Program-made: the position numbers and the translations under genes | Shown here: positions 1 through 64,000 of the stretch, in pieces | Numbering within the stretch: the stretch's first letter is position 1 | How the letters are laid out: each line of letters opens with the position of its first letter | IMG/VR virus record: IMGVR_UViG_3300033150_002805 | Location: 1-64,000 of that record | From: a virus | Length of the DNA stretch: 64,000 bases | Strand: one strand, 5' to 3' | Notes under the pieces: model-generated | What the model was told of the DNA's origin: nothing | The model's input: only the letters and a program-made list of their open reading frames with translations | Database searches by the model: none

Positions 1-943
1 TGTTTGAGATGCGGACTTCGTCAATAAGTCCGAGAAAAGGATATTGAATTTTATCGCTGTAAATTCCGACCAAGCTGGGGTATGTGCTTTCTTTTACAGC
101 CTCAATGGTCGAAGAATCCATCTTAGTTGCCTGTCCGTTTTTGTATACCTGTGCAACCGTGCCATCCAAAACTATATCGAGTTTTACCCATTCACCATCA
201 TTAAATTTTGGGGTAAGTAGAGCCGCTGTCCCACCGGAACCCCTGATATAGAGCCTTCCATCTATAAAAACAAGATACATCCCAGCGTCGCTATTCCAGT
301 ACTGTTTATCTATGAATAGAACAAGTGTTCCAGAACTTGAGAAGTTAAACCAGCAAGAAAAGGTTACTGGGTCAATACACATTCCTGGGGGGTATTCAAT
401 CCAGTCATTCACCCCATCAAAATCTTGTGCATCATCTATCTTTCCGTCCGCCTCTATCGGCTCATTCGCCGCAAGTTTTGTTCCATCATTAGCGTTTACG
501 GTGCTATCCCTGACATGTGAAGCATCAGGGTCATCTCTCATATGTTGAACCATTTTGTAATTGCTATCCCAGACATTCTGTCCTAGTGTGCTTCCGACAT
601 CTCCTACATAATCAGTATTATCAGGTGCTGTATTATCATAATAAAGATAATAAATTGTGTCCGCTGAACTGGATAAAACATCTCCATCTCTTCCTGCGTG
701 TAAAACTCCCACCTTATTTACGCTATCCCATTGCTCTATTTCTACATATAACTGAGTTGTGCCATCTGATTTAGTAACAGCTATTTTATATTTATTATCT
801 CCTAATTCATCAAAAACTTTCTGGGTATCCCCATTGCCATTTTTAAGGAAAAATGTTAAAGGAAAGTGAGATAAATCACTATCAATTAAAGTATGGTCTG
901 CGGTTATTTTTATTCTTTTTTGATATCCTGTTAGCCACGCCAT
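1..943 (-). CDS. DUF2341/LamG-type tail fibre or adhesin, C-terminus beyond window
   Basis: The reading frame opens with an ATG at 943 and is still open at base 1, giving at least 314 residues. Residues 1-110 (GYQKRIKI, SHFPLTFFL, KVFDELG, YYLYYDN) match the DUF2341 domain. Residues from about 150 (ADGKIDDAQDFDGVNDWIEY through LIDEVRIS) look like a LamG/concanavalin A-like lectin domain. This pairing is common in surface adhesins and phage fibres, so a receptor-binding virion protein is likely. It follows the glycan cluster on the same strand, separated by a terminator-like hairpin. Joining base 1 to base 64000 does not keep the frame of the fibre gene at the right end, so these are probably two genes. 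Confidence 0.75.
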   Translation of the reverse strand, partial: MAWLTGYQKRIKITADHTLIDSDLSHFPLTFFLKNGNGDTQKVFDELGDNKYKIAVTKSDGTTQLYVEIEQWDSVNKVGVLHAGRDGDVLSSSADTIYYLYYDNTAPDNTDYVGDVGSTLGQNVWDSNYKMVQHMRDDPDASHVRDSTVNANDGTKLAANEPIEADGKIDDAQDFDGVNDWIEYPPGMCIDPVTFSCWFNFSSSGTLVLFIDKQYWNSDAGMYLVFIDGRLYIRGSGGTAALLTPKFNDGEWVKLDIVLDGTVAQVYKNGQATKMDSSTIEAVKESTYPSLVGIYSDKIQYPFLGLIDEVRISN

Positions 944-1039
944 AATTATAGATAAGTTAATTAATAACTAGTTGTTTATTTCTCGAACATTGAACCAAAT
1001 TCACTAATAAAAAATGGACTCACTAGAGCCCAACAAAAA

Positions 1040-1079
1040 AGATTCTCCTTTCTTCCTGGTTCTCCAGGAATAAGAATCT
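1040..1079 (-). terminator. Bidirectional terminator-like hairpin
   Basis: AGATTCT at 1040-1046 pairs with AGAATCT at 1073-1079, and TTCCTGG at 1053-1059 pairs with CCAGGAA at 1064-1070. On the minus strand the stem is followed by a run of six T. On the plus strand it is followed by CTCTTTTT. It lies between the glycan cluster and the fibre gene. Confidence 0.6.
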
Positions 1080-1104
1080 CTTTTTCTTTATTAAAATATC
1101 AAGC

Positions 1105-1187
1105 TGGTTGCTGGGCAAGAGACGAAAGAGATTCCCATAAAGAGAACGCCTCCTACCCACGTGGATAAATCTCATGCCCAGCAACCA
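1105..1187. repeat. 13-bp inverted repeat enclosing 57 nt
   Basis: TGGTTGCTGGGCA at 1105-1117 is exactly complementary to TGCCCAGCAACCA at 1175-1187. The enclosed 57 bases hold no convincing gene. It sits just after the last glycan gene in the minus-strand transcript, so it may be a structured 3-prime region or part of a terminator system with the hairpin at 1040. Confidence 0.6.
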
Positions 1188-1222
1188 ACTTAATATTATT
1201 TTAATTCAAATTATCTATTGGG

Positions 1223-2146
1223 TCAATTATTTAATTTTTCTTCAAGCCAGGGTATTCTCACAAATTTTCTCAAATCAAGTTTGCATAAATAAGAGTATTT
1301 AATAAACTCTTTCAACATTATTTTTCTTGAGTTTAAGACTTTCTCTCTGTGTTTTTCAGTAAATCCTTCATTTTTGATATAACCATCCATAACTTTCATC
1401 AAATCTTTCACATAATCTTCTGACCAAAACTTCCCATGGTTCATTATCATTCCTTCTTCGGTTCCACTCAATATCAAATTTCCCTTCCTCATCATTCCAG
1501 TTTCAATTTTCATGGAAAAATGATGAATATTTGTAAGGCGATAGCTTGGCAATACTATCATTTTCTTATCTTTACCCATTTTTATTCCTAGAATATTCAA
1601 AAGCAAGAAATCATCAAAACTATCAATTCTTCTTGCATTATATAAAGCATCAAACCAATCCAAATCTTGAGGACTTAACCAAATCGGAGCAGTGGTATGA
1701 ATCTTGGGATAGAGGTATTCTTTTGAACCCAGGTTCACTCCATAATGTTTTTGGTATTCTTCATTAAAATTTATAATCATGTTATTTGCAGCAGTCACTA
1801 TAAAACCTTTACTTGCTACTCTAAATAGCAGATTAGCCTCATCTGACATGAAATACATGTCAGCATCAAGAATCAAAATTGCTTCATAATTTTTACCTTC
1901 TGAAACTGCCAATGCAAAACGCTCAATCGCTGTATCTTTTACTTGATCATTTCCTTCACTCTTAACTACTTTTATATTAAAATTGAAAGTTTCTTTAATT
2001 TTCTTCAGATAATCTTCGGGCAAACGGAAAGAAAGTAACAGAACATCAGCATCAATTTTCCAATAATCCATTGAATTTAATATTGCATTAATTCCTGGTA
2101 AATAATTGAGAGAACCAGCTACAACTAATAAATTTTTTGATTTCAT
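1223..2146 (-). CDS. GT-A (GT8-like) glycosyltransferase
   Basis: A protein of about 307 residues with a DAD metal/nucleotide-sugar motif near residue 97 in the context ILILDADMYF. This is typical of GT-A fold enzymes such as family GT8. The ATG at 2146 overlaps the stop of the upstream gene as ATGA, so I chose it over an in-frame start 18 bases upstream. It is the last gene of the glycan block. The acceptor and sugar cannot be read from sequence. It resembles the gene at 2932-3798 in size and DAD context, so the two may be distant paralogues. Confidence 0.65.
   Translation of the reverse strand: MKSKNLLVVAGSLNYLPGINAILNSMDYWKIDADVLLLSFRLPEDYLKKIKETFNFNIKVVKSEGNDQVKDTAIERFALAVSEGKNYEAILILDADMYFMSDEANLLFRVASKGFIVTAANNMIINFNEEYQKHYGVNLGSKEYLYPKIHTTAPIWLSPQDLDWFDALYNARRIDSFDDFLLLNILGIKMGKDKKMIVLPSYRLTNIHHFSMKIETGMMRKGNLILSGTEEGMIMNHGKFWSEDYVKDLMKVMDGYIKNEGFTEKHREKVLNSRKIMLKEFIKYSYLCKLDLRKFVRIPWLEEKLNN
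1723..1736. repeat. Copy of the TGAACCYNGGTTCA palindrome inside a glycosyltransferase gene
   Basis: TGAACCCAGGTTCA within the coding sequence at 1223-2146. Confidence 0.7.
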
Positions 2147-2928
2147 GATAATTTTGAAAGCCAATTTTTTATCATACTATCTTTATATTCCAAAATATTG
2201 ATTCGTTGAATACTATGCTTCTCTACAAAATCTTGTTTTACATAATCAGTTAACTTAAAATCTTTTTCTAAAATAAAAGAATGATTTGGCATAACTGAAA
2301 GAGCAGTCATGGCAGGTCCACTTAATACTCCTACAAATGCAAAAGAATGTTGAACTAAACCAATTAAATTTGCCAAATTAGCTTTACAATCTCTAACATC
2401 TCTATTTATAAAATCATATTTTTTATTAACAGGATTTGCAAAACCATGAAGCCAATGGGTTTCAAAAGGAACTAATCCAAATTCCAGAATTTCATTCCAA
2501 ATTTTTTTAGCTATCTCAGGAGAACAATTAATTTGATTTGGTAAAGCAGTAGCTTGAAAATGAACTAAAACTATCGGACTTTTTCTCTTAGGTAATTCAA
2601 TGACTCCACTAACGGGTGGAATACCAAGTTCATTGATACAACAATTTTCTACTTTGGTGAGTCCACTCCCTTCACTCATAGGAAAATTAGGTGAAAATAC
2701 CAAATCATACTTTTCTTCTTCTATTTTATTCACACTAGGGAATATTTTATCTTGATCATTTTCAAGATATAATGAAAATTCAACTTTTGGATAAAGTCGT
2801 TTTAACTCATTAAAAGCGACCATAAAAGTGAGTAAATCTCCCCATCCACAATGATAAAGAATCAATACCTTTTGTCCTGGTTTGAGATATTCAGCTATTT
2901 TTTTCTTTTCAAAATTATCTATTCTCAT
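2143..2928 (-). CDS. GT9-like (heptosyltransferase-type) glycosyltransferase
   Basis: 261 residues. The N-terminal VLILYHCGWGDLLTFMVAF resembles the glycine/aspartate loop of GT9 ADP-heptose:LPS heptosyltransferases. The C-terminal VGVLSGPAMTALSV resembles their donor-binding Rossmann half, where a GPS/GP-rich segment is conserved. It is shorter than classical GT9 enzymes (about 320-350 residues), so function is uncertain. It overlaps the downstream gene by four bases. It is one of two GT9-like proteins here, which fits the ADP-heptose genes at 11.8-15.1 kb. Confidence 0.55.
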   Translation of the reverse strand: MRIDNFEKKKIAEYLKPGQKVLILYHCGWGDLLTFMVAFNELKRLYPKVEFSLYLENDQDKIFPSVNKIEEEKYDLVFSPNFPMSEGSGLTKVENCCINELGIPPVSGVIELPKRKSPIVLVHFQATALPNQINCSPEIAKKIWNEILEFGLVPFETHWLHGFANPVNKKYDFINRDVRDCKANLANLIGLVQHSFAFVGVLSGPAMTALSVMPNHSFILEKDFKLTDYVKQDFVEKHSIQRINILEYKDSMIKNWLSKLS

Positions 2929-2931
2929 AAT

Positions 2932-3798
2932 CTAAGAAGGAAAATCCAAATTAACTTTCCATTGAGTATTAAATTTTTTATATTGCTCAAAAAATAATCT
3001 TATATTCTTTCTCCCAAAATCTATCAAATTGCTTTCTTTAATTTCTTCGGCTTTTTGATAATTTTTTGAAATCCACCATTTTCCATGAAACATATTCATT
3101 CGTTCATTCGCACAATATAGATAATTTCCTTTTTTCTCAATTAAATCATGATACCACCAAGTTTGAATCCATAAAGCATTCGGTAATCTAAACAAATTTC
3201 CCAAAAGTTTCTCCCAGTATAAGGTTCTAAATAAAGTACTCATGTCTCCCAAATCTCCCGAAATGCCATTTTCCCAAATTTTCTCTAAGAATTTTTGATA
3301 CCTTTTTCCATCGATAAAAATTGGCATACAATGAACAGGTGGAGAAGCAGCTCCACGAACTCCTTCAATTCCGTTTTTTTGGATATGTTCTAAACTGTAT
3401 CCAATTGGATTATTTACAACGATAATATATCCAGTATCCTTAGCTATTTTGAAATATTGCATAATATTATTCATGCAAACCATATCTGCATCTACTATTA
3501 ATAAAACATCATACTTCGATGCAATTTCCGTAGCAAATTTCCATCTAAAAAATCTGGCTTTCCAACCTTTAACATTTTTATTAGAAGGAATATCATAATT
3601 TAGTTGATTAATTCTTACATCAATGACTGGAAAATCAAATGCTCTAACTTTCTCGATATAATCTGGTTCAAAATCATTAATTAAATAGTAATCCAGTTCT
3701 TTATTTCCATAATAATCTAAACTATTAAGAAAAGCATTAGCACCGAATTTAAAATCACCTGTTGCTGTCATTATTACTGCATATTTGTTTTTTACCAT
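2932..3798 (-). CDS. GT8-like glycosyltransferase
   Basis: 288 residues with VLLIVDADMVCM around residue 100 (DxD motif) and conserved aromatic and histidine residues towards the C-terminus (WWYHDL, MFHGKWW), as in GT8-like transferases. Cytoplasmic, with no signal peptide or membrane helix. It overlaps the upstream gene by seven bases, so translation is probably coupled. Donor and acceptor are unknown. Confidence 0.6.
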   Translation of the reverse strand: MVKNKYAVIMTATGDFKFGANAFLNSLDYYGNKELDYYLINDFEPDYIEKVRAFDFPVIDVRINQLNYDIPSNKNVKGWKARFFRWKFATEIASKYDVLLIVDADMVCMNNIMQYFKIAKDTGYIIVVNNPIGYSLEHIQKNGIEGVRGAASPPVHCMPIFIDGKRYQKFLEKIWENGISGDLGDMSTLFRTLYWEKLLGNLFRLPNALWIQTWWYHDLIEKKGNYLYCANERMNMFHGKWWISKNYQKAEEIKESNLIDFGRKNIRLFFEQYKKFNTQWKVNLDFPS

Positions 3799-4586
3799 AT
3801 TCCAAAATTTCTTAATATTAATTTTTTTTCTTTTTCATTTATAAGTTTATTTCTGAAAGATATTTTCCATCTTGTTGCGATATTTTTTCCATGAATAGTA
3901 ACCAAATATTTTCTTCCCTCTAATTTTATCGCATCAAAGATTCTCGGAACATCATGATGAACTTTTAATCTGTCAGTCATATCAGAAAAATATCTACTGA
4001 AGTTGAAAAAATTTTTAGCTTCAAAAAGAATTGTATAGAATGGAGGACAAGTCGGAGGATCCCAATAACATAGTTCTTGGGTTTCGGTATTTAAAACATA
4101 ACCTTGAGAAAACCATAATGCCCGATTTTTTTTATAATCGTAACTTTGAATCTCCTTCACAGCATCCTTATAAAATAAGTCATCTGAATCTAAAACTGTA
4201 AAATAAACGAACTCTTCATCTTTATAAAAACTCTTAATTACTTTTAGAGATTGCTTAATTCTTTCAACCATTCCTTGATTATCACTGTGTGGTTCCCAAA
4301 TTGGTTGTCCATAAAAAGTAAATGCAAAATTATAATTAAGTTTCTTAAGATACTCATATAAATTCTCAACTGCTAGATTTTTCTCTTCTTCTGGTCTCCA
4401 AGAAATCCAATGTAAAAAATTCCTGTTCGTCTGAGCCAACAAACTTTTCAAAGTATATTCTTTAAATATCTTGATTCTAAATTCTAACCATTCTTGACTT
4501 GGACAACCTTGTCTTCTACCTGTAAAAACTGTTTGAATGATATGTAAAACTGATTTAGTCATCTTAGTGATATAGAACTTTTTCAT
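3792..4586 (-). CDS. Putative rhamnosyltransferase-type (PF11316-like) glycosyltransferase
   Basis: 264 residues. HIIQTVFTGRR, LEFRIKIFKEYTLKSLLAQTN and the acidic VYFTVLDSDDLFYKDAV follow the layout of the putative rhamnosyl transferase family: early RF...TL.SLLAQT, then a DxDD metal motif near residue 135. The family is GT-A-like and works on surface glycans. The start overlaps the previous stop in an ATGA arrangement. The actual sugar is not inferable. Confidence 0.5.
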   Translation of the reverse strand: MKKFYITKMTKSVLHIIQTVFTGRRQGCPSQEWLEFRIKIFKEYTLKSLLAQTNRNFLHWISWRPEEEKNLAVENLYEYLKKLNYNFAFTFYGQPIWEPHSDNQGMVERIKQSLKVIKSFYKDEEFVYFTVLDSDDLFYKDAVKEIQSYDYKKNRALWFSQGYVLNTETQELCYWDPPTCPPFYTILFEAKNFFNFSRYFSDMTDRLKVHHDVPRIFDAIKLEGRKYLVTIHGKNIATRWKISFRNKLINEKEKKLILRNFGIW

Positions 4587-5746
4587 TTTAATTGAAAGTA
4601 AGGTTGAATTGCTTTTGGTTCATAGTCCTTAAACCAAGTCCAAGCTTTCTCTGTTAAGTATATCTCTTTTATTTTTCTATATAAATCCAAATTTATTTTC
4701 TCCATTTTTCTTTTTTTGGAAGTTATAGGAGTAATACCATCAAAGGCAAAAACTGGCACTTTAGCTAATTCTATGATTACATTATTGACCTGAATATGTT
4801 CAGGGTGAACATATTCCCCCCAAGGATTATGAGTATAAATACAATCATAAGGCAGAATTTTTTCTTTCAATTTTGCAATTAATTTCTCATAATTTTCAAC
4901 ATGAGCTTCTATGTTTCTGATATCTCGTTTATAACCTGATTCAGTCAAATTAAGACATTCAATTTTCTCTTTTAAGGGATGTCTCTCAAGCACTCTTTTT
5001 CTACCTTCGGAAACTTGAAGATTATCCTTTCTTTTCAGAAAAGCGATTATTATTTTATTAAAATCTTGTGGATTAAACCATAAAATTTCATCATCTGGAT
5101 GTGCAACTACTAAAAGTTTTGATTCTTTTTTTCTACATAAAGCTAAAACCGTACCTCCCAAACCATAATCTTTCCAATTCTCAATATCATTATATTTTAT
5201 AATTCTAACAAAAAAATTATTTTTTTTGAATCTTTCGAAGTAATCTAAACTATATTTGACCCAACGATCACTCCAATTCTTTTCCATCAATCTAGTTTTC
5301 TCAGAAATAATTGGAACTAAAAATAAAATTCCATTGGGCTTCAAAATTCTAAAAAGTTCTTTTATCGCCAATTCATTTTTTTCTCTAATTTGATCTATTA
5401 TACAACTACAAATTATAATGTCAAAACTTTCATTCTTAAAAGAAGTTTTTCTTAAATCCATTTTTAAATCAGCTTTAGTAAAAGCATTAGTTTCTTGTAG
5501 TAAAAAATCAATGGAAATATATTCAAAATCATTTTGAAATCTTTCTTTCAAACATTTCATTGGTGAACAATGAAGCAATTTTCCTTTTTTAAATTCTTTA
5601 AATATTTCAGAATAAATCAACCAAATCAACCTATGTCTATTGCTTGATAAACATTTTGGGCATTTCCAATCATCGTCTGGATACCACTCTCCCTTTTTCT
5701 TAAATAGATTGAAATTTCCTTCAAAATGACAAATTGGACAATACAT
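4583..5746 (-). CDS. Zinc-ribbon methyltransferase fused to PIG-L/LmbE deacetylase
   Basis: 387 residues in two enzymatic halves. Residues 1-35 hold CPIC and CPKC pairs (a zinc ribbon). Residues about 55-205 form a class I SAM methyltransferase domain, with IIICSCIIDQI and ELFRILKPNGILFLVP as the late strands. From about residue 210, LLVVAHPDDE and later HPEHIQ are the zinc-binding motifs of the PIG-L/LmbE N-acetylglucosaminyl deacetylase family. The deacetylase half probably removes an acetyl group from an N-acetyl sugar and the other half methylates a sugar or small acceptor. The fusion suggests consecutive steps on one glycan. Its stop abuts the next gene. Confidence 0.7.
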   Translation of the reverse strand: MYCPICHFEGNFNLFKKKGEWYPDDDWKCPKCLSSNRHRLIWLIYSEIFKEFKKGKLLHCSPMKCLKERFQNDFEYISIDFLLQETNAFTKADLKMDLRKTSFKNESFDIIICSCIIDQIREKNELAIKELFRILKPNGILFLVPIISEKTRLMEKNWSDRWVKYSLDYFERFKKNNFFVRIIKYNDIENWKDYGLGGTVLALCRKKESKLLVVAHPDDEILWFNPQDFNKIIIAFLKRKDNLQVSEGRKRVLERHPLKEKIECLNLTESGYKRDIRNIEAHVENYEKLIAKLKEKILPYDCIYTHNPWGEYVHPEHIQVNNVIIELAKVPVFAFDGITPITSKKRKMEKINLDLYRKIKEIYLTEKAWTWFKDYEPKAIQPYFQLK

Positions 5747-7498
5747 TTAAACAGAAGGGATTTCTCCCTCAAATAAGTTTTTAGCATGGGTAAAATCTTC
5801 CAAAGTATTGATATTGATATATTTATATTTTTTTTCTTTCTTTTTCAATTCTGGAGGTACCATTTCCCAAAACTCATTCATTAATTGAACTCCCCTCAAG
5901 TACATAGCAACTGCTTTTGATTCGATCCCATCTCCTTTAATATGAAATGGTTGCAGACAAGAAAAATGGATGGCTTCAATAAATTTTACTCGAAGATACC
6001 AATTGATATCAACTTTGAAAAATTGTTCAAGTATAACAGGAAAACGTTTATTAATTGTTTGAAATTCCTCTTTCGCTAAACAATCATTTACAAAGAATTC
6101 AGCCTTTATAACTCTATTCTTTTCTTTCCATCTTAATTTGAAAATGTATTCATAGATGAAATCATAAAGCCCATTGAAATCATGAAAGAGTTTAGCAATA
6201 TCATACATAGGGTCTCCTATTGAGAAACCTTTGGGATCAACCAACATAAAATCAGGAGGTGATGATTTCAAATCGACCAAAATATTATCAAAGTGTGGAT
6301 CTCCATGAATCATGCTCAGATAAGGAGGTTGAAGATTAGCCAACAATTTGGTTTTATCTTTTATTCTTTCAAGAATAGGGAAAATATTCTCATATTCTTT
6401 TCCATTTATTATAATTTTTTTGGCTTCGAACAATTTTTTAAAGATCGGAGCTTTTTTCATACTCAATTTCTTTCTTTCATCTACTCTAAAAAAATGGACT
6501 GAATGTATATAAGAAATGGGTGTTAACTCTCGTTTAAGTGTATAAACTTCTTCTACTAAAAATTTAACAACTCGGGAAAGAATATCTATAGCATCAGTCG
6601 CAGAAAATCGTCCACTCAAAATCAATTTTTTCAATGATAACTGATCGTAATGAGGCATAGTATACCAAACTGGTTTTGATTTTATATCATACTCTAAAAT
6701 TTTAGGAAAATGCAATTTTACTCTTTCGGGCAAACTACGAAGATAACTAATCTCATTAATTAGACGTTTTGGATCATCCCAACTCTCTTTCTTGATTACT
6801 TCATCATTTTTGGTTATTGAAATTCTTGAAAAAGAACCGCCATCCATCATTAAATCTCCTGTTTTCTTTCTAATCATTTTTCTTTCTACATTCAAAACAT
6901 ATAGAGTCCTATTTCTAGAAAATTCATTAAGGAGCACATGCATTTCTGTATTCCTAAAAGTTTCTCTATTAGCCAAATTTTTATAATATTCAAAATCATC
7001 TGCTGAAATTTTGGTAATTCCACTATGAATCTGCCAAGGAAAGGTAGGCGAAATATAACGACCTATTTCCATCACGATATTATCTTCGACCTCAATTCGG
7101 CTACCAGCTTCAAGTTTGGATAAAGCTGTATAACTGACTATCAAAGATTTTTTGGAACAATTCAAAACCTCTTTTATCACACCCTCTTCAAATATAATAT
7201 CTGCATCTAAAATCAAAACTGGACCAGATTCAATTTTTTCAAGAGCTAATCTAAGCGAATAGGGAGTTTGAGTTGTAGCATAATCATAGTTAACGATTAC
7301 ATTATCAAACATACTTTCTATCTTTTCATGGAAATATCCAGCAACAATAATAATATCTTTCAAACCCAAATTTTTCAATTTTTGAATTGAATGTTCTAAT
7401 ATTGTGGAATTTCCAAGTGGTATTAAGCACTTAGGTATCTTTTTTGTAAGAGAACCCATTCGAGTTCCCATGCCTGCGGCTAAAATTATGACTTTCAT
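5747..7498 (-). CDS. LicC-like nucleotidyltransferase fused to LicA-like (APH/choline kinase) kinase
   Basis: 583 residues. Residues 1-230 are a sugar-phosphate/choline-phosphate nucleotidyltransferase: AAGMGTRMGSLTKKIPKCLI is the signature and VLILDADIIF supplies the metal site. Residues about 260-540 are an aminoglycoside phosphotransferase/choline kinase fold, with Brenner motif HGDPHFDN near residue 396 followed by LVDPKGFSIGDPMYDIAKL. In phosphocholine pathways LicA phosphorylates choline and LicC makes CDP-choline, so this fusion could do both steps. Two LicD-like proteins lie nearby. An ethanolamine or sugar substrate is also possible. It overlaps the C-terminal codons of the upstream reductase gene by 68 bases. 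Confidence 0.7.
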   Translation of the reverse strand: MKVIILAAGMGTRMGSLTKKIPKCLIPLGNSTILEHSIQKLKNLGLKDIIIVAGYFHEKIESMFDNVIVNYDYATTQTPYSLRLALEKIESGPVLILDADIIFEEGVIKEVLNCSKKSLIVSYTALSKLEAGSRIEVEDNIVMEIGRYISPTFPWQIHSGITKISADDFEYYKNLANRETFRNTEMHVLLNEFSRNRTLYVLNVERKMIRKKTGDLMMDGGSFSRISITKNDEVIKKESWDDPKRLINEISYLRSLPERVKLHFPKILEYDIKSKPVWYTMPHYDQLSLKKLILSGRFSATDAIDILSRVVKFLVEEVYTLKRELTPISYIHSVHFFRVDERKKLSMKKAPIFKKLFEAKKIIINGKEYENIFPILERIKDKTKLLANLQPPYLSMIHGDPHFDNILVDLKSSPPDFMLVDPKGFSIGDPMYDIAKLFHDFNGLYDFIYEYIFKLRWKEKNRVIKAEFFVNDCLAKEEFQTINKRFPVILEQFFKVDINWYLRVKFIEAIHFSCLQPFHIKGDGIESKAVAMYLRGVQLMNEFWEMVPPELKKKEKKYKYININTLEDFTHAKNLFEGEIPSV

Positions 7499-8348
7499 GA
7501 TTATCCATTTGTTTTTTCATAATTTTAAGTCCTTGTTCTATTTCATTTATATGAATATTTTTTAAAGAATTTTTCATTTTTGGATTTAAAGGTCTGTTCT
7601 TCAATTCTTGTTTTATCGGGATAATTTTAGTTTTTGGTAATTCAAATATTTTTATTATTTGTTTCGCCCAATTGAATTTGGTTATCGGAATTTGACTGCT
7701 CAAATGAAAACATCCATTTCTCTTTTCTTTAATAAGAAAATGAATAACTTTGGCAACATCATCAATTAAGACTGGATATCGTAGATGAACATTATTGAGT
7801 TCTAAAATTTCACCCTTCCTTGACTTTTTTATTACTTCTGTCACAAAAGTTATTTTGTCATCTTTATTATTAAACCCATAAAGTTTAGGAAGTCTGATTA
7901 TCAACCAGTCCTTGAGTTTTTTTACCTCACTTTCGCCAATTGCTTTAGTTTTACCATAGAAATTCAAAGGTTGAACTGAATCAGTTTCATCATATCCAGT
8001 AGATTTACTTCCTTCAAATACATAATTAGAAGAAATAAAAATCAATTTTTTTTCATATTTGGCACAAACTTTGACTATATTTTCTGTTCCAACAACATTA
8101 ACATTCCAAGCAAGTATTTTATCTTTTTCACATAAATCTGGATCTGCAATTCCAGCAACATGAATCAGAATATCTGGTTGAAAACCTTTGATTAGCTTTT
8201 CAATCGAATCTTTCTTAAGAATGTCAAGATACTGAAATTCTGGTATTTTTTTAATAAATTGGGTTCCAATCACATCATAATAGTCAGAAAGAACTTGATA
8301 TATTTTTAAACCCAAAAAACTATCTGCACCGATAACTAAAATTTTCAT
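7431..8348 (-). CDS. RmlD-like NAD(P)-dependent sugar reductase/epimerase (SDR)
   Basis: About 305 residues from the ATG at 8348, chosen because it starts the Rossmann strand MKILVIGADSFLG. FISSNYVFEG and the YGKTKAIGE catalytic segment (Tyr-x-x-x-Lys) are typical of dTDP-4-dehydrorhamnose reductase (RmlD)-type extended SDRs. A longer in-frame extension up to 8441 would run through the previous gene and looks artefactual. It likely supplies an activated deoxysugar. RmlA, RmlB and RmlC are not visible here, so the host would have to provide them. The last 23 codons overlap the LicC/LicA-like gene. Confidence 0.65.
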   Translation of the reverse strand: MKILVIGADSFLGLKIYQVLSDYYDVIGTQFIKKIPEFQYLDILKKDSIEKLIKGFQPDILIHVAGIADPDLCEKDKILAWNVNVVGTENIVKVCAKYEKKLIFISSNYVFEGSKSTGYDETDSVQPLNFYGKTKAIGESEVKKLKDWLIIRLPKLYGFNNKDDKITFVTEVIKKSRKGEILELNNVHLRYPVLIDDVAKVIHFLIKEKRNGCFHLSSQIPITKFNWAKQIIKIFELPKTKIIPIKQELKNRPLNPKMKNSLKNIHINEIEQGLKIMKKQMDNHESHNFSRRHGNSNGFSYKKDT

Positions 8349-8349
8349 A

Positions 8350-9477
8350 TTAAGAAAGAGGATTCCAATCTCCCCTGATACTTGGCATTTCCCACCACTT
8401 GAAATCTTTCTGATGAACTGGAATTCTCCAGTTCTTTCCATACCGAGATTTCAAATAATCCTCTATATCAGAAGGAAGATTGAATTTCTCTCCTTTAAAT
8501 TCAAACTCTAAAAATTTTTCATAATGTCTTTTAGAAACTACCGAAGCAAAGAAACCTTTCTTACCTGTCTTATAGGTAGGATCTTGTCCAAAATTAAAAG
8601 CTTCATCTCCAAACTTATCCAAAACACAAACATCTATATGGTTGTCATTTCGACCAATTTTACAACCTTGAAGTTTATTTGGAAGAAAATCTCGCCAAAC
8701 TTTTAAGATTTTGAAACCTTTTTTTTCAGCTTCTGGCCATATCTTGGGAATTTCTTCAGCATATTCCCTAGAAACTCCAACATCTATATCGTTTTCATCT
8801 CCTGGACAAAAATCATTATCTCTATATACACCCAAAGCCGTCCCATCTATCAAAACAAAAGGAATATTTAATTTTTCCATTATCCTCTTAAAGTCAAGCA
8901 AATTCTGAAAAGCTTGTTCTTTTTTCTTAATATTTTCGTTTTCATAAATGATAACTTTTTGTTTTCTTATGTGAATAATTTGGGGACTACCTGGAAAATC
9001 ATTATCTTCTAAAAGACAAAGATGTTTTTCATATTCATTCCCCATTACAGCTCTTCCCTGATCAAAATAATTAGGTGTGGATATTATAACCCAATGAGAT
9101 TTTTTTCTTGCTATTTCAAGAACTCTTAAGGCTTCTTCTTTTTCTAAATGTTCCAATACGTCTCCAAAGATAATCAAATCATAAGTTTCCATCTTTGAAA
9201 GCAATTTTTTGACATCTCCTATAAAGATTTTGTTATAAATCATTCTTTGCAACTCCGTTATGTTATCTTCACAGATTTCAATTCCATCAATTATGATTTC
9301 ATTTCTCCAGTTCTTATATTCTTGTCGACTTAAATCTTCTTTCCAAATAAATCCATACTCTCTTGATAAAAAACCCCAAAGTCCAAAACCTACTCCAACA
9401 TCTAAAATTCTCTTCGGACTAAGTTTCGAAAGCCACTTACAAATAATTGGAATTATATCTGGTTTAGCTACTGGCAT
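8350..9477 (-). CDS. SAM methyltransferase fused to LicD-like transferase
   Basis: 375 residues. Residues about 15-160 are a class I methyltransferase (RILDVGVGFGLWGF glycine loop, YDLIIFGDVLEHLEKEE). Residues about 195-375 belong to the LicD/nucleotidyltransferase-like family, with LIDGTALGVYRDNDF and the acidic DENDIDVGV motif. LicD proteins transfer phosphocholine or related phosphoryl-alcohol groups to glycans. The final IDVCVLDKFGD and CIP-like WGKN region follow the usual LicD layout. It stops one base before the reductase gene start. Confidence 0.65.
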   Translation of the reverse strand: MPVAKPDIIPIICKWLSKLSPKRILDVGVGFGLWGFLSREYGFIWKEDLSRQEYKNWRNEIIIDGIEICEDNITELQRMIYNKIFIGDVKKLLSKMETYDLIIFGDVLEHLEKEEALRVLEIARKKSHWVIISTPNYFDQGRAVMGNEYEKHLCLLEDNDFPGSPQIIHIRKQKVIIYENENIKKKEQAFQNLLDFKRIMEKLNIPFVLIDGTALGVYRDNDFCPGDENDIDVGVSREYAEEIPKIWPEAEKKGFKILKVWRDFLPNKLQGCKIGRNDNHIDVCVLDKFGDEAFNFGQDPTYKTGKKGFFASVVSKRHYEKFLEFEFKGEKFNLPSDIEDYLKSRYGKNWRIPVHQKDFKWWEMPSIRGDWNPLS

Positions 9478-10150
9478 TGTTTGAATCTATTAATAATCGC
9501 CAACCTTTATTTCGAAGAAATAGAAATGCTTTCTCTTTATAATCGATAATACCATAATATTGATCCTTTTTATCAGCTTCTATACTACATTTCTTTTCTA
9601 TAGCGAATAATCTCATTTTATATTTCATTCTCGCCAAATAACATAAATATAAATCTTCAGCTCTTCTCAAATTTTCTGGGATATTTTGCAAAACAGGTTC
9701 TTCATCAAAAATTTTTCTATCGATTATCATTCCTCCTGTTCCAATATAATCAACTTCAGTTCCATATGGTAATCTCTTTAGTGAAATCCAATAACTCTCT
9801 TTAATAAAAATCTTAGTCCACCAACCTAATATGCAATTAGAACCAAATTTCTTGAATTGCTGAAAATTATATTCAACAAAATCTGGTTCTATATTTTCAT
9901 CATCATCAAGAAAGATAATTGGATTCCCATTAGTCTTCGGAACTAGTTTAAACCTAGCCATTGAACCAAGGTTCGTCTCGGAATTTATAACATGAATCCT
10001 ATCACTTGGAAAATTATCAATTTCTAACTCTTTTTCACTATTATTCCAAAAGTTCAGTCTAAAATCTTGAAATGTTTGTTTCTTAAACTGTTCTAACATT
10101 CTGGGAACCCTATAAGGTCTCTGAAATACTGGAATACAAATTTCAATCAT
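9464..10150 (-). CDS. GT2 family glycosyltransferase
   Basis: About 228 residues, GT-A fold. EICIPVFQRPYRVPRMLEQF is the N-terminal nucleotide-binding strand. IIFLDDDENIEPDF supplies the DxD site near residue 90, and DYIGTGGMIIDRKIF with RAEDLYLCYLA resembles the acceptor-side GG and ED motifs of GT2 enzymes. I chose the ATG at 10150, which overlaps the upstream stop (ATGATTGA), over a GTG two codons earlier. Overlaps on both sides indicate translational coupling in the glycan operon. Confidence 0.7.
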   Translation of the reverse strand: MIEICIPVFQRPYRVPRMLEQFKKQTFQDFRLNFWNNSEKELEIDNFPSDRIHVINSETNLGSMARFKLVPKTNGNPIIFLDDDENIEPDFVEYNFQQFKKFGSNCILGWWTKIFIKESYWISLKRLPYGTEVDYIGTGGMIIDRKIFDEEPVLQNIPENLRRAEDLYLCYLARMKYKMRLFAIEKKCSIEADKKDQYYGIIDYKEKAFLFLRNKGWRLLIDSNNASS

Positions 10151-10724
10151 TTTCACACACTTTGTTTAAAATTTCATCTTTAACCACCCAATAATGAACT
10201 GGTTTTCTGCTTACCCCTGCACTTCTTCTTACCTTCCAATTTCCATACCAATTATTCAATAATTCTTCTACATGATTTGGAATAAGAAATTCAAGACCCT
10301 TAAAATGAATCGGGACTAGATATTCAAAAAATTTGATTTCGTTGATATGCACCCTATATTTATTATCTCTTTCTTGTACCACATCGATTCTTTTGTCTTT
10401 GATTTTAAAATACAATTCGAGATCAATTTCCTCATTTCTGTAAAATCTATAAAGAAAATAACCCTTTCTTTTTCCTTTTGAACAAATAATTGGAACTTCT
10501 TTTTCTACTCTAAAACCTTTTATTTTTGCTTTCTCAATTATCAAGGGAATCTTATCGGAATTTTCAGCAAACATTCCAATATCTATATCATTATCTCCAA
10601 AAATAAAATTTCTTTCACGAATCGCACCCAACAAAGTTCCTCCAATCAGAAAAAAGGGAACTTTTAGATTATCATAAATCTCCTTAACTTCTTTTAAATC
10701 TTCAAAAGCTTTTTCGAAATTCAT
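10143..10724 (-). CDS. Stand-alone LicD-like transferase
   Basis: 193 residues. FFLIGGTLLGAIRERNFI followed by DNDIDIGM gives the GGTLLG...R and DxDID motifs of LicD/fukutin-like phosphotransferases, a nucleotidyltransferase-fold family that transfers phosphocholine-type groups. It is shorter than the fused copy at 8350-9477 and lacks the methyltransferase. The C-terminal NWYGNWKVR matches the usual YG..W motif. Two LicD proteins in one cluster suggest two decorated positions or different donors. Confidence 0.65.
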   Translation of the reverse strand: MNFEKAFEDLKEVKEIYDNLKVPFFLIGGTLLGAIRERNFIFGDNDIDIGMFAENSDKIPLIIEKAKIKGFRVEKEVPIICSKGKRKGYFLYRFYRNEEIDLELYFKIKDKRIDVVQERDNKYRVHINEIKFFEYLVPIHFKGLEFLIPNHVEELLNNWYGNWKVRRSAGVSRKPVHYWVVKDEILNKVCEND

Positions 10725-10735
10725 GATTAATTCTT

Positions 10736-11824
10736 TTAAACTTCTAACTTTTCAATTTTATCAAATTCTTTCTTGAATTGTTCAAACTTTTCAATTTCTT
10801 CATCGGTGGGTAATTTACATCTTCCACCCTTATAATACTTTTCGACTGCATCAACCACCATATAGGGTTCTATCAAACTAAAACATCTCGGAACTTTTTC
10901 TCCTTGAAATTCAACTAAATTTTTGCATTTTCCTTTATTACCTCCTAACCAACAACCATCCCATTCACAACATTTAAGACATCCATTTGTATAAAGATAT
11001 TGAATATGAGGATAGATTTGCCATCTAACTCCTTCCTTGCCTCCTGCAACAACTACTGCTGGCTGATTAAAAGCAGCTGACATTACAAATTGAAAAGAAA
11101 TAGGCCCAATTGTTCCCTCTGCCCAATAACATAATCGAATCAATTGCCTAGTATTTGTTTTACCAACTAAATCAAGAACTCCTTTCAATTTTGGATGAAC
11201 ATGACTTGCATGACCAATCTGAACTAATTTCACCCTTCCTTGAAATCTCTCATTAAATAAATCAACAACTTCCTGCCACCTATGATATTGTTTTAATTCA
11301 TTATCTTGTTTTCTTCCTGCATTTAAAAGCCAGAAAGGTCCATCCCAACCGAATTCGCAATGTACTTGATTATACCAACTCTTTTCTTGATCCGAAATCC
11401 ATAATTCTGGTCTTATTCCAGTTTTTTTGATTGGAATACCGAGTTTCTTTTCTAAATCATAACGAAATGCATCTGTAAAATGTAAACCACGCCATCCACT
11501 CTCATTTATCAAGTCATAAGTGATATTAAAAATTTCTACTTCTGGATCATCTTCTTTTAAAGGAGTTAAGCGAGGATTATTTTGCCAAATTTCGGGTGCA
11601 GGACTTCTGATATCAATCTTGTAATTCTTATAACTTTCTGCTAAATCTCCTACAGCTCTGGTAAAAGTTAATATATCACCTGGACTCTGTCCTTGACGAA
11701 GGATTACTTTTCTTTTAGCATTAACAATTTCGGGATGTTTCTCAGCCCACTCATCCCAGTAGATATTTATATTCGAATACTCATAATGCTCAGGGACAAT
11801 TGCCTTGTTTTCGTCTTTATTCAT
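10736..11824 (-). CDS. GT9-like heptosyltransferase-type glycosyltransferase with Cys cluster
   Basis: 362 residues from the ATG at 11824 (a TTG three codons upstream is less likely). KVILRQGQSPGDILTFTRAV is a GT9-type N-terminal loop (GQSPGDILTFT). TIGPISFQFVMSAAFNQPAVVV is the C-terminal donor half. A C-terminal cysteine cluster (CLKCC, C, CKN, RCF between about residues 282 and 325) is reminiscent of the metal finger in bacterial autotransporter heptosyltransferases such as TibC, which put heptose on serine. That similarity is suggestive, not proven. ADP-heptose genes lie immediately upstream. Confidence 0.65.
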   Translation of the reverse strand: MNKDENKAIVPEHYEYSNINIYWDEWAEKHPEIVNAKRKVILRQGQSPGDILTFTRAVGDLAESYKNYKIDIRSPAPEIWQNNPRLTPLKEDDPEVEIFNITYDLINESGWRGLHFTDAFRYDLEKKLGIPIKKTGIRPELWISDQEKSWYNQVHCEFGWDGPFWLLNAGRKQDNELKQYHRWQEVVDLFNERFQGRVKLVQIGHASHVHPKLKGVLDLVGKTNTRQLIRLCYWAEGTIGPISFQFVMSAAFNQPAVVVAGGKEGVRWQIYPHIQYLYTNGCLKCCEWDGCWLGGNKGKCKNLVEFQGEKVPRCFSLIEPYMVVDAVEKYYKGGRCKLPTDEEIEKFEQFKKEFDKIEKLEV

Positions 11825-12623
11825 AGTTTTCAAAATAATCTTTTATACCAGATTCGACTGTATATTCTGGTTTGAAACCCCAAGAAATATCTGCTTTAGT
11901 AAAAATTTGATATTTTCCTAAATAAGGATTGCTAATGAACTTAGGTTCAATTCTTACCCCCAAAGTTTTAATCACTATTTTCAAAACATCTCTAAAATCG
12001 GTTGCTATTCCTGTTCCGACATCATAAATTCCACTTCTCAGTTTTTTTGCTATTAGTAAGGATTTGATAACATCTTTAACATAGATGAAATCTCGTTTAA
12101 ACTCACCTTTGAAAATAACAGGTCGCTCTCCTCGTTTAATTTGTTCTCGCCATTGGGTAATCATACTTGCCATCTTTCCTTTTTTCTTTTCTCTAGGACC
12201 ATAAACATTCATAAATCTCAATCCAACAATCGGAATCTTATTCCAATATCGTTTAGCCAATTTATCATTCGTTAATTTGGTCTCACCATAGGCATTCAAT
12301 GGAAAATTATTATTGCCATAAACTGAACCAGAGGAAGCATAAACTAATCTTACTCTGTTATCAACGCAATATCTTAAGACATTCAAAAAACTTACGATAT
12401 TATTTCTATACATCTCTATGTCATCAGAAAAAGTGGTATCTGTATTCGCTGCTAAATGAAATATAATATTGGGTTTCTTATTTGGAAAAAATTTAACAGA
12501 AATATCATCATTATATTCTTCAATAAGGTTTTTGCTATCTTCTTGTAATTTTTGAACTAAATTTGAAGCAATAAAACCTTGACTTCCAGTAACACAATTC
12601 TTAATTTTATTTTTCTTGGCCAT
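11817..12623 (-). CDS. hldD: ADP-glyceromanno-heptose 6-epimerase-like SDR
   Basis: 268 residues. GSQGFIASNLVQKL is the NAD(P)-binding loop and AYGETK the catalytic YxxxK. The segments MNVYGPREKKKGKMAS, FKRDFIYVKDV, GIYDVGTG and YLGKYQIFTKADI align by eye with the distinctive HldD segments FNVYGPREGHKGSMAS, FKRDFVYVGDV, GIFNLGTG and LKGRYQAFTQADL. HldD converts ADP-D-glycero- to ADP-L-glycero-D-manno-heptose, the last step before heptosyl transfer. It is somewhat shorter than E. coli HldD (about 310). The neighbours are HldE-like kinase and adenylyltransferase genes, which support the assignment. Confidence 0.75.
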   Translation of the reverse strand: MAKKNKIKNCVTGSQGFIASNLVQKLQEDSKNLIEEYNDDISVKFFPNKKPNIIFHLAANTDTTFSDDIEMYRNNIVSFLNVLRYCVDNRVRLVYASSGSVYGNNNFPLNAYGETKLTNDKLAKRYWNKIPIVGLRFMNVYGPREKKKGKMASMITQWREQIKRGERPVIFKGEFKRDFIYVKDVIKSLLIAKKLRSGIYDVGTGIATDFRDVLKIVIKTLGVRIEPKFISNPYLGKYQIFTKADISWGFKPEYTVESGIKDYFENYE

Positions 12624-12647
12624 AAAAAAGAAAAAAAGAGTTCAGAG

Positions 12648-13310
12648 TCATTTTGATTTTTGAACCTTTATTTCACCTACATTAACTATATGGCAATTTG
12701 GACAGAGCTTTTCTAATTTGGTAACTATTCTTGAATCGTTTTCATAAAATTCTTCAATTTTTAGTTTCTTAATCATCTCTGCCTTCCATCTTATTTCTTT
12801 CTCAAGAGTTTTTTCATTAATTGTTATAGCATTAAAATAAACTGGATGTTTCTCTCTTATTTTTCTATTTACCCTTTTTATTTCTTCAAAACTTCTACCC
12901 GTGATTATTGGAGCATCCTTTTCTGGTTTAATACCCGCTGTGATTACTCCATCATAATCATAGGCCCTTCTTAACTGAACTTTTCCCGATTGTTCTTTTC
13001 TATAAGAATCTGAATCTTCATGATGAGAAGAGAACTCTACAATTTGAGCATCTGTTAATCCAGTAAATCTGTGTAATACTCTGGGTTTGATATGAACCGA
13101 ATCTTTTGGTTTCATTATCCATTTTTTTCTTTCTACTTCCATTAGAACTTTACCACGAATAAGATAGAACGTTTCATCTTTTTTCTTATGATAATGAAGA
13201 CTACAACGAAAACCCCTCTTCAATTTTAAGAGCTTTCCACAATAATCTTTCTGATTTTGAATCCAAATTTCTTCTCCCCAAATTTTTGAAACTTTTTTAA
13301 TTTTATTCAT
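12648..13310 (-). CDS. Cupin fused to HAD-like domain
   Basis: 220 residues. Residues 1-100 are a cupin (LHYHKKKDETFYLIRGKVLMEV, then HIKPRVLHRF) like those of mannose-6-phosphate isomerase/type II relatives. Residues about 115-215 begin with YDYDGVI, a HAD-type DxDG nucleophile motif, and contain APIITGRS, so a small phosphatase-like domain is likely. Position between the HldE-like and HldD-like genes makes a heptose-phosphate phosphatase or isomerase role plausible, but the second catalytic acid and lysine of HAD enzymes are not clear, so the function is inferred only from context. Confidence 0.5.
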   Translation of the reverse strand: MNKIKKVSKIWGEEIWIQNQKDYCGKLLKLKRGFRCSLHYHKKKDETFYLIRGKVLMEVERKKWIMKPKDSVHIKPRVLHRFTGLTDAQIVEFSSHHEDSDSYRKEQSGKVQLRRAYDYDGVITAGIKPEKDAPIITGRSFEEIKRVNRKIREKHPVYFNAITINEKTLEKEIRWKAEMIKKLKIEEFYENDSRIVTKLEKLCPNCHIVNVGEIKVQKSK

Positions 13311-14082
13311 GAATTAATTCTTTTAAAGAAACAACAGAAGTTCCGAATCGAGAAACAACAATTCCAGCAGCCTTATTAGCAAGTTTCATCATACTCTCAG
13401 GATTAGTAATTCCAACAGACAAACAATAAATTAAGACTGCCATTACTGTATCACCAGCACCCGTAACATCAATAACTTCCTTAGATATAACAGGAACATT
13501 CATTCTAAATTTTCCGTTTTCATAGTAATTTATTCCATTCTTACCTTGGGTAATAAAAGCTTGAGGAAAATTCACATTATAAGCTTCCTCGTATTCCTTC
13601 CGATTAATTTTCAAAATCTGTGAACCTTTGAAAACTGATAAATCTTTCTTTTTAGTATCAACTATAGTTGCTTTTCCACCATTAACAATTCCCTTATTAT
13701 AATCAACAAAAGCTATCAAATCAAATTCAGAAGAGGGATATTCCAATCTTTCTAAATCTTGAGTTCGATAAACTTGGGGTTCATCGACTCTTAAAAGTTG
13801 TTGATTCTGAGCAACAAACCTTGTCTTAACCAAGGAAACACAATTCTTAGGAGTTCTAACTTCGAAGGAAAAATTTTTCAAAAAATTTTTATCTACTATT
13901 GTAAATACTACAGGCTGAATGCCCAAAGAGGATAAATTTTTTGCCACGTTCAAAGCACCTCCCAAACGAATTTCTGTCTTTTTGATATCCAGAACTGGAA
14001 CTGGAGCTTCAGGAGAAATTCTATCAACTTCTCCAAAACAATATTTATCCAAAAAACTATCACCAACTATTGCAACTTTCAT
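13303..14082 (-). CDS. PfkB-family heptose-phosphate kinase (HldE N-domain/RfaE1-like)
   Basis: 259 residues. The start AIVGDSFLDKYCFGEVDRIS and EAPVPVLD closely resemble HldE/RfaE domain I (GDVMLDRYWYG..RISPEAPVPV). LGGALNVAKNLSSLG is the sugar-binding PfkB motif and DVTGAGDT the ATP/catalytic motif with the base Asp. It would phosphorylate D-glycero-D-manno-heptose 7-phosphate at O-1. It is shorter than the usual 310-320 residue kinase domain. It overlaps its neighbours by a few bases and precedes the adenylyltransferase partner, mirroring the split HldE domains. Confidence 0.75.
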   Translation of the reverse strand: MKVAIVGDSFLDKYCFGEVDRISPEAPVPVLDIKKTEIRLGGALNVAKNLSSLGIQPVVFTIVDKNFLKNFSFEVRTPKNCVSLVKTRFVAQNQQLLRVDEPQVYRTQDLERLEYPSSEFDLIAFVDYNKGIVNGGKATIVDTKKKDLSVFKGSQILKINRKEYEEAYNVNFPQAFITQGKNGINYYENGKFRMNVPVISKEVIDVTGAGDTVMAVLIYCLSVGITNPESMMKLANKAAGIVVSRFGTSVVSLKELIHE

Positions 14083-15071
14083 GACAAATATCCTTTATTT
14101 TTAAACAAATCCTCTTTTTCAAAAGAACGACCCTTTATTTTTTTTAACAACCGAGTTGTTGAATAGTTTGCTAATCTTGGAATAATCACTACCTTTCCAC
14201 CATAATCTCTTACAAAATCATGTCCTATTACTGTTCGTTTAGTGTAATCACCTCCTTTTACTAATACATCGGGTTTGATTCGTTTTATCAGACGTAAAGG
14301 ATTACTTTCATTAAAAATCTCGACTTTATCAACATATTTTAAGGACTCAAGAATTTTCTTTCGTTCTTCTTGATTATTTATCGGTTTTCGTTTTATTCTT
14401 GTTGCTGATGTATCAGAATTAAGACCAACTATCAAAATATCTCCTAATTTTTTTGCTTCTTTCAACAAATAGATATGTCCCAAGGTTAATAAATCATAAA
14501 CTCCATTTGTGAATACCACTAATTCTTTTTTATATACTGCACTATAAATATCTTTTCTTATTCCGCATTCAACTTCTGGATAACCAGATTTAATAAGTTT
14601 GAAACCTCTAGCTTCAAAGAATAAATTCAAACTTTCCTTTGTAAAATAATGAAGATGTTCTCCAGTATCAAACTTAAAATGTTTCCAACCTCTTAATTTT
14701 TTTCCATCTGGAAGGATAGGTAAAGAAATGTAAACATAACGAGTCTTCTTAAATATCTTATCCAAAACTCTAAAATCTGGAATATGTTCCAAAACATCGC
14801 AAAAAAAGATTAGGTCATAAGATGTATGCCTAATCCCAGTATATTTTATTGGAAATTCACCAATATCAAAAGAATCAACTAAAACCCCTTTAGGAGAGAA
14901 TTTAGTCAAAAAGTTGGCTCCTGCTCCATAATCCAAAACGATCTTTGGTTTCAACTCTTTAACAAAATTCCAGCGAACTTTATTTAGTTTTTTCGCTGTT
15001 TTCTCGTAATCTTTTGAAATTGTTTTCCAATATTCTTTATTATATCGAAACAAATTTTTCTCTTTTTCCAT
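14079..15071 (-). CDS. SAM methyltransferase fused to HldE C-domain-like adenylyltransferase
   Basis: 330 residues from the ATG at 15071; a GTG at 15128 would add 19 residues with no family support. The N-terminal half is a class I methyltransferase (IVLDYGAGANFLTKF, LIFFCDVLEHI, LHYFTKESLNLFFEARGF). The C-terminal half from about residue 190 starts VVFTNGVYDLLTLGHIYLL and has VGLNSDTSATRIKRKP and VKGGDYTKRTVIGHDF, the cytidylyltransferase-fold signatures of RfaE2/HldE domain II, which adenylylates heptose 1-phosphate. Fusion to a methyltransferase is unusual and hints at a methylated heptose. First gene of the glycan operon. Confidence 0.75.
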   Translation of the reverse strand: MEKEKNLFRYNKEYWKTISKDYEKTAKKLNKVRWNFVKELKPKIVLDYGAGANFLTKFSPKGVLVDSFDIGEFPIKYTGIRHTSYDLIFFCDVLEHIPDFRVLDKIFKKTRYVYISLPILPDGKKLRGWKHFKFDTGEHLHYFTKESLNLFFEARGFKLIKSGYPEVECGIRKDIYSAVYKKELVVFTNGVYDLLTLGHIYLLKEAKKLGDILIVGLNSDTSATRIKRKPINNQEERKKILESLKYVDKVEIFNESNPLRLIKRIKPDVLVKGGDYTKRTVIGHDFVRDYGGKVVIIPRLANYSTTRLLKKIKGRSFEKEDLFKNKGYLS

Positions 15072-15146
15072 GGTGGGAATCTCTTTTAAGGTTAGAGAAT
15101 CTCGGAAAGGTCTAATTCTCCAACCCACTTTCTTCTTTTTTTAATT

Positions 15147-15221
15147 CCTTGAGACCTTTCCATTTCATTGAGTTCAACGAATCTAACAAAGATAGATTCT
15201 CCCCCAATGAAAGACTCAAGG
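15147..15221. repeat. Three-tier stem-loop between capsid gene and glycan cluster
   Basis: CCTTGAG 15147-15153 pairs with CTCAAGG 15215-15221, TTTCATTG 15163-15170 with CAATGAAA 15205-15212, and GAATCTA 15179-15185 with TAGATTC 15193-15199. The tiers are nested. It lies between the capsid stop and the first glycan gene, so it may attenuate, terminate or stabilise the late minus-strand transcript. No T-run follows on the minus strand, so it is not a clear terminator. Confidence 0.6.
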
Positions 15222-15246
15222 ATGCTTAATCTATTGACTTTGAGAA

Positions 15247-17145
15247 TTACCAATCAGAACTTCCAGCGTATGCATACTGCCACATTCCAAAACCAGCATT
15301 TCCTCGCCAACTCACACCGAAATATATTTTCTTTCTCATGAAATCTTCCCAGGTATTTCCAGCATGAGTTTCAAATGTGATATCTTTTCTTAATTGTAGG
15401 ATAATTGGTTTTACTATTCCATTGGTATCCATCACACACCAGAAGTTAGTTGGCACACGAGAAGTAACATATAAATCTAACAATCCTTTCATCACATTCG
15501 TTGCAAGTTTTGTACCTGATACCTCAGTTGGGAAATATTGACTATTCAAGATTTCTCTCGCCAAGAACATGTTATTAGGATGAACTACTAACAAGTTTGG
15601 CCTGATATCCATTTCATTTCCTTTATCATCTACATATTGCATCATTGTCTGAATAGCAGTCTGCAAAGCACTAAAACTGAAAGCTGTACCTGTTGCTATA
15701 TTGGATTGAATTCCTGAACTACCAGATGAATGAGATGCTGAGAAGAAGGGCTGACCATCATAACAAGTGATATCCTTTCCCTCAAATAATCCAGTACCAG
15801 TAGATAAATTACCTTGACCCAAAAGGGTATAAACCAATCTACCCCAGAATCTTTTTGCCTTATCAGCTAAATCTCGAACTCTAATATTAATCTGCCCATA
15901 AAGCTCATCTTCCAATGCATCTTTATCAACTGCTATAGTGCTTTCCCAACTGTAGTTCTTGATGCTGAAATTGTGTTCGAGTAAAGCTTCAGGAACTCGT
16001 TCATCCTTCCATTCTTTTAGTTCAGGGACTCCACCTCTATTAACCTTTTATATTTCTATAAAAGCTAGACCATCTCATCCACTAAAAGTGGTCTGACGTA
16101 TGGCCGTTGAGGATCTTCAATCTCTGATAATCTAAGATATCTAAATCAGAATACGGTCTTGAATTTGATAAGGATAAACGCCTTTCACAAAAATCTTTTA
16201 TGATAGCGATTTTCCCATTTAAATCAATAGTTTCAAATCTTTTACAAAATTTAAAACATCTTTTAAGACCTAATATACTTATAACATATTTTGGTTTATT
16301 CCGATTTTTATCAAATCGCTGGATATGATGAGGAATTTTTTTATTTTCAAAGAATCTTTGAATTGAATTTTTCCCAGTTTGAGAAGTAGTAAAGAATCTA
16401 ATTCTAGGAATATACTTTGTTCGTTCACCCTTATAATTTCTTTTGATTATAGTAGCACTACCATCTCCTTCCCAAAATCCCATCAACCAATATTTATCAA
16501 TTTTCATTGTTGAAATCTTCTCTTTTTCTAAACTTGATTGAAAAGATTCTTTATAATTTTGGCGAAGCTTTGGTTCTATTTTGAGACTCTCTTTTATAAT
16601 CTCAGATTGATATTTTTTGATAACTAATTTGGGATTAATCAATTTAAGCCATCTGGAAACCTGTGGATCTCCTTTGATAAAAATAGAAGTTTGAATTCTA
16701 TACCAAGATTTTCGTTTTCTAATCGTAAGATGAAATTTAATCTCATTCAACTTAAGAAAATTGATATAACAATCAATAATCTTGGAATTAGTATTCACAA
16801 ATCCTATTATCGGATTCCAATATTTTCTTTTCTGTTTCTCAAAAGTAAACCAACCTTCGGCATCAAATAATCCAGCGATATAAGATTGAATTTCCTGCTG
16901 ATTGCCCGTTAAAATATCTTTCATATATTACCTAATTAGTTATGAAAGCTTTAGGGTTTTCCAGCATTTAGTCAGATTTTTCATGGTCAGGTGGTTTCTA
17001 ACCATGCATATGGTTCAACGGATTTCCCTGATCTAATTAAAGTAGCAACTCTTTCCCATTCAGGAACGGTCATTTTCAGTTGTTTCATAAACTCCTTTCT
17101 CATTCCCGCAAGCAATAGATTAGGTATATCTGTTTTTGTTAACAT
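15247..17145 (-). CDS. Major capsid protein, Mu gpT-like, split by a group I intron
   Basis: Exon 1 is 17000-17145 (ATG at 17145) and exon 2 is 15247-16036. Together they give 936 bases, exactly 312 codons, and a 311-residue protein. The spliced junction reads EPYAWLGGVPELKEWKDER, which matches the conserved W-L-G...P.L.EW motif of Mu-like gpT major head subunits. Without splicing, exon 1 runs into a TGA after LETT. The protein forms the capsid shell. It lies between the Ser/Cys-tailed head protein and the glycan genes and is normal length for the family. Confidence 0.85.
16037..16999 (-). ncRNA. Group I intron in the capsid gene
   Basis: 963 bases. The 5-prime exon ends CATGGTT and the intron supplies GACCATG shortly after, forming P1 with a terminal U.G pair at the splice site. 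The intron ends in G at 16037, before AGGTGGAGTC. Core-like elements are visible on the minus strand: TGCTGGAAAACCC near 16955 (P-like), GGCAATCAGCAGG near 16900 (Q-like), CGTCAGACCA near 16090 (R-like) and GATGAGATGGTCT near 16070 (S-like). The splice restores an in-frame gpT motif. Subgroup is not assigned. Confidence 0.8.
16082..16924 (-). CDS. LAGLIDADG homing endonuclease of the capsid intron
   Basis: 280 residues with two LAGLIDADG motifs: YIAGLFDAEGWF near residue 15 and LMGFWEGDGSA near residue 150. This is a monomeric two-motif enzyme that would cleave the intronless capsid allele and drive intron spread. Its first codons overlap the Q-like intron core element, and its C-terminal region reaches the R-like core, so the coding and ribozyme sequences are interleaved. 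It has no frameshift and appears intact, unlike the two free-standing homing nucleases elsewhere in the window. Confidence 0.85.
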   Translation of the reverse strand: MKDILTGNQQEIQSYIAGLFDAEGWFTFEKQKRKYWNPIIGFVNTNSKIIDCYINFLKLNEIKFHLTIRKRKSWYRIQTSIFIKGDPQVSRWLKLINPKLVIKKYQSEIIKESLKIEPKLRQNYKESFQSSLEKEKISTMKIDKYWLMGFWEGDGSATIIKRNYKGERTKYIPRIRFFTTSQTGKNSIQRFFENKKIPHHIQRFDKNRNKPKYVISILGLKRCFKFCKRFETIDLNGKIAIIKDFCERRLSLSNSRPYSDLDILDYQRLKILNGHTSDHF

Positions 17146-17151
17146 AGTTTA

Positions 17152-17676
17152 TTATCCACTCGAACAACTTGAACTGCAACTTGAGCTTGAACTCTCACTA
17201 GAACTAGACGAGCAAGAACTTGAAGAACTCCAAGATTCCTCTGTCCAAGTAGTTGAAGTAGCACAACAAATATCAACTTTTACTAAAGTAGAACTGATAT
17301 AACCAACTACTACACCTACAAGTACTCCATTAGTAACTTGCTGTCTAAGTCCAACGGTATTATCATCAACTACAAATACCTGATGACCAACCCAAGATTG
17401 AGTAGCTCCAGAACATGGAAGCTGAAATACTCCGTTTCGGAATACTCTTACTCCTCTGGCTCCATCTGAGTCGGTATCTACGTCATCAGATAAAGAACGC
17501 TCAACAGCAATCCCAGCAAAAGTATAGCCAGCACTATCCGTTGCAGCATACAAATAACCATTGCTATTATTAGTAGTCACAATCGCTCCTTTATAAATAT
17601 CTTCACCATTCTTAATCGGATAGTAGATTATATGTCCATCTTGACGTTTGTCTTCAAAGTCATCACTGAGTGCCAT
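17152..17676 (-). CDS. Head decoration-like protein with Ser/Cys-rich tail
   Basis: 174 residues, starting at the ATG at 17676. Residues 1-145 look like a small beta-rich head protein of the DUF2190/decoration type (GEDIYKGAIV, YTFAGIAVERS, GVRVFRNGVFQLP), located directly before the capsid gene as such proteins usually are. The last 28 residues are almost only serine with four cysteines (for example SWSSSSSCSSSSSESSSSSC). No decoration family I know has this tail. It may be an anchor, a glycosylation target or a surface brush. A similar serine bias occurs in the giant fibre at the right end. Confidence 0.55.
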   Translation of the reverse strand: MALSDDFEDKRQDGHIIYYPIKNGEDIYKGAIVTTNNSNGYLYAATDSAGYTFAGIAVERSLSDDVDTDSDGARGVRVFRNGVFQLPCSGATQSWVGHQVFVVDDNTVGLRQQVTNGVLVGVVVGYISSTLVKVDICCATSTTWTEESWSSSSSCSSSSSESSSSSCSSSCSSG

Positions 17677-17698
17677 CAATTATTAATTTGTTAATGAA

Positions 17699-20224
17699 TT
17701 AAAATGGAGTTGATTTTTCTTCCCTTTTTCCTTCTTTCTCTTTTTTAAATTCCTTATAAGCTTCTTTTTGAATATCTTCACTCAAACCCATTTTATCCAT
17801 CTCTTCTTTTATTTCATCGGGAATTTTTTCTTCTTTCTTCTTATCTTCTTCTATAGTTCCGAATTCTTCTAAAGAGAAAACGGGACTTCTAGACTTCAAA
17901 TACCTTTTTAAGGCTACATGGAGGTCGACCTTCCTTCCATCAGCTAACTCAATTGGAGTATTTGAAGCTAAAAGAGGAAGTAGAAGTTCTTTTTCAACGG
18001 GAGTTACTTTCCCCTGTCTCAAAAGAGCTTCAAATGTCTTTTCAGCTTCGGCTAACTCAACTCCTTCTTTAGCCTTAGCTTCTTCGGATTCTTCTTCAGT
18101 TTTGGTCTCTTCAGTTTCAGTCTCTTCAGTTTTCACTTCCTCTTCTCCCTCGGTTTCCTCACCGACTTCTGAAGACTCAGTTTCTTCTGAAGTTTCTTCT
18201 GCTGAAGTTTCCTCTACCGAAGTTCTTTCCGAAGTATTTTCATCTTCATTTAATCTTATTTTCTTTTCAATTTTTTCTATTTTTTTTGTAATTTCATCAA
18301 GAGTTAAGGGTGGTTCTGCATTCACTATTGGAATTACCAGACTATCTTCAAATTCTTCTGATAAGGGAACAAAATTTCCTAATCCTTTAATGTAGGGTTC
18401 ATTTACCAAGGCTGCATGAAATAAGGTTGGACCGACTTGTTCACCAGTATCTTTTTTAAGGTAATTTTCTACAAAGCTAGCAGAAATACCTTTAATAAGT
18501 CCTTTCTTGATTTTCTCAGCGATACTATCATCCTTAACATCAACCGTTGCTATCAGTTTATCTCCACCTTTAGATAATTCCAAATCAACTAATTCTCCGA
18601 CATTCTTTGAAGGATCATCACCTGCTGGGTGCCCCAATGGAACAAAGACATTATCAATAACCTTATTTTTAAAATTCTTAAGCAATTTCTTCAATGTTTC
18701 TTTAGTTATTTTTAATATACCATCTCTTCCAGCTCCATGAAACCAAGTTCCTTCTCGTAACAATTCTTTTTTGAATTTGGTTCCTTCGCTTAATCGAATA
18801 TCACCCGAATTGAAAACTTGATAAACTAATTTTTCATTTTCTGATAAGTTCTTCTTCTCTGGATAAGGGTAAGCTAAAGGTTGACCTACTCTTCTTAATT
18901 TATCAATCATAGTTCTGATTTTCTTAAGTTCAGTTAGTATCTTTTTATCAGTTACCTTTTTGATCAATTCATCCAAAGAATCTTTGATTATGTCAATTGC
19001 TCCACCATCCTTCTTGATTCCTTTTGGATAACGATAAGGATAACCATAAGGATAGCCGTAGGGATAACCATAGGGATAACCATAAGGATAGCCATAAGGA
19101 TAGCCGTAGGGATACTTCCTATTTCTTTTTAATTTCTTCTCTACCTCTTTTGATTTCTCTTCTCCTTTCACTTTTCCTTTACAAATTTTCGCAGCCTCTT
19201 TAAAAGGAGTTCCTTTTTTCAACTCTTCTTTCATACAATCAGTATAAGCAGATTTTTCAAACTGCATTATTTTACCAGACTTTTTGACTTTTTTGCTACA
19301 GATTTTTGCTGCTTCCTTAAACGGAGTTCCTTTTTTGAGCTCTTTTTTCATACACTGAGTATAAGCTGATTTCTCAACATAAACTGGTTCAGCTAACTCT
19401 CTTTCTGTTCCTTCCTCCTCTTCATCTTCTTTATCATCATCGACTTCTTTCTCCTTTTCTTCTGGTTCTTCGGTTTCTTCCTCTTTTTCTTCCTCTTCTT
19501 CATCATTAGTTTCTTCCTCTTTCTCGGTTTCCTCTTCATCAGTTTTTTCATCAGTTTCCTCATCTTCTTCAGTTTCTATTTCATCAGTTTCTTCATCTAT
19601 TTCATTTTTTTCTTCTGTTTCTTCCTCTTCCATCTCTTCAGTTTCCTCTTCGACTTCTTCTGGATTTCCTTCTTCAACCTCACTTAACTCTTCAAAATCT
19701 TCTTTTAAATTTTTCTCCATAATTTTTTCAGCCATATCAATGGCCTTTTTAATATACCATCGAATGACTTTAGCTTCTGGATTTGCACCTTGAGGTACCA
19801 ATGAAACTTCCTCAATGCACAAATCCTTAATTAATCTTAACTTCAAATCAGGAAATAGTTCGACCTTTTCACCATAATTCACTTGTCCTTTTACTGACAA
19901 GGAATTGAGTTCTCCTGACTTGACTTTTTCAATTATTGAAGGTTTTGATATTTCAACCTTAATCCAAATTCTACCTTTATCAAAATGACAATCGAGAACT
20001 TTTCCGATTATCTCCTTGGTATGATTCAAACAAAACTTTCCATTTCTTTTAAAATCTTCAACGCATTTTTTCAAAGCAAAATCTGTAATTATATCATTTT
20101 GTAAATCAAAATCATTCGCTGCTGCAAATCCTTCAAGAATAAATTTTCCTCCTTTTTCTTCTCTTTCATTTAGAAAAAGTGGAAAATTAAATTCTATTCT
20201 TGGATAATACAATAATTTATTCAT
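17699..20224 (-). CDS. Two-protease scaffold: HK97-like prohead protease plus Mu gpI-like protease
   Basis: 841 residues from the ATG at 20224. Residues about 10-165 are an HK97/T4-type prohead serine protease (FAAANDFDLQNDII, LNHTKEIIGKV histidine, LNSLSVKGQV serine, EVSLVPQGANPEAKV). A Glu-rich stretch follows (about 175-280), then two Cys-containing repeats (YTQCMKKELKKGTPFKEAA and a near copy), then YPYG repeats near residue 370. Residues about 475-640 match Mu gpI-like protease (GTWFHGAGRDGILKITKET, GHPAGDDPSKNVGEL, GISASFVEN, ALVNEPYI). A second acidic stretch and a basic C-terminus follow. The acidic parts probably act as scaffold cleaved by the proteases. Two protease folds in one chain are unusual. 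Confidence 0.7.
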   Translation of the reverse strand: MNKLLYYPRIEFNFPLFLNEREEKGGKFILEGFAAANDFDLQNDIITDFALKKCVEDFKRNGKFCLNHTKEIIGKVLDCHFDKGRIWIKVEISKPSIIEKVKSGELNSLSVKGQVNYGEKVELFPDLKLRLIKDLCIEEVSLVPQGANPEAKVIRWYIKKAIDMAEKIMEKNLKEDFEELSEVEEGNPEEVEEETEEMEEEETEEKNEIDEETDEIETEEDEETDEKTDEEETEKEEETNDEEEEEKEEETEEPEEKEKEVDDDKEDEEEEGTERELAEPVYVEKSAYTQCMKKELKKGTPFKEAAKICSKKVKKSGKIMQFEKSAYTDCMKEELKKGTPFKEAAKICKGKVKGEEKSKEVEKKLKRNRKYPYGYPYGYPYGYPYGYPYGYPYGYPYRYPKGIKKDGGAIDIIKDSLDELIKKVTDKKILTELKKIRTMIDKLRRVGQPLAYPYPEKKNLSENEKLVYQVFNSGDIRLSEGTKFKKELLREGTWFHGAGRDGILKITKETLKKLLKNFKNKVIDNVFVPLGHPAGDDPSKNVGELVDLELSKGGDKLIATVDVKDDSIAEKIKKGLIKGISASFVENYLKKDTGEQVGPTLFHAALVNEPYIKGLGNFVPLSEEFEDSLVIPIVNAEPPLTLDEITKKIEKIEKKIRLNEDENTSERTSVEETSAEETSEETESSEVGEETEGEEEVKTEETETEETKTEEESEEAKAKEGVELAEAEKTFEALLRQGKVTPVEKELLLPLLASNTPIELADGRKVDLHVALKRYLKSRSPVFSLEEFGTIEEDKKKEEKIPDEIKEEMDKMGLSEDIQKEAYKEFKKEKEGKREEKSTPF
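19027..19113 (-). repeat. 12-bp tandem repeat encoding YPYG
   Basis: About seven tandem 12-base units encode YPYG tetrapeptides in the scaffold/protease gene. Units differ mainly at third codon positions, so protein-level selection is likely. It resembles short aromatic-glycine linkers of structural proteins. Confidence 0.8.
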
Positions 20225-20237
20225 AAGGGTCAAGAGT

Positions 20238-23200
20238 TTATTTTGGTCTAGGCAATTTGGTCTCTTTGAAAACCCAAAAATTGCTTGTGTTTTCTCTTTC
20301 CAAGACCCATAAACCTTTTAATTTTTCGCCTTTAAACTCAAATTTTTTAAAAGAATCAGAGTCTTCATAAACAACTGCCTTTCCTTTGTCTATTATCTTA
20401 ATATATGAACTCGTAGCTTTCGTAGGATTGGCATCCTCTATTCCTGGAGGCAATTTTGCCAATTCTTCCTTTGACATCTTTGCCCTTTCATTCTTTGGTG
20501 GCAAATACTGAGAAACTTCCATCCATTCTTTATATTTACAGGGTTTCCAAAGAGCGGTTACTTCCTTATTCTTCAAGGGATTCTGATTAAGAACAAAATG
20601 CATCAAGCCTGGCTGATCGGGGAAATTAAATCTTAGATCCCAATGTTCTCTAGAGACTCCCGCCCTAATAACCCTTTGCCCCCGCCACCAATGTCGTTGC
20701 AAAACAAAGGGAACTATCCTTATCTTCTTAACCTGTAAAAGTTCAATCATAATCATTTTCATATCATTAGGCCGTTTTTCCAACCAAGTTATGGCATCTT
20801 TCAACCATTCTTTCTTAAATGGATGAAGTTCTTTAAACTCTTGGAGTGCTTTCTCAACCCTTTTGACTTTTTCTGGATAAGGAGTTCGAAGCCAGAAAGT
20901 TAAAATCTGCTGGGACAAAATATAGCGATAAGCAGCTTTTGCCCAATTTGCACCTGGGTTCAATTTTTTCTCAACGAGAACTTTTCCAAGTTTCTCAACC
21001 AATTTATCTCGCACCTCTATTCTTTTTTTCTCATCATCGAATTTCCAATATTGAAATTCTTTAGGAACTTTTTTTCTTATCTTTTCTGGTAAAGCAGAAA
21101 CTTCTTTTGGAGGAATCCATTTCTTATCAACAGCCGCATCTGAGATCACATAAGGAGTTTCATCTAACGGCTTAACGAGGAACCACGGTGCCTCTTCCCT
21201 AAATTTTGTTTCCCTTGCTGGAGGTATGACTTCTTGTTTTTCTATTTTGCCTCGAAATTCAGCAGGTCTTAGTTGTCTGAAAAACCATCTGCCCTTAAGT
21301 TTACCGCCAGAAAAGAAATACTCATGAAAATAAGGTTTTTGAGCACCATATTGGCAATAACCTTTATCAATAATATGGAAAACTCCTGGTGCCGTTTTTG
21401 TTGCCCCTGGTGAACCCACTGGAACTATCCCTTCGACATTCAACCACTCAATAGGCTCAGCACTTTTCCGCATCGCAGCCAATTCAGCATATTTTTTCTT
21501 ATACCCAGGTTTAATCCCAGGTCTTAACTTTGGCACTCCTTTTTTCCAGTCAATTTTCCAAATATCTTTCGAATCTAGTTCTTTTGCTTGTTTCATTGTA
21601 GTCACTGGTTCTTTAATCGCTCCCTTCACCATATCTGCAATAGTCCAACCCAACAAATAATTATTCTGTTTAATTCGAAGATCACTATGACAAGACTTTA
21701 ATCTATAATGATGCTGAATAACATAAGGATATTTCTTTTCCACTTTCGGGTATTCCATATATGGATCGTGTTGTTTCTCAACTAATTCTTTAGACACTTT
21801 CTCATAAAGTTTCTTTGACCATTTTTTCATCTTTTGAGGTTCAAATTCATGTTTCATCCGTTTCTCCTTCACCCTCTTTTTTATTTCGTTATAAATAATC
21901 CTTGCTAAACTAATAACCTGTTTCTCTGTGTATTTGAATTTGTTTCCTTCTTTGATTCTAGAATACCAAGCATTCACTATTCGCCAATCATCGGCTAATT
22001 GCTTATTATTCGGTATCTTGGGATTATATTTGATGTCCTTGATTTTTTCTAACTCAGAAAGATAAATAATCTTTCCTTCTTTCGTAATCTCCTTCTCCTG
22101 TAAACAATAATTCTTCTTTGCTCGCTCAATCGCTTCCTTAACTGTATCGGCTTTCCTATTTACCTTACGCATCACTCTTGGTGCCCAAAGACTTATTCTC
22201 CAAGTATCATCTTTCAAATCATGTTCGACATTCAGAGTTTCACCCTCAATCTCTAGAACATCACCCTTATCAGCTTTTAAGGAAGTAGAGAAAGTTCTAC
22301 CAGAACGATGATAGAAAACATTGCCAAGCTCTTCTGTTTTCATTTTATATTTGCCAGGTTCTAAACCGAAATAATAGTTATATACCCCTTTCACTTTAGT
22401 CTCTTTAATATCAAGAACTTTGCCATAAATTGCTGTTGAATTGTGAAATTTTACCATTCCACTCCGTATACCTTTGAGATTGAATTTGAAGTCTTTTGTC
22501 TTGCAAACATTGCCTTCTGAACCTGGTAGACGCCTTAAAAACTCTGTATGCTTTCTTAATTTCTCTCTGTTCTTCGAAAGAAGATAAGGAGCAAAATTCA
22601 ATTTTATCTTAATATTTGGGATTTTCCAAGTTCTTTGTTTGAAGGGCAAAGATTCAAGTAATTTCAATCTTTTTTCAAAAGGTTCATTATGAATATCAAC
22701 TTTGAAATAGGGCATATCATAAACATTAGCAACGACATGAGAATCATCAGGTATTCCTTTCTGATGAATATAACCAGCAATTACTTCTCTTGGTTTATGG
22801 TCATTATCTTCCCACCATTCCAATTCAGCCATCAATACACAATCTTCTTTAGTTAACTGTTTTACTTCTTTAACCAAAGTTGGTAGCCTATGAGTTATTA
22901 CTTCACCATCTTCTGAAAAGATTTTCACTTCTTCTCCTTTTTTATGAATTTCTGCATTAAACCCATCATACTTCTTGGTCGAATAGAAAGGATATTTCCC
23001 CATATTCTCCATAACTTCTATGAACAAATCAATACTTTGTCGTTTTTCTGGATAATATCCTCTGGTTGGTTTTAGGGGCAAGAAAAATCTGAATAATTTT
23101 ATCTTGTCTTCTCTTGCTGAAACCTCAGCATCCTTGATTGCTGAAGTAACTCGTGGTTTTTCTCTTAATTGTTTTTCGAAATCAGACAACCTAAGCATCC

Positions 23201-24938
23201 TATCCTTACTTCTTAACATCACTAAATTATAAAGTGGAATAGCATTTGTGAAAGGAGTTGAAAACTTATCATAAACAAAATGCAATCTTCTTCTAATCCA
23301 CCAAGGGACGCTTCTAGCGATTCTGAATTCAATAATTCTTCTCATATCAAAACTCAACCACTCTGGTAGCAATATATCCAAATCGCCTCTAGTTGAACCC
23401 TGGTTCACTATTCCTCCTGTTAAATATATCAAAGGTCTTTGAATTATGAAATCTTTAAAATAAGGAAGGATTTCTTCCAAAATCATAAGTTTTCCCATTC
23501 TTTTTCCCGAAGTGTAAATTGGTGCCGAACCTTCACTCAAATTAATGACAATGTTATCAGTAGCTATTATAATTGGAACTTTAGTTAACTCTCGAATTTT
23601 AGTTAACAGAACATCATCTCCATAACTCAATGGTTCTTTGCCTAAATGAGTAACTACTATTCTTTTAACTTTGCCTGGCAAATACCAATTTTTTAATTGA
23701 TTTATCAAACTACTATGCCCGTATGGTTCACCCTTTTTACCTTTCCTTCTTGCCAAGGTCCTGGTAAGAGAGGAGCCATCAATAATTGCCAAATCTAAAT
23801 CTTTGACATACTTCTCTCGATCTCCAGAATGCCAGCCCAAAATATCGGTTGCTTGCAAAACTCTCTTATCTCCCATTTCAATTAGGAAAACATGCATTTT
23901 GGCTCGAATGGAATGTAAGACAGGAATTGGAGTTATCTTAAAAGGGCCAAGGTTAAAAGTCTTATAAGATTCGTATTTTGTCCTCGCATCTATATTGAAA
24001 TCTTTATAAAGATTTGGAACTTCTTTTTCAGTTTCTTTGGAAACTATAATAGCCATATCCTTCAGACCCAAAAGATGATCAGGATGAGAATGACTAACCA
24101 AAATATAATCAGGTTTGATTTTCTCTAAATTTCCTTGATTTATTTTTCCATAATCCACTAGCAGTCTCTTACCCTTATACTCATATAAGATTGAAGTATG
24201 AAATCTGTGTCCAGGACCTTCTTCTTCAATCAAACCTTTGGTTCCATAAAATGTTACTTTATAACCCTCTTTGCTAAACCTCTCCTTGAATTTTTTTGCT
24301 TCCTTATCCAAATCGTCATCAAAAGGTTCATATTCCAATTTTCTCTTTAATATTTCATCTTTAAGAAGGATATGATAGTTAATGCAATCTTCTTTTGAAG
24401 CTGCCGATTGTTGCCAAATCTTATGGATTTCTCTGTGAAGTTTCAAAAGTTCTTCATCACTCAATTTTGCTGGATCACCAAAGTTCATACTCTTAAAAGT
24501 TACATTTTCTAACCAAACCTGAGCTCCTTTAGGTCTTAAAATTTCTTTGGGTGGATCGAATTTTGAAATGAGTTCTATTGGATAATAATATAAGAATTTT
24601 TCTTTTGACCACCATCGTTTTCTTTCATCTTCTGAAATTTGATGAAATTTTCTCAACTCTTTAAACTTTCTTAGATTAATTTTTCTACCTTCCTTTATTT
24701 CAATAATTCCTAAAGCTTTATTATCTTCAATCAAATAAACTGGAATCCCGATGTATTTAGTGAATTTCCTCGAGCTAACAATTGCTTTTTTCTTTCCTTT
24801 CCAAATCAAAGTTCCATGAGGTTTAACCAAGATTTTTCCAGGCAACAAAACAGTTCTCCCAGGTTGCAAAAGCTGAGGAATATCTGACGGAACTAATAAT
24901 TTTTTTAACTTTTTAGTCATCTTTTCTTGTTTTAGCAT
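20238..24938 (-). CDS. Giant MBL-fold / nucleotidyltransferase / ATP-dependent DNA ligase / LigD-type phosphoesterase fusion
   Basis: 1566 residues. A metallo-beta-lactamase domain occupies about 215-460 (SHSHPDH near 282). A polymerase-beta-type nucleotidyltransferase segment (GSTRGDLDILL) lies near 515. An ATP-dependent DNA ligase runs about 640-940: adenylation lysine KKYDGF near 656, AELEWW, EGNVCKTKDF, GMVKFHNS, and an OB fold with GDVLEIEGE and APRVMR. A LigD-type 3-prime-phosphoesterase domain begins near 1072 (QHHYRLKSCHSDLR) and a second near 1411 (RHWWRGQ..REHWDLRF). LigD handles DNA ends in bacterial non-homologous end joining. No Ku or polymerase domain is visible. It lies among head genes, between portal and protease, so it may be packaged with DNA or act at packaging; that is inference. 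Confidence 0.7.
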   Translation of the reverse strand: MLKQEKMTKKLKKLLVPSDIPQLLQPGRTVLLPGKILVKPHGTLIWKGKKKAIVSSRKFTKYIGIPVYLIEDNKALGIIEIKEGRKINLRKFKELRKFHQISEDERKRWWSKEKFLYYYPIELISKFDPPKEILRPKGAQVWLENVTFKSMNFGDPAKLSDEELLKLHREIHKIWQQSAASKEDCINYHILLKDEILKRKLEYEPFDDDLDKEAKKFKERFSKEGYKVTFYGTKGLIEEEGPGHRFHTSILYEYKGKRLLVDYGKINQGNLEKIKPDYILVSHSHPDHLLGLKDMAIIVSKETEKEVPNLYKDFNIDARTKYESYKTFNLGPFKITPIPVLHSIRAKMHVFLIEMGDKRVLQATDILGWHSGDREKYVKDLDLAIIDGSSLTRTLARRKGKKGEPYGHSSLINQLKNWYLPGKVKRIVVTHLGKEPLSYGDDVLLTKIRELTKVPIIIATDNIVINLSEGSAPIYTSGKRMGKLMILEEILPYFKDFIIQRPLIYLTGGIVNQGSTRGDLDILLPEWLSFDMRRIIEFRIARSVPWWIRRRLHFVYDKFSTPFTNAIPLYNLVMLRSKDRMLRLSDFEKQLREKPRVTSAIKDAEVSAREDKIKLFRFFLPLKPTRGYYPEKRQSIDLFIEVMENMGKYPFYSTKKYDGFNAEIHKKGEEVKIFSEDGEVITHRLPTLVKEVKQLTKEDCVLMAELEWWEDNDHKPREVIAGYIHQKGIPDDSHVVANVYDMPYFKVDIHNEPFEKRLKLLESLPFKQRTWKIPNIKIKLNFAPYLLSKNREKLRKHTEFLRRLPGSEGNVCKTKDFKFNLKGIRSGMVKFHNSTAIYGKVLDIKETKVKGVYNYYFGLEPGKYKMKTEELGNVFYHRSGRTFSTSLKADKGDVLEIEGETLNVEHDLKDDTWRISLWAPRVMRKVNRKADTVKEAIERAKKNYCLQEKEITKEGKIIYLSELEKIKDIKYNPKIPNNKQLADDWRIVNAWYSRIKEGNKFKYTEKQVISLARIIYNEIKKRVKEKRMKHEFEPQKMKKWSKKLYEKVSKELVEKQHDPYMEYPKVEKKYPYVIQHHYRLKSCHSDLRIKQNNYLLGWTIADMVKGAIKEPVTTMKQAKELDSKDIWKIDWKKGVPKLRPGIKPGYKKKYAELAAMRKSAEPIEWLNVEGIVPVGSPGATKTAPGVFHIIDKGYCQYGAQKPYFHEYFFSGGKLKGRWFFRQLRPAEFRGKIEKQEVIPPARETKFREEAPWFLVKPLDETPYVISDAAVDKKWIPPKEVSALPEKIRKKVPKEFQYWKFDDEKKRIEVRDKLVEKLGKVLVEKKLNPGANWAKAAYRYILSQQILTFWLRTPYPEKVKRVEKALQEFKELHPFKKEWLKDAITWLEKRPNDMKMIMIELLQVKKIRIVPFVLQRHWWRGQRVIRAGVSREHWDLRFNFPDQPGLMHFVLNQNPLKNKEVTALWKPCKYKEWMEVSQYLPPKNERAKMSKEELAKLPPGIEDANPTKATSSYIKIIDKGKAVVYEDSDSFKKFEFKGEKLKGLWVLERENTSNFWVFKETKLPRPK
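23394..23407. repeat. Copy of the TGAACCYNGGTTCA palindrome inside the ligase-fusion gene
   Basis: TGAACCCTGGTTCA, a 14-bp perfect palindrome apart from the central pair. It lies in coding sequence. Confidence 0.7.
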
Positions 24939-25032
24939 CTAAAGGCCAACCGCACTTGCTACAGTGGCTATTTTCAGCTTTATTTTTTGTTCCACACTTA
25001 GGACAAATTTTTTTGCTTTCGGTAGATGCCAT
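24913..25032 (-). CDS. Small zinc-ribbon protein
   Basis: 39 residues with two Cys pairs, CPKC near residue 10 and CSKC near residue 24, spaced as a zinc ribbon. It overlaps the start of the ligase-fusion gene and the end of the portal gene, so it is embedded in the late operon. The ATG at 25032 begins inside the portal frame. Its role may be structural or DNA-binding. Confidence 0.6.
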   Translation of the reverse strand: MASTESKKICPKCGTKNKAENSHCSKCGWPLDAKTRKDD

Positions 25033-26488
25033 TGGTAAATTTTTCACCTAATTTATAACATTTGGCTTCTAAATCAGGCTCATATTTTAAATTCAATAAT
25101 TTTTCTTTTAAGACCTTTGGGGTTCTTGGTGCATTGATATTCAGTTCATCAGCTCTCTTCTTTTTCCCTTTTTCAAAAGCCAAAAGGGGTTTTTTTTCTT
25201 TTTCAACTTTCTCTTTCATCGCCCATTTTAATCTCAATGCTTTTGCTGTTTCTGTAACAACTTCATTAACAAAACCATCTGGTAATTTCTCTCCAGTTCT
25301 CATTATTTGATTGAATACCTCTCTTAAGAATGCTTGAGAAGCATCAGCTAGTTTTTCAAACCGAATTTCTGGATAAGATTGAGTTCCAAAATTCCAATCT
25401 ATCAAAGGAGCTATCGCATAAGTATTCAGAGTGGCTTCCATTTGTTTCATAATTGATTGAATAGCTAAATCAACATATTGAGAGGCAGAAGTGCCTTTTC
25501 CATAAGGATAAGCATACTTGATTTGGTCTAAAATCTGAACCAAGGCTGACTTTGTCATTTCCCTGTTGTGATGATCAATCAATGGTAATGGATCAAAACC
25601 TTTTTCACCACCCCTTTGGATTTCCAATTCAATCCCAGGTGGCAAAGTTATTCTAGAATTTATTCCCAATGTATCCACAACCTCTTCTGCTTTTTTCCTT
25701 TCAGCCGAAGTGAGAGTTTGATTAACTTTTAAAATTTTTAAACCCAAAGTATCTATCTCAGCTTTTTTATGAGAAATATAATAAAGTTTATGTTTTTTGT
25801 CATAATGATAAAATGCAGTTTTCAAAATGGATTCTCCATAAAGCCAATGTTTCTCTTTTTGAAAAGTGAAAAGCATGCACTTTTCTGGAGGAATATTAAC
25901 ATCAACAGAATACGATCCAAAAGTTGCAGTTTGATGAGCACCAGCAAATCCACCATGCCGATCAGCTTTTAATTCTATAGTTTGAGCGTCTCTCGGAGCT
26001 AATTTCTTCCATCCAACTTTGCCTTTATATTTTCCCTCTTCAATAATTCTAGCAACTTTTTCATAGAGCCGAAATCCTTCAAAAATAGCTCTTGTCATAT
26101 CAGAAATGATAAAAGGAAGTGGTGTAGTCATACCACCTAAATGAGGGGGTGATAAAAAGATAGTTTCAATAAAATCTCTTTCTCCTCTATCGTTTTCAGC
26201 GGGAAGAATATGAAAAGGAGTTGAAACTATTGGAAGTGTTAAAAGTCTAACTATTGCTTGAACCTCTCCATCGTTTCTCTGCATTTCAATGTAGGTTTGA
26301 GGTCCAAGATCGTCTGGATTTTCTTCAGTATCATAAGCTCCAATAACTCCTTCACGAGCAATTCCCAACTCTCTAGTGAATTCTTCAAGAGTCAAAACTT
26401 TTCTCTTCTCTTCTTTTTCTACCTTTGATTCCTTTTTAGATTTTAATATAAAATCAAAGAAAGACACGGTTATTGAACCTAGGTTCAA
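24998..26488 (-). CDS. Portal protein, DUF935/Mu gp29-like
   Basis: About 496 residues. YIEMQRNDGEVQAIVRLLTLPI near residue 50 and the KAEIDTLGLKIL region resemble the DUF935 phage portal family, which forms the dodecameric DNA entry ring of Mu-like heads. The assigned start is a TTG lying inside the palindrome at 26474-26487. A GTG at 26467 is the alternative and no ATG is suitable. The C-terminus is basic and overlaps the small zinc-ribbon gene. It begins the head gene cluster. Confidence 0.75.
   Translation of the reverse strand: MNLGSITVSFFDFILKSKKESKVEKEEKRKVLTLEEFTRELGIAREGVIGAYDTEENPDDLGPQTYIEMQRNDGEVQAIVRLLTLPIVSTPFHILPAENDRGERDFIETIFLSPPHLGGMTTPLPFIISDMTRAIFEGFRLYEKVARIIEEGKYKGKVGWKKLAPRDAQTIELKADRHGGFAGAHQTATFGSYSVDVNIPPEKCMLFTFQKEKHWLYGESILKTAFYHYDKKHKLYYISHKKAEIDTLGLKILKVNQTLTSAERKKAEEVVDTLGINSRITLPPGIELEIQRGGEKGFDPLPLIDHHNREMTKSALVQILDQIKYAYPYGKGTSASQYVDLAIQSIMKQMEATLNTYAIAPLIDWNFGTQSYPEIRFEKLADASQAFLREVFNQIMRTGEKLPDGFVNEVVTETAKALRLKWAMKEKVEKEKKPLLAFEKGKKKRADELNINAPRTPKVLKEKLLNLKYEPDLEAKCYKLGEKFTNGIYRKQKNLS
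26474..26487. repeat. Copy of the TGAACCYNGGTTCA palindrome at the portal start
   Basis: TGAACCTAGGTTCA, at the portal start region. A protein bound here could affect initiation of late genes. Confidence 0.7.
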
Positions 26489-26510
26489 AATCCATAGGTG
26501 CTTAGCAAGG

Positions 26511-26981
26511 TTATAAATTAATTATTAGACCGTTAATATTATAGCTTCCAGAAAAATTATAATGGAAATCAGTACCAGCAGCGGTAAAACCGAGAGTATC
26601 TGATGAAACATCAAAAACTAAATTTTCAGTGCTATAAGTAGTAGACCAATCCGAAGGATAAACTACCGAATAAGGTTTCCACCAAGGTTTTTCATAATGA
26701 TCACCTTCATGGATAATTGCTTCAATCTTCACAACGGAAGTCTCACGGGCAAGCTTGTCGACTTTTTGTCTTTCTTCAATCAAATCAAGCCTACCCTGTT
26801 TAAAATCCTCTAAATCTTTAGTAAGAATTTTTATTTTTTCTTGTAATCTTTTAACTTTTTCTTTCAAATTCTCTCTTTTTCTCAATGTCTCCAAAATTAT
26901 TTTTTTAATTTTTTCTCTTTTCTCTTTTTCGATGTCTTTAGAGGCTTCATCGAAAGCCTTTTTCACCAAACTTTTATCCAT
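26511..26981 (-). CDS. Coiled-coil protein, first gene of the late head block
   Basis: About 156 residues from the ATG at 26981; a longer extension begins with an unsupported hydrophobic stretch. Residues 1-85 are a long charged coiled coil (EKEKREKIKKIILETL, KEKVKRLQEKIKILTKDLE). The C-terminal half is beta-rich and ends in a hydrophobic segment (NFSGSYNINGLIINL). No family recognised. Location suggests a portal- or packaging-associated role. Confidence 0.5.
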   Translation of the reverse strand: MDKSLVKKAFDEASKDIEKEKREKIKKIILETLRKRENLKEKVKRLQEKIKILTKDLEDFKQGRLDLIEERQKVDKLARETSVVKIEAIIHEGDHYEKPWWKPYSVVYPSDWSTTYSTENLVFDVSSDTLGFTAAGTDFHYNFSGSYNINGLIINL

Positions 26982-27301
26982 ATTTTTCAACCTTGGGTCG
27001 CACCTATGGATTCTTTCTTCAATATAACAAGTAAGTAAGATAAAGGTCAAGTGTTCTCAATCCATTATGAATATTAAATAGAGAACCATAAGTTCAAAGC
27101 GGATTTGGAATTTTGATATCAGGTGAAAGAAAGAGGAGAGTTCTCTTTTTTCTCTTTCTCTTTTTTTTTCTATAATACACATTCTTCCATATCTCTTGCT
27201 CCTATCTGTACTCTCTCTCATTTGAGTTATCCACTTGACAGGGGTCTTTGGGTATGATAATATAAAATAAAGGTCAATAATAATTAAAAACAAATAAAAA
27301 T
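26982..27301. other. Divergent control region between late head genes and early plus-strand genes
   Basis: About 320 bases without a convincing gene. It contains a plus-strand promoter at 27235-27263 and a strong C/T-rich run near 27139-27171. On the minus strand an extended minus-10-like TGTATTAT occurs near 27180, but no good minus-35. It separates the two transcription directions. Confidence 0.5.
27235..27263 (+). promoter_or_regulatory. Sigma70-type promoter
   Basis: TTGACA at 27235-27240 and TAATAT at 27258-27263 with a 17-base spacer. The preceding TTATCCAC and the TGA before the minus-10 recur at other promoters in this window. It points at the gene at 27302. Confidence 0.8.
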
Positions 27302-27457
27302 ATGATTAAGCACTTAACATGGGCGATGATCCAAAAGAGAAAAAGAAAAGAGAAAATTAAAAAGATATTGTTTGGAATTATTGGATGGCTGGGTTTGTTT
27401 TTGATTGCTTGTTTGTTGCTCCCGTTTGTTTGGTTTCTGTTTGTTTTAATGTTTTAA
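27302..27457 (+). CDS. Small membrane protein
   Basis: 51 residues: a lysine/arginine-rich N-terminal part (QKRKRKEKIKK) and then one long hydrophobic helix (GIIGWLGLFLIACLLLPFVW). First gene after the promoter at 27235. It may be an early inner-membrane or superinfection protein; no family recognised. Confidence 0.45.
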   Translation: MIKHLTWAMIQKRKRKEKIKKILFGIIGWLGLFLIACLLLPFVWFLFVLMF

Positions 27458-27486
27458 AGGTCGTAAAAAAAAATCTTTTAAAAACT

Positions 27487-27729
27487 ATGAATCCACGCAT
27501 TAACAACTATTATTTTGTAGGCTTTCATTTTGAATCAAATAGAGGATACATTACTCCTGAATATATGGTCATTTTTGCTGAAAGAAAAAAAGACGCTGAA
27601 AATAAAGCTAATATGATGAAAAAAAGTTTTGAAAAATCAGGAAGAGAAATTAGAGTAATAACTTTTTATCGTAATAAATACATAAAAGAGGCTGAAGAAT
27701 TGGTGAAAGAAAAGAAATTTATATCTTAA
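27487..27729 (+). CDS. Hypothetical small early protein
   Basis: 80 residues from the ATG at 27487, giving MNPRINNYYFVGFHF; the open frame extends upstream without support. It contains YMVIFAERKKDAENKANMM, a Lys-rich helix pattern. No domain recognised. Confidence 0.5.
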   Translation: MNPRINNYYFVGFHFESNRGYITPEYMVIFAERKKDAENKANMMKKSFEKSGREIRVITFYRNKYIKEAEELVKEKKFIS

Positions 27730-27852
27730 TTGATCCTTTTAGGTTTTTTGCTTGCTTGCTTTATTGTCCAGGTATTTTAAAGCAAGCATCAAAAGATCTA
27801 AAAGTTCATTAACAATCTTTAAATATGGCGAGGGTTTAAAGATTTAGAGAAA

Positions 27853-28458
27853 ATGAAAAATTATCCAAATCAAATTAGGCAAGAAGCCTACAAGTTATTT
27901 AACAATACTTTTAATTGTTTAGATTTTGAACTATTGAAAAAAGCAATCGGAGAAGATACTATAATTGATTATATTGAAAAACCAAGCGAGGAAATTTTAA
28001 GAAAGGAAGCGAAAGATAATTTTGATGAGAAAGAATGGGAAGAAAAAACAGAAGAAGAAAAAGAGGAAGCAACGCTGACATTCTTTGAGGAAAGCGAACA
28101 CTACCCCATGTGGTCTACAGTCTTCGAAGCGAAGGATGAGTTTATATCTCGAAAGATAATGAGAGGAATTGATGAGTTATATAATTTAGGAATCGGGGTA
28201 ATTGCTCCTACTGAGTACACTAACGCTTGTTTATTTATCGCTGGTGCTGGTTATGATTTTTATGATGCTCATTGGATACCTTTATTTATCCACTGGGGTT
28301 GGATTGATGAAGAAAAAATGAAAGAAGAAGAAGAAAGAAACAAAATAAAATTAACTGACTGGAAAGAGTTTGGCGAAACACTTGAAAAATTGACAGAGAA
28401 CAGAGACAAAACAATTAAAAGACACTCCAAGGGATTACTAAAAGCCCTAAAACTTTAA
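27853..28458 (+). CDS. Hypothetical acidic early protein
   Basis: 201 residues. An acidic helical stretch (EWEEKTEEEKEEA) is followed by a tryptophan-rich core (YDAHWIPLFIHWGW). No recognised domain, signal peptide or membrane segment. It is followed by a strong terminator. Confidence 0.6.
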   Translation: MKNYPNQIRQEAYKLFNNTFNCLDFELLKKAIGEDTIIDYIEKPSEEILRKEAKDNFDEKEWEEKTEEEKEEATLTFFEESEHYPMWSTVFEAKDEFISRKIMRGIDELYNLGIGVIAPTEYTNACLFIAGAGYDFYDAHWIPLFIHWGWIDEEKMKEEEERNKIKLTDWKEFGETLEKLTENRDKTIKRHSKGLLKALKL

Positions 28459-28468
28459 CCGCCTTTTC

Positions 28469-28535
28469 GCAGGTTTCACCTGCCACAAGCCCGCTAATGT
28501 TTGATGCCTTGCCACATTATCGGGCTTTTGTTTTG
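28469..28535 (+). terminator. Rho-independent terminator (two hairpins, main one with T-rich tail)
   Basis: A small hairpin GCAGGT/ACCTGC spans 28469-28483. The main stem AAGCCCGCTAATGT 28487-28500 pairs with ACATTATCGGGCTT 28514-28527 with one mismatch and is followed by TTGTTTTG. It ends the transcript from 27235. Confidence 0.8.
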
Positions 28536-28565
28536 AAAAAATTTAATCAGAAGTAAATAATCCAG

Positions 28566-28622
28566 CATATAGCCGAGTAGTCATATAGCCAAAACTTTAC
28601 ATAGCCGAATTGAAATATAGCC
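28566..28622. repeat. Four 16-bp-spaced ATAGCC repeats upstream of a promoter
   Basis: Copies of (A/C)ATATAGCC or CATAGCC end at 28574, 28590, 28606 and 28622, exactly 16 bp apart. They lie just upstream of the promoter at 28651, so activator/repressor binding or an iteron role is plausible. Confidence 0.6.
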
Positions 28623-28650
28623 CGAATTTATCATAAAAATAGTTATCCAC

Positions 28651-28678
28651 TTGACAAGGTTGCTTGATTTGCTAAAAT
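28651..28678 (+). promoter_or_regulatory. Sigma70-type promoter
   Basis: TTGACA at 28651-28656, 16-base spacer, TAAAAT at 28673-28678. The same preceding TTATCCAC block as at 27235. It drives the genes from 28742. Confidence 0.8.
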
Positions 28679-28741
28679 AAAATAAGAGAGTTATCTTGTG
28701 GATAACTCCATAATAAAAGAGTGTTGGCTCTTTTAAAAAAT

Positions 28742-28969
28742 ATGAGGTCAATAGGGAAAAAATTTAAAAACTTAGTAAAAAAAAGAACATTAGAACTTTT
28801 AAAAAAAAGAGATAGAGAAAGGGAAGGCGAAAATATGAGGTATTATGGTTTGGATAATGAGATTGTAGAAAGTTTACCAGCCGAAATTTGGAATACTTGG
28901 GAAGGTGCTGATAGTGAAATAAGAAGAATAATTGATGAAACTATAAAAAATTTTGATATTATAGTTTAA
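28742..28969 (+). CDS. Hypothetical basic early protein
   Basis: 75 residues starting at the ATG at 28742, closer to the promoter than an alternative GTG at 28721. The N-terminal half is Lys/Arg-rich (KKFKNLVKKRTLELLKKR). The C-terminal half is acidic (LDNEIVESLPAEIWNTWEG). No domain recognised. Confidence 0.5.
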   Translation: MRSIGKKFKNLVKKRTLELLKKRDREREGENMRYYGLDNEIVESLPAEIWNTWEGADSEIRRIIDETIKNFDIIV

Positions 28970-29055
28970 ATTGTAAATTATATCTTTTATCAGTTAGCAT
29001 CATAACCAGCAATATGATGCTAACAATAAAGGATATAATAAAAGTAAATAAAATT

Positions 29056-29298
29056 ATGAGAATAATACAAATAAAGTTTATCTGTCCAAAATGTCATAAA
29101 CTAAAAAAAGAAAATAGATTTGCTTGTGCGGATGAAGAAGAAAATAAAAAAGCAGAAAAAAAAGTTTTTAAACAAGGTTTTATTTGTCAGGAATGTTGGA
29201 AAAAAGAAAAAATGCCGTTTAGATTTGAAAGTTTAATAAATAAGAGAAATAAACTGGCGGGTTTGAAAAGTAGAAGACAAGCGATTGAAAATTCTTAA
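29056..29298 (+). CDS. Zinc-ribbon-like small protein
   Basis: 80 residues from the ATG at 29056 (an alternative ATG at 29014 adds 14 residues). CPKC near residue 8 and CQEC near residue 47 suggest a zinc-binding pair. The remainder is Lys-rich. Likely nucleic-acid binding; no family recognised. Confidence 0.5.
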   Translation: MRIIQIKFICPKCHKLKKENRFACADEEENKKAEKKVFKQGFICQECWKKEKMPFRFESLINKRNKLAGLKSRRQAIENS

Positions 29299-29395
29299 TA
29301 TCTAATATATCTAATATCTAATAAATCTAATATCTAATATCTAATATCCGATCTAATACTTAATACTTGTTATCTTAATATCCTAATACTTAATT
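29293..29395. repeat. AT-rich TCTAATA-type repeat tract
   Basis: About a dozen imperfect TCTAATAT-like units occur between the genes at 29056 and 29436. The tract is low complexity and strongly AT-rich, so it could be an unwinding element or a recombination hotspot. It does not encode a convincing protein. Confidence 0.65.
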
Positions 29396-29435
29396 AAATT
29401 TTAGAAGGAAAAAAAAATAATCAATATATAAAATT

Positions 29436-29666
29436 ATGAAGAGAATAAAAAAATTACTTCCTAATAAATACTATCTTGATAAGAATTTTTATCGTTTAAG
29501 GGATGAGATTTTAGAGGCGTTTAAGGAAGATCAGAAAAAGTTTAATAATGATATTTATTCTATGTTTGGCAAATCAGAACCAGAAATAATAGTTAATGAA
29601 ATTATTACTATGACTTTATATAGTATAAAGCCGAAATATAATTTAAAAAAGAAAAAATTTTATTAG
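29436..29666 (+). CDS. Hypothetical small protein
   Basis: 76 residues, basic at both ends (MKRIKKLLPN, KKKKFY). No motif recognised. It follows the AT-rich repeat tract. Confidence 0.45.
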   Translation: MKRIKKLLPNKYYLDKNFYRLRDEILEAFKEDQKKFNNDIYSMFGKSEPEIIVNEIITMTLYSIKPKYNLKKKKFY

Positions 29667-29770
29667 TTCTTTGTGATGCTGATAACTGAAAGAATTAGTT
29701 GTTGAATCTCATCAGCCCATTTTATTCTAATCATTCACTATAATTTTAGAAGAAATTAAGATTTAATTTT

Positions 29771-29784
29771 TGAACCCAGGTTCA
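29771..29784. repeat. Copy of the TGAACCYNGGTTCA palindrome in an intergenic region
   Basis: TGAACCCAGGTTCA, about 130 bases upstream of the clamp-like gene. Confidence 0.7.
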
Positions 29785-29913
29785 ATTTTAAATCTCTTGA
29801 AAGGAGTGAACCAAAATATCAAATTAACCATAAATATCTTTAAAACTATTAAATGAAACTAATATAATTATAGCAAATCAAAAGGTTGAAATCAAATTAA
29901 CACATTTAATTAT

Positions 29914-30531
29914 ATGTTTCTAAATAAATATAACTTTTTAGTTGAGAAATTTGCTCTAAAAGATAGTTCCAGAATTGAATTGACAGGAATTTTCGTTTCA
30001 CCAAAAGAGACTTGTGCCACCGATGGCGTTAAAATGATTAAGGTAGATACTCCAAAAAACTTTAAACTTGATGATTACCCAAAAATACCAAACAAACCGA
30101 AACCATTAACTAATTTTAAGAGTTTTATTTTGCCAAAGGAAAAAGCAAAGGATATTCTGAATTTATTTAAGACAAGAGAAAAAGATCTCGCTTTGCCAAT
30201 TTTGAATAATGCTATAATAGTTAGAAATGATAAAACAGGGGTGGAAATAGGCATGACTGATTTAAAAAGTTGGAATAGTATATTCAGTCAAAGAATTGAG
30301 GGTGAATATCCCAGATATAAGGATTTATTCGTTGAAAGAGGCAATTTTATTGAAATAGAGGTTGATGTAAAATTTTTAAAAGATATAATAGATTTTTATA
30401 CCGCTTTTCAGGATAAAACTCATTTGAAGATAAAAGTTCCAACTAAACCAAATGAACCGATTAGATTTGAAATGACAAGAAGAGATGAACAACAAGCCAA
30501 AGCACTTTTAATGCCAATTAAGAGTGAATAG
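29914..30531 (+). CDS. DNA polymerase III beta-clamp-like (DnaN-like) protein
   Basis: 205 residues. The N-terminal part has strand-rich segments (SRIELTGIFVS, CATDGVKMIK) like a clamp domain. The C-terminus KPNEPIRFEMTRRDEQQAKALLMPI closely resembles the conserved beta-clamp C-terminal motif (..PI.FE...G.QA..LLMPL). It is shorter than cellular beta (about 370), so a two-domain phage clamp is likely. It would keep the replicative polymerase on DNA. Its stop lies inside a 13-bp stem. Confidence 0.6.
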   Translation: MFLNKYNFLVEKFALKDSSRIELTGIFVSPKETCATDGVKMIKVDTPKNFKLDDYPKIPNKPKPLTNFKSFILPKEKAKDILNLFKTREKDLALPILNNAIIVRNDKTGVEIGMTDLKSWNSIFSQRIEGEYPRYKDLFVERGNFIEIEVDVKFLKDIIDFYTAFQDKTHLKIKVPTKPNEPIRFEMTRRDEQQAKALLMPIKSE

Positions 30532-30880
30532 GTTTCTGATTACGGGTTCTCATAGTGCTGGATATGAGAACCCACATCAGAAACCTATCGCAAGAATTCC
30601 AAAATCTTTAAAAGATACTGATAAGATTATCTGTTTTGAAAAAAAAGTTAAGTGAGAACCCAGAAGCCACCTTCTACCGTTTCAATATCTTAACAAACCC
30701 AAGTCCATTATCTTATCTGATATCTTAAAAAAGATTTTAGATAATTGCTTGTGAGAAGTTTCTGATGACAATTTGGAAAGACAAATTGGCTTGGTAGGAA
30801 AGACTACCACCTTGAAAATTAGATTTTTAACTGAATAGAGATGTTTCGGTGGCTTTGGTCTCTATTCTAACCTCCATTTA
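30528..30880 (+). ncRNA. Structured noncoding region after the clamp gene
   Basis: About 350 bases without a good gene. ATAGGTTTCTGAT 30528-30540 pairs with ATCAGAAACCTAT 30576-30588, nested over GGGTTCTCAT 30544-30553 with ATGAGAACCC 30564-30573. A second hairpin, GAATAGAGA 30833-30841 with TCTCTATTC 30859-30867, has a loop GGTGGCTT that can pair with AAGCCACC at 30664-30671. GGTAG/CTACC near 30793-30808 is a further hairpin. No T-run after the first stem argues against a simple terminator. Function is unknown. Confidence 0.5.
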
Positions 30881-30885
30881 ACTTT

Positions 30886-31080
30886 ATGAAAACTCTCATC
30901 TTAATAATTTTTATTCTTTTGATCTTCGCTTTATTTATAGCTGGCAATCTTTTAATTGAATATATCCAGTTGAATGATGAAATTAAAGAAAAAAATTGGG
31001 ATTTGATACAAGATAATAGACATTTAGAACAACTGTTAAATGCTTGTGTTAAAAAATTAAGAGAATATAAAACTCAATAA
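30886..31080 (+). CDS. Small single-helix membrane protein
   Basis: 64 residues: one N-terminal hydrophobic helix (LILIIFILLIFALFIAGNLL) and a polar coiled-coil-like tail. Spanin-like or membrane-anchor function is possible; no family recognised. It sits in a run of early genes. Confidence 0.5.
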   Translation: MKTLILIIFILLIFALFIAGNLLIEYIQLNDEIKEKNWDLIQDNRHLEQLLNACVKKLREYKTQ

Positions 31081-31081
31081 A

Positions 31082-31264
31082 ATGTCTAAAGAACCTTCAA
31101 CCCAAAATTTGGTATTAAAAGAAATTGCTTCTATATTTAGAAAATACTATGGTTATGACTATGATAAAATGTTAGAAATCTTGGCTATGTTAAGAAATAC
31201 CATAAGAATTTTCAAAAATTATGAAGAAAGGCATAAAAATGACGGTGAAAAGAATAAAAATTAA
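31082..31264 (+). CDS. Hypothetical small protein
   Basis: 60 residues, starting one base after the previous gene ends. Helical, with YYGYDYDKMLEILAMLRN. No domain recognised. Confidence 0.45.
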   Translation: MSKEPSTQNLVLKEIASIFRKYYGYDYDKMLEILAMLRNTIRIFKNYEERHKNDGEKNKN

Positions 31265-31285
31265 AATTATCAACACATTTTAACT

Positions 31286-31570
31286 ATGCTCAAATGTAAA
31301 ATTTGTGGAAATTACTTTAATCATCTTGGTAGTCATATTTGGCATAAACATAAAATCTTGGCAAAGGATTACAAAGAGATATATGGATTGGATCACAAAT
31401 TCGCTTTGATTACCAAGAAACTAAAACAAAAGAAACAACGAAAATTTTGGGAAAATCCTATTGGTCTAAAAAATCTTAAAAAGGCAAAAAATATCAGTTC
31501 AAAAAAGGCAAAACTTACAAAATGGGTTATATCAGTTCTAAACAAAAAAGAAGAATTTATGAGAGATTAG
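31286..31570 (+). CDS. MucR/ROS-like or C2H2-type zinc finger protein
   Basis: 94 residues. CKICGNYFNHLGSHIWHKHK has a C-x-x-C...H...H pattern of the ROS/MucR or C2H2 type. It is probably DNA-binding. Its 3-prime end overlaps the related small protein at 31522, suggesting a tandem duplication. Confidence 0.6.
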   Translation: MLKCKICGNYFNHLGSHIWHKHKILAKDYKEIYGLDHKFALITKKLKQKKQRKFWENPIGLKNLKKAKNISSKKAKLTKWVISVLNKKEEFMRD

Positions 31571-31677
31571 CAAAAATGAATAAGAAGAGAAGAGGAAGAT
31601 GTCCTGTCTGTAAAATGATTTTTGATAACCTACCTTCTCATTTATATAATAAACATAAGTTAATAATAGCAAAATAG
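31522..31677 (+). CDS. Small C2H2-type zinc finger protein
   Basis: 51 residues; too short for a common length cut-off. CPVCKMIFDNLPSHLYNKHK gives the same C-x-x-C...H...H pattern as the gene at 31286, in another frame and overlapping its last 49 bases. A paralogue is likely. Confidence 0.5.
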   Translation: MGYISSKQKRRIYERLAKMNKKRRGRCPVCKMIFDNLPSHLYNKHKLIIAK

Positions 31678-31681
31678 CAAA

Positions 31682-31876
31682 ATGAAAACTTTAAAGGAAT
31701 TAATACAATTTAAGAAAAATTTTCCAAATAAACTCTGTGATAATACGGATTGTCCTGGAAATCCCAAAAATATAAAACCAGTAAGAATGAAATCAGAATT
31801 TGGTGATGAATGGTTTTATTGGTGTGAAAAATGTCGAAAAAGAGATAAAGATATGATAAAACAATGCCTAAACTAA
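31682..31876 (+). CDS. Small zinc-binding protein
   Basis: 64 residues with four cysteines in pairs (CDNTDC, WCEKC) suggesting a zinc site. It overlaps the AAA+ gene start by 13 bases. Perhaps a partner of the ATPase. Confidence 0.5.
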   Translation: MKTLKELIQFKKNFPNKLCDNTDCPGNPKNIKPVRMKSEFGDEWFYWCEKCRKRDKDMIKQCLN

Positions 31877-32556
31877 AAGAACACGAAATTCTCAAAAAGT
31901 TTTTACTCGGTTTAGAGAAAGGATTAGCAAATTCATTATTGATCGTTGGAAATGCTGGAATTGGAAAAACTGAAACCACTCTGCGGGGATTAAGAGAATT
32001 GGGATTGAAAGAAAATCAGCATTTTAAATATTTAAACAACTATTCTACTCCCCTTGAATTTTATCATTTATTAAAAGAGGTAAATAAATTGAGTTCGCCC
32101 CGTATTTTAATAATTGATGATGGAGAAGAAGTCATTTTTAACAAACGAATTTTGGGACTTTTACGTTCCGCTCTCTGGGGAAACTTGGAAGGAAGACGAA
32201 TTGTCCATTGGATTTCGCCAAGAGCAAAAAGTCATAGTTTTGAATTTACTGGAAAAATAATTATTTTGTTGAATGAATTAAATCCAAAAAATGGTTTGGT
32301 TCGTGCCTTGATAAGCAGAGGTTTTTATTATCATTTGTCTTTGAGTAATGAGAAAAAATTAGCACTTATGAGAGAACGAATTAAAGAACCATATAAGAAT
32401 TTAAATTTTAAAGATAGATGGAAGATACTGAACTACATTGAAAAAATTGGAAGGAATTCGGAAAAACTAACTTTGAGAACTCTACCAATGTCTTACAATA
32501 TCTATATTTTGAGTAAAAATCATTGGAAAGAGTTGATCGCCGAACTTCTTATATAA
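31864..32556 (+). CDS. AAA+ ATPase (clamp-loader- or helicase-loader-like)
   Basis: 230 residues. Walker A GNAGIGKT near residue 29 and Walker B ILIIDDGEE near residue 81. A further stretch (IILLNELNPKNGLVRALISRG) resembles the sensor 1/arginine region of AAA+ proteins. With the clamp-like protein at 29914 it could be a clamp loader, or a DnaC-like helicase loader. It lacks a clear zinc module of its own; the small zinc protein just upstream may pair with it. Confidence 0.6.
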   Translation: MPKLKEHEILKKFLLGLEKGLANSLLIVGNAGIGKTETTLRGLRELGLKENQHFKYLNNYSTPLEFYHLLKEVNKLSSPRILIIDDGEEVIFNKRILGLLRSALWGNLEGRRIVHWISPRAKSHSFEFTGKIIILLNELNPKNGLVRALISRGFYYHLSLSNEKKLALMRERIKEPYKNLNFKDRWKILNYIEKIGRNSEKLTLRTLPMSYNIYILSKNHWKELIAELLI

Positions 32557-32602
32557 AAAAAAGGTCGACTATACTATAATTTAAAAAAAAAGGAATTTCA
32601 TT

Positions 32603-32821
32603 ATGAAAAAATTAATCTGCCCAAAATGTAAAGCTGACTTAAGAAAAATAGGTTTGATAGAAATCTTGGATCAGGGTTATAAAAGAAGTCATTTGGTCTT
32701 GGACGAAAAAGGCAAAGTAAAAGAAATTGACTGGAAAAAAGAAAACTTTGAGAATAATTTAGGTTATTATTGCCCAAATTGTGATCAATTGATTACAACA
32801 GATGTTCCCGAATGGGCTTAA
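32603..32821 (+). CDS. Zinc-ribbon protein
   Basis: 72 residues with CPKC near residue 5 and YYCPNC near residue 60, a zinc ribbon. Separated from the AAA+ gene by about 45 bases. Possibly transcription- or replication-related. Confidence 0.55.
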   Translation: MKKLICPKCKADLRKIGLIEILDQGYKRSHLVLDEKGKVKEIDWKKENFENNLGYYCPNCDQLITTDVPEWA

Positions 32822-32889
32822 AAGTCATTTCAAAATAATATCAGATTTAAAAAAAAAGAAAAGGTCGCTCAAATAACCAAATAAAAATT

Positions 32890-33087
32890 ATGGAAAAAGA
32901 AAGATGTCTATTATGTAATCAGGAAATTTTCCAACCGCTTTTGGATGAATATCACAAAGGATTCACCGCTCAAAAAATTATTGATATTATTGAGTTTGAA
33001 TTAACAAACATTGATGAGAGAGAAAAATTATGGGAATGGTTTAATTCAAAAACACTGGTTGGTGGCATGATTTTAGATAATGAGTAA
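32890..33087 (+). CDS. Hypothetical small Cys-containing protein
   Basis: 65 residues. Starts MEKERCLLCNQEIF with a CLLC pair, followed by an acidic helix. The second metal pair is not visible. No family recognised. Confidence 0.4.
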   Translation: MEKERCLLCNQEIFQPLLDEYHKGFTAQKIIDIIEFELTNIDEREKLWEWFNSKTLVGGMILDNE

Positions 33088-33146
33088 TATAGTTGCTGAT
33101 GAAAAAAAACCTTGTTGGTTATCAATAAAATTGAGTTAAATTAAAT

Positions 33147-33368
33147 ATGTTGTTAGTAATAATTTGGATATTAGAAATTGTAGTTTGCTTATTTTTAGCA
33201 AAATTAAAGAATAGAAGTTTGGGTTGGTCAATTATTGCTGGTTCATTATTTGGCATAGTTGCTATCTTATTCTATCTACTCTGTTCAAAATTAGCTAATT
33301 GTCCTAAATGCGGAGGGGGAATTAAAACAGATAGCAGAATCTGTCCACATTGTGGAGAGAAAATTTGA
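33147..33368 (+). CDS. Two-helix membrane protein with C-terminal zinc ribbon
   Basis: 73 residues: a hydrophobic N-terminal helix, a second hydrophobic stretch (SIIAGSLFGIVAILFYLLC) and a terminal zinc ribbon (CPKCGGGI...CPHCGEKI). Its TGA stop is the first triplet of the 14-bp palindrome at 33366. Possibly a membrane-anchored sensor. Confidence 0.55.
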   Translation: MLLVIIWILEIVVCLFLAKLKNRSLGWSIIAGSLFGIVAILFYLLCSKLANCPKCGGGIKTDSRICPHCGEKI

Positions 33369-33379
33369 ACCCTGGTTCA
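33366..33379. repeat. Copy of the TGAACCYNGGTTCA palindrome at a gene end
   Basis: TGAACCCTGGTTCA, where the stop codon of the upstream gene lies inside the palindrome. Confidence 0.7.
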
Positions 33380-33440
33380 ATTGACTATCTGTCCTTATTA
33401 GAATCCATTCCAAACTCTTAACTTTTAGTCATGGAGATCC

Positions 33441-34277
33441 TCACAAGCGACCCTTCATAACCTCCTCATAAGAAGGATAAGGAAACTTCTTCTTCTCTAT
33501 TTGATATCTACCAGCAAGAAATTCTGGCATTTTTCTTCGTATAGTTAATATAGTCCAATTTCTTAACCAACCAAATTCTTTTTCAACTTCTGTATTTCCA
33601 TTTTTTAATTCTTCACATACTCTATAACAAAATTTCATAAAATTTAATATATCTTCTTTTGTTCTACCTGAATAAAGAATGGTTTTGATTGCCCGTTTGA
33701 CCTCTCCAAATTCTGCCCCCTTTAATTTTATGCCTTTGTATTGTTGATATGCGTCAATAAGTTCCTTATAAATATCGTAAGAAACTTTAAAATCTTTTCT
33801 TTTAAGTGAGCGATTCTTTGAATCGCTATTAGTACTTATATTATTAGTATTGTTGTTATTAGTATTGTTACGTGCTACCACAGAAACAGGGGTGTTTCTG
33901 TGGTGATACACGGGGTGTTTCTGTAGTGATACACGACTTTGGTTGAACCAATCTTTCTTATTTTTCATTTTTTTCCATTCGGTATAATCAATAAGCCAAT
34001 AGATATAAGGAAAATTCCTCTGTTCAGGTTTTTCTATTTGGATTATATTCCATTTCAACAGTTCTTTGATTCCTCGTTGAATGGTGGCAACTGAAACTCC
34101 CAATTCTTTAGCCAGATGTCGGAGTCCTGGAAATGCTGTTCCATTCTTTTCATGACGACATAACGCCATATAAACTATCTGTCCTTTCCAACCCACTTTA
34201 TGAGCATAGCCATTCAAAAATTCATTATCTATATAAAATCGTTTTTCGATTCTCTTGCTTCTTACTTTGATATTCAT
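33441..34277 (-). CDS. Replication-initiator-like winged-helix protein
   Basis: 278 residues. Residues 25-100 form a helix-turn-helix/winged-helix domain (IVYMALCRHEKNGTAFPGLRHLAKELGVSVATIQRGIKELL) like the N-terminus of phage replication initiators (lambda O/DnaD-type). A low-complexity Asn-rich linker (NNTNNNNTNN) near 145-155 links to a C-terminal helical domain. It is minus-strand within a plus-strand block. Its coding sequence contains a pair of 23-bp direct repeats, and a pseudoknotted element precedes its ATG. Such proteins open the origin and load the helicase. Confidence 0.6.
   Translation of the reverse strand: MNIKVRSKRIEKRFYIDNEFLNGYAHKVGWKGQIVYMALCRHEKNGTAFPGLRHLAKELGVSVATIQRGIKELLKWNIIQIEKPEQRNFPYIYWLIDYTEWKKMKNKKDWFNQSRVSLQKHPVYHHRNTPVSVVARNNTNNNNTNNISTNSDSKNRSLKRKDFKVSYDIYKELIDAYQQYKGIKLKGAEFGEVKRAIKTILYSGRTKEDILNFMKFCYRVCEELKNGNTEVEKEFGWLRNWTILTIRRKMPEFLAGRYQIEKKKFPYPSYEEVMKGRL
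33878..33934. repeat. Iteron-like direct repeats inside the initiator-like gene
   Basis: GGGGTGTTTCTGTGGTGATACAC at 33889-33911 is followed immediately by a copy with one mismatch at 33912-33934. CCACAGAAACA at 33878-33888 forms an 11-bp inverted copy of the start of repeat 1. The period of 23 is not a multiple of three, so the repeats are read in two frames: selection is at DNA level. This mirrors origin iterons inside the lambda O gene. Confidence 0.6.
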
Positions 34278-34285
34278 AGATTTAA

Positions 34286-34380
34286 ATTCAAAGCGGTAGC
34301 CTCACAATCGCTCTTCAAGTGTTTAGAAAACTAAACTTTGAAGAGAAGAATAAAGACTACCGCTTTGAATCCGATTGTGA
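34286..34380 (-). promoter_or_regulatory. Pseudoknotted 5-prime leader of the initiator-like gene
   Basis: ATTCAAAGCGGTAG 34286-34299 pairs with CTACCGCTTTGAAT 34357-34370 (14 bp exact). TCACAATCG 34302-34310 pairs with CGATTGTGA 34372-34380 (9 bp exact), crossing the first stem. An inner hairpin pairs GTTTAG and CTCTTCAA with CTAAAC and TTGAAGAG around an AAAA loop at 34327-34330. It ends six to nine bases before the ATG at 34277, so it would form in the mRNA leader. A DNA-level origin structure is an alternative. Confidence 0.6.
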
Positions 34381-34394
34381 ACTATTCTTTTTTG

Positions 34395-34423
34395 ATTTAT
34401 CATATATCCAAACAACAGGTCAA
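34395..34423 (-). promoter_or_regulatory. Minus-strand promoter for the initiator-like gene
   Basis: On the minus strand TTGACC (34423 to 34418) is followed after about 17 bases by ATAAAT (34400 to 34395), with the TATGATAA-like context seen at the other promoters. Transcription starting about 34387 would include the leader structure. Spacer assignment is uncertain. Confidence 0.4.
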
Positions 34424-34486
34424 GTAAAAATCTGTACATAACTTTCCCCTTTGATAAGGGTCTTTGGATATGATAAATAAACAGGT

Positions 34487-34645
34487 TTAACATCTTATAG
34501 TCTCTAAAAATTCGTAATAACAATGCGGGCAAATTTTATCTTCATCTCCAACTAAATTTTTACAATTATCACACCATCTAACCCAACCCCTATCTTCATC
34601 CCACATTTCTATCTTTTTAGTTTCCTCCTTCATAGTTGTTTCCAT
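34487..34645 (-). CDS. Small zinc-ribbon protein
   Basis: 52 residues on the minus strand: WVRWCDNCKNL and KICPHCYYEF give two Cys pairs. Start at the ATG at 34645; an alternative downstream ATG is four codons later. Its own promoter is visible at 34668-34695. Confidence 0.5.
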   Translation of the reverse strand: METTMKEETKKIEMWDEDRGWVRWCDNCKNLVGDEDKICPHCYYEFLETIRC

Positions 34646-34667
34646 TTCCAAATTATCTTCTACTATC

Positions 34668-34695
34668 AGTTTAGCATATCAAAGATCTATGTCAA
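34668..34695 (-). promoter_or_regulatory. Minus-strand sigma70-type promoter
   Basis: On the minus strand TTGACA (34695 to 34690), 16-base spacer, TAAACT (34673 to 34668). It points at the zinc-ribbon gene 34487-34645. Confidence 0.6.
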
Positions 34696-34751
34696 GAAGA
34701 TATTGAAATCAGTTGAATTTTCGTTTAAAGAGAATTATCAGAGTTTTCCAC

Positions 34752-34780
34752 TTGACAGAGTTTTTGGGGAGTGATAGGAT
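34752..34780 (+). promoter_or_regulatory. Sigma70-type promoter
   Basis: TTGACA at 34752-34757, 17-base spacer, TAGGAT at 34775-34780, preceded by TTTTCCAC as at 49090. It drives the genes from 34832. Confidence 0.75.
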
Positions 34781-34831
34781 GAAATATGAACAAAGAAAAA
34801 GAAGGCTTTTTATAAGAAAACGGGCGAAGAA

Positions 34832-34927
34832 ATGAGATTTTCTCAAGGTCGCTGGTGGATTATTCCCTCAGGGGGCGGGCAATGGCTGGAATTTAATGAC
34901 AAAGAAAGTGAAATTAAATTTAAATGA
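34832..34927 (+). CDS. Very small hypothetical protein
   Basis: 31 residues (MRFSQGRWWIIPSGGGQWLE...). Its TGA overlaps the next ATG (ATGA at 34924), which supports real coupled translation. No function recognised. Confidence 0.4.
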   Translation: MRFSQGRWWIIPSGGGQWLEFNDKESEIKFK

Positions 34928-35259
34928 AGAAAATTATGAATATTTATCGTCAAGGGGATTTACTCCTTTATCCCTTAAAAGAAAAACCAAAAAATCTTAA
35001 ATTGGTTTTTAAAGGAAAAAAATATGTTCTTAAGTATGGTGAGGCTACAGGCCATAAACATTTATTGGTTGTTGAACCAACAAAATTATTTGAGATTTTA
35101 GAGGATGAAAAAGGTCAAAAATATATTAAACTTTCTCATTCTGGCAAGATTGTTCATGAAGAACACAAGACATTGACAATTATGCCTGATTTTTATGTGG
35201 TTCATGAAGAAAGAGAATATGATTATCCAGAGCAAGAAATAAATAAAGTTGTAGATTAA
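34924..35259 (+). CDS. Partner protein of DUF6745 (QGD/GATGHKH type)
   Basis: 111 residues. IYRQGDLLLYPL near the start, GEATGHKHLLVV and a terminal EHKTLTIMPDFYVVHEEREY are the features of a family usually encoded just before DUF6745 proteins. It follows the gene at 34832 with an ATGA overlap and abuts the DUF6745 gene. The biochemical role is unknown. Confidence 0.55.
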   Translation: MKKIMNIYRQGDLLLYPLKEKPKNLKLVFKGKKYVLKYGEATGHKHLLVVEPTKLFEILEDEKGQKYIKLSHSGKIVHEEHKTLTIMPDFYVVHEEREYDYPEQEINKVVD

Positions 35260-36189
35260 ATGAAAAATACCAAAGAAAATAGAGTCGCTTTTTTAAAAGA
35301 ATGTTTTAATAAATCTTTTTATCAAAAAGATGGAGATTTAATGATTGGGGCTAAAAAACTTAATGATGCTTTGAGTAAAAAAAGACAGGTTGTTTTAATT
35401 AAGGATTGGTCTGAACTTGGGTCTGAACTTAGGTTTGAACTTGAGTCTGAACTTAGGTTTGAACTTAGGTCTGAACTTTGGTCTGAATTTTGGTCTGAAT
35501 TTGGGTCTGAACTTAGGTCTGAACTTAGGTCTGAACTTTGGTCTGAGCTTGGGTTTGAATATTATGAAAACGTTTTTCTTATCTTTATAAAGGAATTTTA
35601 TCCTCAATTAAAAACTATTCAAAGAAATAAAAAGAAGATTGAAGCATTGGAAGAATTAGTCAACCAAGGTAATTGTTATATATTTATTTCAGAAAAGGAA
35701 TTATTTATATTACCTCTTCCTGAAGAAATTAAAATAGATAATCAAAAAAGGCTTCATTCTGAAACCCAATATGCTTTGCGTTGGTTAGGTAAAGAAAGTT
35801 ATTGGCTTTATGGAAGAAAATTTGAGAAATCATTATGGGAAAGAGCGGTAAAAAGGAAAATATCAGCTAAAGAATTATTAGAAATGAAAAATATAGAGCA
35901 AAGAATGACAATATTACAGATTTATGGCAATAAGTGGCTTCTTGAAAATTTAAACGCTAAATTGATAGATAAATCTTCTCGGGGAAATGAATTGTATTTG
36001 GTGGATAAAGTATTTAGGGAACCTGCATATTTTTTGAAATATAAAGATAGTTCTACTGATAGGGTGTATGTTTCTGGAATTGCTCCAGATTTTGCTAAAA
36101 CGCCATACGAATTAACTGCAGATAATGCAATGGCTTGGAAATTTCAAATTACTCCTTATGAGTATAAACAATTAAGAAATGAAACATAA
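35260..36189 (+). CDS. DUF6745-like protein with tetrapeptide SELx repeats
   Basis: 309 residues. Residues about 50-100 are about 12 tetrapeptide units of the form (S/F)EL(x). The remaining C-terminal part (LHSETQYALRWLGKESYWLYGRKF, PELT-type DNAMAWKF) matches what I know as the DUF6745 family. A function is not known. It forms a pair with the gene at 34924. Confidence 0.6.
   Translation: MKNTKENRVAFLKECFNKSFYQKDGDLMIGAKKLNDALSKKRQVVLIKDWSELGSELRFELESELRFELRSELWSEFWSEFGSELRSELRSELWSELGFEYYENVFLIFIKEFYPQLKTIQRNKKKIEALEELVNQGNCYIFISEKELFILPLPEEIKIDNQKRLHSETQYALRWLGKESYWLYGRKFEKSLWERAVKRKISAKELLEMKNIEQRMTILQIYGNKWLLENLNAKLIDKSSRGNELYLVDKVFREPAYFLKYKDSSTDRVYVSGIAPDFAKTPYELTADNAMAWKFQITPYEYKQLRNET
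35409..35555 (+). repeat. 12-bp tandem repeat in the DUF6745-like gene
   Basis: About twelve 12-base units of TCTGAACTTNGG type encode tetrapeptide SEL repeats. Variation is at positions that change the fourth residue. Read on the minus strand it gives a basic PKFR repeat which is not a gene. Confidence 0.75.
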
Positions 36190-36217
36190 ATATTAAAAGG
36201 TTTAAAAGAACAACCCT

Positions 36218-36772
36218 ATGGAAAAAGAAAAGGAAACACGACGAGGACGAAAAAGGGGATATAAATATTCAGAGGAAACCAAAAAGAAGATGTCTATTAA
36301 AAAAATAGGCAATAAAAATAAGTTAGGTAAAACTGGTTATAAATTATCAGAAGAAACGAAGAGAAAAATATCAGAAGCAAGGAGGGGAATAAAATTGTCA
36401 GAAGAAACTCGTAAAAAAATGAGCAAAACTCGGAAAGGAAGAACAGGAGAAAGAGCCAATAGTTGGAAAGGCGGGATTAGTCAAAACAAAGAATATTTGA
36501 GTTGGCTTAAAAATAAAAGGAATAGAATGCCAAAAATTGGAAGTCACACTTTTGGAGAATGGGAATTATTGAAAAAACAATATGGATATAGATGCCCCGC
36601 TTGTGGAAGAAAAGAACCTGAAATTAAATTAACCGAAGACCACATTATTCCATTAAGCAAAGGTGGTTCGGATTATATTGAAAATATTCAGCCATTATGT
36701 AAAAGTTGTAATTTTAGAAAACATACTAAAATTATTAAATATGAATTTGAAAAAAGAAAAGAAAACAATTAA
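36218..36772 (+). CDS. NUMOD3-HNH homing endonuclease
   Basis: 184 residues. Three NUMOD3-type units (YSEETKKKMS, LSEETKRKIS, LSEETRKKMS) lie in residues 15-75. An HNH domain follows at about 95-170 (CPACGRKEPEIKLTEDHIIPLSKGG, ..QPLCKSCNFRK). Such genes are mobile, free-standing nucleases in phages. Its frame is intact. It overlaps the next gene by 32 bases. Confidence 0.8.
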   Translation: MEKEKETRRGRKRGYKYSEETKKKMSIKKIGNKNKLGKTGYKLSEETKRKISEARRGIKLSEETRKKMSKTRKGRTGERANSWKGGISQNKEYLSWLKNKRNRMPKIGSHTFGEWELLKKQYGYRCPACGRKEPEIKLTEDHIIPLSKGGSDYIENIQPLCKSCNFRKHTKIIKYEFEKRKENN

Positions 36773-36941
36773 AACTTACGCCGATAAGGTAAAATTGGAA
36801 CTTGATGGATTTGAAATTCAACATTTAATGAATTTATTAGAAGAAGAGGCAGTTGAAGCAAAAGATATATTAAATATACAGATTGCTGTTAGATTGTATG
36901 AAAAACTGAAAGAGGTTTTTAAGGAAAATTGGAAAAACTAA
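36741..36941 (+). CDS. Hypothetical small protein
   Basis: 66 residues from the ATG at 36741, overlapping the HNH gene end. Helical, rich in Lys and Glu (DGFEIQHLMNLLEEEAVEA). It ends with the gene-junction sequence at 36936. Confidence 0.4.
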   Translation: MNLKKEKKTIKTYADKVKLELDGFEIQHLMNLLEEEAVEAKDILNIQIAVRLYEKLKEVFKENWKN

Positions 36942-36948
36942 ATAACCT

Positions 36949-37230
36949 ATGAAGAAAGAAACATTAAAAGAAAATTGGGAAAAGGAGTTTGAAGAAAGAT
37001 TTATTAAAAATCGGGATTTTTATTTATATGACCCAGAGGAAGAAAGATATAAAGTTTTGTCCTTTATCCGCCAACTTCTTGCTTCCCAAAAACAAGAATT
37101 ATTAGAGAAGATAGAGGGAGAGATAAAAAATTGTAAGAAGTTTGGAATGAGATTTGGTAAGTTATCTGCTTGGATCTATTTAAAAGAAGAAATAGATAAA
37201 ATTGTTGACAAATATGGGGGAAATAATTAG
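36949..37230 (+). CDS. Hypothetical helical protein
   Basis: 93 residues, starting immediately after the previous gene. Lys/Glu-rich helical pattern with a C-terminal KYGGNN. Its last codons form the 5-prime arm of the long stem at 37201-37335. Confidence 0.45.
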   Translation: MKKETLKENWEKEFEERFIKNRDFYLYDPEEERYKVLSFIRQLLASQKQELLEKIEGEIKNCKKFGMRFGKLSAWIYLKEEIDKIVDKYGGNN

Positions 37231-37335
37231 TCAGGATACTGACTAACGGGTAGGAATTCATACCCGATAAATCGAGTGGTTCGAATCCACCTTGGTGGGA
37301 AGCAGGCGACTTCCACCCCCATATTTGTCAATAAT
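37201..37335 (+). ncRNA. Structured tRNA-like RNA or DNA element closed by a 20-bp stem
   Basis: ATTGTTGACAAATATGGGGG 37201-37220 pairs with 37316-37335 over 20 pairs, one of them G-U. Inside are hairpins TTAGTCAG/CTGACTAA (37227-37246), CGGGTA/TACCCG (37247-37266), GTGG/CCAC around a TTCGAAT loop (37276-37290) and GGAAG/CTTCC (37298-37314). The TTCGAAT loop is like a tRNA T-loop, but the whole does not fit a standard cloverleaf. Its 5-prime arm overlaps the end of the upstream gene. Confidence 0.5.
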
Positions 37336-37356
37336 TAACCAGCTATTAAAATAACT

Positions 37357-37491
37357 ATGAAAAAACAAAAGAAAAAATGTAATTGCCAGTATGAAAAACT
37401 AAAAAGATATTGGGGAACAGAAAAAGGAATAACGCATAATCGGAATTGTCCTCAATTTAAAAGGTCGGTTAAATTAAAAGGATTAAAATAA
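37357..37491 (+). CDS. Small Cys-rich hypothetical protein
   Basis: 44 residues with CNC near the start and a second Cys (NCPQF), otherwise basic. Possible small metal-binding protein. Confidence 0.35.
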   Translation: MKKQKKKCNCQYEKLKRYWGTEKGITHNRNCPQFKRSVKLKGLK

Positions 37492-37495
37492 TATT

Positions 37496-37744
37496 ATGAT
37501 GACCAAAGAAGAAGTAGAAAAAAATAAAGTCAACCTCAGGGAAGCCAACCTCAGGAAAGCCGACCTCAGGGAAGCCAACCTCAGAGGAGCCGACCTTAGG
37601 GAAGCCAACCTCAGAGGAGCCGACCTTAGGGAAGCCGACCTTAGGGAAGCCGACTTCAGGGGAGTCGACCTCGAGAGAGCTAAAATAAATAAATCTCAAA
37701 TAAAGGATTTATTAAAAACACTTGGTGTTATAATTATGGATTAA
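37496..37744 (+). CDS. Pentapeptide-repeat protein
   Basis: 82 residues; residues about 11-60 consist of A(N/D)LR-type pentapeptides (LREANLRKADLREANLRGAD...). These fold as a right-handed beta-helix; Qnr/MfpA members mimic DNA and block gyrase inhibitors. The DNA repeats are almost identical 15-base units, less AT-rich than the surroundings, so recent expansion is likely. The first ATG at 37496 and one codon later both work. Confidence 0.7.
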   Translation: MMTKEEVEKNKVNLREANLRKADLREANLRGADLREANLRGADLREADLREADFRGVDLERAKINKSQIKDLLKTLGVIIMD

Positions 37745-37879
37745 AAAAAAGGTTGGTTAAAAAATTAAACAAAGAGTATGAAACATCTATCATCAAGATA
37801 AAAAAGAGATTTAAAAATTACCACCTAAAATAATAATCAACTACTCAAATCCGAATAAATAAGGAGGCGAGATAATAAG

Positions 37880-38221
37880 ATGTTTAAGTGGCAAAAACAA
37901 CTAAAACAACTAAAAGAAAAAGAGCAGGAGCTTCAACTAAAAGAAAAAGAGCAAGAGTTGAAAAAGGAATGGTGGAACAGAGTATTTGATGAACGAGAAA
38001 AAAATCTATCAGTTGAGATTAAGAGAAAAATAAAGGAGAAAGAAATAGAACTATTGGAAGCCAAGAATGATACTGAATTAAGACTTACCAAAGAAAAGTT
38101 TGAAGCAATTTTAAAGGTCAAAGACGATACGATTAAAAGATTAGAAGAAGAAATTAAAGTTTTAATCGCAAAACTTCCCGAAGTCAATTTAAAAGATTTC
38201 AATTTTACGATTAAAAAATAA
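37880..38221 (+). CDS. Coiled-coil protein
   Basis: 113 residues, almost fully charged coiled coil (KQLKEKEQELQLKEKEQELKKE, then EIKRKIKEKEIELLEAK). A rare GGAGG sequence precedes it by about 12 bases. No domain recognised. Confidence 0.45.
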   Translation: MFKWQKQLKQLKEKEQELQLKEKEQELKKEWWNRVFDEREKNLSVEIKRKIKEKEIELLEAKNDTELRLTKEKFEAILKVKDDTIKRLEEEIKVLIAKLPEVNLKDFNFTIKK

Positions 38222-38224
38222 ATT

Positions 38225-38437
38225 ATGTATCTGTATGATATAAATTATCCATCGTATCGGGCAATATATTATGGTGCATGGAATACAACTCCTCCTTCAA
38301 TAGAAATAAAGAAAGGTCAAGAGAATTATTATCAGAATCTCTTAAAGTTTTATCAAAAAGCTCGTCCACAATTTTTCAAAGAAAATAACCTTGAAGAACG
38401 ACCAATTGGTGAGATTTTATGGAATTTAACTCATTGA
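38225..38437 (+). CDS. Hypothetical small protein
   Basis: 70 residues with aromatic N-terminus (MYLYDINYPSYRAIYYGAW). No domain recognised. Confidence 0.4.
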   Translation: MYLYDINYPSYRAIYYGAWNTTPPSIEIKKGQENYYQNLLKFYQKARPQFFKENNLEERPIGEILWNLTH

Positions 38438-38469
38438 TTTCTCTAAGAAAAAAACTCTAAATAAACCCT

Positions 38470-38820
38470 ATGAAGAAAGAAAAGAAAATTAAGCCAATTA
38501 TGAAGATAAAAGAAAAAAATAGATATTGGATAAAAAAACCAGAAAGTTTTTTATATGTAATGGCAGTAGTGGGAGATTATTGGGTCGGTTGGGTGGAGAA
38601 TTTAAATTGGCTATGGGTTTTAGGAAGATGGGAAGGAGTATATAGAAACGGAATAGGAGCTGGCTCAGAAGAAGGAATAGGGTGGACTATGAGCTTAAAA
38701 GAGGCTTCTAAAAGATATAGTCATCACAAATTAACTAAAGTTGAAAACAAAATAATTGGTAAAATTTTTATAGATAAAGAAGATTTTGCTAAATTATTAA
38801 AAATTCAAAAATCTAAATAA
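38470..38820 (+). CDS. Hypothetical Trp/Gly-rich protein
   Basis: 116 residues, basic N-terminus then aromatic/Gly stretch (YWVGWVENLNWLWVLGRWEG). Starts at the junction sequence at 38451. No family recognised. Confidence 0.4.
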   Translation: MKKEKKIKPIMKIKEKNRYWIKKPESFLYVMAVVGDYWVGWVENLNWLWVLGRWEGVYRNGIGAGSEEGIGWTMSLKEASKRYSHHKLTKVENKIIGKIFIDKEDFAKLLKIQKSK

Positions 38821-38824
38821 ACCT

Positions 38825-39127
38825 ATGGAAAGACAAAAAAAGTTCCCAAAATTTATTAAAAATGTTCCTTATGAAATAAAATGGGTAGATACATTTGGGT
38901 ATTCTGGTTGGTTTAGTGAAGAAGAAATAGATAAAAGGATTAAACATCCAGCAACCAGTTTAACAATAGGATATTTTGTTAAAGAGAGGAATGGATTTAT
39001 CGTTTTAGCGATGGGTCAAGAAATAGAAGACAAGAGTTTTTTGCCTTATAATTCTCCTAAATTTATACCGAGAGGATATATTAAATCAATTAGAAAATGT
39101 GTCTTCCCAACCAGAAAAACTAAATAA
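38825..39127 (+). CDS. Hypothetical small protein
   Basis: 100 residues. Has a central GYFVKERNGFIVLAMG strand-loop-strand. No family recognised. Starts at the junction sequence at 38811. Confidence 0.4.
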   Translation: MERQKKFPKFIKNVPYEIKWVDTFGYSGWFSEEEIDKRIKHPATSLTIGYFVKERNGFIVLAMGQEIEDKSFLPYNSPKFIPRGYIKSIRKCVFPTRKTK

Positions 39128-39132
39128 ACCTT

Positions 39133-39381
39133 ATGAGAGAAGCAAAAAAAATTAAAATGGGAAAATTATACGGGAAAGATGTAGAAGTTAAACTTAAAAA
39201 AGGCGAAACTTTACACTTTCCTGTAATGTTGCCTTTTGAAAGATTTAGCAATTCTCCCTGGAAAGAGATGCTGAAAATATCTAAGAAATACAAGATTCCC
39301 CTTGAAAAATTGAGATACAAAAGAGAGATATTTTATCTCAAAGGATGGGAAGATGGAGCAGAAATAAGTTATACTAAATAA
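39133..39381 (+). CDS. Hypothetical small protein
   Basis: 82 residues, basic (MREAKKIKMGKLYGKDVEVKL). No family recognised. Starts at the junction sequence at 39118. Confidence 0.4.
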   Translation: MREAKKIKMGKLYGKDVEVKLKKGETLHFPVMLPFERFSNSPWKEMLKISKKYKIPLEKLRYKREIFYLKGWEDGAEISYTK

Positions 39382-39385
39382 ACCT

Positions 39386-39571
39386 ATGAAAGATGAAGAA
39401 TTAAGTAAAGAAATAATAGATACTACTCATAATTCGGATAATGAAGTATGGACGGGATGTAAACATAAATGGCGATTGTTAATTTTTTGGAGAGACGGCG
39501 GACAGGTATTATATTGGGAATGTGAAAGGTGTGGAGAAACAAAATCTTATTGTGAGTGGAGTTGTGTTTAA
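39386..39571 (+). CDS. Small zinc-binding protein
   Basis: 61 residues. CKHKW near residue 27 and WECERCGETKSYC near 50 give a Cys/His cluster. Zinc-ribbon-like; no family recognised. Starts at the junction sequence at 39373. Confidence 0.45.
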   Translation: MKDEELSKEIIDTTHNSDNEVWTGCKHKWRLLIFWRDGGQVLYWECERCGETKSYCEWSCV

Positions 39572-39581
39572 TTAAAAAACT

Positions 39582-39869
39582 ATGAGATACGATACAGCAG
39601 GAAATCCAATAAAAGAGCCTCTTGATGGTTGTGATTGTGGCTTAACTGGAGGTTGTGAAAAATGTAATCCTGATTTATTTGGATTCAAAATAAAGACCAA
39701 GATATGGTTGAAAGAAAATGAGTGGGGATTTTTGCCACCAAAGACCATTGAAATTGATAAAGTTATTGATATGTTAAGAGAGATAGAAAAACAAGCGATT
39801 CCTTCTGATGTGGATATTCCAGATGATTTTATTTGGGAAATAGCAATGAGGTATAAGATTAAACCCTAA
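39582..39869 (+). CDS. Hypothetical Cys-rich-start protein
   Basis: 95 residues. N-terminal Cys cluster (GCDCGLTGGCEKC) may bind metal. The rest is helical. No family recognised. Confidence 0.4.
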   Translation: MRYDTAGNPIKEPLDGCDCGLTGGCEKCNPDLFGFKIKTKIWLKENEWGFLPPKTIEIDKVIDMLREIEKQAIPSDVDIPDDFIWEIAMRYKIKP

Positions 39870-39913
39870 CCAAAACCTAAATTATGAGAAAAGAAAAGAA
39901 AATATAATGGTTT

Positions 39914-40858
39914 ATGTTTAAAATTCAAACCAAAACGTTTCGTGATATTTGGCAAAAAGATGCAAGAATAGAAAAAATAAGAAAAGTGTTAATCCCTAAA
40001 ATAAATAGAAGTTTAGCCCATTCAAAAATTAAATTTGATAGCCAAGATTTAGAACATCAAGTTCTTTTTAGAATGACAACTAGTCTTGATTTTCAAAAAG
40101 CGTTTGAAGAACAAAGATACATTGTAATTGAAAGAATGAAAAATACTCAAGTAAAACCTAATCAATTATTTTGTTTCGGCTTTAAAAGAAAAGACGAATG
40201 GTATGTAAAATGGGGAAAGCGTAGAGAAAAATTATATGCTATACATGAATCAGGAAAAAAAAGAGAAATTATTTTTAAAGAATTAACAGAAAGCTATAGC
40301 CATATTTTTAATGACTATCATTATATTCATTGTTCAAGAGGAAACGGAATGACATTTGGATTTTTTCTAAAAGGTAAAAAATATCCCTTTGCTATTGAAC
40401 AAGTTGAACCTTGTTCAGAAAGTAGTGATTATAAAAAAGCGGTGTTGATGTTATTAGGCATAAATTATAATATGGCAGTAGAGTTAACAAGATTTTATTC
40501 TGTTCCCAATACTCCCAAAAATCTTATTGGAATTCTCGATAAGTTGGTAGGAAGGGCTTTAAGAGATAAAGGATATGAATATATGATGACGGCAGTAATG
40601 CCAGCTTTTGCTAAAACTAAAGCTACCACTATAGCTGGAGGAATAAATAAACCTATTTTTGCTAAAAGATTAAAACTACAATTTTATAAAAGATCAGATG
40701 GCAGGTTTCAACTATGCGTTAATAGAAATAAACCAAAAAACGCGGAAATAATTCAAAGCAAATGGGAATTGTTTCCTGTAATTGAAATGATTAAACCATT
40801 GCTTAAAGGTTTAAAAATCAATATAGACAAAAATAAATTATATTATATATGGCAATAG
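39914..40858 (+). CDS. Mom-like GNAT-type DNA-modification protein
   Basis: 314 residues. The middle part FNDYHYIHCSRGNG with TFGFFLKGK, then AVELTRFYSVPN and LVGRALRDKGYEYMMTAVMPAFAKTKATTIAGG, follows the layout of Mu Mom, a GNAT-fold protein that modifies adenine in DNA (HY.HS, FG...GK, ELVR). The identity is by eye and the pairing of catalytic residues is uncertain. It overlaps the CYTH gene by 10 bases and precedes methyltransferase genes, so it fits an anti-restriction island. Generic GNAT remains possible. Confidence 0.45.
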   Translation: MFKIQTKTFRDIWQKDARIEKIRKVLIPKINRSLAHSKIKFDSQDLEHQVLFRMTTSLDFQKAFEEQRYIVIERMKNTQVKPNQLFCFGFKRKDEWYVKWGKRREKLYAIHESGKKREIIFKELTESYSHIFNDYHYIHCSRGNGMTFGFFLKGKKYPFAIEQVEPCSESSDYKKAVLMLLGINYNMAVELTRFYSVPNTPKNLIGILDKLVGRALRDKGYEYMMTAVMPAFAKTKATTIAGGINKPIFAKRLKLQFYKRSDGRFQLCVNRNKPKNAEIIQSKWELFPVIEMIKPLLKGLKINIDKNKLYYIWQ

Positions 40859-41361
40859 AAATAGAATTGAAATTTAAAGTAAGAAATTTAGATAATTTAT
40901 GGAAAAAACTCAAAGGAGCAGAACCAAATATTTTGTACATTCACGATGAAGTTTTTGGTAAAAAGAGAATTGATTATAAGATAAGAAAAAGAACCGAAAT
41001 TTCTGCAAAGGGAATAAATGTCGAACATCAAAGAACAATTCCAGTTAAGAATAAAGATAAAACTAAAAAAATTATAGAAGAAACCATTAACAGATTGCCA
41101 AACAGTTTTAAAAGTGAGAATTCTTATGAAAAGATAAGATTTTTATTTAAGCGAGGAGGGTGTGAGGTTAGTGTTGATTTTTATCCAATAGGCGTTTATT
41201 GCGAAATAGAAGGAAATGAAAAGAAAATTAAAAAGCTGGCAAAAAAGTTAGGATTTGATTTAGAAAAAAGTATCAAGAAAAATGTTGATTTGATTTATTG
41301 TGATTGGTGTAAAAAAAGAAATAGAAAACCAAGATTACACTGGGGTTTTGGGAAAATATAA
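40849..41361 (+). CDS. CYTH-domain protein (triphosphatase/CyaB-like)
   Basis: 170 residues. IEIELKFKV near residue 3 is the ExExK signature of the CYTH triphosphate tunnel fold (adenylyl cyclase CyaB/thiamine triphosphatase/RNA triphosphatase). RIDYKIRKRTE and GVYCEIEGN contribute further charged strand positions. Reaction is unknown; tripolyphosphate or nucleotide hydrolysis are likely. Its ATG overlaps the end of the Mom-like gene, suggesting a joint role. Confidence 0.6.
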   Translation: MAIEIELKFKVRNLDNLWKKLKGAEPNILYIHDEVFGKKRIDYKIRKRTEISAKGINVEHQRTIPVKNKDKTKKIIEETINRLPNSFKSENSYEKIRFLFKRGGCEVSVDFYPIGVYCEIEGNEKKIKKLAKKLGFDLEKSIKKNVDLIYCDWCKKRNRKPRLHWGFGKI

Positions 41362-41366
41362 TAATT

Positions 41367-41519
41367 ATGGAAAAAGAAACAATTAAAAAAGAGATAATGA
41401 ACATAGTTAGTGTTCCACTCGAAGCCGAAGGAGAAACGGGCTATTTAAAATTAACAGACGAAGAAATTGATAGAGTGTGGATTTATTCTACCAAACCTTC
41501 CAATCTAAAAACTAAATAA
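41367..41519 (+). CDS. Small hypothetical acidic protein
   Basis: 50 residues (GYLKLTDEEIDRVWIY). Its stop is the junction sequence at 41511. No family recognised. Confidence 0.4.
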   Translation: MEKETIKKEIMNIVSVPLEAEGETGYLKLTDEEIDRVWIYSTKPSNLKTK

Positions 41520-41523
41520 AACT

Positions 41524-42036
41524 ATGAAGAGAGAAATTGACCTAACAACTTGGAAATGTGCTAATCCACCAAAAAAAGGAAAAGGTCAAGCATTTCCTTC
41601 AAGGTTTTTAAGAAATTTAGAAAGATTTTATCCTACAAAAAATAAGGAAGTTTTGTGGATGTTCGCTGGAAATATAAGACCAAGTGAGAGCAATGATACT
41701 AACGATATTCGTCCAAAAACCAAACCAACTTACTGTTGTGATTTTAGAGAAATTCCTGAAACTAAAAAATATGATGTTATTATTGCCGACCCACCATATA
41801 ATAAGTTATTTGCTAAAGAGTGGAAAAACGATTTGCCGAAACCGAAACATATTGTAGAAAAATCAGCTAAATTACTTAAAAAAAATGGATTATTACTTCT
41901 ACTTCATATAATTGTGATTCCTGCTTATGAAAAGCAAACTGGATTTGAAAGAATTGCTCTTCACCCTATTTTATGCGGAGCTGGTAATGCTATTAGGGTG
42001 TTAAATGTTTTTCAAAAAAAAAGATTGTTTAACTAA
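41524..42036 (+). CDS. DNA methyltransferase-like protein
   Basis: 170 residues. YDVIIADPPYNKLF contains a DPPY catalytic motif of adenine/cytosine-N4 DNA methyltransferases. The N-terminal LWMFAGNIRPSES part is the possible SAM-side strand. It is short, perhaps a minimal enzyme. It lies in the modification island. Confidence 0.6.
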   Translation: MKREIDLTTWKCANPPKKGKGQAFPSRFLRNLERFYPTKNKEVLWMFAGNIRPSESNDTNDIRPKTKPTYCCDFREIPETKKYDVIIADPPYNKLFAKEWKNDLPKPKHIVEKSAKLLKKNGLLLLLHIIVIPAYEKQTGFERIALHPILCGAGNAIRVLNVFQKKRLFN

Positions 42037-42044
42037 ATAAAACT

Positions 42045-42302
42045 ATGACTAAAAGAAAAGAGGAGAAAATCAAAGCGTGGGCAATAATAAGTCAGTCAAG
42101 AAAAAATCCCTGTATGATAGAAACTGCTTGGGATTTATTGGGAGAAGATAATGAATTTTATACCCCATTAGCAGTTTTTAGTAGTAGACAAGAGGCGAAA
42201 GAGTATCTAGATTACAGAAATGGAGGAAAGTCTATTTATCCTTGTTCACCAAGATTAAAAATAATTAGGGTAGAAATAATCTATAACCAACCAAAAAACT
42301 AA
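42045..42302 (+). CDS. Hypothetical small protein
   Basis: 85 residues (WAIISQSRKNPCMIETAWDLLG). No domain recognised. Between two methyltransferase genes; flanked by junction sequences. Confidence 0.4.
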   Translation: MTKRKEEKIKAWAIISQSRKNPCMIETAWDLLGEDNEFYTPLAVFSSRQEAKEYLDYRNGGKSIYPCSPRLKIIRVEIIYNQPKN

Positions 42303-42327
42303 ATAAACCTATGAAGAAAGAAAAAAT

Positions 42328-43017
42328 ATGAAACCGTATTACGAAAAAAATGGACAAACAATTTTTCATGGAGATTGTCTCAAAATAATGAAGCAGTTTT
42401 CCGATAAGAGTTTTGACCTCTGCCTTACCGACCCACCATATGGAATAAGTCAAAAAAGTGGTGGTTTTAGAGGCAAGGAGTTAGATTTTGGAAAATGGGA
42501 TAAGTTTACAAAAAAACAATTAAAAAATTTATTAAGACAGATTATTAGAGTAATCAGAGGAACTATTTTTATGTTCTGTAGTGCAGAGCAATTATCGTTT
42601 TTATTAACAGAATTGAAGAAAAAAGATTTTTTAACTAGACAGCTCATATGGTATAAACCTACTGCTTTTTCAATGAATGCTGACAAAATGTATATGTGGG
42701 CAACTGAAAATATTATTTGGGCAAAAAAGAGGAAAGCAAAATTTAATCCACGACTTAAAAGAAATTTATTTGTTTGTAATTCGGAATCAAATCAAAGATG
42801 GCATAAGACTCAAAAACCCATTAAACTGATTAAAGAATTTATTTTAGATGCCACTGATGAAAACGATACTATCCTTGACCCCTTCATGGGAAGTGGTACA
42901 ACTCTTGTCGCTGCCAGACAACTTGGCAGGAAAGCGGTGGGAATAGAAATCAATCAAAAATATTGTGAGATAGCTAAACAAAGGTTGAGACAAGAAACTC
43001 TTAATTTAAAATCATAA
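42328..43017 (+). CDS. DNA N6-adenine/N4-cytosine methyltransferase (beta class)
   Basis: 229 residues. FDLCLTDPPYGI (catalytic DPPY) comes first, then C-terminal DPFMGSGTT and GIEINQKYCEIA (SAM motif I), the motif order of beta-class DNA methyltransferases. It is a typical size. The real ATG at 42328 overlaps the stop of a six-codon mini-ORF at the junction. Probably protects phage DNA from restriction. Confidence 0.85.
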   Translation: MKPYYEKNGQTIFHGDCLKIMKQFSDKSFDLCLTDPPYGISQKSGGFRGKELDFGKWDKFTKKQLKNLLRQIIRVIRGTIFMFCSAEQLSFLLTELKKKDFLTRQLIWYKPTAFSMNADKMYMWATENIIWAKKRKAKFNPRLKRNLFVCNSESNQRWHKTQKPIKLIKEFILDATDENDTILDPFMGSGTTLVAARQLGRKAVGIEINQKYCEIAKQRLRQETLNLKS

Positions 43018-43021
43018 AATT

Positions 43022-43492
43022 ATGAAAAAAGAGAAAAAGAAAAAAATTATAGATAGATTTTATAAAAAATACAACAAAGAAAGAAGAGCCAAAGATGGAT
43101 ATTGGTTAATTCCTCCCGAGATTTACGAACCCCTAAAAAAAGAATTTAATTTCGATTTCGATCCTTGTCCAAATCCAAGACCAAAAAATTTTAATGGGTT
43201 AAAAGTAGAATGGGGTAAATCAAATTGGGTTAACCCCCCCCCATTCTGGGCAGGAATTACGGCTTGGGTTAGAAAAGCTATAGAGGAACAGAAAAAAGGT
43301 AAAACTTCTGTTTTAATTTTGCCACTCGATAATTGGGTTAATTTATTGTTCCAAGCGAAAGCACAAATAAGACCGCTAGGATTTCACGAGTGGGTGCATA
43401 CCAAAGATAAATCAAGAAGAAAAGCACCAAGACCATCATTTTTATTTATTTTAAAACCTGAATCAAAAAAATCGAAAGATTTAAAACAATAA
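43022..43492 (+). CDS. Phage Dam-like (PF05869-type) N6-adenine methyltransferase
   Basis: 156 residues. FDFDPCPNPRPKN, WGKSNWVNPPPFW and VLILPLDNWVN match the phage DNA N-6-adenine-methyltransferase family, which uses an NPP motif. It starts four bases after the previous gene ends. Complements the two enzymes upstream. Confidence 0.7.
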   Translation: MKKEKKKKIIDRFYKKYNKERRAKDGYWLIPPEIYEPLKKEFNFDFDPCPNPRPKNFNGLKVEWGKSNWVNPPPFWAGITAWVRKAIEEQKKGKTSVLILPLDNWVNLLFQAKAQIRPLGFHEWVHTKDKSRRKAPRPSFLFILKPESKKSKDLKQ

Positions 43493-43506
43493 ACCATATT
43501 CTAGAT

Positions 43507-43535
43507 TTGACCCGAAAATCCAAAAATGGCATAAT
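43507..43535 (+). promoter_or_regulatory. Sigma70-type promoter
   Basis: TTGACC at 43507-43512, 17-base spacer, CATAAT at 43530-43535. It points at the genes from 43643. Confidence 0.55.
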
Positions 43536-43642
43536 AGATTCCTAAATCATATAAATTAAACCAACTAATAATTTCTGAAGAAAGAAGTTTTCAAATTCAA
43601 AACAACAAGGAATAAAATAAGTAAGAGAGTTATTTGGAAAGT

Positions 43643-43753
43643 ATGAATCTTTCAACTTTCCAATTAGCCCTTTTACAAATGAAAAAAGAAGTGGCTAAAG
43701 AAAGGAGAGAATATGTTTGTTTTGAGGGTGTTACTTCCGTTAAAATGTTCTGA
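43643..43753 (+). CDS. Very small hypothetical protein
   Basis: 36 residues (MNLSTFQLALLQMKKEVAKE...). Out of frame with and overlapping the next small gene. Function unknown. Confidence 0.35.
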   Translation: MNLSTFQLALLQMKKEVAKERREYVCFEGVTSVKMF

Positions 43754-43880
43754 ATGTCATAGTAGAGAGTTTAAAGTTTCCATTATCAGATATAATCCTG
43801 TTTTAATGAATATTTTTTGTGTTAAATGTAATAAACGATGGGTTTATGATGAAAAAAAGTTAGTTGAAAAAAGGAGGTAG
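43713..43880 (+). CDS. Small zinc-ribbon protein
   Basis: 55 residues with CSEC and CVKC pairs. Overlaps the preceding short frame. Probably nucleic acid- or protein-binding. Confidence 0.45.
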   Translation: MFVLRVLLPLKCSECHSREFKVSIIRYNPVLMNIFCVKCNKRWVYDEKKLVEKRR

Positions 43881-43884
43881 TATG

Positions 43885-44061
43885 ATGTCTGAGTCTCTTC
43901 AATTTCCGATGAATTGCCAATTTTGTGGAAATAAAACTAAGTTTATTATCTATAAGTTTAATAATCACTATTTTTTGAGATGCGGTGTTTGTAATCGAAT
44001 ATTGATGTCTGTTCCTGAAAAAGTTATTGAGGTTATCACTGTTGAAGAAAAGCCACCATAA
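43885..44061 (+). CDS. Small zinc-ribbon protein with strong Shine-Dalgarno
   Basis: 58 residues. CQFC near residue 12 and CGVC near residue 37. AAGGAGG at 43871-43877 sits seven bases before the ATG at 43885 (an ATG three bases earlier is less well placed), one of few clear Shine-Dalgarno sites here. Confidence 0.5.
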   Translation: MSESLQFPMNCQFCGNKTKFIIYKFNNHYFLRCGVCNRILMSVPEKVIEVITVEEKPP

Positions 44062-44066
44062 TAAAC

Positions 44067-44100
44067 ATTGTGAGGAAGTGATAACTCACTTCCTCACAAT
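44067..44100 (+). other. 15-bp perfect hairpin upstream of the broken methyltransferase
   Basis: ATTGTGAGGAAGTGA 44067-44081 is exactly complementary to TCACTTCCTCACAAT 44086-44100 around a TAAC loop. The methyltransferase ATG is eight bases downstream and no T-run follows. It may be an operator or a leader hairpin. Confidence 0.6.
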
Positions 44101-44108
44101 CTTAATAT

Positions 44109-44414
44109 ATGAAACCACCATTAAGCAAAAGGTACTCTGATGATTTTCAAACTCCACCAGAGGCTCTTAGACCACTCATCCCGTTTTTGAAAAAGGGTTG
44201 GATAATTTGGGAATGTGCAGAAGGCAAAGGCAATTTATCTCAATCTTTGTGGAGAAAGGGATTTGAGGTAATAGGCTCTGATGTGATTGGAGACAAATTT
44301 GAGAGAACAAAATTGATTGTGGAACCAATGAAAAATGGTTATCAACAATGGAGAGGAGCTGATTTTTTAAAATGGAAGCCCGAAATTTTTAATTGTATAA
44401 TTACAAAGATTTAA
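44109..44414 (+). pseudogene. 5-prime fragment of a SAM methyltransferase
   Basis: 101 residues (SDDFQTPPEALRPLIPFLKKGWIIWECAEGKG, ..GADFLKWKPEIFNCIITK). The family would continue with NPPY and about 35 more residues, but the frame stops after IITKI. The remaining C-terminal part is found after the TnpB element (45801-45983), so this is the upstream half of a disrupted gene. Confidence 0.65.
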
Positions 44415-44503
44415 CCGAGAAAGCTCCCGAATTTATTCGTAGAGATGAATCGGAAAGTTCTTTAAGGGTTTGACACATATTGTTGATAGAGCGATAATGA
44501 ATG

Positions 44504-44556
44504 TAGCGGTTAGGTCATTTTTTATGCCCGCCAAGACCTAACCGTTAAGGCGGGCA
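44504..44556 (+). other. H-type pseudoknot or overlapping palindromes at the element left end
   Basis: CGGTTAGGTC 44507-44516 pairs with GACCTAACCG 44535-44544 (10 bp, extendable to 13 with one G-U). TGCCCGCC 44525-44532, inside its loop, pairs with GGCGGGCA 44549-44556, outside the first stem. This is a classical pseudoknot geometry. It may be the element left end or a remnant of something else. Confidence 0.55.
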
Positions 44557-44667
44557 CTTAATTATAAGACCATGCCAAAAGGAGTTTATAAACATAAAAG
44601 AAAATCGAAATTAGATTTAATTAAAAAGGGGAGAATAAGCGAATGGAATACCATTTGGTAAAAAAAT

Positions 44668-45780
44668 ATGAAAAAAACATTTCAGTATAGAATTAAACCA
44701 AATCTTCAAACTTATCAAAAAGCAGAAAAATGGCTTTCTCTTTGTCGTCAACTATACAATAATTGTCTTAATGAAAGGATAATTGCTTATCAAGAAAACA
44801 AGAAATCAATCTCTCAATATAATCAGATGAAAAGACTTCCTCAATTGAAGAAAGTATTTCCAGAGTATAAACAAGTCAATTCTCAAACCCTTCAAGATGT
44901 GATACAGAGATTAGATAAAGCTTTTCAGGGATTTTTCAGAAGAGTTAAATCTAAAAATGGTAAGGCAGGATTTCCAAGGTTCAAAGGGCAAAATAGATAT
45001 GATTCATTCACTCTTAAACAAACAGGATGGAAACTTCAGAATCAAAATAACTATTTGGAAATAAAGAACATTGGCAAATTTAAGATTTTTCTCTCCAGAC
45101 CAATTGAAGGCGATGTTAAAACAATAACTATCCGCAGAACTTCAACTAATAAATGGTTTGTCTCTTTTGCTTGCGAGAATGTTCCTCAAAAAATACTTCC
45201 CAAAACAGGAAAAGAAATTGGAATTGATATGGGTTGTCAGTCATTTCTGACCGATTCTAATGGCAATAAAATTAACAATCCAAGATTTTTCAAAAAATCT
45301 CAGGATATTCTTAAAATGAGACAGCAAAGACTTTCTCAAAAAGTTAAAGGCTCTAATCGTAGAAATAAAGCAAGATTATTGGTAGCTAAAATTCACGAGA
45401 AAATTTCTAATCAACGGAAGAATTTTCACTTCAAAATAGCAAATAAACTAATTAAAGAAAACGATAAAATCTATATTGAAAAGTTAAATTCTTTTAAATC
45501 TTTTAGAAGTCTAAATAAATCAATAAAAGATGTAGCTTGGTTTCAGTTCTTTAATATTCTTGCTTTCAAAGCGGAGGAGGCTGGGAAGCAAGTTATTAAG
45601 GTTCCAGCTAAAAATACATCTCAAGTCTGTTCCAAATGCGGAAAGATAGTAGAAAAAGATTTGTCTGTCCGTATTCATAAATGTCCTTTTTGTGGATTAG
45701 AAACAGACCGTGATTGGAATTCAGCTTTAAATATTCTTAGGCTCGGGCAGAGCCTTCGGTTAATCCCGAGAATCTCCTGA
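44668..45780 (+). CDS. tnpB: TnpB RNA-guided nuclease (IS200/IS605 OrfB)
   Basis: 370 residues, normal length. N-terminal YRIKPN..Y..A.KW, RuvC acid 1 in IGIDMG (about 187-192), RuvC acid 2 in YIEKLNS (near 280), zinc finger CSKC/CPFC near 325-345 and RuvC acid 3 in DRDWNSALN near 350. All three acids are present, so it may be active. Known TnpB proteins are guided by an RNA from the element's own 3-prime end. Confidence 0.85.
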   Translation: MKKTFQYRIKPNLQTYQKAEKWLSLCRQLYNNCLNERIIAYQENKKSISQYNQMKRLPQLKKVFPEYKQVNSQTLQDVIQRLDKAFQGFFRRVKSKNGKAGFPRFKGQNRYDSFTLKQTGWKLQNQNNYLEIKNIGKFKIFLSRPIEGDVKTITIRRTSTNKWFVSFACENVPQKILPKTGKEIGIDMGCQSFLTDSNGNKINNPRFFKKSQDILKMRQQRLSQKVKGSNRRNKARLLVAKIHEKISNQRKNFHFKIANKLIKENDKIYIEKLNSFKSFRSLNKSIKDVAWFQFFNILAFKAEEAGKQVIKVPAKNTSQVCSKCGKIVEKDLSVRIHKCPFCGLETDRDWNSALNILRLGQSLRLIPRIS

Positions 45781-45802
45781 CTTCAGTCAAGGAGAGTGTC
45801 AA
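45742..45802 (+). ncRNA. Probable omega-RNA 3-prime scaffold and element right end
   Basis: CTCGGG 45742-45747 with CCCGAG 45765-45770, then TCTCC/GGAGA and TGACT/AGTCA (45773-45795), form two hairpins overlapping the tnpB end. In known elements the guide is the sequence just after the right end, here beginning with AAAACTTTCG of the methyltransferase. Assignment is by analogy. Confidence 0.5.
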
Positions 45803-45983
45803 AACTTTCGAAACAAGAAAACGTCAAAAGTTATTTAAAAAAAATGGAATTGAAGTAATTTTATTCGATAAGAGAATAAATTTTGAAACTCCGAGTGGAA
45901 AAGGCTCGGGTAGCTGGTTCGCCTCAGCTTGGTTCACGAATTGGTTAAACATTGGTAGACAATTAACCTTTGTGAATCTGTGA
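45801..45983 (+). pseudogene. 3-prime fragment of the SAM methyltransferase
   Basis: The frame 45801-45983 reads KTFETRKRQKLFKKNGIEVI, LFDKRINFETPSGKGSGSWF and ASAWFTNWLNIGRQLTF, then TGA. This is the expected C-terminus of the phage methyltransferase whose N-terminus is at 44109-44414. The connecting region of about 35 residues with NPPY is missing. It has no own start. Confidence 0.65.
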
Positions 45984-46056
45984 ATTTGTTCAAATGAAAA
46001 TTGTTCGAGAAAAAAATAAATTAGGATTTAAAGAAAATAACTTGTTTAAGAAAAAG

Positions 46057-46081
46057 AGCCAGATTTTTTTTAAATCTGGCT
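46057..46081 (-). terminator. Terminator-like hairpin
   Basis: AGCCAGATTT 46057-46066 with AAATCTGGCT 46072-46081. On the minus strand it is followed by CTTTTTCTT, so it could end the terminase transcript; on the plus strand no T-run follows. It lies downstream of the broken homing gene on that strand. Confidence 0.55.
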
Positions 46082-46210
46082 TAAGAAAGGTAATGGCAGA
46101 ACCTTTGAAAGGACTATCTCATTTTAACAAAATCAAATCATGTGTCAAGAGGATTACCAACCTTTTGGAAAAATGCTTAACAATTAAACGAAATATGAAT
46201 ATAATGAATA

Positions 46211-47130
46211 ATGGAACTTATTTGTAAAGTTTGTGGAAAAAAATTTGAAAAAAAAGATATTACACAAAAACTTATAATAAGGAATGTTTTTCCGAGTGGA
46301 AAAAATTGACTACCCCAAAAGGAGATAAATCTCCTTTTTGGAAGGGTGAAATTAAGAAAAGGTGCTTAAATTGTGGAAAAATTTTCCATTCATTTCCTTT
46401 CTTAAAACAGAAGTATTGTTCTCATAAGTGTGCTAATTCAAAAAATAGAATATATCACCTTGATGAGAATTTTTTTCAAGAAATTCGAACTGAAAACCAA
46501 GCTTATTGGCTTGGATTTGTTCTTGCTGATGGTTGTATTGGAGCTAATAAATCTCTAGATATTACTCTTAAGATTCAAGATAGAAACCATCTTGAGAAGT
46601 TTCTTAGAGATATCAAAGCTAAAAATCCATTAAAAGATTCAACAACAAAAACAAAAATCAAAATCTTTTCAGTTAAATTGATTCGGAATTTAAAAAAATT
46701 CAATATGGTTTCTCCCAGACCTAAAAATGTCGGATTACCAAAAATTTCAAAAAAATTATTTCCACATTTAATTAGAGGAATTTTTGATGGTGATGGTTGT
46801 TTAATATTTAATAAGATAAATCGAAAAAATAAAAAATCGGAGTTTTATTATTCTAGTTTTTCTATTTCTAATTCTTCAAGAATTTTATTATCAGATATTC
46901 AAATTATTTTGATGAAAAATTGTCAATTGGAAAGAACTAAACTCATAAAGAGAAGTGGAGGTTATGAATTGATCTATGGTGGAAGATTACAAACTCGAAG
47001 AATAATGTCTTTCCTTTATAGTAATGCTCACATCTATTTGGAAAGGAAATTCAAGATTTTTGAAGATTTAATGAATTATTCACCAAAAATACGAAAAAGA
47101 GACTGGCATGGACGATTTACCAATTCTTAG
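46211..47130 (+). pseudogene. LAGLIDADG homing endonuclease broken by one base in a poly-A run
   Basis: The start MELICKVCGKKFEKK at 46211 is a zinc-finger opening. After a run of eight A near 46250 the frame changes; inserting one A would give RYYTKTYNKECFSEWKKLTTPKGDKSPFWKG and continue in the long frame. That frame has a second CLNCGKIF...KYCSHKC finger and two LAGLIDADG motifs (AYWLGFVLADGCI and LIRGIFDGDGCL). It ends over the last codons of the terminase gene. It is a pseudogene or a sequencing error; the TTG at 46306 is not a good start. Confidence 0.7.
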
Positions 47131-48607
47131 GAATGGGAGGCTGTTCCCCACCTCCTGGTAAGAATAACGATTTGCCTCCCGCTCTCACTTCTCTATCCTG
47201 TTTTCCTGAAGTTCCAAATTTTGAAAGACCGATTAGGGCAAGGGCTATACTATCGAAATCATCAGCATGACCCTCAGCACTCTCGATCTTTTGCAAATCA
47301 TCGGTCATAGAACAGATGCTATTAAGCATTTCCTCGTCATCGAATATCTGAATTTGTTTATTCAGAACAGCTTTTTCAAATTCGGTCGCCATTTGGATTC
47401 TCATTTTGGGGGTAAAAATAATGGGAATAAAATGAGTGGTTAACAATCCAGAATCTTGAGCACCCAAAAACTCTCCTCTTGTTGCGTCAAAATAAAGATA
47501 GCTGATCCCGAAATTTTTAATAGCTTCCTTACAATACTCGACTTGGCTAGGGTGAAAAGGATCGAAAGGCTTTGCAGTATAGTAGGGCCAAGATTTCATA
47601 ATTTTGTGGTGAATCATAATCGCTTTCTTATCTTTAATCTCAAACACAACAAAAGAACTGTTGTGTTTTTTTCGGCCGATATCTAATCCCGCAACAACTA
47701 AATTAGGAGTATCTAATCCTTGAGCCAAAGGAATGTTTCTTAGTTGAGGATTTACAACATCCTTTCTTAGTTGTTCTTTTTTGAAAAAGGAATCAGTGGA
47801 ATAATAAGGTTCACATTGGATTTCTGAGGCAAAGGCACGTTCGCCCATGACTTTTACTTTTGCTTTTAATTGTTCTAGGGTGTAAAACTCGGGCCAGGTT
47901 GGGACTTCATTGCCTTGACTATCTTTGGTAATTCCAGGATATTTTCTAAAATGGAATTTCTTTTGTAATTCAGGATCAAAATAAAAATCTGCTCTTGTTA
48001 ATGGACTTCCTACTATATGAATTTCACCTCCTGGCTTTACGGTTTCCAAAATTACACTTCTAAATATCTCACCAATCTTTAAGATGATAGTTGGATGAGT
48101 CTTCGAAGCTGGATCTGAAAGAACATCATCCAACAGAAGAATATCGCTCTTGGCTCCTCTCGTGAACGAAGTGATACCAACAGGCCTTATTCTAGTTATA
48201 TATCTTTTATCCCAGGTATAAGCAGCTATGTTTTCTGCAAGAGGTTTTAGGTTTATGAGTTCTTTGAAGTATGGATTTTTATCTATAAGAGTCTTGACTT
48301 GAGAAATATGCCAGCCTGCAAGAGTTTCGTTATAGGAAAACAGCCTGATATCCAAATCTTCATTAACTCCTCTAAACATAATATTATATAAAATCCAGGA
48401 ATAAAAGGATGATGATTTGAAGTGACTTCTGGCAGCAATCTTCATTGTCCTATCATATTTTTGTAAGTAATTACAACTTTCTTCAATATAGTCACCTCCG
48501 ATGAAATTAGTAAAACTTTTTGAAAATATTTTAGTTGTGAACAAAAAAAACGATTTCGAACAATCGCTTAAAAGCTGAACTTTTTCTTTGAGTTCTTGAT
48601 TACTCAT
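47117..48607 (-). CDS. terL: Terminase large subunit
   Basis: 496 residues. ARSHFKSSS near residue 60 is a degenerate Walker A, ILLLDDVLS near 157 the Walker B, and AGLDIG near 308 with GHADDFDSIALAL near 440 are nuclease-domain acid motifs. It packages DNA into the head through the portal. It is minus-strand, far from the head genes at 15-27 kb, with plus-strand genes on both sides. The last codons overlap the homing endonuclease gene end. Confidence 0.85.
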   Translation of the reverse strand: MSNQELKEKVQLLSDCSKSFFLFTTKIFSKSFTNFIGGDYIEESCNYLQKYDRTMKIAARSHFKSSSFYSWILYNIMFRGVNEDLDIRLFSYNETLAGWHISQVKTLIDKNPYFKELINLKPLAENIAAYTWDKRYITRIRPVGITSFTRGAKSDILLLDDVLSDPASKTHPTIILKIGEIFRSVILETVKPGGEIHIVGSPLTRADFYFDPELQKKFHFRKYPGITKDSQGNEVPTWPEFYTLEQLKAKVKVMGERAFASEIQCEPYYSTDSFFKKEQLRKDVVNPQLRNIPLAQGLDTPNLVVAGLDIGRKKHNSSFVVFEIKDKKAIMIHHKIMKSWPYYTAKPFDPFHPSQVEYCKEAIKNFGISYLYFDATRGEFLGAQDSGLLTTHFIPIIFTPKMRIQMATEFEKAVLNKQIQIFDDEEMLNSICSMTDDLQKIESAEGHADDFDSIALALIGLSKFGTSGKQDREVRAGGKSLFLPGGGEQPPIPKNW

Positions 48608-48623
48608 ATTGAATCCTGGTTTA

Positions 48624-49073
48624 TTATTTCTTCTCTTTGGATATTGCCTTTAATATTTCTCGAATACTGCCACCACTTTCTACTTCAACAGAATACCTTT
48701 CTTGATAAATATTTTTTAACTTATTTAATTCAATCTCATCATTTCTTATTTCAGAATTCAATTCTTTAACATTTCTAATCGATGGTTCTTTCCGTTTATA
48801 TTCTTTTTCCAATAGGTCAGTTAATTTTTTTATCCTTTCCTCGATGGAGAAAATCGCTCCCGATAAAATTATCTTATTGGGAATCTTAAGAAAATTCTTT
48901 TGCACCCATGAGATGGATTTTCGAACCGTAGATATGGAAACATTATATTTCTTCGTAAGTTCCCAGTAAGGAAGCTTTTCGTAAAAATGGCTAACAAAAA
49001 TTTTAATTCTTTTATCCAGAATTTTTTCGTCTTCAAGTGCTGATGGTCTTCCTGGTGAATTGTATTTTTTCAT
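48624..49073 (-). CDS. terS: Terminase small subunit-like HTH protein
   Basis: 149 residues. PYWELTKKYNVSISTVRKSISWVQK is a helix-turn-helix near residue 35-60, followed by a coiled helical part. This layout and the position directly before the large subunit fit a TerS that recognises the packaging site. No known family motif beyond HTH. Confidence 0.6.
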   Translation of the reverse strand: MKKYNSPGRPSALEDEKILDKRIKIFVSHFYEKLPYWELTKKYNVSISTVRKSISWVQKNFLKIPNKIILSGAIFSIEERIKKLTDLLEKEYKRKEPSIRNVKELNSEIRNDEIELNKLKNIYQERYSVEVESGGSIREILKAISKEKK

Positions 49074-49089
49074 ATTTTTAGTTTTCCAC

Positions 49090-49118
49090 TTGACAGTCTT
49101 TCTTGAGAATGATAATAT
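49090..49118 (+). promoter_or_regulatory. Sigma70-type promoter
   Basis: TTGACA at 49090-49095, 17-base spacer, TAATAT at 49113-49118, same TTTTCCAC upstream block as at 34752. It drives the genes from 49139 and diverges from the terminase pair. Confidence 0.8.
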
Positions 49119-49138
49119 AAGATAAGATTGCCAATATT

Positions 49139-49423
49139 ATGAATAAAGATAATAATGAAATATTCAAAACTTCTAATTTGAATTTAGCGACCTTTTTAGT
49201 TGTTAAAAATTTTAAATTGATTAAAATTTTAAATGGTTCAAAAAGAAAGACTTTTGTTTTCATTGACTCTCCCAAATTACAGAAAATGGTTTGGGTTTTT
49301 AATTTTGGGGAAGATAATGATGATAATCTTATGGTTGACGGAAGAAAAATACTTCAGACTCTAAGAGATATGAAAACAAAACTCTATAGTAGTTTACCAA
49401 AGGAAGAATTAAATGTCAAGTGA
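49139..49423 (+). CDS. DUF5659-like protein
   Basis: 94 residues. EIFKTSNLNLATFLVVKNFKLIKI and a central FVFIDSPKLQKMVWVFNFG are the features of the DUF5659 family seen in Patescibacteria and their phages. Function unknown. Its TGA stop lies inside the palindrome at 49421. Confidence 0.55.
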   Translation: MNKDNNEIFKTSNLNLATFLVVKNFKLIKILNGSKRKTFVFIDSPKLQKMVWVFNFGEDNDDNLMVDGRKILQTLRDMKTKLYSSLPKEELNVK

Positions 49424-49434
49424 ACCCAGGTTCA
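49421..49434. repeat. Copy of the TGAACCYNGGTTCA palindrome at a gene end
   Basis: TGAACCCAGGTTCA; the stop codon of the DUF5659-like gene forms its first three bases. Confidence 0.7.
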
Positions 49435-49489
49435 AATATGATTCAAACTTCTCTTGATATAAAAATCAATTATTTCAATCTATTTTAGA

Positions 49490-50173
49490 ATGAAGATGAA
49501 ATGCAAAAAATGTAGCAAGCCAGCAAAAAGTCGCGGTCTGTGTAGCACTCATTATTATAAACAATATCGTAGAAAATATCGTCAAGAATATCATTATAAA
49601 AATAAAGAAAAAGAGAATACAAGAAGTAGAAAGTATTATAAAAAACATAAAGAAGAAAAGAGAGAATATGATAAAAAATATCGAGAAAAAAATAGAGAAA
49701 AGAGAAGACTATATGCGAAAGAATGGAGAAAAAGAAATAAAGAAAAAGTAAAAAAGATATAAAAAGACATATAGAGAGAAAAATCCCGATCGTTATAGAA
49801 AGTATAAACGAGAATATCAGGAAAAAAGAATGCAAACTAATCCAAAATTTCGTCTAGATAGAAGCATCTCAACTGCTATTTGTCATTCTTTACACGGTAA
49901 AAAAGCGGGAAGAAATGGGAATTTTTGGTTGATTATACATTAGATGCCTTGATGAAACATTTAGAAAACCAATTTGATAAGAATATGAACTGGAATAATT
50001 ATGGATCTTATTGGGAAATTGATCATAAGAAACCAAAGTCTCTTTTCGAATATAATTCTTCAGAAGATTTAGAATTTAGAGAATGTTGGGCTTTGGAAAA
50101 TTTACAACCTTTAGAAAAAATAAAAAATCATAAGAAGAGAAATAAATATGTATCAAAAGAAACCGAAAATTAG
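49490..50173 (+). pseudogene. HNH-type homing endonuclease broken by two frameshifts
   Basis: The N-terminal part (CKKCSKPAKSRGLCSTHYYKQY, then Lys/Arg/Glu-rich helices) stops near 49762. Reading onward in another frame gives KRYKKTYREKNPDRYRKYKR to about 49920. A third frame then gives LVDYTLDALMKHLENQF and the HNH-like WEIDHKKPKSL...ALENLQPLEKIKNHKKRNK. Both changes lie at A runs and would be repaired by one extra A each. The gene is probably decayed. Confidence 0.65.
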
Positions 50174-50348
50174 AAGAAAAATGAGAAAACAAGAAATTGA
50201 TACGACGACTAAATTTAAAATAACTAAATTTGAAATAGAACTTGGGTTACCTAATTTAAGAGAAAAAAATCCAAAAGAAATTATGAATGCTCCACTCAAA
50301 TTAAGAAAATTTAGAATAGAATTTGAGGAAAATAATGGAAGAAATTAA
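50148..50348 (+). CDS. Hypothetical small protein
   Basis: 66 residues, basic (KPKIRRKMRKQEIDTT). Overlaps the HNH remnant end by 26 bases. Alternative ATG at 50181. No domain recognised. Confidence 0.35.
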   Translation: MYQKKPKIRRKMRKQEIDTTTKFKITKFEIELGLPNLREKNPKEIMNAPLKLRKFRIEFEENNGRN

Positions 50349-50398
50349 ATGAATCTGTTCTTAAAAACACAAAAGCTTACAGTAATAATCAAAGAAAC

Positions 50399-50424
50399 TC
50401 TCCGACTTTAGTCGTGGAAGTAGC
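50399..50424. other. Possible relic right end of another IS200/IS605 element
   Basis: CTCTCCGACTTTAGTCGTGG followed by AAGTAGCAAC resembles the hairpin and tail of the right end at 45773-45802 and the known ends of this family. No tnpB is nearby. It could be a relic; chance similarity cannot be excluded. Confidence 0.35.
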
Positions 50425-50435
50425 AACTAAAAGAA

Positions 50436-50975
50436 ATGAAAAATCTAAGCCTCATACAAAAAAATAAATTGGCTCAAGAGTCAGATAATGAACTCTCAAA
50501 ATGGCGAAGAGTGGGTTCGATTGCATATCTATATCAAGGAAAAATTCTTAAGAAAATAAAAGAAGAAAAACTTTATAAATATTTGGGAGAAAGTCCTGAA
50601 TTTGAAAGTTTTGAGATATATGTGAATTCAAGAGGGCTTGATTTAAGGAAAGCATATTATTTAATTCAAATTTGGACGACTTTCTGTGAGAAATTTAAAT
50701 ATAAACCAGAAGAATTAAGTGATATACATTGGACCTCGCTTAGAACTATACTTCCTTGTGTGAATGAAACTAATATAAAGGAATTAGTTGAAAAAGCACG
50801 AATATTAACAAGAACTCATTTGAATACTGAGATAAAACAATTGAAAGAAGGACTTTCTTCATTGGAAGAACTTGATCAACATAAACACGAATTTGTCCAT
50901 ATTGAATACTGGAGATGTCGAATTTGTGGAGAAAAAAGCATGGTTAAACCAAAAGATGATGAAATGGTAAAATAA
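50436..50975 (+). CDS. Hypothetical protein with terminal zinc-ribbon half
   Basis: 179 residues. Helical body (KAYYLIQIWTTFCEKF) and a C-terminal HEFVHIEYWRCRICGEKS with Cys pair and His residues. No family recognised; probably a DNA- or protein-binding early protein. Confidence 0.5.
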   Translation: MKNLSLIQKNKLAQESDNELSKWRRVGSIAYLYQGKILKKIKEEKLYKYLGESPEFESFEIYVNSRGLDLRKAYYLIQIWTTFCEKFKYKPEELSDIHWTSLRTILPCVNETNIKELVEKARILTRTHLNTEIKQLKEGLSSLEELDQHKHEFVHIEYWRCRICGEKSMVKPKDDEMVK

Positions 50976-51028
50976 TATAAATTGGAAACTTTCTTTATAG
51001 CACTTTAATATAATCTATATTCAATGAC

Positions 51029-51433
51029 ATGCTAACCAAAAAACAAAAAAGCAAATTAGGTAAACAAAGCAAACGAAAAGGATTGGATGCAGAATTGGAA
51101 TCAGTCCGATTCTGGTCAAAAGAATTAGATATTAAAACTTTGAGAAGAACTCCAAAATCAGGGGGTTTTGCACTTGATTGGAAAGGAGATTTATTTGATA
51201 CTGGTAATTCTATTCTCAAAGATTTTATCATTGAACGTAAATATGGAAAACAAGTTCCAAAAAAAATAGAACAATGGATGGAAAAATTAAAGGATGAAGC
51301 CCAAGATAAAATGTATTTTTTAGAAGTATCTCGCCCTTACCAAGAAGTATATATCATATTAAGCAGAAAACAATTTGCAAGATTGCTTTATGAACTTCAA
51401 AATTATAGAAATTTGACAGAGAACAAATTTTAA
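51029..51433 (+). CDS. PD-(D/E)XK nuclease, Holliday junction resolvase-like
   Basis: 134 residues. KRKGLDAELE supplies the first Glu, GGFALDWKGDLF the Asp, and FIIERKYGK the ExK of a PD-(D/E)XK core. This size and layout fit phage Hjc-like Holliday junction resolvases that process branched DNA before packaging. Another restriction-like nuclease is possible. Confidence 0.6.
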   Translation: MLTKKQKSKLGKQSKRKGLDAELESVRFWSKELDIKTLRRTPKSGGFALDWKGDLFDTGNSILKDFIIERKYGKQVPKKIEQWMEKLKDEAQDKMYFLEVSRPYQEVYIILSRKQFARLLYELQNYRNLTENKF

Positions 51434-51440
51434 CATCAAT

Positions 51441-51683
51441 ATGCTTTTTACTTATCTTATTTTTTCTATTATCATTTTCTTTCCCATAATTATTTTACAA
51501 AAAATATTAGGGTTTTCTGTTAATGAATTATTGATTGCTGTTTTTATAACAGGAGTAGCGGTGGTAGTCTCAATTGAACATGGATTAAAAAAATGGCTGA
51601 AAATAATCTTAAGATCCTTCTTTATTAAAAATGATTACTCAAAAAGAAAATCTAAAAAACATGAAAAGGTGCCCAAGATTTAA
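51441..51683 (+). CDS. Two-helix membrane protein
   Basis: 80 residues. Two hydrophobic segments (LFTYLIFSIIIFFPIIIL and ELLIAVFITGVAVVVSI) and a basic tail. Could be a holin-like or superinfection membrane protein. No family recognised. Confidence 0.45.
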   Translation: MLFTYLIFSIIIFFPIIILQKILGFSVNELLIAVFITGVAVVVSIEHGLKKWLKIILRSFFIKNDYSKRKSKKHEKVPKI

Positions 51684-51915
51684 TTTCTGTAATATTCCGA
51701 AATGTCCACTTGATTTTTGGATGTCTAAACGAATAGAATTACCAGAGGATGAAAGATGTATTCTTATTTCTCCAAGAGGAAAACGAGTAAAAGGAAAAAT
51801 AAGAGGAAGTCTTAAAAGGTTAATAGGGAAATATGTTTGGAAACATAATCGGAATAGAAATATACCTCTTCCACCATGCTCATTTAAAATGAACGGGGCA
51901 AAGACCCAAAACTAG
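51661..51915 (+). CDS. Small Cys-rich basic protein
   Basis: 84 residues from the ATG at 51661. CPRFNFCNIPKCPLD gives a Cys-rich N-terminus and a basic helical middle (KRVKGKIRGSLKRLIGK). Overlaps the membrane gene. Possibly nucleic acid-binding. Confidence 0.45.
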   Translation: MKRCPRFNFCNIPKCPLDFWMSKRIELPEDERCILISPRGKRVKGKIRGSLKRLIGKYVWKHNRNRNIPLPPCSFKMNGAKTQN

Positions 51916-51921
51916 GCAAAT

Positions 51922-52158
51922 ATGACGTTTCAAAACAAGGTTAAGATATTTAAGAAATTAAGAAATTGTCCAGGAAAACTCCATTCATGGGTGGATAGCA
52001 ATGTAGGTATCATTCGTAAAGAAAATAAAAATATACCAAGTTATCTTTTGAATAATTTTAAACAGAAACAAATAAAAAAACGACCAAAATTAAAATGGTA
52101 TCAAAAATTATTGTTCTTTCTAAAAAACATTATAAATTCATTTAGAAAAAGGTCGTAA
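51922..52158 (+). CDS. Hypothetical basic protein
   Basis: 78 residues, strongly basic, ending FRKRS. No family recognised. Confidence 0.4.
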   Translation: MTFQNKVKIFKKLRNCPGKLHSWVDSNVGIIRKENKNIPSYLLNNFKQKQIKKRPKLKWYQKLLFFLKNIINSFRKRS

Positions 52159-52184
52159 TTCAAATAATATAATTAGATAATAAT

Positions 52185-52382
52185 ATGGAAAATAAATTTG
52201 GATATTGTATGAAATGCAAGCAGAAACGCGAAATTAGTAATCCGAAAGAAATCATAATGAAAAATAAAAGGAAAGCAATTCAAGGAACCTGTTTGATTTG
52301 TGGAAGCAAAATCTTTCGTATTTTAGGAAAAAAAGATGAAATTCATCAAGAAGAAACGACTGAAGAAATTTCTAATATTTAA
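52185..52382 (+). CDS. DUF5679-like zinc ribbon protein
   Basis: 65 residues. CMKCKQKREISNPKEIIMKN and GTCLICGSKIFRI match the DUF5679 zinc ribbon, frequent in Patescibacteria and phages. Function unknown. Confidence 0.65.
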   Translation: MENKFGYCMKCKQKREISNPKEIIMKNKRKAIQGTCLICGSKIFRILGKKDEIHQEETTEEISNI

Positions 52383-52391
52383 GTTTTCCTC

Positions 52392-52419
52392 TTGACAAGG
52401 TTTCTTGGAATGATAGAAT
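52392..52419 (+). promoter_or_regulatory. Sigma70-type promoter
   Basis: TTGACA at 52392-52397, 16-base spacer, TAGAAT at 52414-52419. It drives the HTH gene and probably the lysis genes downstream. Confidence 0.75.
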
Positions 52420-52446
52420 GAAAGTAGAATTAATTGATTAAAAAAT

Positions 52447-52677
52447 ATGAGTCCTAAAGGAATTTATGATCATGGAGGCCCCAGCGAAAAAATAATAAAA
52501 CAAATCCTTAAACATCGAATTCGAGGGTATAGTTTAAGAACGATTGGAAAAATGTTTCATTATTCAAGGCAACGAATTCATCAAATAATCAAAGAAAACA
52601 AACATGAGCCTAAGTTCAAAAATCTTTATAAGGAGATCGAATTAACCCAATCGTTTCTTCGTAGGAAGATAGAATAA
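52447..52677 (+). CDS. Helix-turn-helix DNA-binding protein
   Basis: 76 residues. GYSLRTIGKMFHYSRQRIHQIIK is a classical HTH near residue 30-52. Sigma-like region 4 or Xre-like. It immediately precedes the structured leader and holin gene, so it may regulate lysis. Confidence 0.6.
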   Translation: MSPKGIYDHGGPSEKIIKQILKHRIRGYSLRTIGKMFHYSRQRIHQIIKENKHEPKFKNLYKEIELTQSFLRRKIE

Positions 52678-52789
52678 AGAGGAGGAATGCGAGATTGTTA
52701 ATTTCGTAGAAATCCGCTTGAAATATATTAACATTGATATATCAAAAAAGTTGTTTTCTACGACAGTCTGGCTTCCTCCTCTATATTCT
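52671..52789 (+). promoter_or_regulatory. Long hairpin leader upstream of the holin gene
   Basis: AGAATAAAGAGGAGGAA 52671-52687 pairs with 52773-52789 over 17 positions with one mismatch, and TCGTAGAAA 52704-52712 pairs with TTTCTACGA 52755-52763. ATATAT 52723-52728 can pair with 52737-52742. The GAGGAGG Shine-Dalgarno-like sequence is inside the stem. It could be a lysis-timing switch. Confidence 0.55.
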
Positions 52790-52811
52790 CAAAAAAAAGT
52801 CAATCAAAACT

Positions 52812-53081
52812 ATGTATACATCAACTTTTCTCATCGCATTGGTAACGGGTATTACAGAAGTAATAAAACGTGCCTTTAAACTAAATAAAAGATATTTACC
52901 CTTGATTTCCTTGATTTTGGGAATAGGAATTGCATTCTTGGTTCAGAATGGTTTTGATTATACATCAAAAGAAACTATCTTATTCGGAATAATGATAGGA
53001 CTTTCATCATGTGGACTTTTTTCTGGGATTAAATCATTTATTTATGTTGCGGAAAAACTCAGCCAAAAAACTAAAAGATAA
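52812..53081 (+). CDS. Holin-like membrane protein
   Basis: 89 residues from the ATG at 52812. Three hydrophobic segments (FLIALVTGITEVI, LISLILGIGIAFLV, LFGIMIGLSSCGLFSGI) fit a class I-like holin. The gene lies directly before the lysozyme gene and overlaps its start, the normal lysis cassette order. An ATG 26 codons upstream is not needed. Confidence 0.6.
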   Translation: MYTSTFLIALVTGITEVIKRAFKLNKRYLPLISLILGIGIAFLVQNGFDYTSKETILFGIMIGLSSCGLFSGIKSFIYVAEKLSQKTKR

Positions 53082-53565
53082 GATTTTAGTTTTAGTAGTT
53101 TTAATTCTGCTTATCCCAATCCAAATCAGTAATTCTGAAATTTCCAAAATTCCAGAAACTAAGGGATTTATCATTAAAGAAAAAAATAGTTTGATTGCAA
53201 TGACTTCAATGGTTTCTGTTGAAAATCATTCATATAAAACTCTTAATAGTTTTGAACATAAAAAAGCCGTTGAAATTCTTTTAAAAGAGATAATAAAACG
53301 AGAAAGTGGTGGAAATCCTAAGGTGTGTAATTCAAATGGCTGTATTTATGGTCAAGGTCTTACTCAAATTATTCCCAGTAGTGTTGAATTTTGTGAAAAA
53401 GGTTTAAAGAAAGAAATAAATCCGTTCAATTCCGAAGATAATTTACTCTGTGCTCGTTATCTTTTAGAACATGGTGGAATATGGCATTGGGAAAAATATT
53501 CGGGTCCCTATGTTTCTCTCTTAAAAGATTTAAATTTATATGAGGAATTCTACTTACTTAATTAA
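53044..53565 (+). CDS. Lysozyme/transglycosylase-type endolysin with signal anchor
   Basis: 173 residues from the ATG at 53044. Residues about 12-30 are a hydrophobic signal or anchor (KILVLVVLILLIPIQIS). The catalytic part is IIKRESGGNPKV with Glu as the acid, GQGLTQIIPSS, and YSGPYVSLL, the SLT/lysozyme-like layout. It cuts peptidoglycan for lysis. Overlaps the holin gene. Confidence 0.75.
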   Translation: MLRKNSAKKLKDKILVLVVLILLIPIQISNSEISKIPETKGFIIKEKNSLIAMTSMVSVENHSYKTLNSFEHKKAVEILLKEIIKRESGGNPKVCNSNGCIYGQGLTQIIPSSVEFCEKGLKKEINPFNSEDNLLCARYLLEHGGIWHWEKYSGPYVSLLKDLNLYEEFYLLN

Positions 53566-53598
53566 AAAAGGTCGACAAATAAAAATAAAAATAAAAAT

Positions 53599-54144
53599 AT
53601 GAATTACAATCACTTATACTTATCAGCCAAATTCGCTGCTTATCTATTGCATAAAGGAATGCTTGATCCGTTAACTCTCGCTTACCAAGAATTCTTAGAA
53701 CGCCAGAATTTTCCATTTGAATTAAAGGAAAAGCGAATCGCAGTTCAAGCAGTATTTAAAGGACTTTGTGAACTTTACGCTTCTCGTGGTTTTAAAGAAG
53801 AAGATCTAATTTCTAGCAAAGAAATTTTGGAAGAAGCGAAGAAAATTGTGAAAGAAATCTGGAATAATGAACCTCAACTCTGGGAAAAGAAAGAAAAAAC
53901 AGAAAGTTCTCAATTAATTCAGAAAACAATTGAGAGTTTTAAGGAAAAACAAACCAAAACGAAAAAATCATATGTTCTTGATATCAAAGGTCGAGGAAAA
54001 GTGAAGGATTTTCATGCTACTTGTTTTGCTGATTCAAAAGAAGAAGCTTATAAATTGTTAACTGAAAAATTTCCTGCACTTAAGGAACAGAAAAAAGAAA
54101 TAGTAATCAAAACAATCAAAGAAAAAAATGGAGACGGCTTCTAA
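53599..54144 (+). CDS. Hypothetical protein with helical N-terminus
   Basis: 181 residues. N-terminal helical domain (SAKFAAYLLHKGMLDPLTLAY), Lys/Glu linker and a C-terminal strand-rich segment (GKVKDFHATCFADSKEEAYKLL). It overlaps the next gene by 17 bases. No family recognised. Confidence 0.5.
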   Translation: MNYNHLYLSAKFAAYLLHKGMLDPLTLAYQEFLERQNFPFELKEKRIAVQAVFKGLCELYASRGFKEEDLISSKEILEEAKKIVKEIWNNEPQLWEKKEKTESSQLIQKTIESFKEKQTKTKKSYVLDIKGRGKVKDFHATCFADSKEEAYKLLTEKFPALKEQKKEIVIKTIKEKNGDGF

Positions 54145-54601
54145 AAAAATATTAAATAGAGCTGAGGAATCAGGAATGATCACGAAAAAGAATTTCATAA
54201 AATTCAAAGGTACTGGTAAACATATAGTAAAATTCATAAGCGATAAGATAATTCATGGCACTAATTTCAAAACGGGAAAGCCAGAAGATAAAGTCAGTTA
54301 TGTATTTGAAGAAAATGGAAAGGAGAAATTATATGAAACAGCCATCTTTAAACAGGATCCCGAAACTGGTGAAAAGAGTTTAAGTCATTTTATTCAAAGT
54401 ATGGCTGAATTTGAGTATGGAGATTTACTTGAAATGGAATGGAAACCGATTCCTGGCACTCCTCGAGGCTTTATAGATATCAAAAAGGCTGAAACTTCGA
54501 AAAAAACGACAGATGACGAGATTCCAGTTATTGAAGAACCATTGATTGAATTTTCAAAAGAAGAAGATAATGAAATAAAATCCGAGGATATCTTTGAATG
54601 A
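54128..54601 (+). CDS. Possible OB-fold ssDNA-binding-like protein
   Basis: 157 residues. Strand-rich middle (KHIVKFISDKIIHGTNFKT, KVSYVFEENGKEKLYETAIF) and an acidic disordered tail ending KSEDIFE, like the acidic SSB tail (DDIPF). By eye only; a true OB fold is not shown. Confidence 0.35.
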   Translation: METASKKILNRAEESGMITKKNFIKFKGTGKHIVKFISDKIIHGTNFKTGKPEDKVSYVFEENGKEKLYETAIFKQDPETGEKSLSHFIQSMAEFEYGDLLEMEWKPIPGTPRGFIDIKKAETSKKTTDDEIPVIEEPLIEFSKEEDNEIKSEDIFE

Positions 54602-54834
54602 CAATAAGCCGCAAACTAGCTCAAAAATTTAATGGGTTTCCACTTTATCGTTTTAAAGTGGAAAGCAGAACCAAAGCAGGAAAATTTTATACCGTTGAAC
54701 TTTATCGAAATGGTAAATTTTTATGTGATTGTCCAGCAAATTGTTTCCAAAAGATAGAATGTTATCATATAAAGAAGGTGAAAAGTCAACTAAATTATGA
54801 TAAGCAAATCAAAATTAAGAAGAATTCAATATGA
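54598..54834 (+). CDS. SWIM-type zinc finger protein
   Basis: 78 residues. FLCDCPANCFQ.. and ECYHIKKV give a CxC...CxH pattern of SWIM-type zinc fingers. Starts four bases before the previous stop. Possibly DNA- or protein-binding. Confidence 0.55.
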   Translation: MTISRKLAQKFNGFPLYRFKVESRTKAGKFYTVELYRNGKFLCDCPANCFQKIECYHIKKVKSQLNYDKQIKIKKNSI

Positions 54835-54997
54835 AAAAAGCAAAGAAAGGATAAGACAAGAGTTTGGATTGAAAAATAAAAAAAGTTATGAGGATTACCT
54901 AATCCAAGCAGCAAAGAATGGTAATAAAGAATGTAAAGATTTTTTGGATCTCAATGGTTTTAGAAAAAGAAGATTGAGAAAAAGAACAAGGAAATAG
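54797..54997 (+). CDS. Hypothetical basic protein
   Basis: 66 residues, strongly basic at the C-terminus (RKRRLRKRTRK). Overlaps the SWIM gene. No family recognised. Confidence 0.4.
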   Translation: MISKSKLRRIQYEKSKERIRQEFGLKNKKSYEDYLIQAAKNGNKECKDFLDLNGFRKRRLRKRTRK

Positions 54998-55047
54998 TTT
55001 TACTACTATTTGATTAAGAGAAACATCAAATTTGGGGGAAAAAAGAT

Positions 55048-57192
55048 ATGTTCTGGTTCAAAAGAAAAAAATACGAAATAGCATTGGGAGCAGTCCCTGA
55101 ACCCTTTGATATTCGAGACCATAGAATTGAAGAAGTATTAAGAGCTTTCCCATCTTTTGATTGGGAGAAAGGATTTGATATTGAAGAAAAATTGGGAATT
55201 AAAATACCGATTAAAAATCAGGGAAGTTCAGGAAGTTGCGTTGGGCAGGCTTGGAGTTATTATGCAGGAATTTTAGAAGCGTTTGAAATTGGGATTTATA
55301 GGGAAAAATCAGCTCGTTGGATTTATTCTCAGATTTATTTACCGAATGGAGGAGCCTATCTGAGGCAAGGTGGAAAAATATTGACTAATCAGGGAGTAGT
55401 GCCAAGCGTTCTATTTCCAGACAAAAGAACTGAAATGGAAATGCGAGAGAGAAAAGACGCTACCAAAGATTTAGAAGCAATCGCTAAAGTCTATTTGAAA
55501 GAAAATTATTTATCAATTCCAGAAAGAAATATAGATGAAATTGCCTCAATTATGGCAATGAATAATGGTTTCGTTTCAGGAGTTAAGGACGACTTCACAC
55601 AATGGAATTCCGCCTTTCCTAAAATGGGAATTAAAGATGACAATGGACACGCTTTATATTTCTGCAAAGCCAGAAAAATAAATGGCAGAAAATATCTTGG
55701 ATTTATTAATTCCTGGGGATGTTATGATAAGAGGACAGAAATTTTAACTGATAAAGGATGGAAATCCTTTGAAAATTTAGACGGAACGGAAAAAGTTGCA
55801 ACATTAAATCCAGATATTCATGAATTAGAATATCAAAAAATTAAAAAGAAATTCATTTATGATTATGATGGGTATCTTTGGCATTATAAAGCAAGAGATA
55901 TTGATTTACTGATTACTCCAAATCATAAATTATATATTCAGCCAACACGTAGAAATAAATGGTTATTATTAGAAGCAGATAAGATATGGATTAAAGGATT
56001 TAGAATGAAAAAAAATGCTAAATGGCAAGGAAGAGAAAAAAGATATTATCAGATTGGTAAAAAGAAAATTCCAATGGATTTATGGCTTGAATTTTTAGGA
56101 TATTTTATTTCAGAAGGTCATATTTCTTTTAATAAATTTTGGCGAAAAGAAAGAATTAGAAAGAGGAAATATAAAGTAAAAGGAGAATTATTAAGAGATC
56201 CTAAGACTGGAAAGTTTATTCCTTCTCCAAAAAAAAAGAAAAAGATTATAAAAGAATGCTGGGTTAAAGAAAAACCTTATAAACAATTTACTTATATAAC
56301 TGGTATCAGTCAAAAGACAAAAAATTCAAAAATAGAAAAATGCCTTTCTCGATTACCTTGGAAATTTAGTTATTATAATCATACTTTTTCTACAAACAAT
56401 AAAGATTTATATTTAGAATTAAAACCATTAGGAAAAGCTCCTCAAAAATATATTCCTAACTATATTAAACAGTTATCATCAAGACAATTAAGAATATTTT
56501 TTAAAGCCTTAATGTTAGGAGATGGAAGTGGAAACCCTTTAAAAAAATGGACTTATTATACTTCCTCTAAAAGATTAGCAAATGATGTTCAGGAAATTCT
56601 ATTAAAAATGGGTTGGGCGGGAGATATTTCTTTTACTGATAGACGAGGAAGAAAAAATAAAAAAGGAATAACAAAATTTATTGAATATAGAATTGGAATT
56701 AAAACAAAAGAATTAACTCCAGGAAAAAAATGGAAACCTAAATTAGTTCCATATAAAGGAAAAGTTTATTGTATAGAAGTTCCAAATCATTTAATTTATG
56801 TTAGAAGAAATGGAAAAGCTGTTTGGAGTGGGAATTCAGACTGGGGAGACAAAGGATGGGGATGGTTAGGAGAAGAATGGATCAATGCTGGTAGATTTTT
56901 CAATCCAAAAACAATTATGGATTTACCATCAGAAGTAGAAAGAAAAATGGAGAAACCGCATTATATCTTTAACAACAATTTAAAATATGGAATGAAGAAT
57001 AATGAAGAAGTTAAAAAACTTCAAGAATGTCTGGCTTATGAAGAATGCTTCCTTTATCCAGAATTCACTGGTAATTTTTATGGATATACATTAAGAGCAG
57101 TTCGTTGCTATCAGGCTAAATATGGCATTGAACCTATTTCAGGATTTGTAGGACCAAAAACAAGGGCAATGTTGAATAAACACTTTGCCTAA
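55048..57192 (+). CDS. Papain-like cysteine protease with intein and C-terminal peptidoglycan-binding domain
   Basis: 714 residues; 342 after intein removal. The papain fold has Gln/Cys in NQGSSGSCVGQAWSYY near residue 57-72, His in GHALYF near 200, and the Asn motif INSWG at 220-224. The host sequence after excision is NSWGSDWGDKGWGW, the papain family motif. C-terminal residues about 645-714 (EVKKLQECLAY, GYTLRAVRCYQAKYGIEPISGFVGPKTRAML) are a PG_binding_1 domain. It may digest host cell wall protein or peptide cross-links, or act as an entry enzyme. It is the last large gene of the lysis block. Confidence 0.75.
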   Translation: MFWFKRKKYEIALGAVPEPFDIRDHRIEEVLRAFPSFDWEKGFDIEEKLGIKIPIKNQGSSGSCVGQAWSYYAGILEAFEIGIYREKSARWIYSQIYLPNGGAYLRQGGKILTNQGVVPSVLFPDKRTEMEMRERKDATKDLEAIAKVYLKENYLSIPERNIDEIASIMAMNNGFVSGVKDDFTQWNSAFPKMGIKDDNGHALYFCKARKINGRKYLGFINSWGCYDKRTEILTDKGWKSFENLDGTEKVATLNPDIHELEYQKIKKKFIYDYDGYLWHYKARDIDLLITPNHKLYIQPTRRNKWLLLEADKIWIKGFRMKKNAKWQGREKRYYQIGKKKIPMDLWLEFLGYFISEGHISFNKFWRKERIRKRKYKVKGELLRDPKTGKFIPSPKKKKKIIKECWVKEKPYKQFTYITGISQKTKNSKIEKCLSRLPWKFSYYNHTFSTNNKDLYLELKPLGKAPQKYIPNYIKQLSSRQLRIFFKALMLGDGSGNPLKKWTYYTSSKRLANDVQEILLKMGWAGDISFTDRRGRKNKKGITKFIEYRIGIKTKELTPGKKWKPKLVPYKGKVYCIEVPNHLIYVRRNGKAVWSGNSDWGDKGWGWLGEEWINAGRFFNPKTIMDLPSEVERKMEKPHYIFNNNLKYGMKNNEEVKKLQECLAYEECFLYPEFTGNFYGYTLRAVRCYQAKYGIEPISGFVGPKTRAMLNKHFA
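55720..56835 (+). mobile_element. Intein with LAGLIDADG endonuclease in the papain active site
   Basis: 372 residues (225-596 of the precursor). It begins with Cys (CYDKRTEILTDKGWKSF, block A) and ends YCIEVPNHLIYVRRNGKAVWSGN with a final Asn, followed by Ser as the +1 residue. The endonuclease motifs are LGYFISEGH and KALMLGDGSG. The insertion is directly inside the conserved NSWG motif, so splicing is required to create the protease active site. Confidence 0.85.
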
Positions 57193-57269
57193 TGCCCAAA
57201 GGAATTTAATGAAATTTCTTAAATTAATAATCCAAATAATATAAAATAACCTTAATACTCAATTAAACA

Positions 57270-57485
57270 ATGATTAAATATTTTTGTGATAAATGTGGTG
57301 AAGAGATAAAACAAGGTTCAGATTCTGGACATTTTGTTTATCTTTCAAAAGAGATTGCACTTGATCCAAAGACTAAACGATTAAGTTCTGGATTAAAATC
57401 TCGGGAATTTCAATTATGCGAAAAACATGGTAAAGAAATTTTGGAATTCATTCAGAATAAAGATAAAAAATTAAAGGTCGAATAA
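57270..57485 (+). CDS. Small zinc-binding protein
   Basis: 71 residues. CDKCGEEIKQ near residue 6 and LCEKH near 50. Zinc-finger-like. No family recognised. Confidence 0.5.
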   Translation: MIKYFCDKCGEEIKQGSDSGHFVYLSKEIALDPKTKRLSSGLKSREFQLCEKHGKEILEFIQNKDKKLKVE

Positions 57486-57513
57486 TTTTAAAATAAAGAG
57501 ATTCCTATATAAT

Positions 57514-57978
57514 TTGGGCTATCCTAAACGATCCACTCTGGGACGTGTATCTTGTCGTCCTAAAGAATTTGATTCAGATATTTTCCCAAGACCAAACTTT
57601 AAATGTAATGAAGATTGTCCCTATTATATATTCTGTAAAATGGAAGTAAGCAAAACAACTTTACAAGATAGAATAAGAAAACTAAGACTTTCATTGCAAA
57701 GACCATATCATCTATTTTCTGCTATGGAAAATGGAGATATTTATTTAGTTTTTGAAAATGACAAGGGAGAAAGAATTTCTTTTCGGGAAAAGACAATCGC
57801 TGGCTGTGTTAAAAAAGCCGAAGATTATTTAGAAGCATCAAAAATTAGAGCTGGGCAGCAAAAAAAATTGGAAGAAAAGAAGGAAATAGAAAAAGAAAAA
57901 ACAGATGAAAAGATAAAGGTAGAAACAAATATTCGTGATGATAGAGGAAAAAAATTCTCAGATTCAGATTCAGATTAG
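57514..57978 (+). CDS. Hypothetical protein with TTG start
   Basis: 154 residues. Has CNEDCPYYIFC (Cys cluster) near residue 34, a middle part (LYLVFENDKGERISFREKT) and a Lys/Glu-rich tail ending in SDSDSD. A TTG at 57514 is the only visible start. No family recognised. Confidence 0.4.
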   Translation: MGYPKRSTLGRVSCRPKEFDSDIFPRPNFKCNEDCPYYIFCKMEVSKTTLQDRIRKLRLSLQRPYHLFSAMENGDIYLVFENDKGERISFREKTIAGCVKKAEDYLEASKIRAGQQKKLEEKKEIEKEKTDEKIKVETNIRDDRGKKFSDSDSD

Positions 57979-58045
57979 AATTTATTGATATATTTCACTT
58001 GGGTTAGTCTTAGTATTGTCTTAAAACTTTTTTTTGAGTAAGAAA

Positions 58046-58076
58046 AGAGCTTCTTCGAGGAAGAGGCTCTTTTTTG
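58046..58076 (+). terminator. Rho-independent terminator of the lysis/early block
   Basis: AAGAGC followed by TTCTTC, and GAAGA with GGCTCTT, form a stem of about 12 pairs followed by TTTTT. It lies between the plus-strand block and the minus-strand anchor genes, next to a palindrome copy. Confidence 0.7.
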
Positions 58077-58088
58077 AACCTGGGTTCA
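58075..58088. repeat. Copy of the TGAACCYNGGTTCA palindrome after the terminator
   Basis: TGAACCTGGGTTCA, adjacent to the terminator between convergent gene blocks. Confidence 0.7.
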
Positions 58089-58110
58089 CTTGAATTATTC
58101 TAAATAAAAT

Positions 58111-58257
58111 CTAATCTTTTGTCAGAAAACATTGATTTAAACCATATAAAATAAGAATTACTCCTAAAGCAACTTTAATACTAAAAACATCTGCTACAAG
58201 AAAAAGTCCAACAACTGCAAGTAAGAATTTATAAACAAATGATAGAAAAGATTTCAT
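58111..58257 (-). CDS. Small two-helix membrane protein
   Basis: 48 residues with two hydrophobic segments (FLLAVVGLFLVADVF, VALGVILILYGL). Minus-strand, next to the coiled-coil lysis-like genes. Could be a holin-like or spanin-like protein. Confidence 0.45.
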   Translation of the reverse strand: MKSFLSFVYKFLLAVVGLFLVADVFSIKVALGVILILYGLNQCFLTKD

Positions 58258-58315
58258 AATTCCATGTCAACCGAATGGTTAACATAGTTAATTCTTATTA
58301 TCGACCTTTGATAGT

Positions 58316-58516
58316 TTATTTTGATTCCTCTTTTTTCAGTTCTTCGTTTTCTTTAATCAATTCATTAAGCATTTCAATTTTTCCTTTCAATTCCGTTATC
58401 TCAGAAGCAAGTTGATTTCTGATATTTTCAGTATTTTGGAATTGCTGAAGTTTTTGTTGAAGTTTAGTCCGAAGAATCTCTTGTTTTTGTTTTAATTTTT
58501 CCTTTAAATTCTCCAT
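58316..58516 (-). CDS. Coiled-coil protein
   Basis: 66 residues, almost entirely coiled coil (QKQEILRTKLQQKLQQFQN). Minus-strand downstream of the XhlA-like gene. No domain recognised. Confidence 0.45.
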   Translation of the reverse strand: MENLKEKLKQKQEILRTKLQQKLQQFQNTENIRNQLASEITELKGKIEMLNELIKENEELKKEESK

Positions 58517-58552
58517 TATTTCAAAATATCAAATATTAAATATTTGTCAAAT

Positions 58553-58831
58553 TTAGTCAGTCAAAAGAAAAACAATTAAACCTGTCATAATAGAAAGTAA
58601 AGCACCAATAACTAAAGAAAAAAGCCAAGTTGGACGTCTATTTAAACTATTTTCTATTTTACTCAAAACTGTTTTTGACTCCTCAAATTCTTTTTTAAGC
58701 CAACAAAGATCTTTCTTTATTTTAGCCATTTCAATTTTAACCCCTCCCAATTCCTCATTGATTACACTCAAACGATATTCCATCTGATTTAATATTTCAT
58801 TTTTTTGTTTATTTAAGTAACTTCCAGACAT
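58553..58831 (-). CDS. XhlA-like hemolysin/holin helper protein
   Basis: 92 residues. Coiled-coil N-terminus (VINEELGGVKIEMAKIKKDLCWL) and one C-terminal membrane helix (WLFSLVIGALLSIMTGLIVFLL). This is the layout of XhlA-type haemolysin proteins of Gram-positive phages. Located immediately after the giant fibre gene. Confidence 0.5.
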   Translation of the reverse strand: MSGSYLNKQKNEILNQMEYRLSVINEELGGVKIEMAKIKKDLCWLKKEFEESKTVLSKIENSLNRRPTWLFSLVIGALLSIMTGLIVFLLTD

Positions 58832-58885
58832 ATTTAATTATTTTAATCTATCAAAGATTAAGGGTCAAGATTTCTTTTCTTCTCA

Positions 58886-61800
58886 TTATATTGCTTCTGC
58901 TGTTACCTTATACCAGTTGGTGCCATTGCTAAAAACCATATCTTGTTGAGTAGTATCAAAATACACAAAACCTTTATAATCAGATGCATTTCCTGGTGGG
59001 CTACTTAACTGACGAAGACCCAATGGCATCCACATATCAAATCCTTTGCTAGTTAATTGAACATAATCCGATCCTGCTCTTTTGATATATTTATCTGCTC
59101 CTATATCTATATCTCCCGAGACGTCTATATTGCCTGATACGTCTATATTTCCTGAAAGATAAAGATTTTGCCATTTATAGGAAGAAGAACCTAGATCGTA
59201 GTTATCTGTAACATAAGGAAGTAAAGAATTAGCAAATTTATTACCACAGATTGAAAGATTAGAAGTCGGACCTCCTATTGTTAAAAAATCACTATCTTCT
59301 TGAGTTGAAATTATTAACCCCCCTCCCACTTCTCCCACGATTGCTGCTAAATCGGCATCCCCAGAAGAAACCCAAACTAGTGCATCTGGAAAATGTGGAA
59401 CTCCTGTTTCCCGAATTTCTAATCTAAAATTCCCAGCAGATGCGGTTCTCAGTAGTGTTCCAGTTATAGTGCCTCCAGTTATAGTTGAGGCAGTGATATC
59501 ACCACTGAAAGTGGCATCACCTGTGTTATCTACTGCAAAAGTTGTATTTCCTGCCTTTTTTCCTAAAATTCCAGTTGGAGAAAGCCATAAACCATTATTG
59601 GCATCAGTTTTTATTGCTATCGCTCCAGAATCCTGAAATTGAAATTCAGCAAGAATTCTTTGGGTTTGGGTATTCAATTTGCTACTTATCAATTCAGTAG
59701 TTAGGTTTCCTGAACTATCTAAGCTATCATAAGCTCTTGTTGCACCCTCTCTCTGTATTTCTGGCTCAACAGCAGTTTGTTTCGCATTTATTATTGCTGA
59801 ACCTTCGGTATTATCATTTTTCGCACCAGTACTTATCAATATCTGTGATTCTGGATTAAGATATAATTCATAATAATCTCCATTAGAAATAGCGTAAGGC
59901 AAAGCATCAAAATGCAAAGTATCATCACTAGCTGTAAAATCAGTAATCGTTCTTGTAAGTCCCATATTATCTCCAGAAAGTATTTTTAATTCATAACCAT
60001 TCCAAAAATCATCTGTTTCATTTAAAGCACTATCTCTTAAGCTGGTGGTAGAACCAGAATCGGCCTGAACGCCTCTTTTACTCAGTTTAGTAGTTTTTCT
60101 TAAGACAAGTTTGTATATTTCATAAGAACAATTGGAATCAGTTGTGTTAAAAGGATCATGTCCTTCAACTATTATCTCATGCTCATAGTTTTGAGCGATA
60201 ATATGCTTCTCTGGTTTTGAATCTGGGTTTACCCAAAGAACATAACCCCTCCATTGATCTTTTTTCCAATCAGCACTTGTATCTACTAAACTATTCTCAC
60301 CTGCTTTCACCGAACCAGTTCCACTTTCTTCTGGAGAAGAACCAACATCCTTTCCACACCAAACATTTTTCTCATCCAAGTATAAATAATAAGTAGTACC
60401 AGAAGTCATTGTACCCGTGCTACCAGACTCTATCACTCGATAAACTCCATTTGGTAGTTGAAAAGTTCCTCCTGTCCAGTCTATTTGATCATTGGAAGGA
60501 GCAGAAAACTGAATATCTTCTGTTATCCAATGTAATGCACCAGGTTCTAATCTTGATGCATCTATTCTGGTTATTATATTTCCAAACCAAGTTAATTGTC
60601 TATCAATATATTCTCTATCTGTTTCCACTTGAGTACTTAAATCTGGTCTTGGTTTTGATAGTTCTAAAACTGCTTCTCTTGGTGCAAGTGTAATTTTATG
60701 AATTACCAAAACATCATCGGGAAATAATGAAGTATTTTTGGTATCTCTTATGTTAATAACATCACCTAATTTTAAACTTAAAATATCAAAATTGGTATCC
60801 GAGACTGTAACGGTTATTTCGGCTTTCAAATCTTTCGCTTCTTTTAATCTGGCTTGAGCCAATAATTCAGCTTGAGTATAAGTAGAGACTTTGGAATCAG
60901 TAATTCTATCAGCAACTCTATCATATTTTTCTTGAGAATCTGAATCTTCTGCGGTCATCAAGACTTTTTCTCCAGTTCTTCCTTGTTCATTCCAGAAATA
61001 AACTGTATTAACCAAACTTTCAATATTCTTTCTCATTGACAAGTTGGTAATATGCTTATTTATCTGTAAGATATGATCAGCAGTAGTTGAAAGTGTTTTT
61101 AATCTAAATCTTGATTTCCCAGTGGTATCATCCTCATCCAAATAATAATACCAAAAATCTCCAGTTGCTTGATTCTTTGACAAAAATTTTCCTATCTCTT
61201 TGATCGCTTCTAAGTGTTTAAAATTGAAATATCTATATGGAATATTCCCTAATGCCGAAGTATCTTCAATATAATCAGTATCAGACCAGTATGAATCTGG
61301 ATCATCTATCATACATGGACCATAATCTCCATAGGTAGCATTTATGCTATCTCTATAATTTTCCAATATTTTCTTTATATGTTGATCTATCTTTTGATTT
61401 TCAACTTCAAAGGCTAAATATTCTCCTGTTTGTTGCAAGAAATCATTTTGTAATTTAGAAACAGCACCCAAACAAGTAATAGCAGTCCTTTCTTCTCCTG
61501 CTTGAATAGTTGGATCAATTGAACTAATATAGCCATAATAAACCAATTTGGGATCTGAATTCCATTTGTTTCTAAAATAAATTCTGATTTTGCTATTTAA
61601 TGAAATATCAGAAGCCAAATCATCAATTTTGTCTTTCAAAGTAATCGTTACTGGTCCTGAACCAGAATACAGAGTTTTTTCTATTGAAACATCACTTAAA
61701 GCTTCATTCAAATTTCTCTGATAGACATCATCTTTATCATAGAGTTTAATAAGAACTTTTCTTTCTATCAAAATACTCTCACTACTTGAGGAATAACTTG

Positions 61801-64000
61801 AAAAACTTGAAAAACTGCTACTACTCGAACTAAAACTCGAAGAAGAACTACTACTAGAAGAAAAACTCAAGGATGAGGAAGAAAAAGAACTTGAACTAGA
61901 ACTGCTAGATGAAAAAGAAGAACTACCAGATGAGAAAGAAGAACTACTAGATGAAAAAGAATAACTGCTACTAGATGAGGAAGAAAAAGAACTTGAGGAA
62001 GAACTTGAGGAAACAGCAGAAAGATAATTTAAATAATCCCATAATGATTTACTATTTTGGTTACTGCCAGCACTCCAATCACCGAATATTATCTTATTAT
62101 CCGTTGAAGATTCAGTCATTGTTCCTGAAAGCCTCTCAATTCCATCGACATAAACTTTGATTGATGTATTCTGAACATCAATTCGATAAGTATGATAATC
62201 ATTGGTTGTATCCATCAAATAAGAATTCCCATCAAAAGCTAACTTTATTTTTCCTTTTTCAAACAACAAAAATTCTTTATAACTTCCATCTGCCCAAAGA
62301 ATTCCCAAACCGTTACCAATATCTCCAGCAGGGGTATCAGTATGAACCTTTATTCTTGCTTCTATAAGATAACCTGCTGAAGCATTAAAACCAACATTAT
62401 CTTGAGTATAGAAGCAGTAATCAGTTTCTCCAGTAGTTGTATCAAGTGTGAAAATATTGCCATCAGAGCTATGAATCGGACTTCCTGCTTGATCTCTTGT
62501 CCAATCATAATTGCCTCCTGAATCTGGTTCCGCAGCTCCATCATATTCCTTAGTCCAAGAAACTGAAGAACTGCTAGAAGAACTGCTAAAAGAGGAACTA
62601 CTGCTTAAACAAGAAGAAGAAGAACTGCTGGAACTTGAACTAAATGAAGAACTGGAACTACTAGAAGAAAAACTTGATGAACTACTACTCGAAAGACTGC
62701 TACTAGAACTGCTAAAACTAGATGAACTGCTTGAAAAAGAAGAACTACTAGAACTACTGGAAGAAGAAAATGAAGAACTGCTAGAACTAAAGGACGATGA
62801 AGAACTGCTAGAACTTGAAAAACTAGATGAAGATGAACTACTCGAGGAACTACTTGATGATGAAGAAAAACTAGAACTACTGGAACTTGAAAAACTACTG
62901 GAAGATGAGAAACTTGATGAGGAAAATGAACTTGAAGAACTAGAACTACTAAAACTAGAAGAACTAGAACTAGAACTTGAGGAAAAACTGGAGCTAGAAG
63001 AAAAACTTAAACTAAAGCTGGATGAACTAGAAGATGAGTTTGATAAACTCGAACTAGAGGATGAGCTGGATGAATAAGGTTCTTCGGCAATATGGTCAAA
63101 GTAAGTAGTAACAGTCCCAGTTGGGGCATACAATCTAACTCTATTAGGACCTGTTGCCCAAGTCGTCCCTGGGGTTTGCCAATCTGTCCAGTCATCATCA
63201 TCTACCTTCACTCTGAACTTTTTATCAGGCGAGCTTCTCCATTCTATCTGAATACAATGCCAAGTGTTAGCAGAATAAGGTCCATATTGAAGGTCGCCAC
63301 CACTACGACTGACATAAATATAACCACTGCTTTCAAGATAGGTTCCTGCTACTAAGTTGGTGCTATTTTCAAATAAAGTAAAGAATCCTCCTGTTACACC
63401 ATTACTGGTTTGCCTAACATAAAAGGTAATTTTTCCTGTGGCAAGCTGATTTCCTGATTTATAAATTACATTCCCAGTCGGATTCACTATTTCAACCGCT
63501 TTTGCCCCTTCTTTAACAACAACTCCCTGTACATCAAATTTGGTATCTCCGCTCCAACCTCCTTGTCCATTCAAATCCCCGTCATTATAGGAATTAAAAT
63601 TGTCGGAAAATATTGGTGAAAGTGGATAAGGATATTCAGCAATGTAGTCGATGTAAAAATTTCCTGCTGGGTTTTGTGTATTCAATAGTATTTTATCAAG
63701 CCCATTCGTCCAAGTAGCATAAGGATTATACCAATTTGTCCAAGTTCCTTCGTTTATTCTTGCTCTTACCGTATGATTGGTGCTTTCCCATTCTATTTCA
63801 CACTCATACCAAGTATTGGCTGAGTAAGATTTAATAGATTGCCAACCACCGTTTCCATAAATATAAATATTTCCATCATCACCAAAATACAACCTAACAC
63901 ACCTTGTTGTTCCCTCATATAACTGAAATTCAAACCTCGCATTGGTCTGTGCAGGTCTAATATAAAATGTAACTCTTCCATCGTTTGTTGATGTTCCAGT
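58886..64000 (-). CDS. Giant tail fibre/hub protein with poly-serine tracts, N-terminus beyond window
   Basis: The frame is open at 64000 and ends at 58886, at least 1705 residues. From the N-terminal side: two lectin/jelly-roll-like repeats (NTWYECEIEW, NTWHCIQIEW), a serine tract of about 170 residues at 62555-63076 (SSSSSSS with occasional F), a third LamG-like unit (FNASAGYLIEARIKV), a second serine tract of about 70 residues (61784-62000), then ILIERKVLIKLYDKDD to DTKNTSLF, a tail-hub-like domain. The C-terminus (YDLGSSSYKWQNLYLSG, KGFVYFDTTQQDMVFSNGTNWYKV) is fibre-like. It probably binds the host. Confidence 0.7.
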   Translation of the reverse strand, partial: TGTSTNDGRVTFYIRPAQTNARFEFQLYEGTTRCVRLYFGDDGNIYIYGNGGWQSIKSYSANTWYECEIEWESTNHTVRARINEGTWTNWYNPYATWTNGLDKILLNTQNPAGNFYIDYIAEYPYPLSPIFSDNFNSYNDGDLNGQGGWSGDTKFDVQGVVVKEGAKAVEIVNPTGNVIYKSGNQLATGKITFYVRQTSNGVTGGFFTLFENSTNLVAGTYLESSGYIYVSRSGGDLQYGPYSANTWHCIQIEWRSSPDKKFRVKVDDDDWTDWQTPGTTWATGPNRVRLYAPTGTVTTYFDHIAEEPYSSSSSSSSSLSNSSSSSSSFSLSFSSSSSFSSSSSSSSSSFSSSSSSSSFSSSSFSSSSSFSSSSSSSFSSSSSSSSSSSSSSSFSSSSSSSSSFSSSSSSFSSSSSSSSSSFSSSSSSFSSSSSSLSSSSSSSFSSSSSSSSFSSSSSSSSSSCLSSSSSFSSSSSSSSVSWTKEYDGAAEPDSGGNYDWTRDQAGSPIHSSDGNIFTLDTTTGETDYCFYTQDNVGFNASAGYLIEARIKVHTDTPAGDIGNGLGILWADGSYKEFLLFEKGKIKLAFDGNSYLMDTTNDYHTYRIDVQNTSIKVYVDGIERLSGTMTESSTDNKIIFGDWSAGSNQNSKSLWDYLNYLSAVSSSSSSSSFSSSSSSSYSFSSSSSSFSSGSSSFSSSSSSSSSFSSSSLSFSSSSSSSSSFSSSSSSFSSFSSYSSSSESILIERKVLIKLYDKDDVYQRNLNEALSDVSIEKTLYSGSGPVTITLKDKIDDLASDISLNSKIRIYFRNKWNSDPKLVYYGYISSIDPTIQAGEERTAITCLGAVSKLQNDFLQQTGEYLAFEVENQKIDQHIKKILENYRDSINATYGDYGPCMIDDPDSYWSDTDYIEDTSALGNIPYRYFNFKHLEAIKEIGKFLSKNQATGDFWYYYLDEDDTTGKSRFRLKTLSTTADHILQINKHITNLSMRKNIESLVNTVYFWNEQGRTGEKVLMTAEDSDSQEKYDRVADRITDSKVSTYTQAELLAQARLKEAKDLKAEITVTVSDTNFDILSLKLGDVINIRDTKNTSLFPDDVLVIHKITLAPREAVLELSKPRPDLSTQVETDREYIDRQLTWFGNIITRIDASRLEPGALHWITEDIQFSAPSNDQIDWTGGTFQLPNGVYRVIESGSTGTMTSGTTYYLYLDEKNVWCGKDVGSSPEESGTGSVKAGENSLVDTSADWKKDQWRGYVLWVNPDSKPEKHIIAQNYEHEIIVEGHDPFNTTDSNCSYEIYKLVLRKTTKLSKRGVQADSGSTTSLRDSALNETDDFWNGYELKILSGDNMGLTRTITDFTASDDTLHFDALPYAISNGDYYELYLNPESQILISTGAKNDNTEGSAIINAKQTAVEPEIQREGATRAYDSLDSSGNLTTELISSKLNTQTQRILAEFQFQDSGAIAIKTDANNGLWLSPTGILGKKAGNTTFAVDNTGDATFSGDITASTITGGTITGTLLRTASAGNFRLEIRETGVPHFPDALVWVSSGDADLAAIVGEVGGGLIISTQEDSDFLTIGGPTSNLSICGNKFANSLLPYVTDNYDLGSSSYKWQNLYLSGNIDVSGNIDVSGDIDIGADKYIKRAGSDYVQLTSKGFDMWMPLGLRQLSSPPGNASDYKGFVYFDTTQQDMVFSNGTNWYKVTAEAI

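What the first reader, a model, noticed from the sequence alone, without database searches (positions are those of the whole stretch)
44109..45983. TnpB-only element has split a DNA methyltransferase gene
The N-terminal part (44109-44414) ends at IITK where the family needs NPPY. The C-terminal part (45801-45983) starts at TRKRQKLFKKNGIEVI. A 370-residue TnpB with intact RuvC acids and a probable omega-RNA end lie between. The expected guide reads into the methyltransferase gene, so TnpB could cut an unbroken allele. About 35 residues are missing, so a deletion accompanied or followed the insertion.
Basis: partly seen in the sequence, partly recalled or inferred. Interest (0 to 1): 0.7.

Follow-up and report, generated by a model that had tools for sequence, protein, structure and literature searches.

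The report
Jumping TnpB element broke phage methyltransferase
In a phage genome, a small mobile element carrying the RNA-guided nuclease TnpB sits inside a DNA-methyltransferase gene that has also lost 28 residues including its catalytic motif; the element is of a well-known kind, and only the exact loss between two copies of its target motif is unusual.

Summary
Confirmed and refined. The window belongs to a 76.8-kb phage record. Both fragments match one family (PHROG 799, DNA methyltransferase), and 17 relatives carry the gene without the element. The interrupter is a 1,398-bp IS200/IS605-family element, 44405-45802, with the same end motifs as IS608: TTAC/AAAG on the left and GAAT/TCAA on the right. 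It encodes an intact-looking TnpB and a covarying omega-RNA 3' end; no tnpA was found in the record. Compared with relatives the methyltransferase lacks exactly 84 nt (28 codons, NPPF...LLPLT, with catalytic motif IV), in frame, not about 35 residues. The element still abuts a TTAC, but this TTAC belongs to the Ile-Thr codons 84 nt upstream of where the right flank resumes. The simplest history is insertion after a downstream TTAC, then a deletion between two TTAC(AAA) repeats. Even precise excision would not restore the enzyme. The expected guide does read into the methyltransferase gene, so cleavage of an unbroken allele is plausible, but that is standard TnpB behaviour and untested here. 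This is a new member of a known kind; the TTAC-to-TTAC loss is the only unusual detail.

The parts
44109..44404 (+). N-terminal part of the DNA methyltransferase gene (98 codons plus 'AC' of the next Thr codon), ending ...CIIT
   Evidence: phrog_799 hit; alignment with 17 intact relatives
44401..44404 (+). TTAC: left cleavage/target motif, also the expected TAM; coincides with the Ile-Thr codons ATT AC|A
   Evidence: TTAC lies 13-16 nt before AAAG in all eight aligned left ends; IS608 left cleavage site is TTAC (PMC5934647)
44405..45802 (+). Whole TnpB-only IS200/IS605-family element, 1398 bp
   Evidence: left end by HMM and alignment; right end by 21 relatives
44420..44444 (+). Left-end guide AAAG (44420-44423) and sub-terminal hairpin (44424-44444)
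   Evidence: HMM built without the window matches 44398-44452, E 3.8e-5; AAAG invariant
44470..44498 (+). Possible sigma-70 promoter TTGACA-17-GATAAT for tnpB
   Evidence: best promoter-like match of the region, 11 of 12; the number of such matches is near chance, but similar sites precede tnpB in L002 and L004 and in L126
44507..44556 (+). Two interleaved perfect inverted repeats (CGGTTAGGTC/GACCTAACCG and TGCCCGCC/GGCGGGCA) where tnpA would lie; role unknown
   Evidence: direct reading; no homologue found
44572..44661 (+). Short 29-codon ORF (MPKGVYKHKRKSKLDLIKKGRISEWNTIW), doubtful as a gene
   Evidence: direct reading; no Pfam match
44668..45780 (+). tnpB, 370 aa, with RuvC D187/E271/D349 and zinc-ribbon cysteines
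   Evidence: Pfam OrfB_IS605 and Cas12f1-like_TNB, NCBIfam guided_TnpB E 6e-90, alignment
45740..45802 (+). Right end and 3' part of the omega-RNA scaffold: GAAT guide 45770-45773, hairpin 45774-45794, TCAA end 45799-45802
   Evidence: 22 of 25 consensus pairs show compensatory change in 19 sequences; IS608 right-end motifs are GAAT and TCAA
45803..45983 (+). C-terminal part of the methyltransferase gene (..A ACT TTC GAA ACA..); its first ~16-20 nt are the expected TnpB guide
   Evidence: 80% identical C-terminus in L007; phrog_799

Best explanation
A 1,398-bp tnpB-only element of the IS200/IS605 family with IS608-type ends inserted into a phage DNA-methyltransferase gene after a TTAC, most likely the one formed by Leu-Thr codons (CTT AC|A ACT TTC). 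Afterwards, or in the same event, an in-frame deletion of exactly 84 nt joined an upstream TTAC (Ile-Thr codons) to the element's left end. This is explained most simply by slippage or end-joining between two short repeats, TTAC or TTACAAA (TTAC plus the first AAA of the element). The enzyme is presumably dead because catalytic motif IV (NPPF) is gone. TnpB presumably makes an omega-RNA ending in the element's right end plus about 16-20 nt of methyltransferase sequence. With that guide it would cut uninterrupted alleles, or the resealed site, carrying TTAC-AACTTTCGAAAC, favouring copies with the element. Shown: anatomy, ends, missing segment, intact catalytic residues. Inferred: order of events, expression, cleavage.
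For: Both fragments hit one methyltransferase family in the right order; 17 intact relatives all have 84 nt between the two breakpoints; the joined flanks stay in frame, 158 codons. Left end found by an HMM built only from other elements, with TTAC 13-16 nt before AAAG in 8 of 8 left ends. Right end identical in plan in 21 relatives, ending in the TCAA position, with covarying stems. IS608 has the same four motifs (PMC5934647). TnpB catalytic residues invariant. TTAC occurs at the right site in 4 and at the left site in 7 of 17 relatives.
Against: No relative of this very phage with an intact gene was found (terminase scan empty), so the ancestral TTAC at the right site and the third base of the Thr codon that makes the repeat 7 bp are inferred. 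No relative carries TTAC at both sites. Only some relatives in this tnpB clade show TTAC at the left end by simple pattern (6 of 19), and the left-end seeds were chosen by eye.
Confidence: 0.82

Rival explanations
1. The element inserted at the upstream TTAC (Ile-Thr codons), and a later deletion removed the 84 nt to its right, ending exactly at the element's right tip.
For: The TTAC now next to the element is the upstream one; it needs no second TTAC.
Against: The right tip (TCAA) is untrimmed, and the right flank begins exactly one base after the 'AC' of the Leu-Thr codons, the place where a TTAC occurs in 4 of 17 relatives. That coincidence is unexplained under this rival.
Confidence: 0.12
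2. Two copies of the element once sat at the two TTAC sites (in one or two phage genomes) and recombined, leaving one copy with the left flank of one site and the right flank of the other.
For: It gives exactly the observed junctions.
Against: It needs two insertions 84 nt apart in one gene; no second copy of the element exists in the record.
Confidence: 0.05
3. The two fragments are different genes that happen to flank a TnpB gene.
For: None beyond low identity of the N-terminal part (44%) and failure of Pfam to name either part.
Against: Same PHROG in consecutive order, same intact relative aligned to both, frame preserved over the join.
Confidence: 0.01

Closest known systems
IS608 (ISHp608), IS200/IS605 family
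   Same: Left cleavage TTAC with guide AAAG, right cleavage TCAA with guide GAAT, sub-terminal hairpins, insertion 3' of TTAC (PMC5934647).
   Different: No tnpA in the element or in the phage record; different tnpB; flanking 84-nt deletion.
TnpB omega-RNA systems (ISDra2 TnpB and relatives)
   Same: Same protein family (NCBIfam guided_TnpB), intact RuvC acids, omega-RNA scaffold overlapping the right end, guide taken from the right flank (PMC8612924 title and abstract; guide behaviour from general knowledge of the field).
   Different: Expected TAM TTAC, not TTGAT; activity untested.
TnpB-bearing elements in other phage and MAG contigs (L121/L122 70%, L041 69% identical TnpB)
   Same: Same right-end plan and, in L041, L043, L124 and L131, the same left-end plan; L041 appears to retain a short tnpA remnant.
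   Different: Not inserted in this methyltransferase.
PHROG 799 DNA methyltransferases (e.g. Thermus phages phiYS40 and TMA, about 25% identity)
   Same: The interrupted gene belongs here.
   Different: This copy lacks motif IV and is split.

Membership tests
IS200/IS605 family, IS608-type element | Left and right sub-terminal hairpins with cleavage sites TTAC and TCAA and guide tetranucleotides AAAG and GAAT | tested here: met
   motifs from PMC5934647
IS200/IS605 family, IS608-type element | Insertion 3' of TTAC, no target-site duplication | tested here: inconclusive
   TTAC abuts the left end and there is no duplication, but the original flank was altered by the 84-nt loss
IS200/IS605 family, IS608-type element | Encodes Y1 transposase TnpA (absent in tnpB-only derivatives) | tested here: not met
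   No Y1_Tnp match in the 76.8-kb record; hence filed as a tnpB-only derivative with IS608-type ends, to be mobilised only in trans, not as a complete IS
TnpB RNA-guided nuclease | RuvC D-E-D and zinc ribbon, TnpB family match | tested here: met
TnpB RNA-guided nuclease | Conserved structured omega-RNA at the right end | tested here: met
   22 of 25 pairs with compensatory change
TnpB RNA-guided nuclease | Cleavage of DNA next to the TAM directed by the right-flank guide | not testable with these tools
   needs biochemistry
PHROG 799 DNA methyltransferase (functional member) | Family profile match and catalytic motif IV NPP[FY] | tested here: not met
   Profile match met; motif IV missing, so it is a remnant of the family, presumably inactive
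Group I intron plus IS605 (IStron) | Self-splicing intron core around tnpB | tested here: not met
   No group I intron match in Rfam even at E up to 5

The most novel reading that the evidence does not exclude
The 84-nt loss was not a separate accident but part of transposition: the single-strand transposase, supplied in trans, cut the target at two TTAC sites and placed the element between them, deleting the DNA in between.
Probability: 0.06. Interest if true: 0.55.

Novelty: new member of a known kind. Interest (0 to 1): 0.22.

Why it matters
It is a cleanly delimited natural case of a tnpB-only element inside a phage gene, with ends that can be read to the base. Here excision cannot rescue the gene because the catalytic motif is lost, and TnpB would presumably act against phages that still carry the unbroken methyltransferase. 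The TTAC-to-TTAC loss raises a small testable question about whether the transposase or simple slippage caused it.

Tried and rejected
IStron/group I intron: no Rfam match. The TTTGAC at 44469-44474 as target motif and left end: rejected, because the left-end hairpin lies upstream at 44420-44444 and TTGACA reads better as the tnpB promoter -35 box. The roughly 70 nt after IIT as foreign DNA: rejected, it is the element's left end. Search for a sibling phage by terminase and by the N-terminal fragment: nothing. Search for the interleaved repeats 44507-44556 in viral contigs, phages and plasmids: nothing convincing. A first genome scan with the single TnpB found nothing; the alignment-based scan worked. 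The joined-flank check of other elements for disrupted genes gave no open frames.

Full report
Setting. The window is part of a 76,846-base virus record. Around the finding lie other methyltransferase-like genes (41524-42036, 42328-43017, 43022-43492), a LAGLIDADG-type ORF (46306-47130) and a reverse-strand ORF (47117-48607) that I take to be the large terminase (own reading, not tested).

One gene in two parts. The fragment at 44109 and the fragment ending at 45983 both match phrog_799, DNA methyltransferase, in consecutive profile positions (208-289, then 321-362). A search with the C-terminal part gave 17 viral contigs whose genes run through without interruption. One of them, L007, aligns to both fragments. 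These genes read ...CIIT-NPPFSLKQKFLERCYKLGKPFALLLPL-TTFET.... In the window IIT is followed by the element, and the gene resumes as (T)TFETRKRQ. The distance between the two breakpoints is exactly 84 nt in every one of the 17 relatives. Joining the flanks keeps the frame, giving 158 codons with IIT directly followed by TFE. The loss is 28 residues, including catalytic motif IV (NPPF), so precise excision would not restore activity.

The element. The TnpB (44668-45780) matches OrfB_IS605, the Cas12f1-like TNB domain and NCBIfam guided_TnpB. It keeps D187, E271, D349 and four zinc-ribbon cysteines, all invariant among nine aligned relatives. An alignment search found relatives with up to 70% identity in viral contigs and 69% in a MAG. 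In 21 of these the right end reads GAGAATC-hairpin-(A)GTGTCAA or a close variant, as in the window. The 3' omega-RNA region folds to a consensus in which 22 of 25 pairs show compensatory change. The element therefore ends at 45802, and the guide begins AACTTTCGAAACAAG, inside the methyltransferase gene.

The left end. After IIT the window holds about 70 nt that match no methyltransferase relative. Left ends of related elements in L131, L124, L043 and L041 read TTAC-(13-16 nt)-AAAG-hairpin. A profile built from these four alone matched the window at 44398-44452 (E 3.8e-5), far above its next match there (E 0.25). In an alignment of eight left ends AAAG is invariant and TTAC stands 13-16 nt before it in all. 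So the left end starts at 44405, directly after TTAC 44401-44404. IS608 is described as having left cleavage TTAC with guide AAAG and right cleavage TCAA with guide GAAT (PMC5934647); the window has all four at the corresponding places. The TTGACA at 44470 is then most simply the tnpB promoter (11 of 12 consensus positions; a consensus match only).

History. The TTAC beside the left end is the one in the Ile-Thr codons. The right flank starts one base after the 'AC' of the Leu-Thr codons 84 nt further on, a place where 4 of 17 relatives have TTAC. The economical reading is insertion at that downstream TTAC, followed by loss of the interval between two TTAC motifs. If the lost Thr codon was ACA, as in 9 of 17 relatives, the repeats would be TTACAAA, 7 bp, because the element itself begins AAA. 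Slippage or end joining would give this. Insertion at the upstream TTAC with a later right-side deletion, or recombination between two copies, are less economical. A transposase-made loss between two TTACs is not excluded but has no precedent known to me.

What it does now. The record holds no Y1 transposase, so the element can move only with TnpA in trans. TnpB with this guide should recognise TTAC-AACTTTCGAAAC in unbroken alleles and spare its own copy, where TCAA replaces TTAC. That TnpB acts as a gene drive for its insertion sequence against element-free copies has been reported in plasmids (PMC11870625). Applied here it is inference.

Judgement. The finding is real and well anatomised, but of a known kind. 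The specific correction (28 in-frame residues, 44405-45802 boundaries, TTAC-to-TTAC loss) is the added value.

Noticed in passing
44507-44556: Two perfect interleaved inverted repeats (10 and 8 bp), G+C-rich in an A+T-rich phage, sit between the possible tnpB promoter and tnpB where tnpA would be; they could form alternative hairpins. No homologue found.
   Followed up: partly
44572-44661: A 29-codon ORF starting MPKGVYKHKRKS, reminiscent (from memory) of short motifs in phage endonucleases; no family match.
   Followed up: partly
41524-43492: Three further methyltransferase-like genes (MTase-like, N6_N4 type, phage Dam type) upstream of the broken one.
   Followed up: no
46306-47130: LAGLIDADG-type ORF with a zinc-finger-like N-terminus, beside the putative terminase gene; possibly a free-standing homing endonuclease.
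   Followed up: no
44067-44100: 15-bp inverted repeat directly before the methyltransferase start, terminator-like on the minus strand.
   Followed up: no
L131:1385-1500 and L041:1298-1500: In L131 the left end is fused to a short tail of tnpA just before tnpB; L041 appears to keep the first codons of tnpA: apparently separate losses of tnpA in this tnpB clade.
   Followed up: partly
L002 and L003 (IMGVR_UViG_3300005573_000004): Two nearly identical TnpB copies in one 150-kb phage contig, one within a region of repeated units with GTTTTGACCTATCAAA-like motifs.
   Followed up: no
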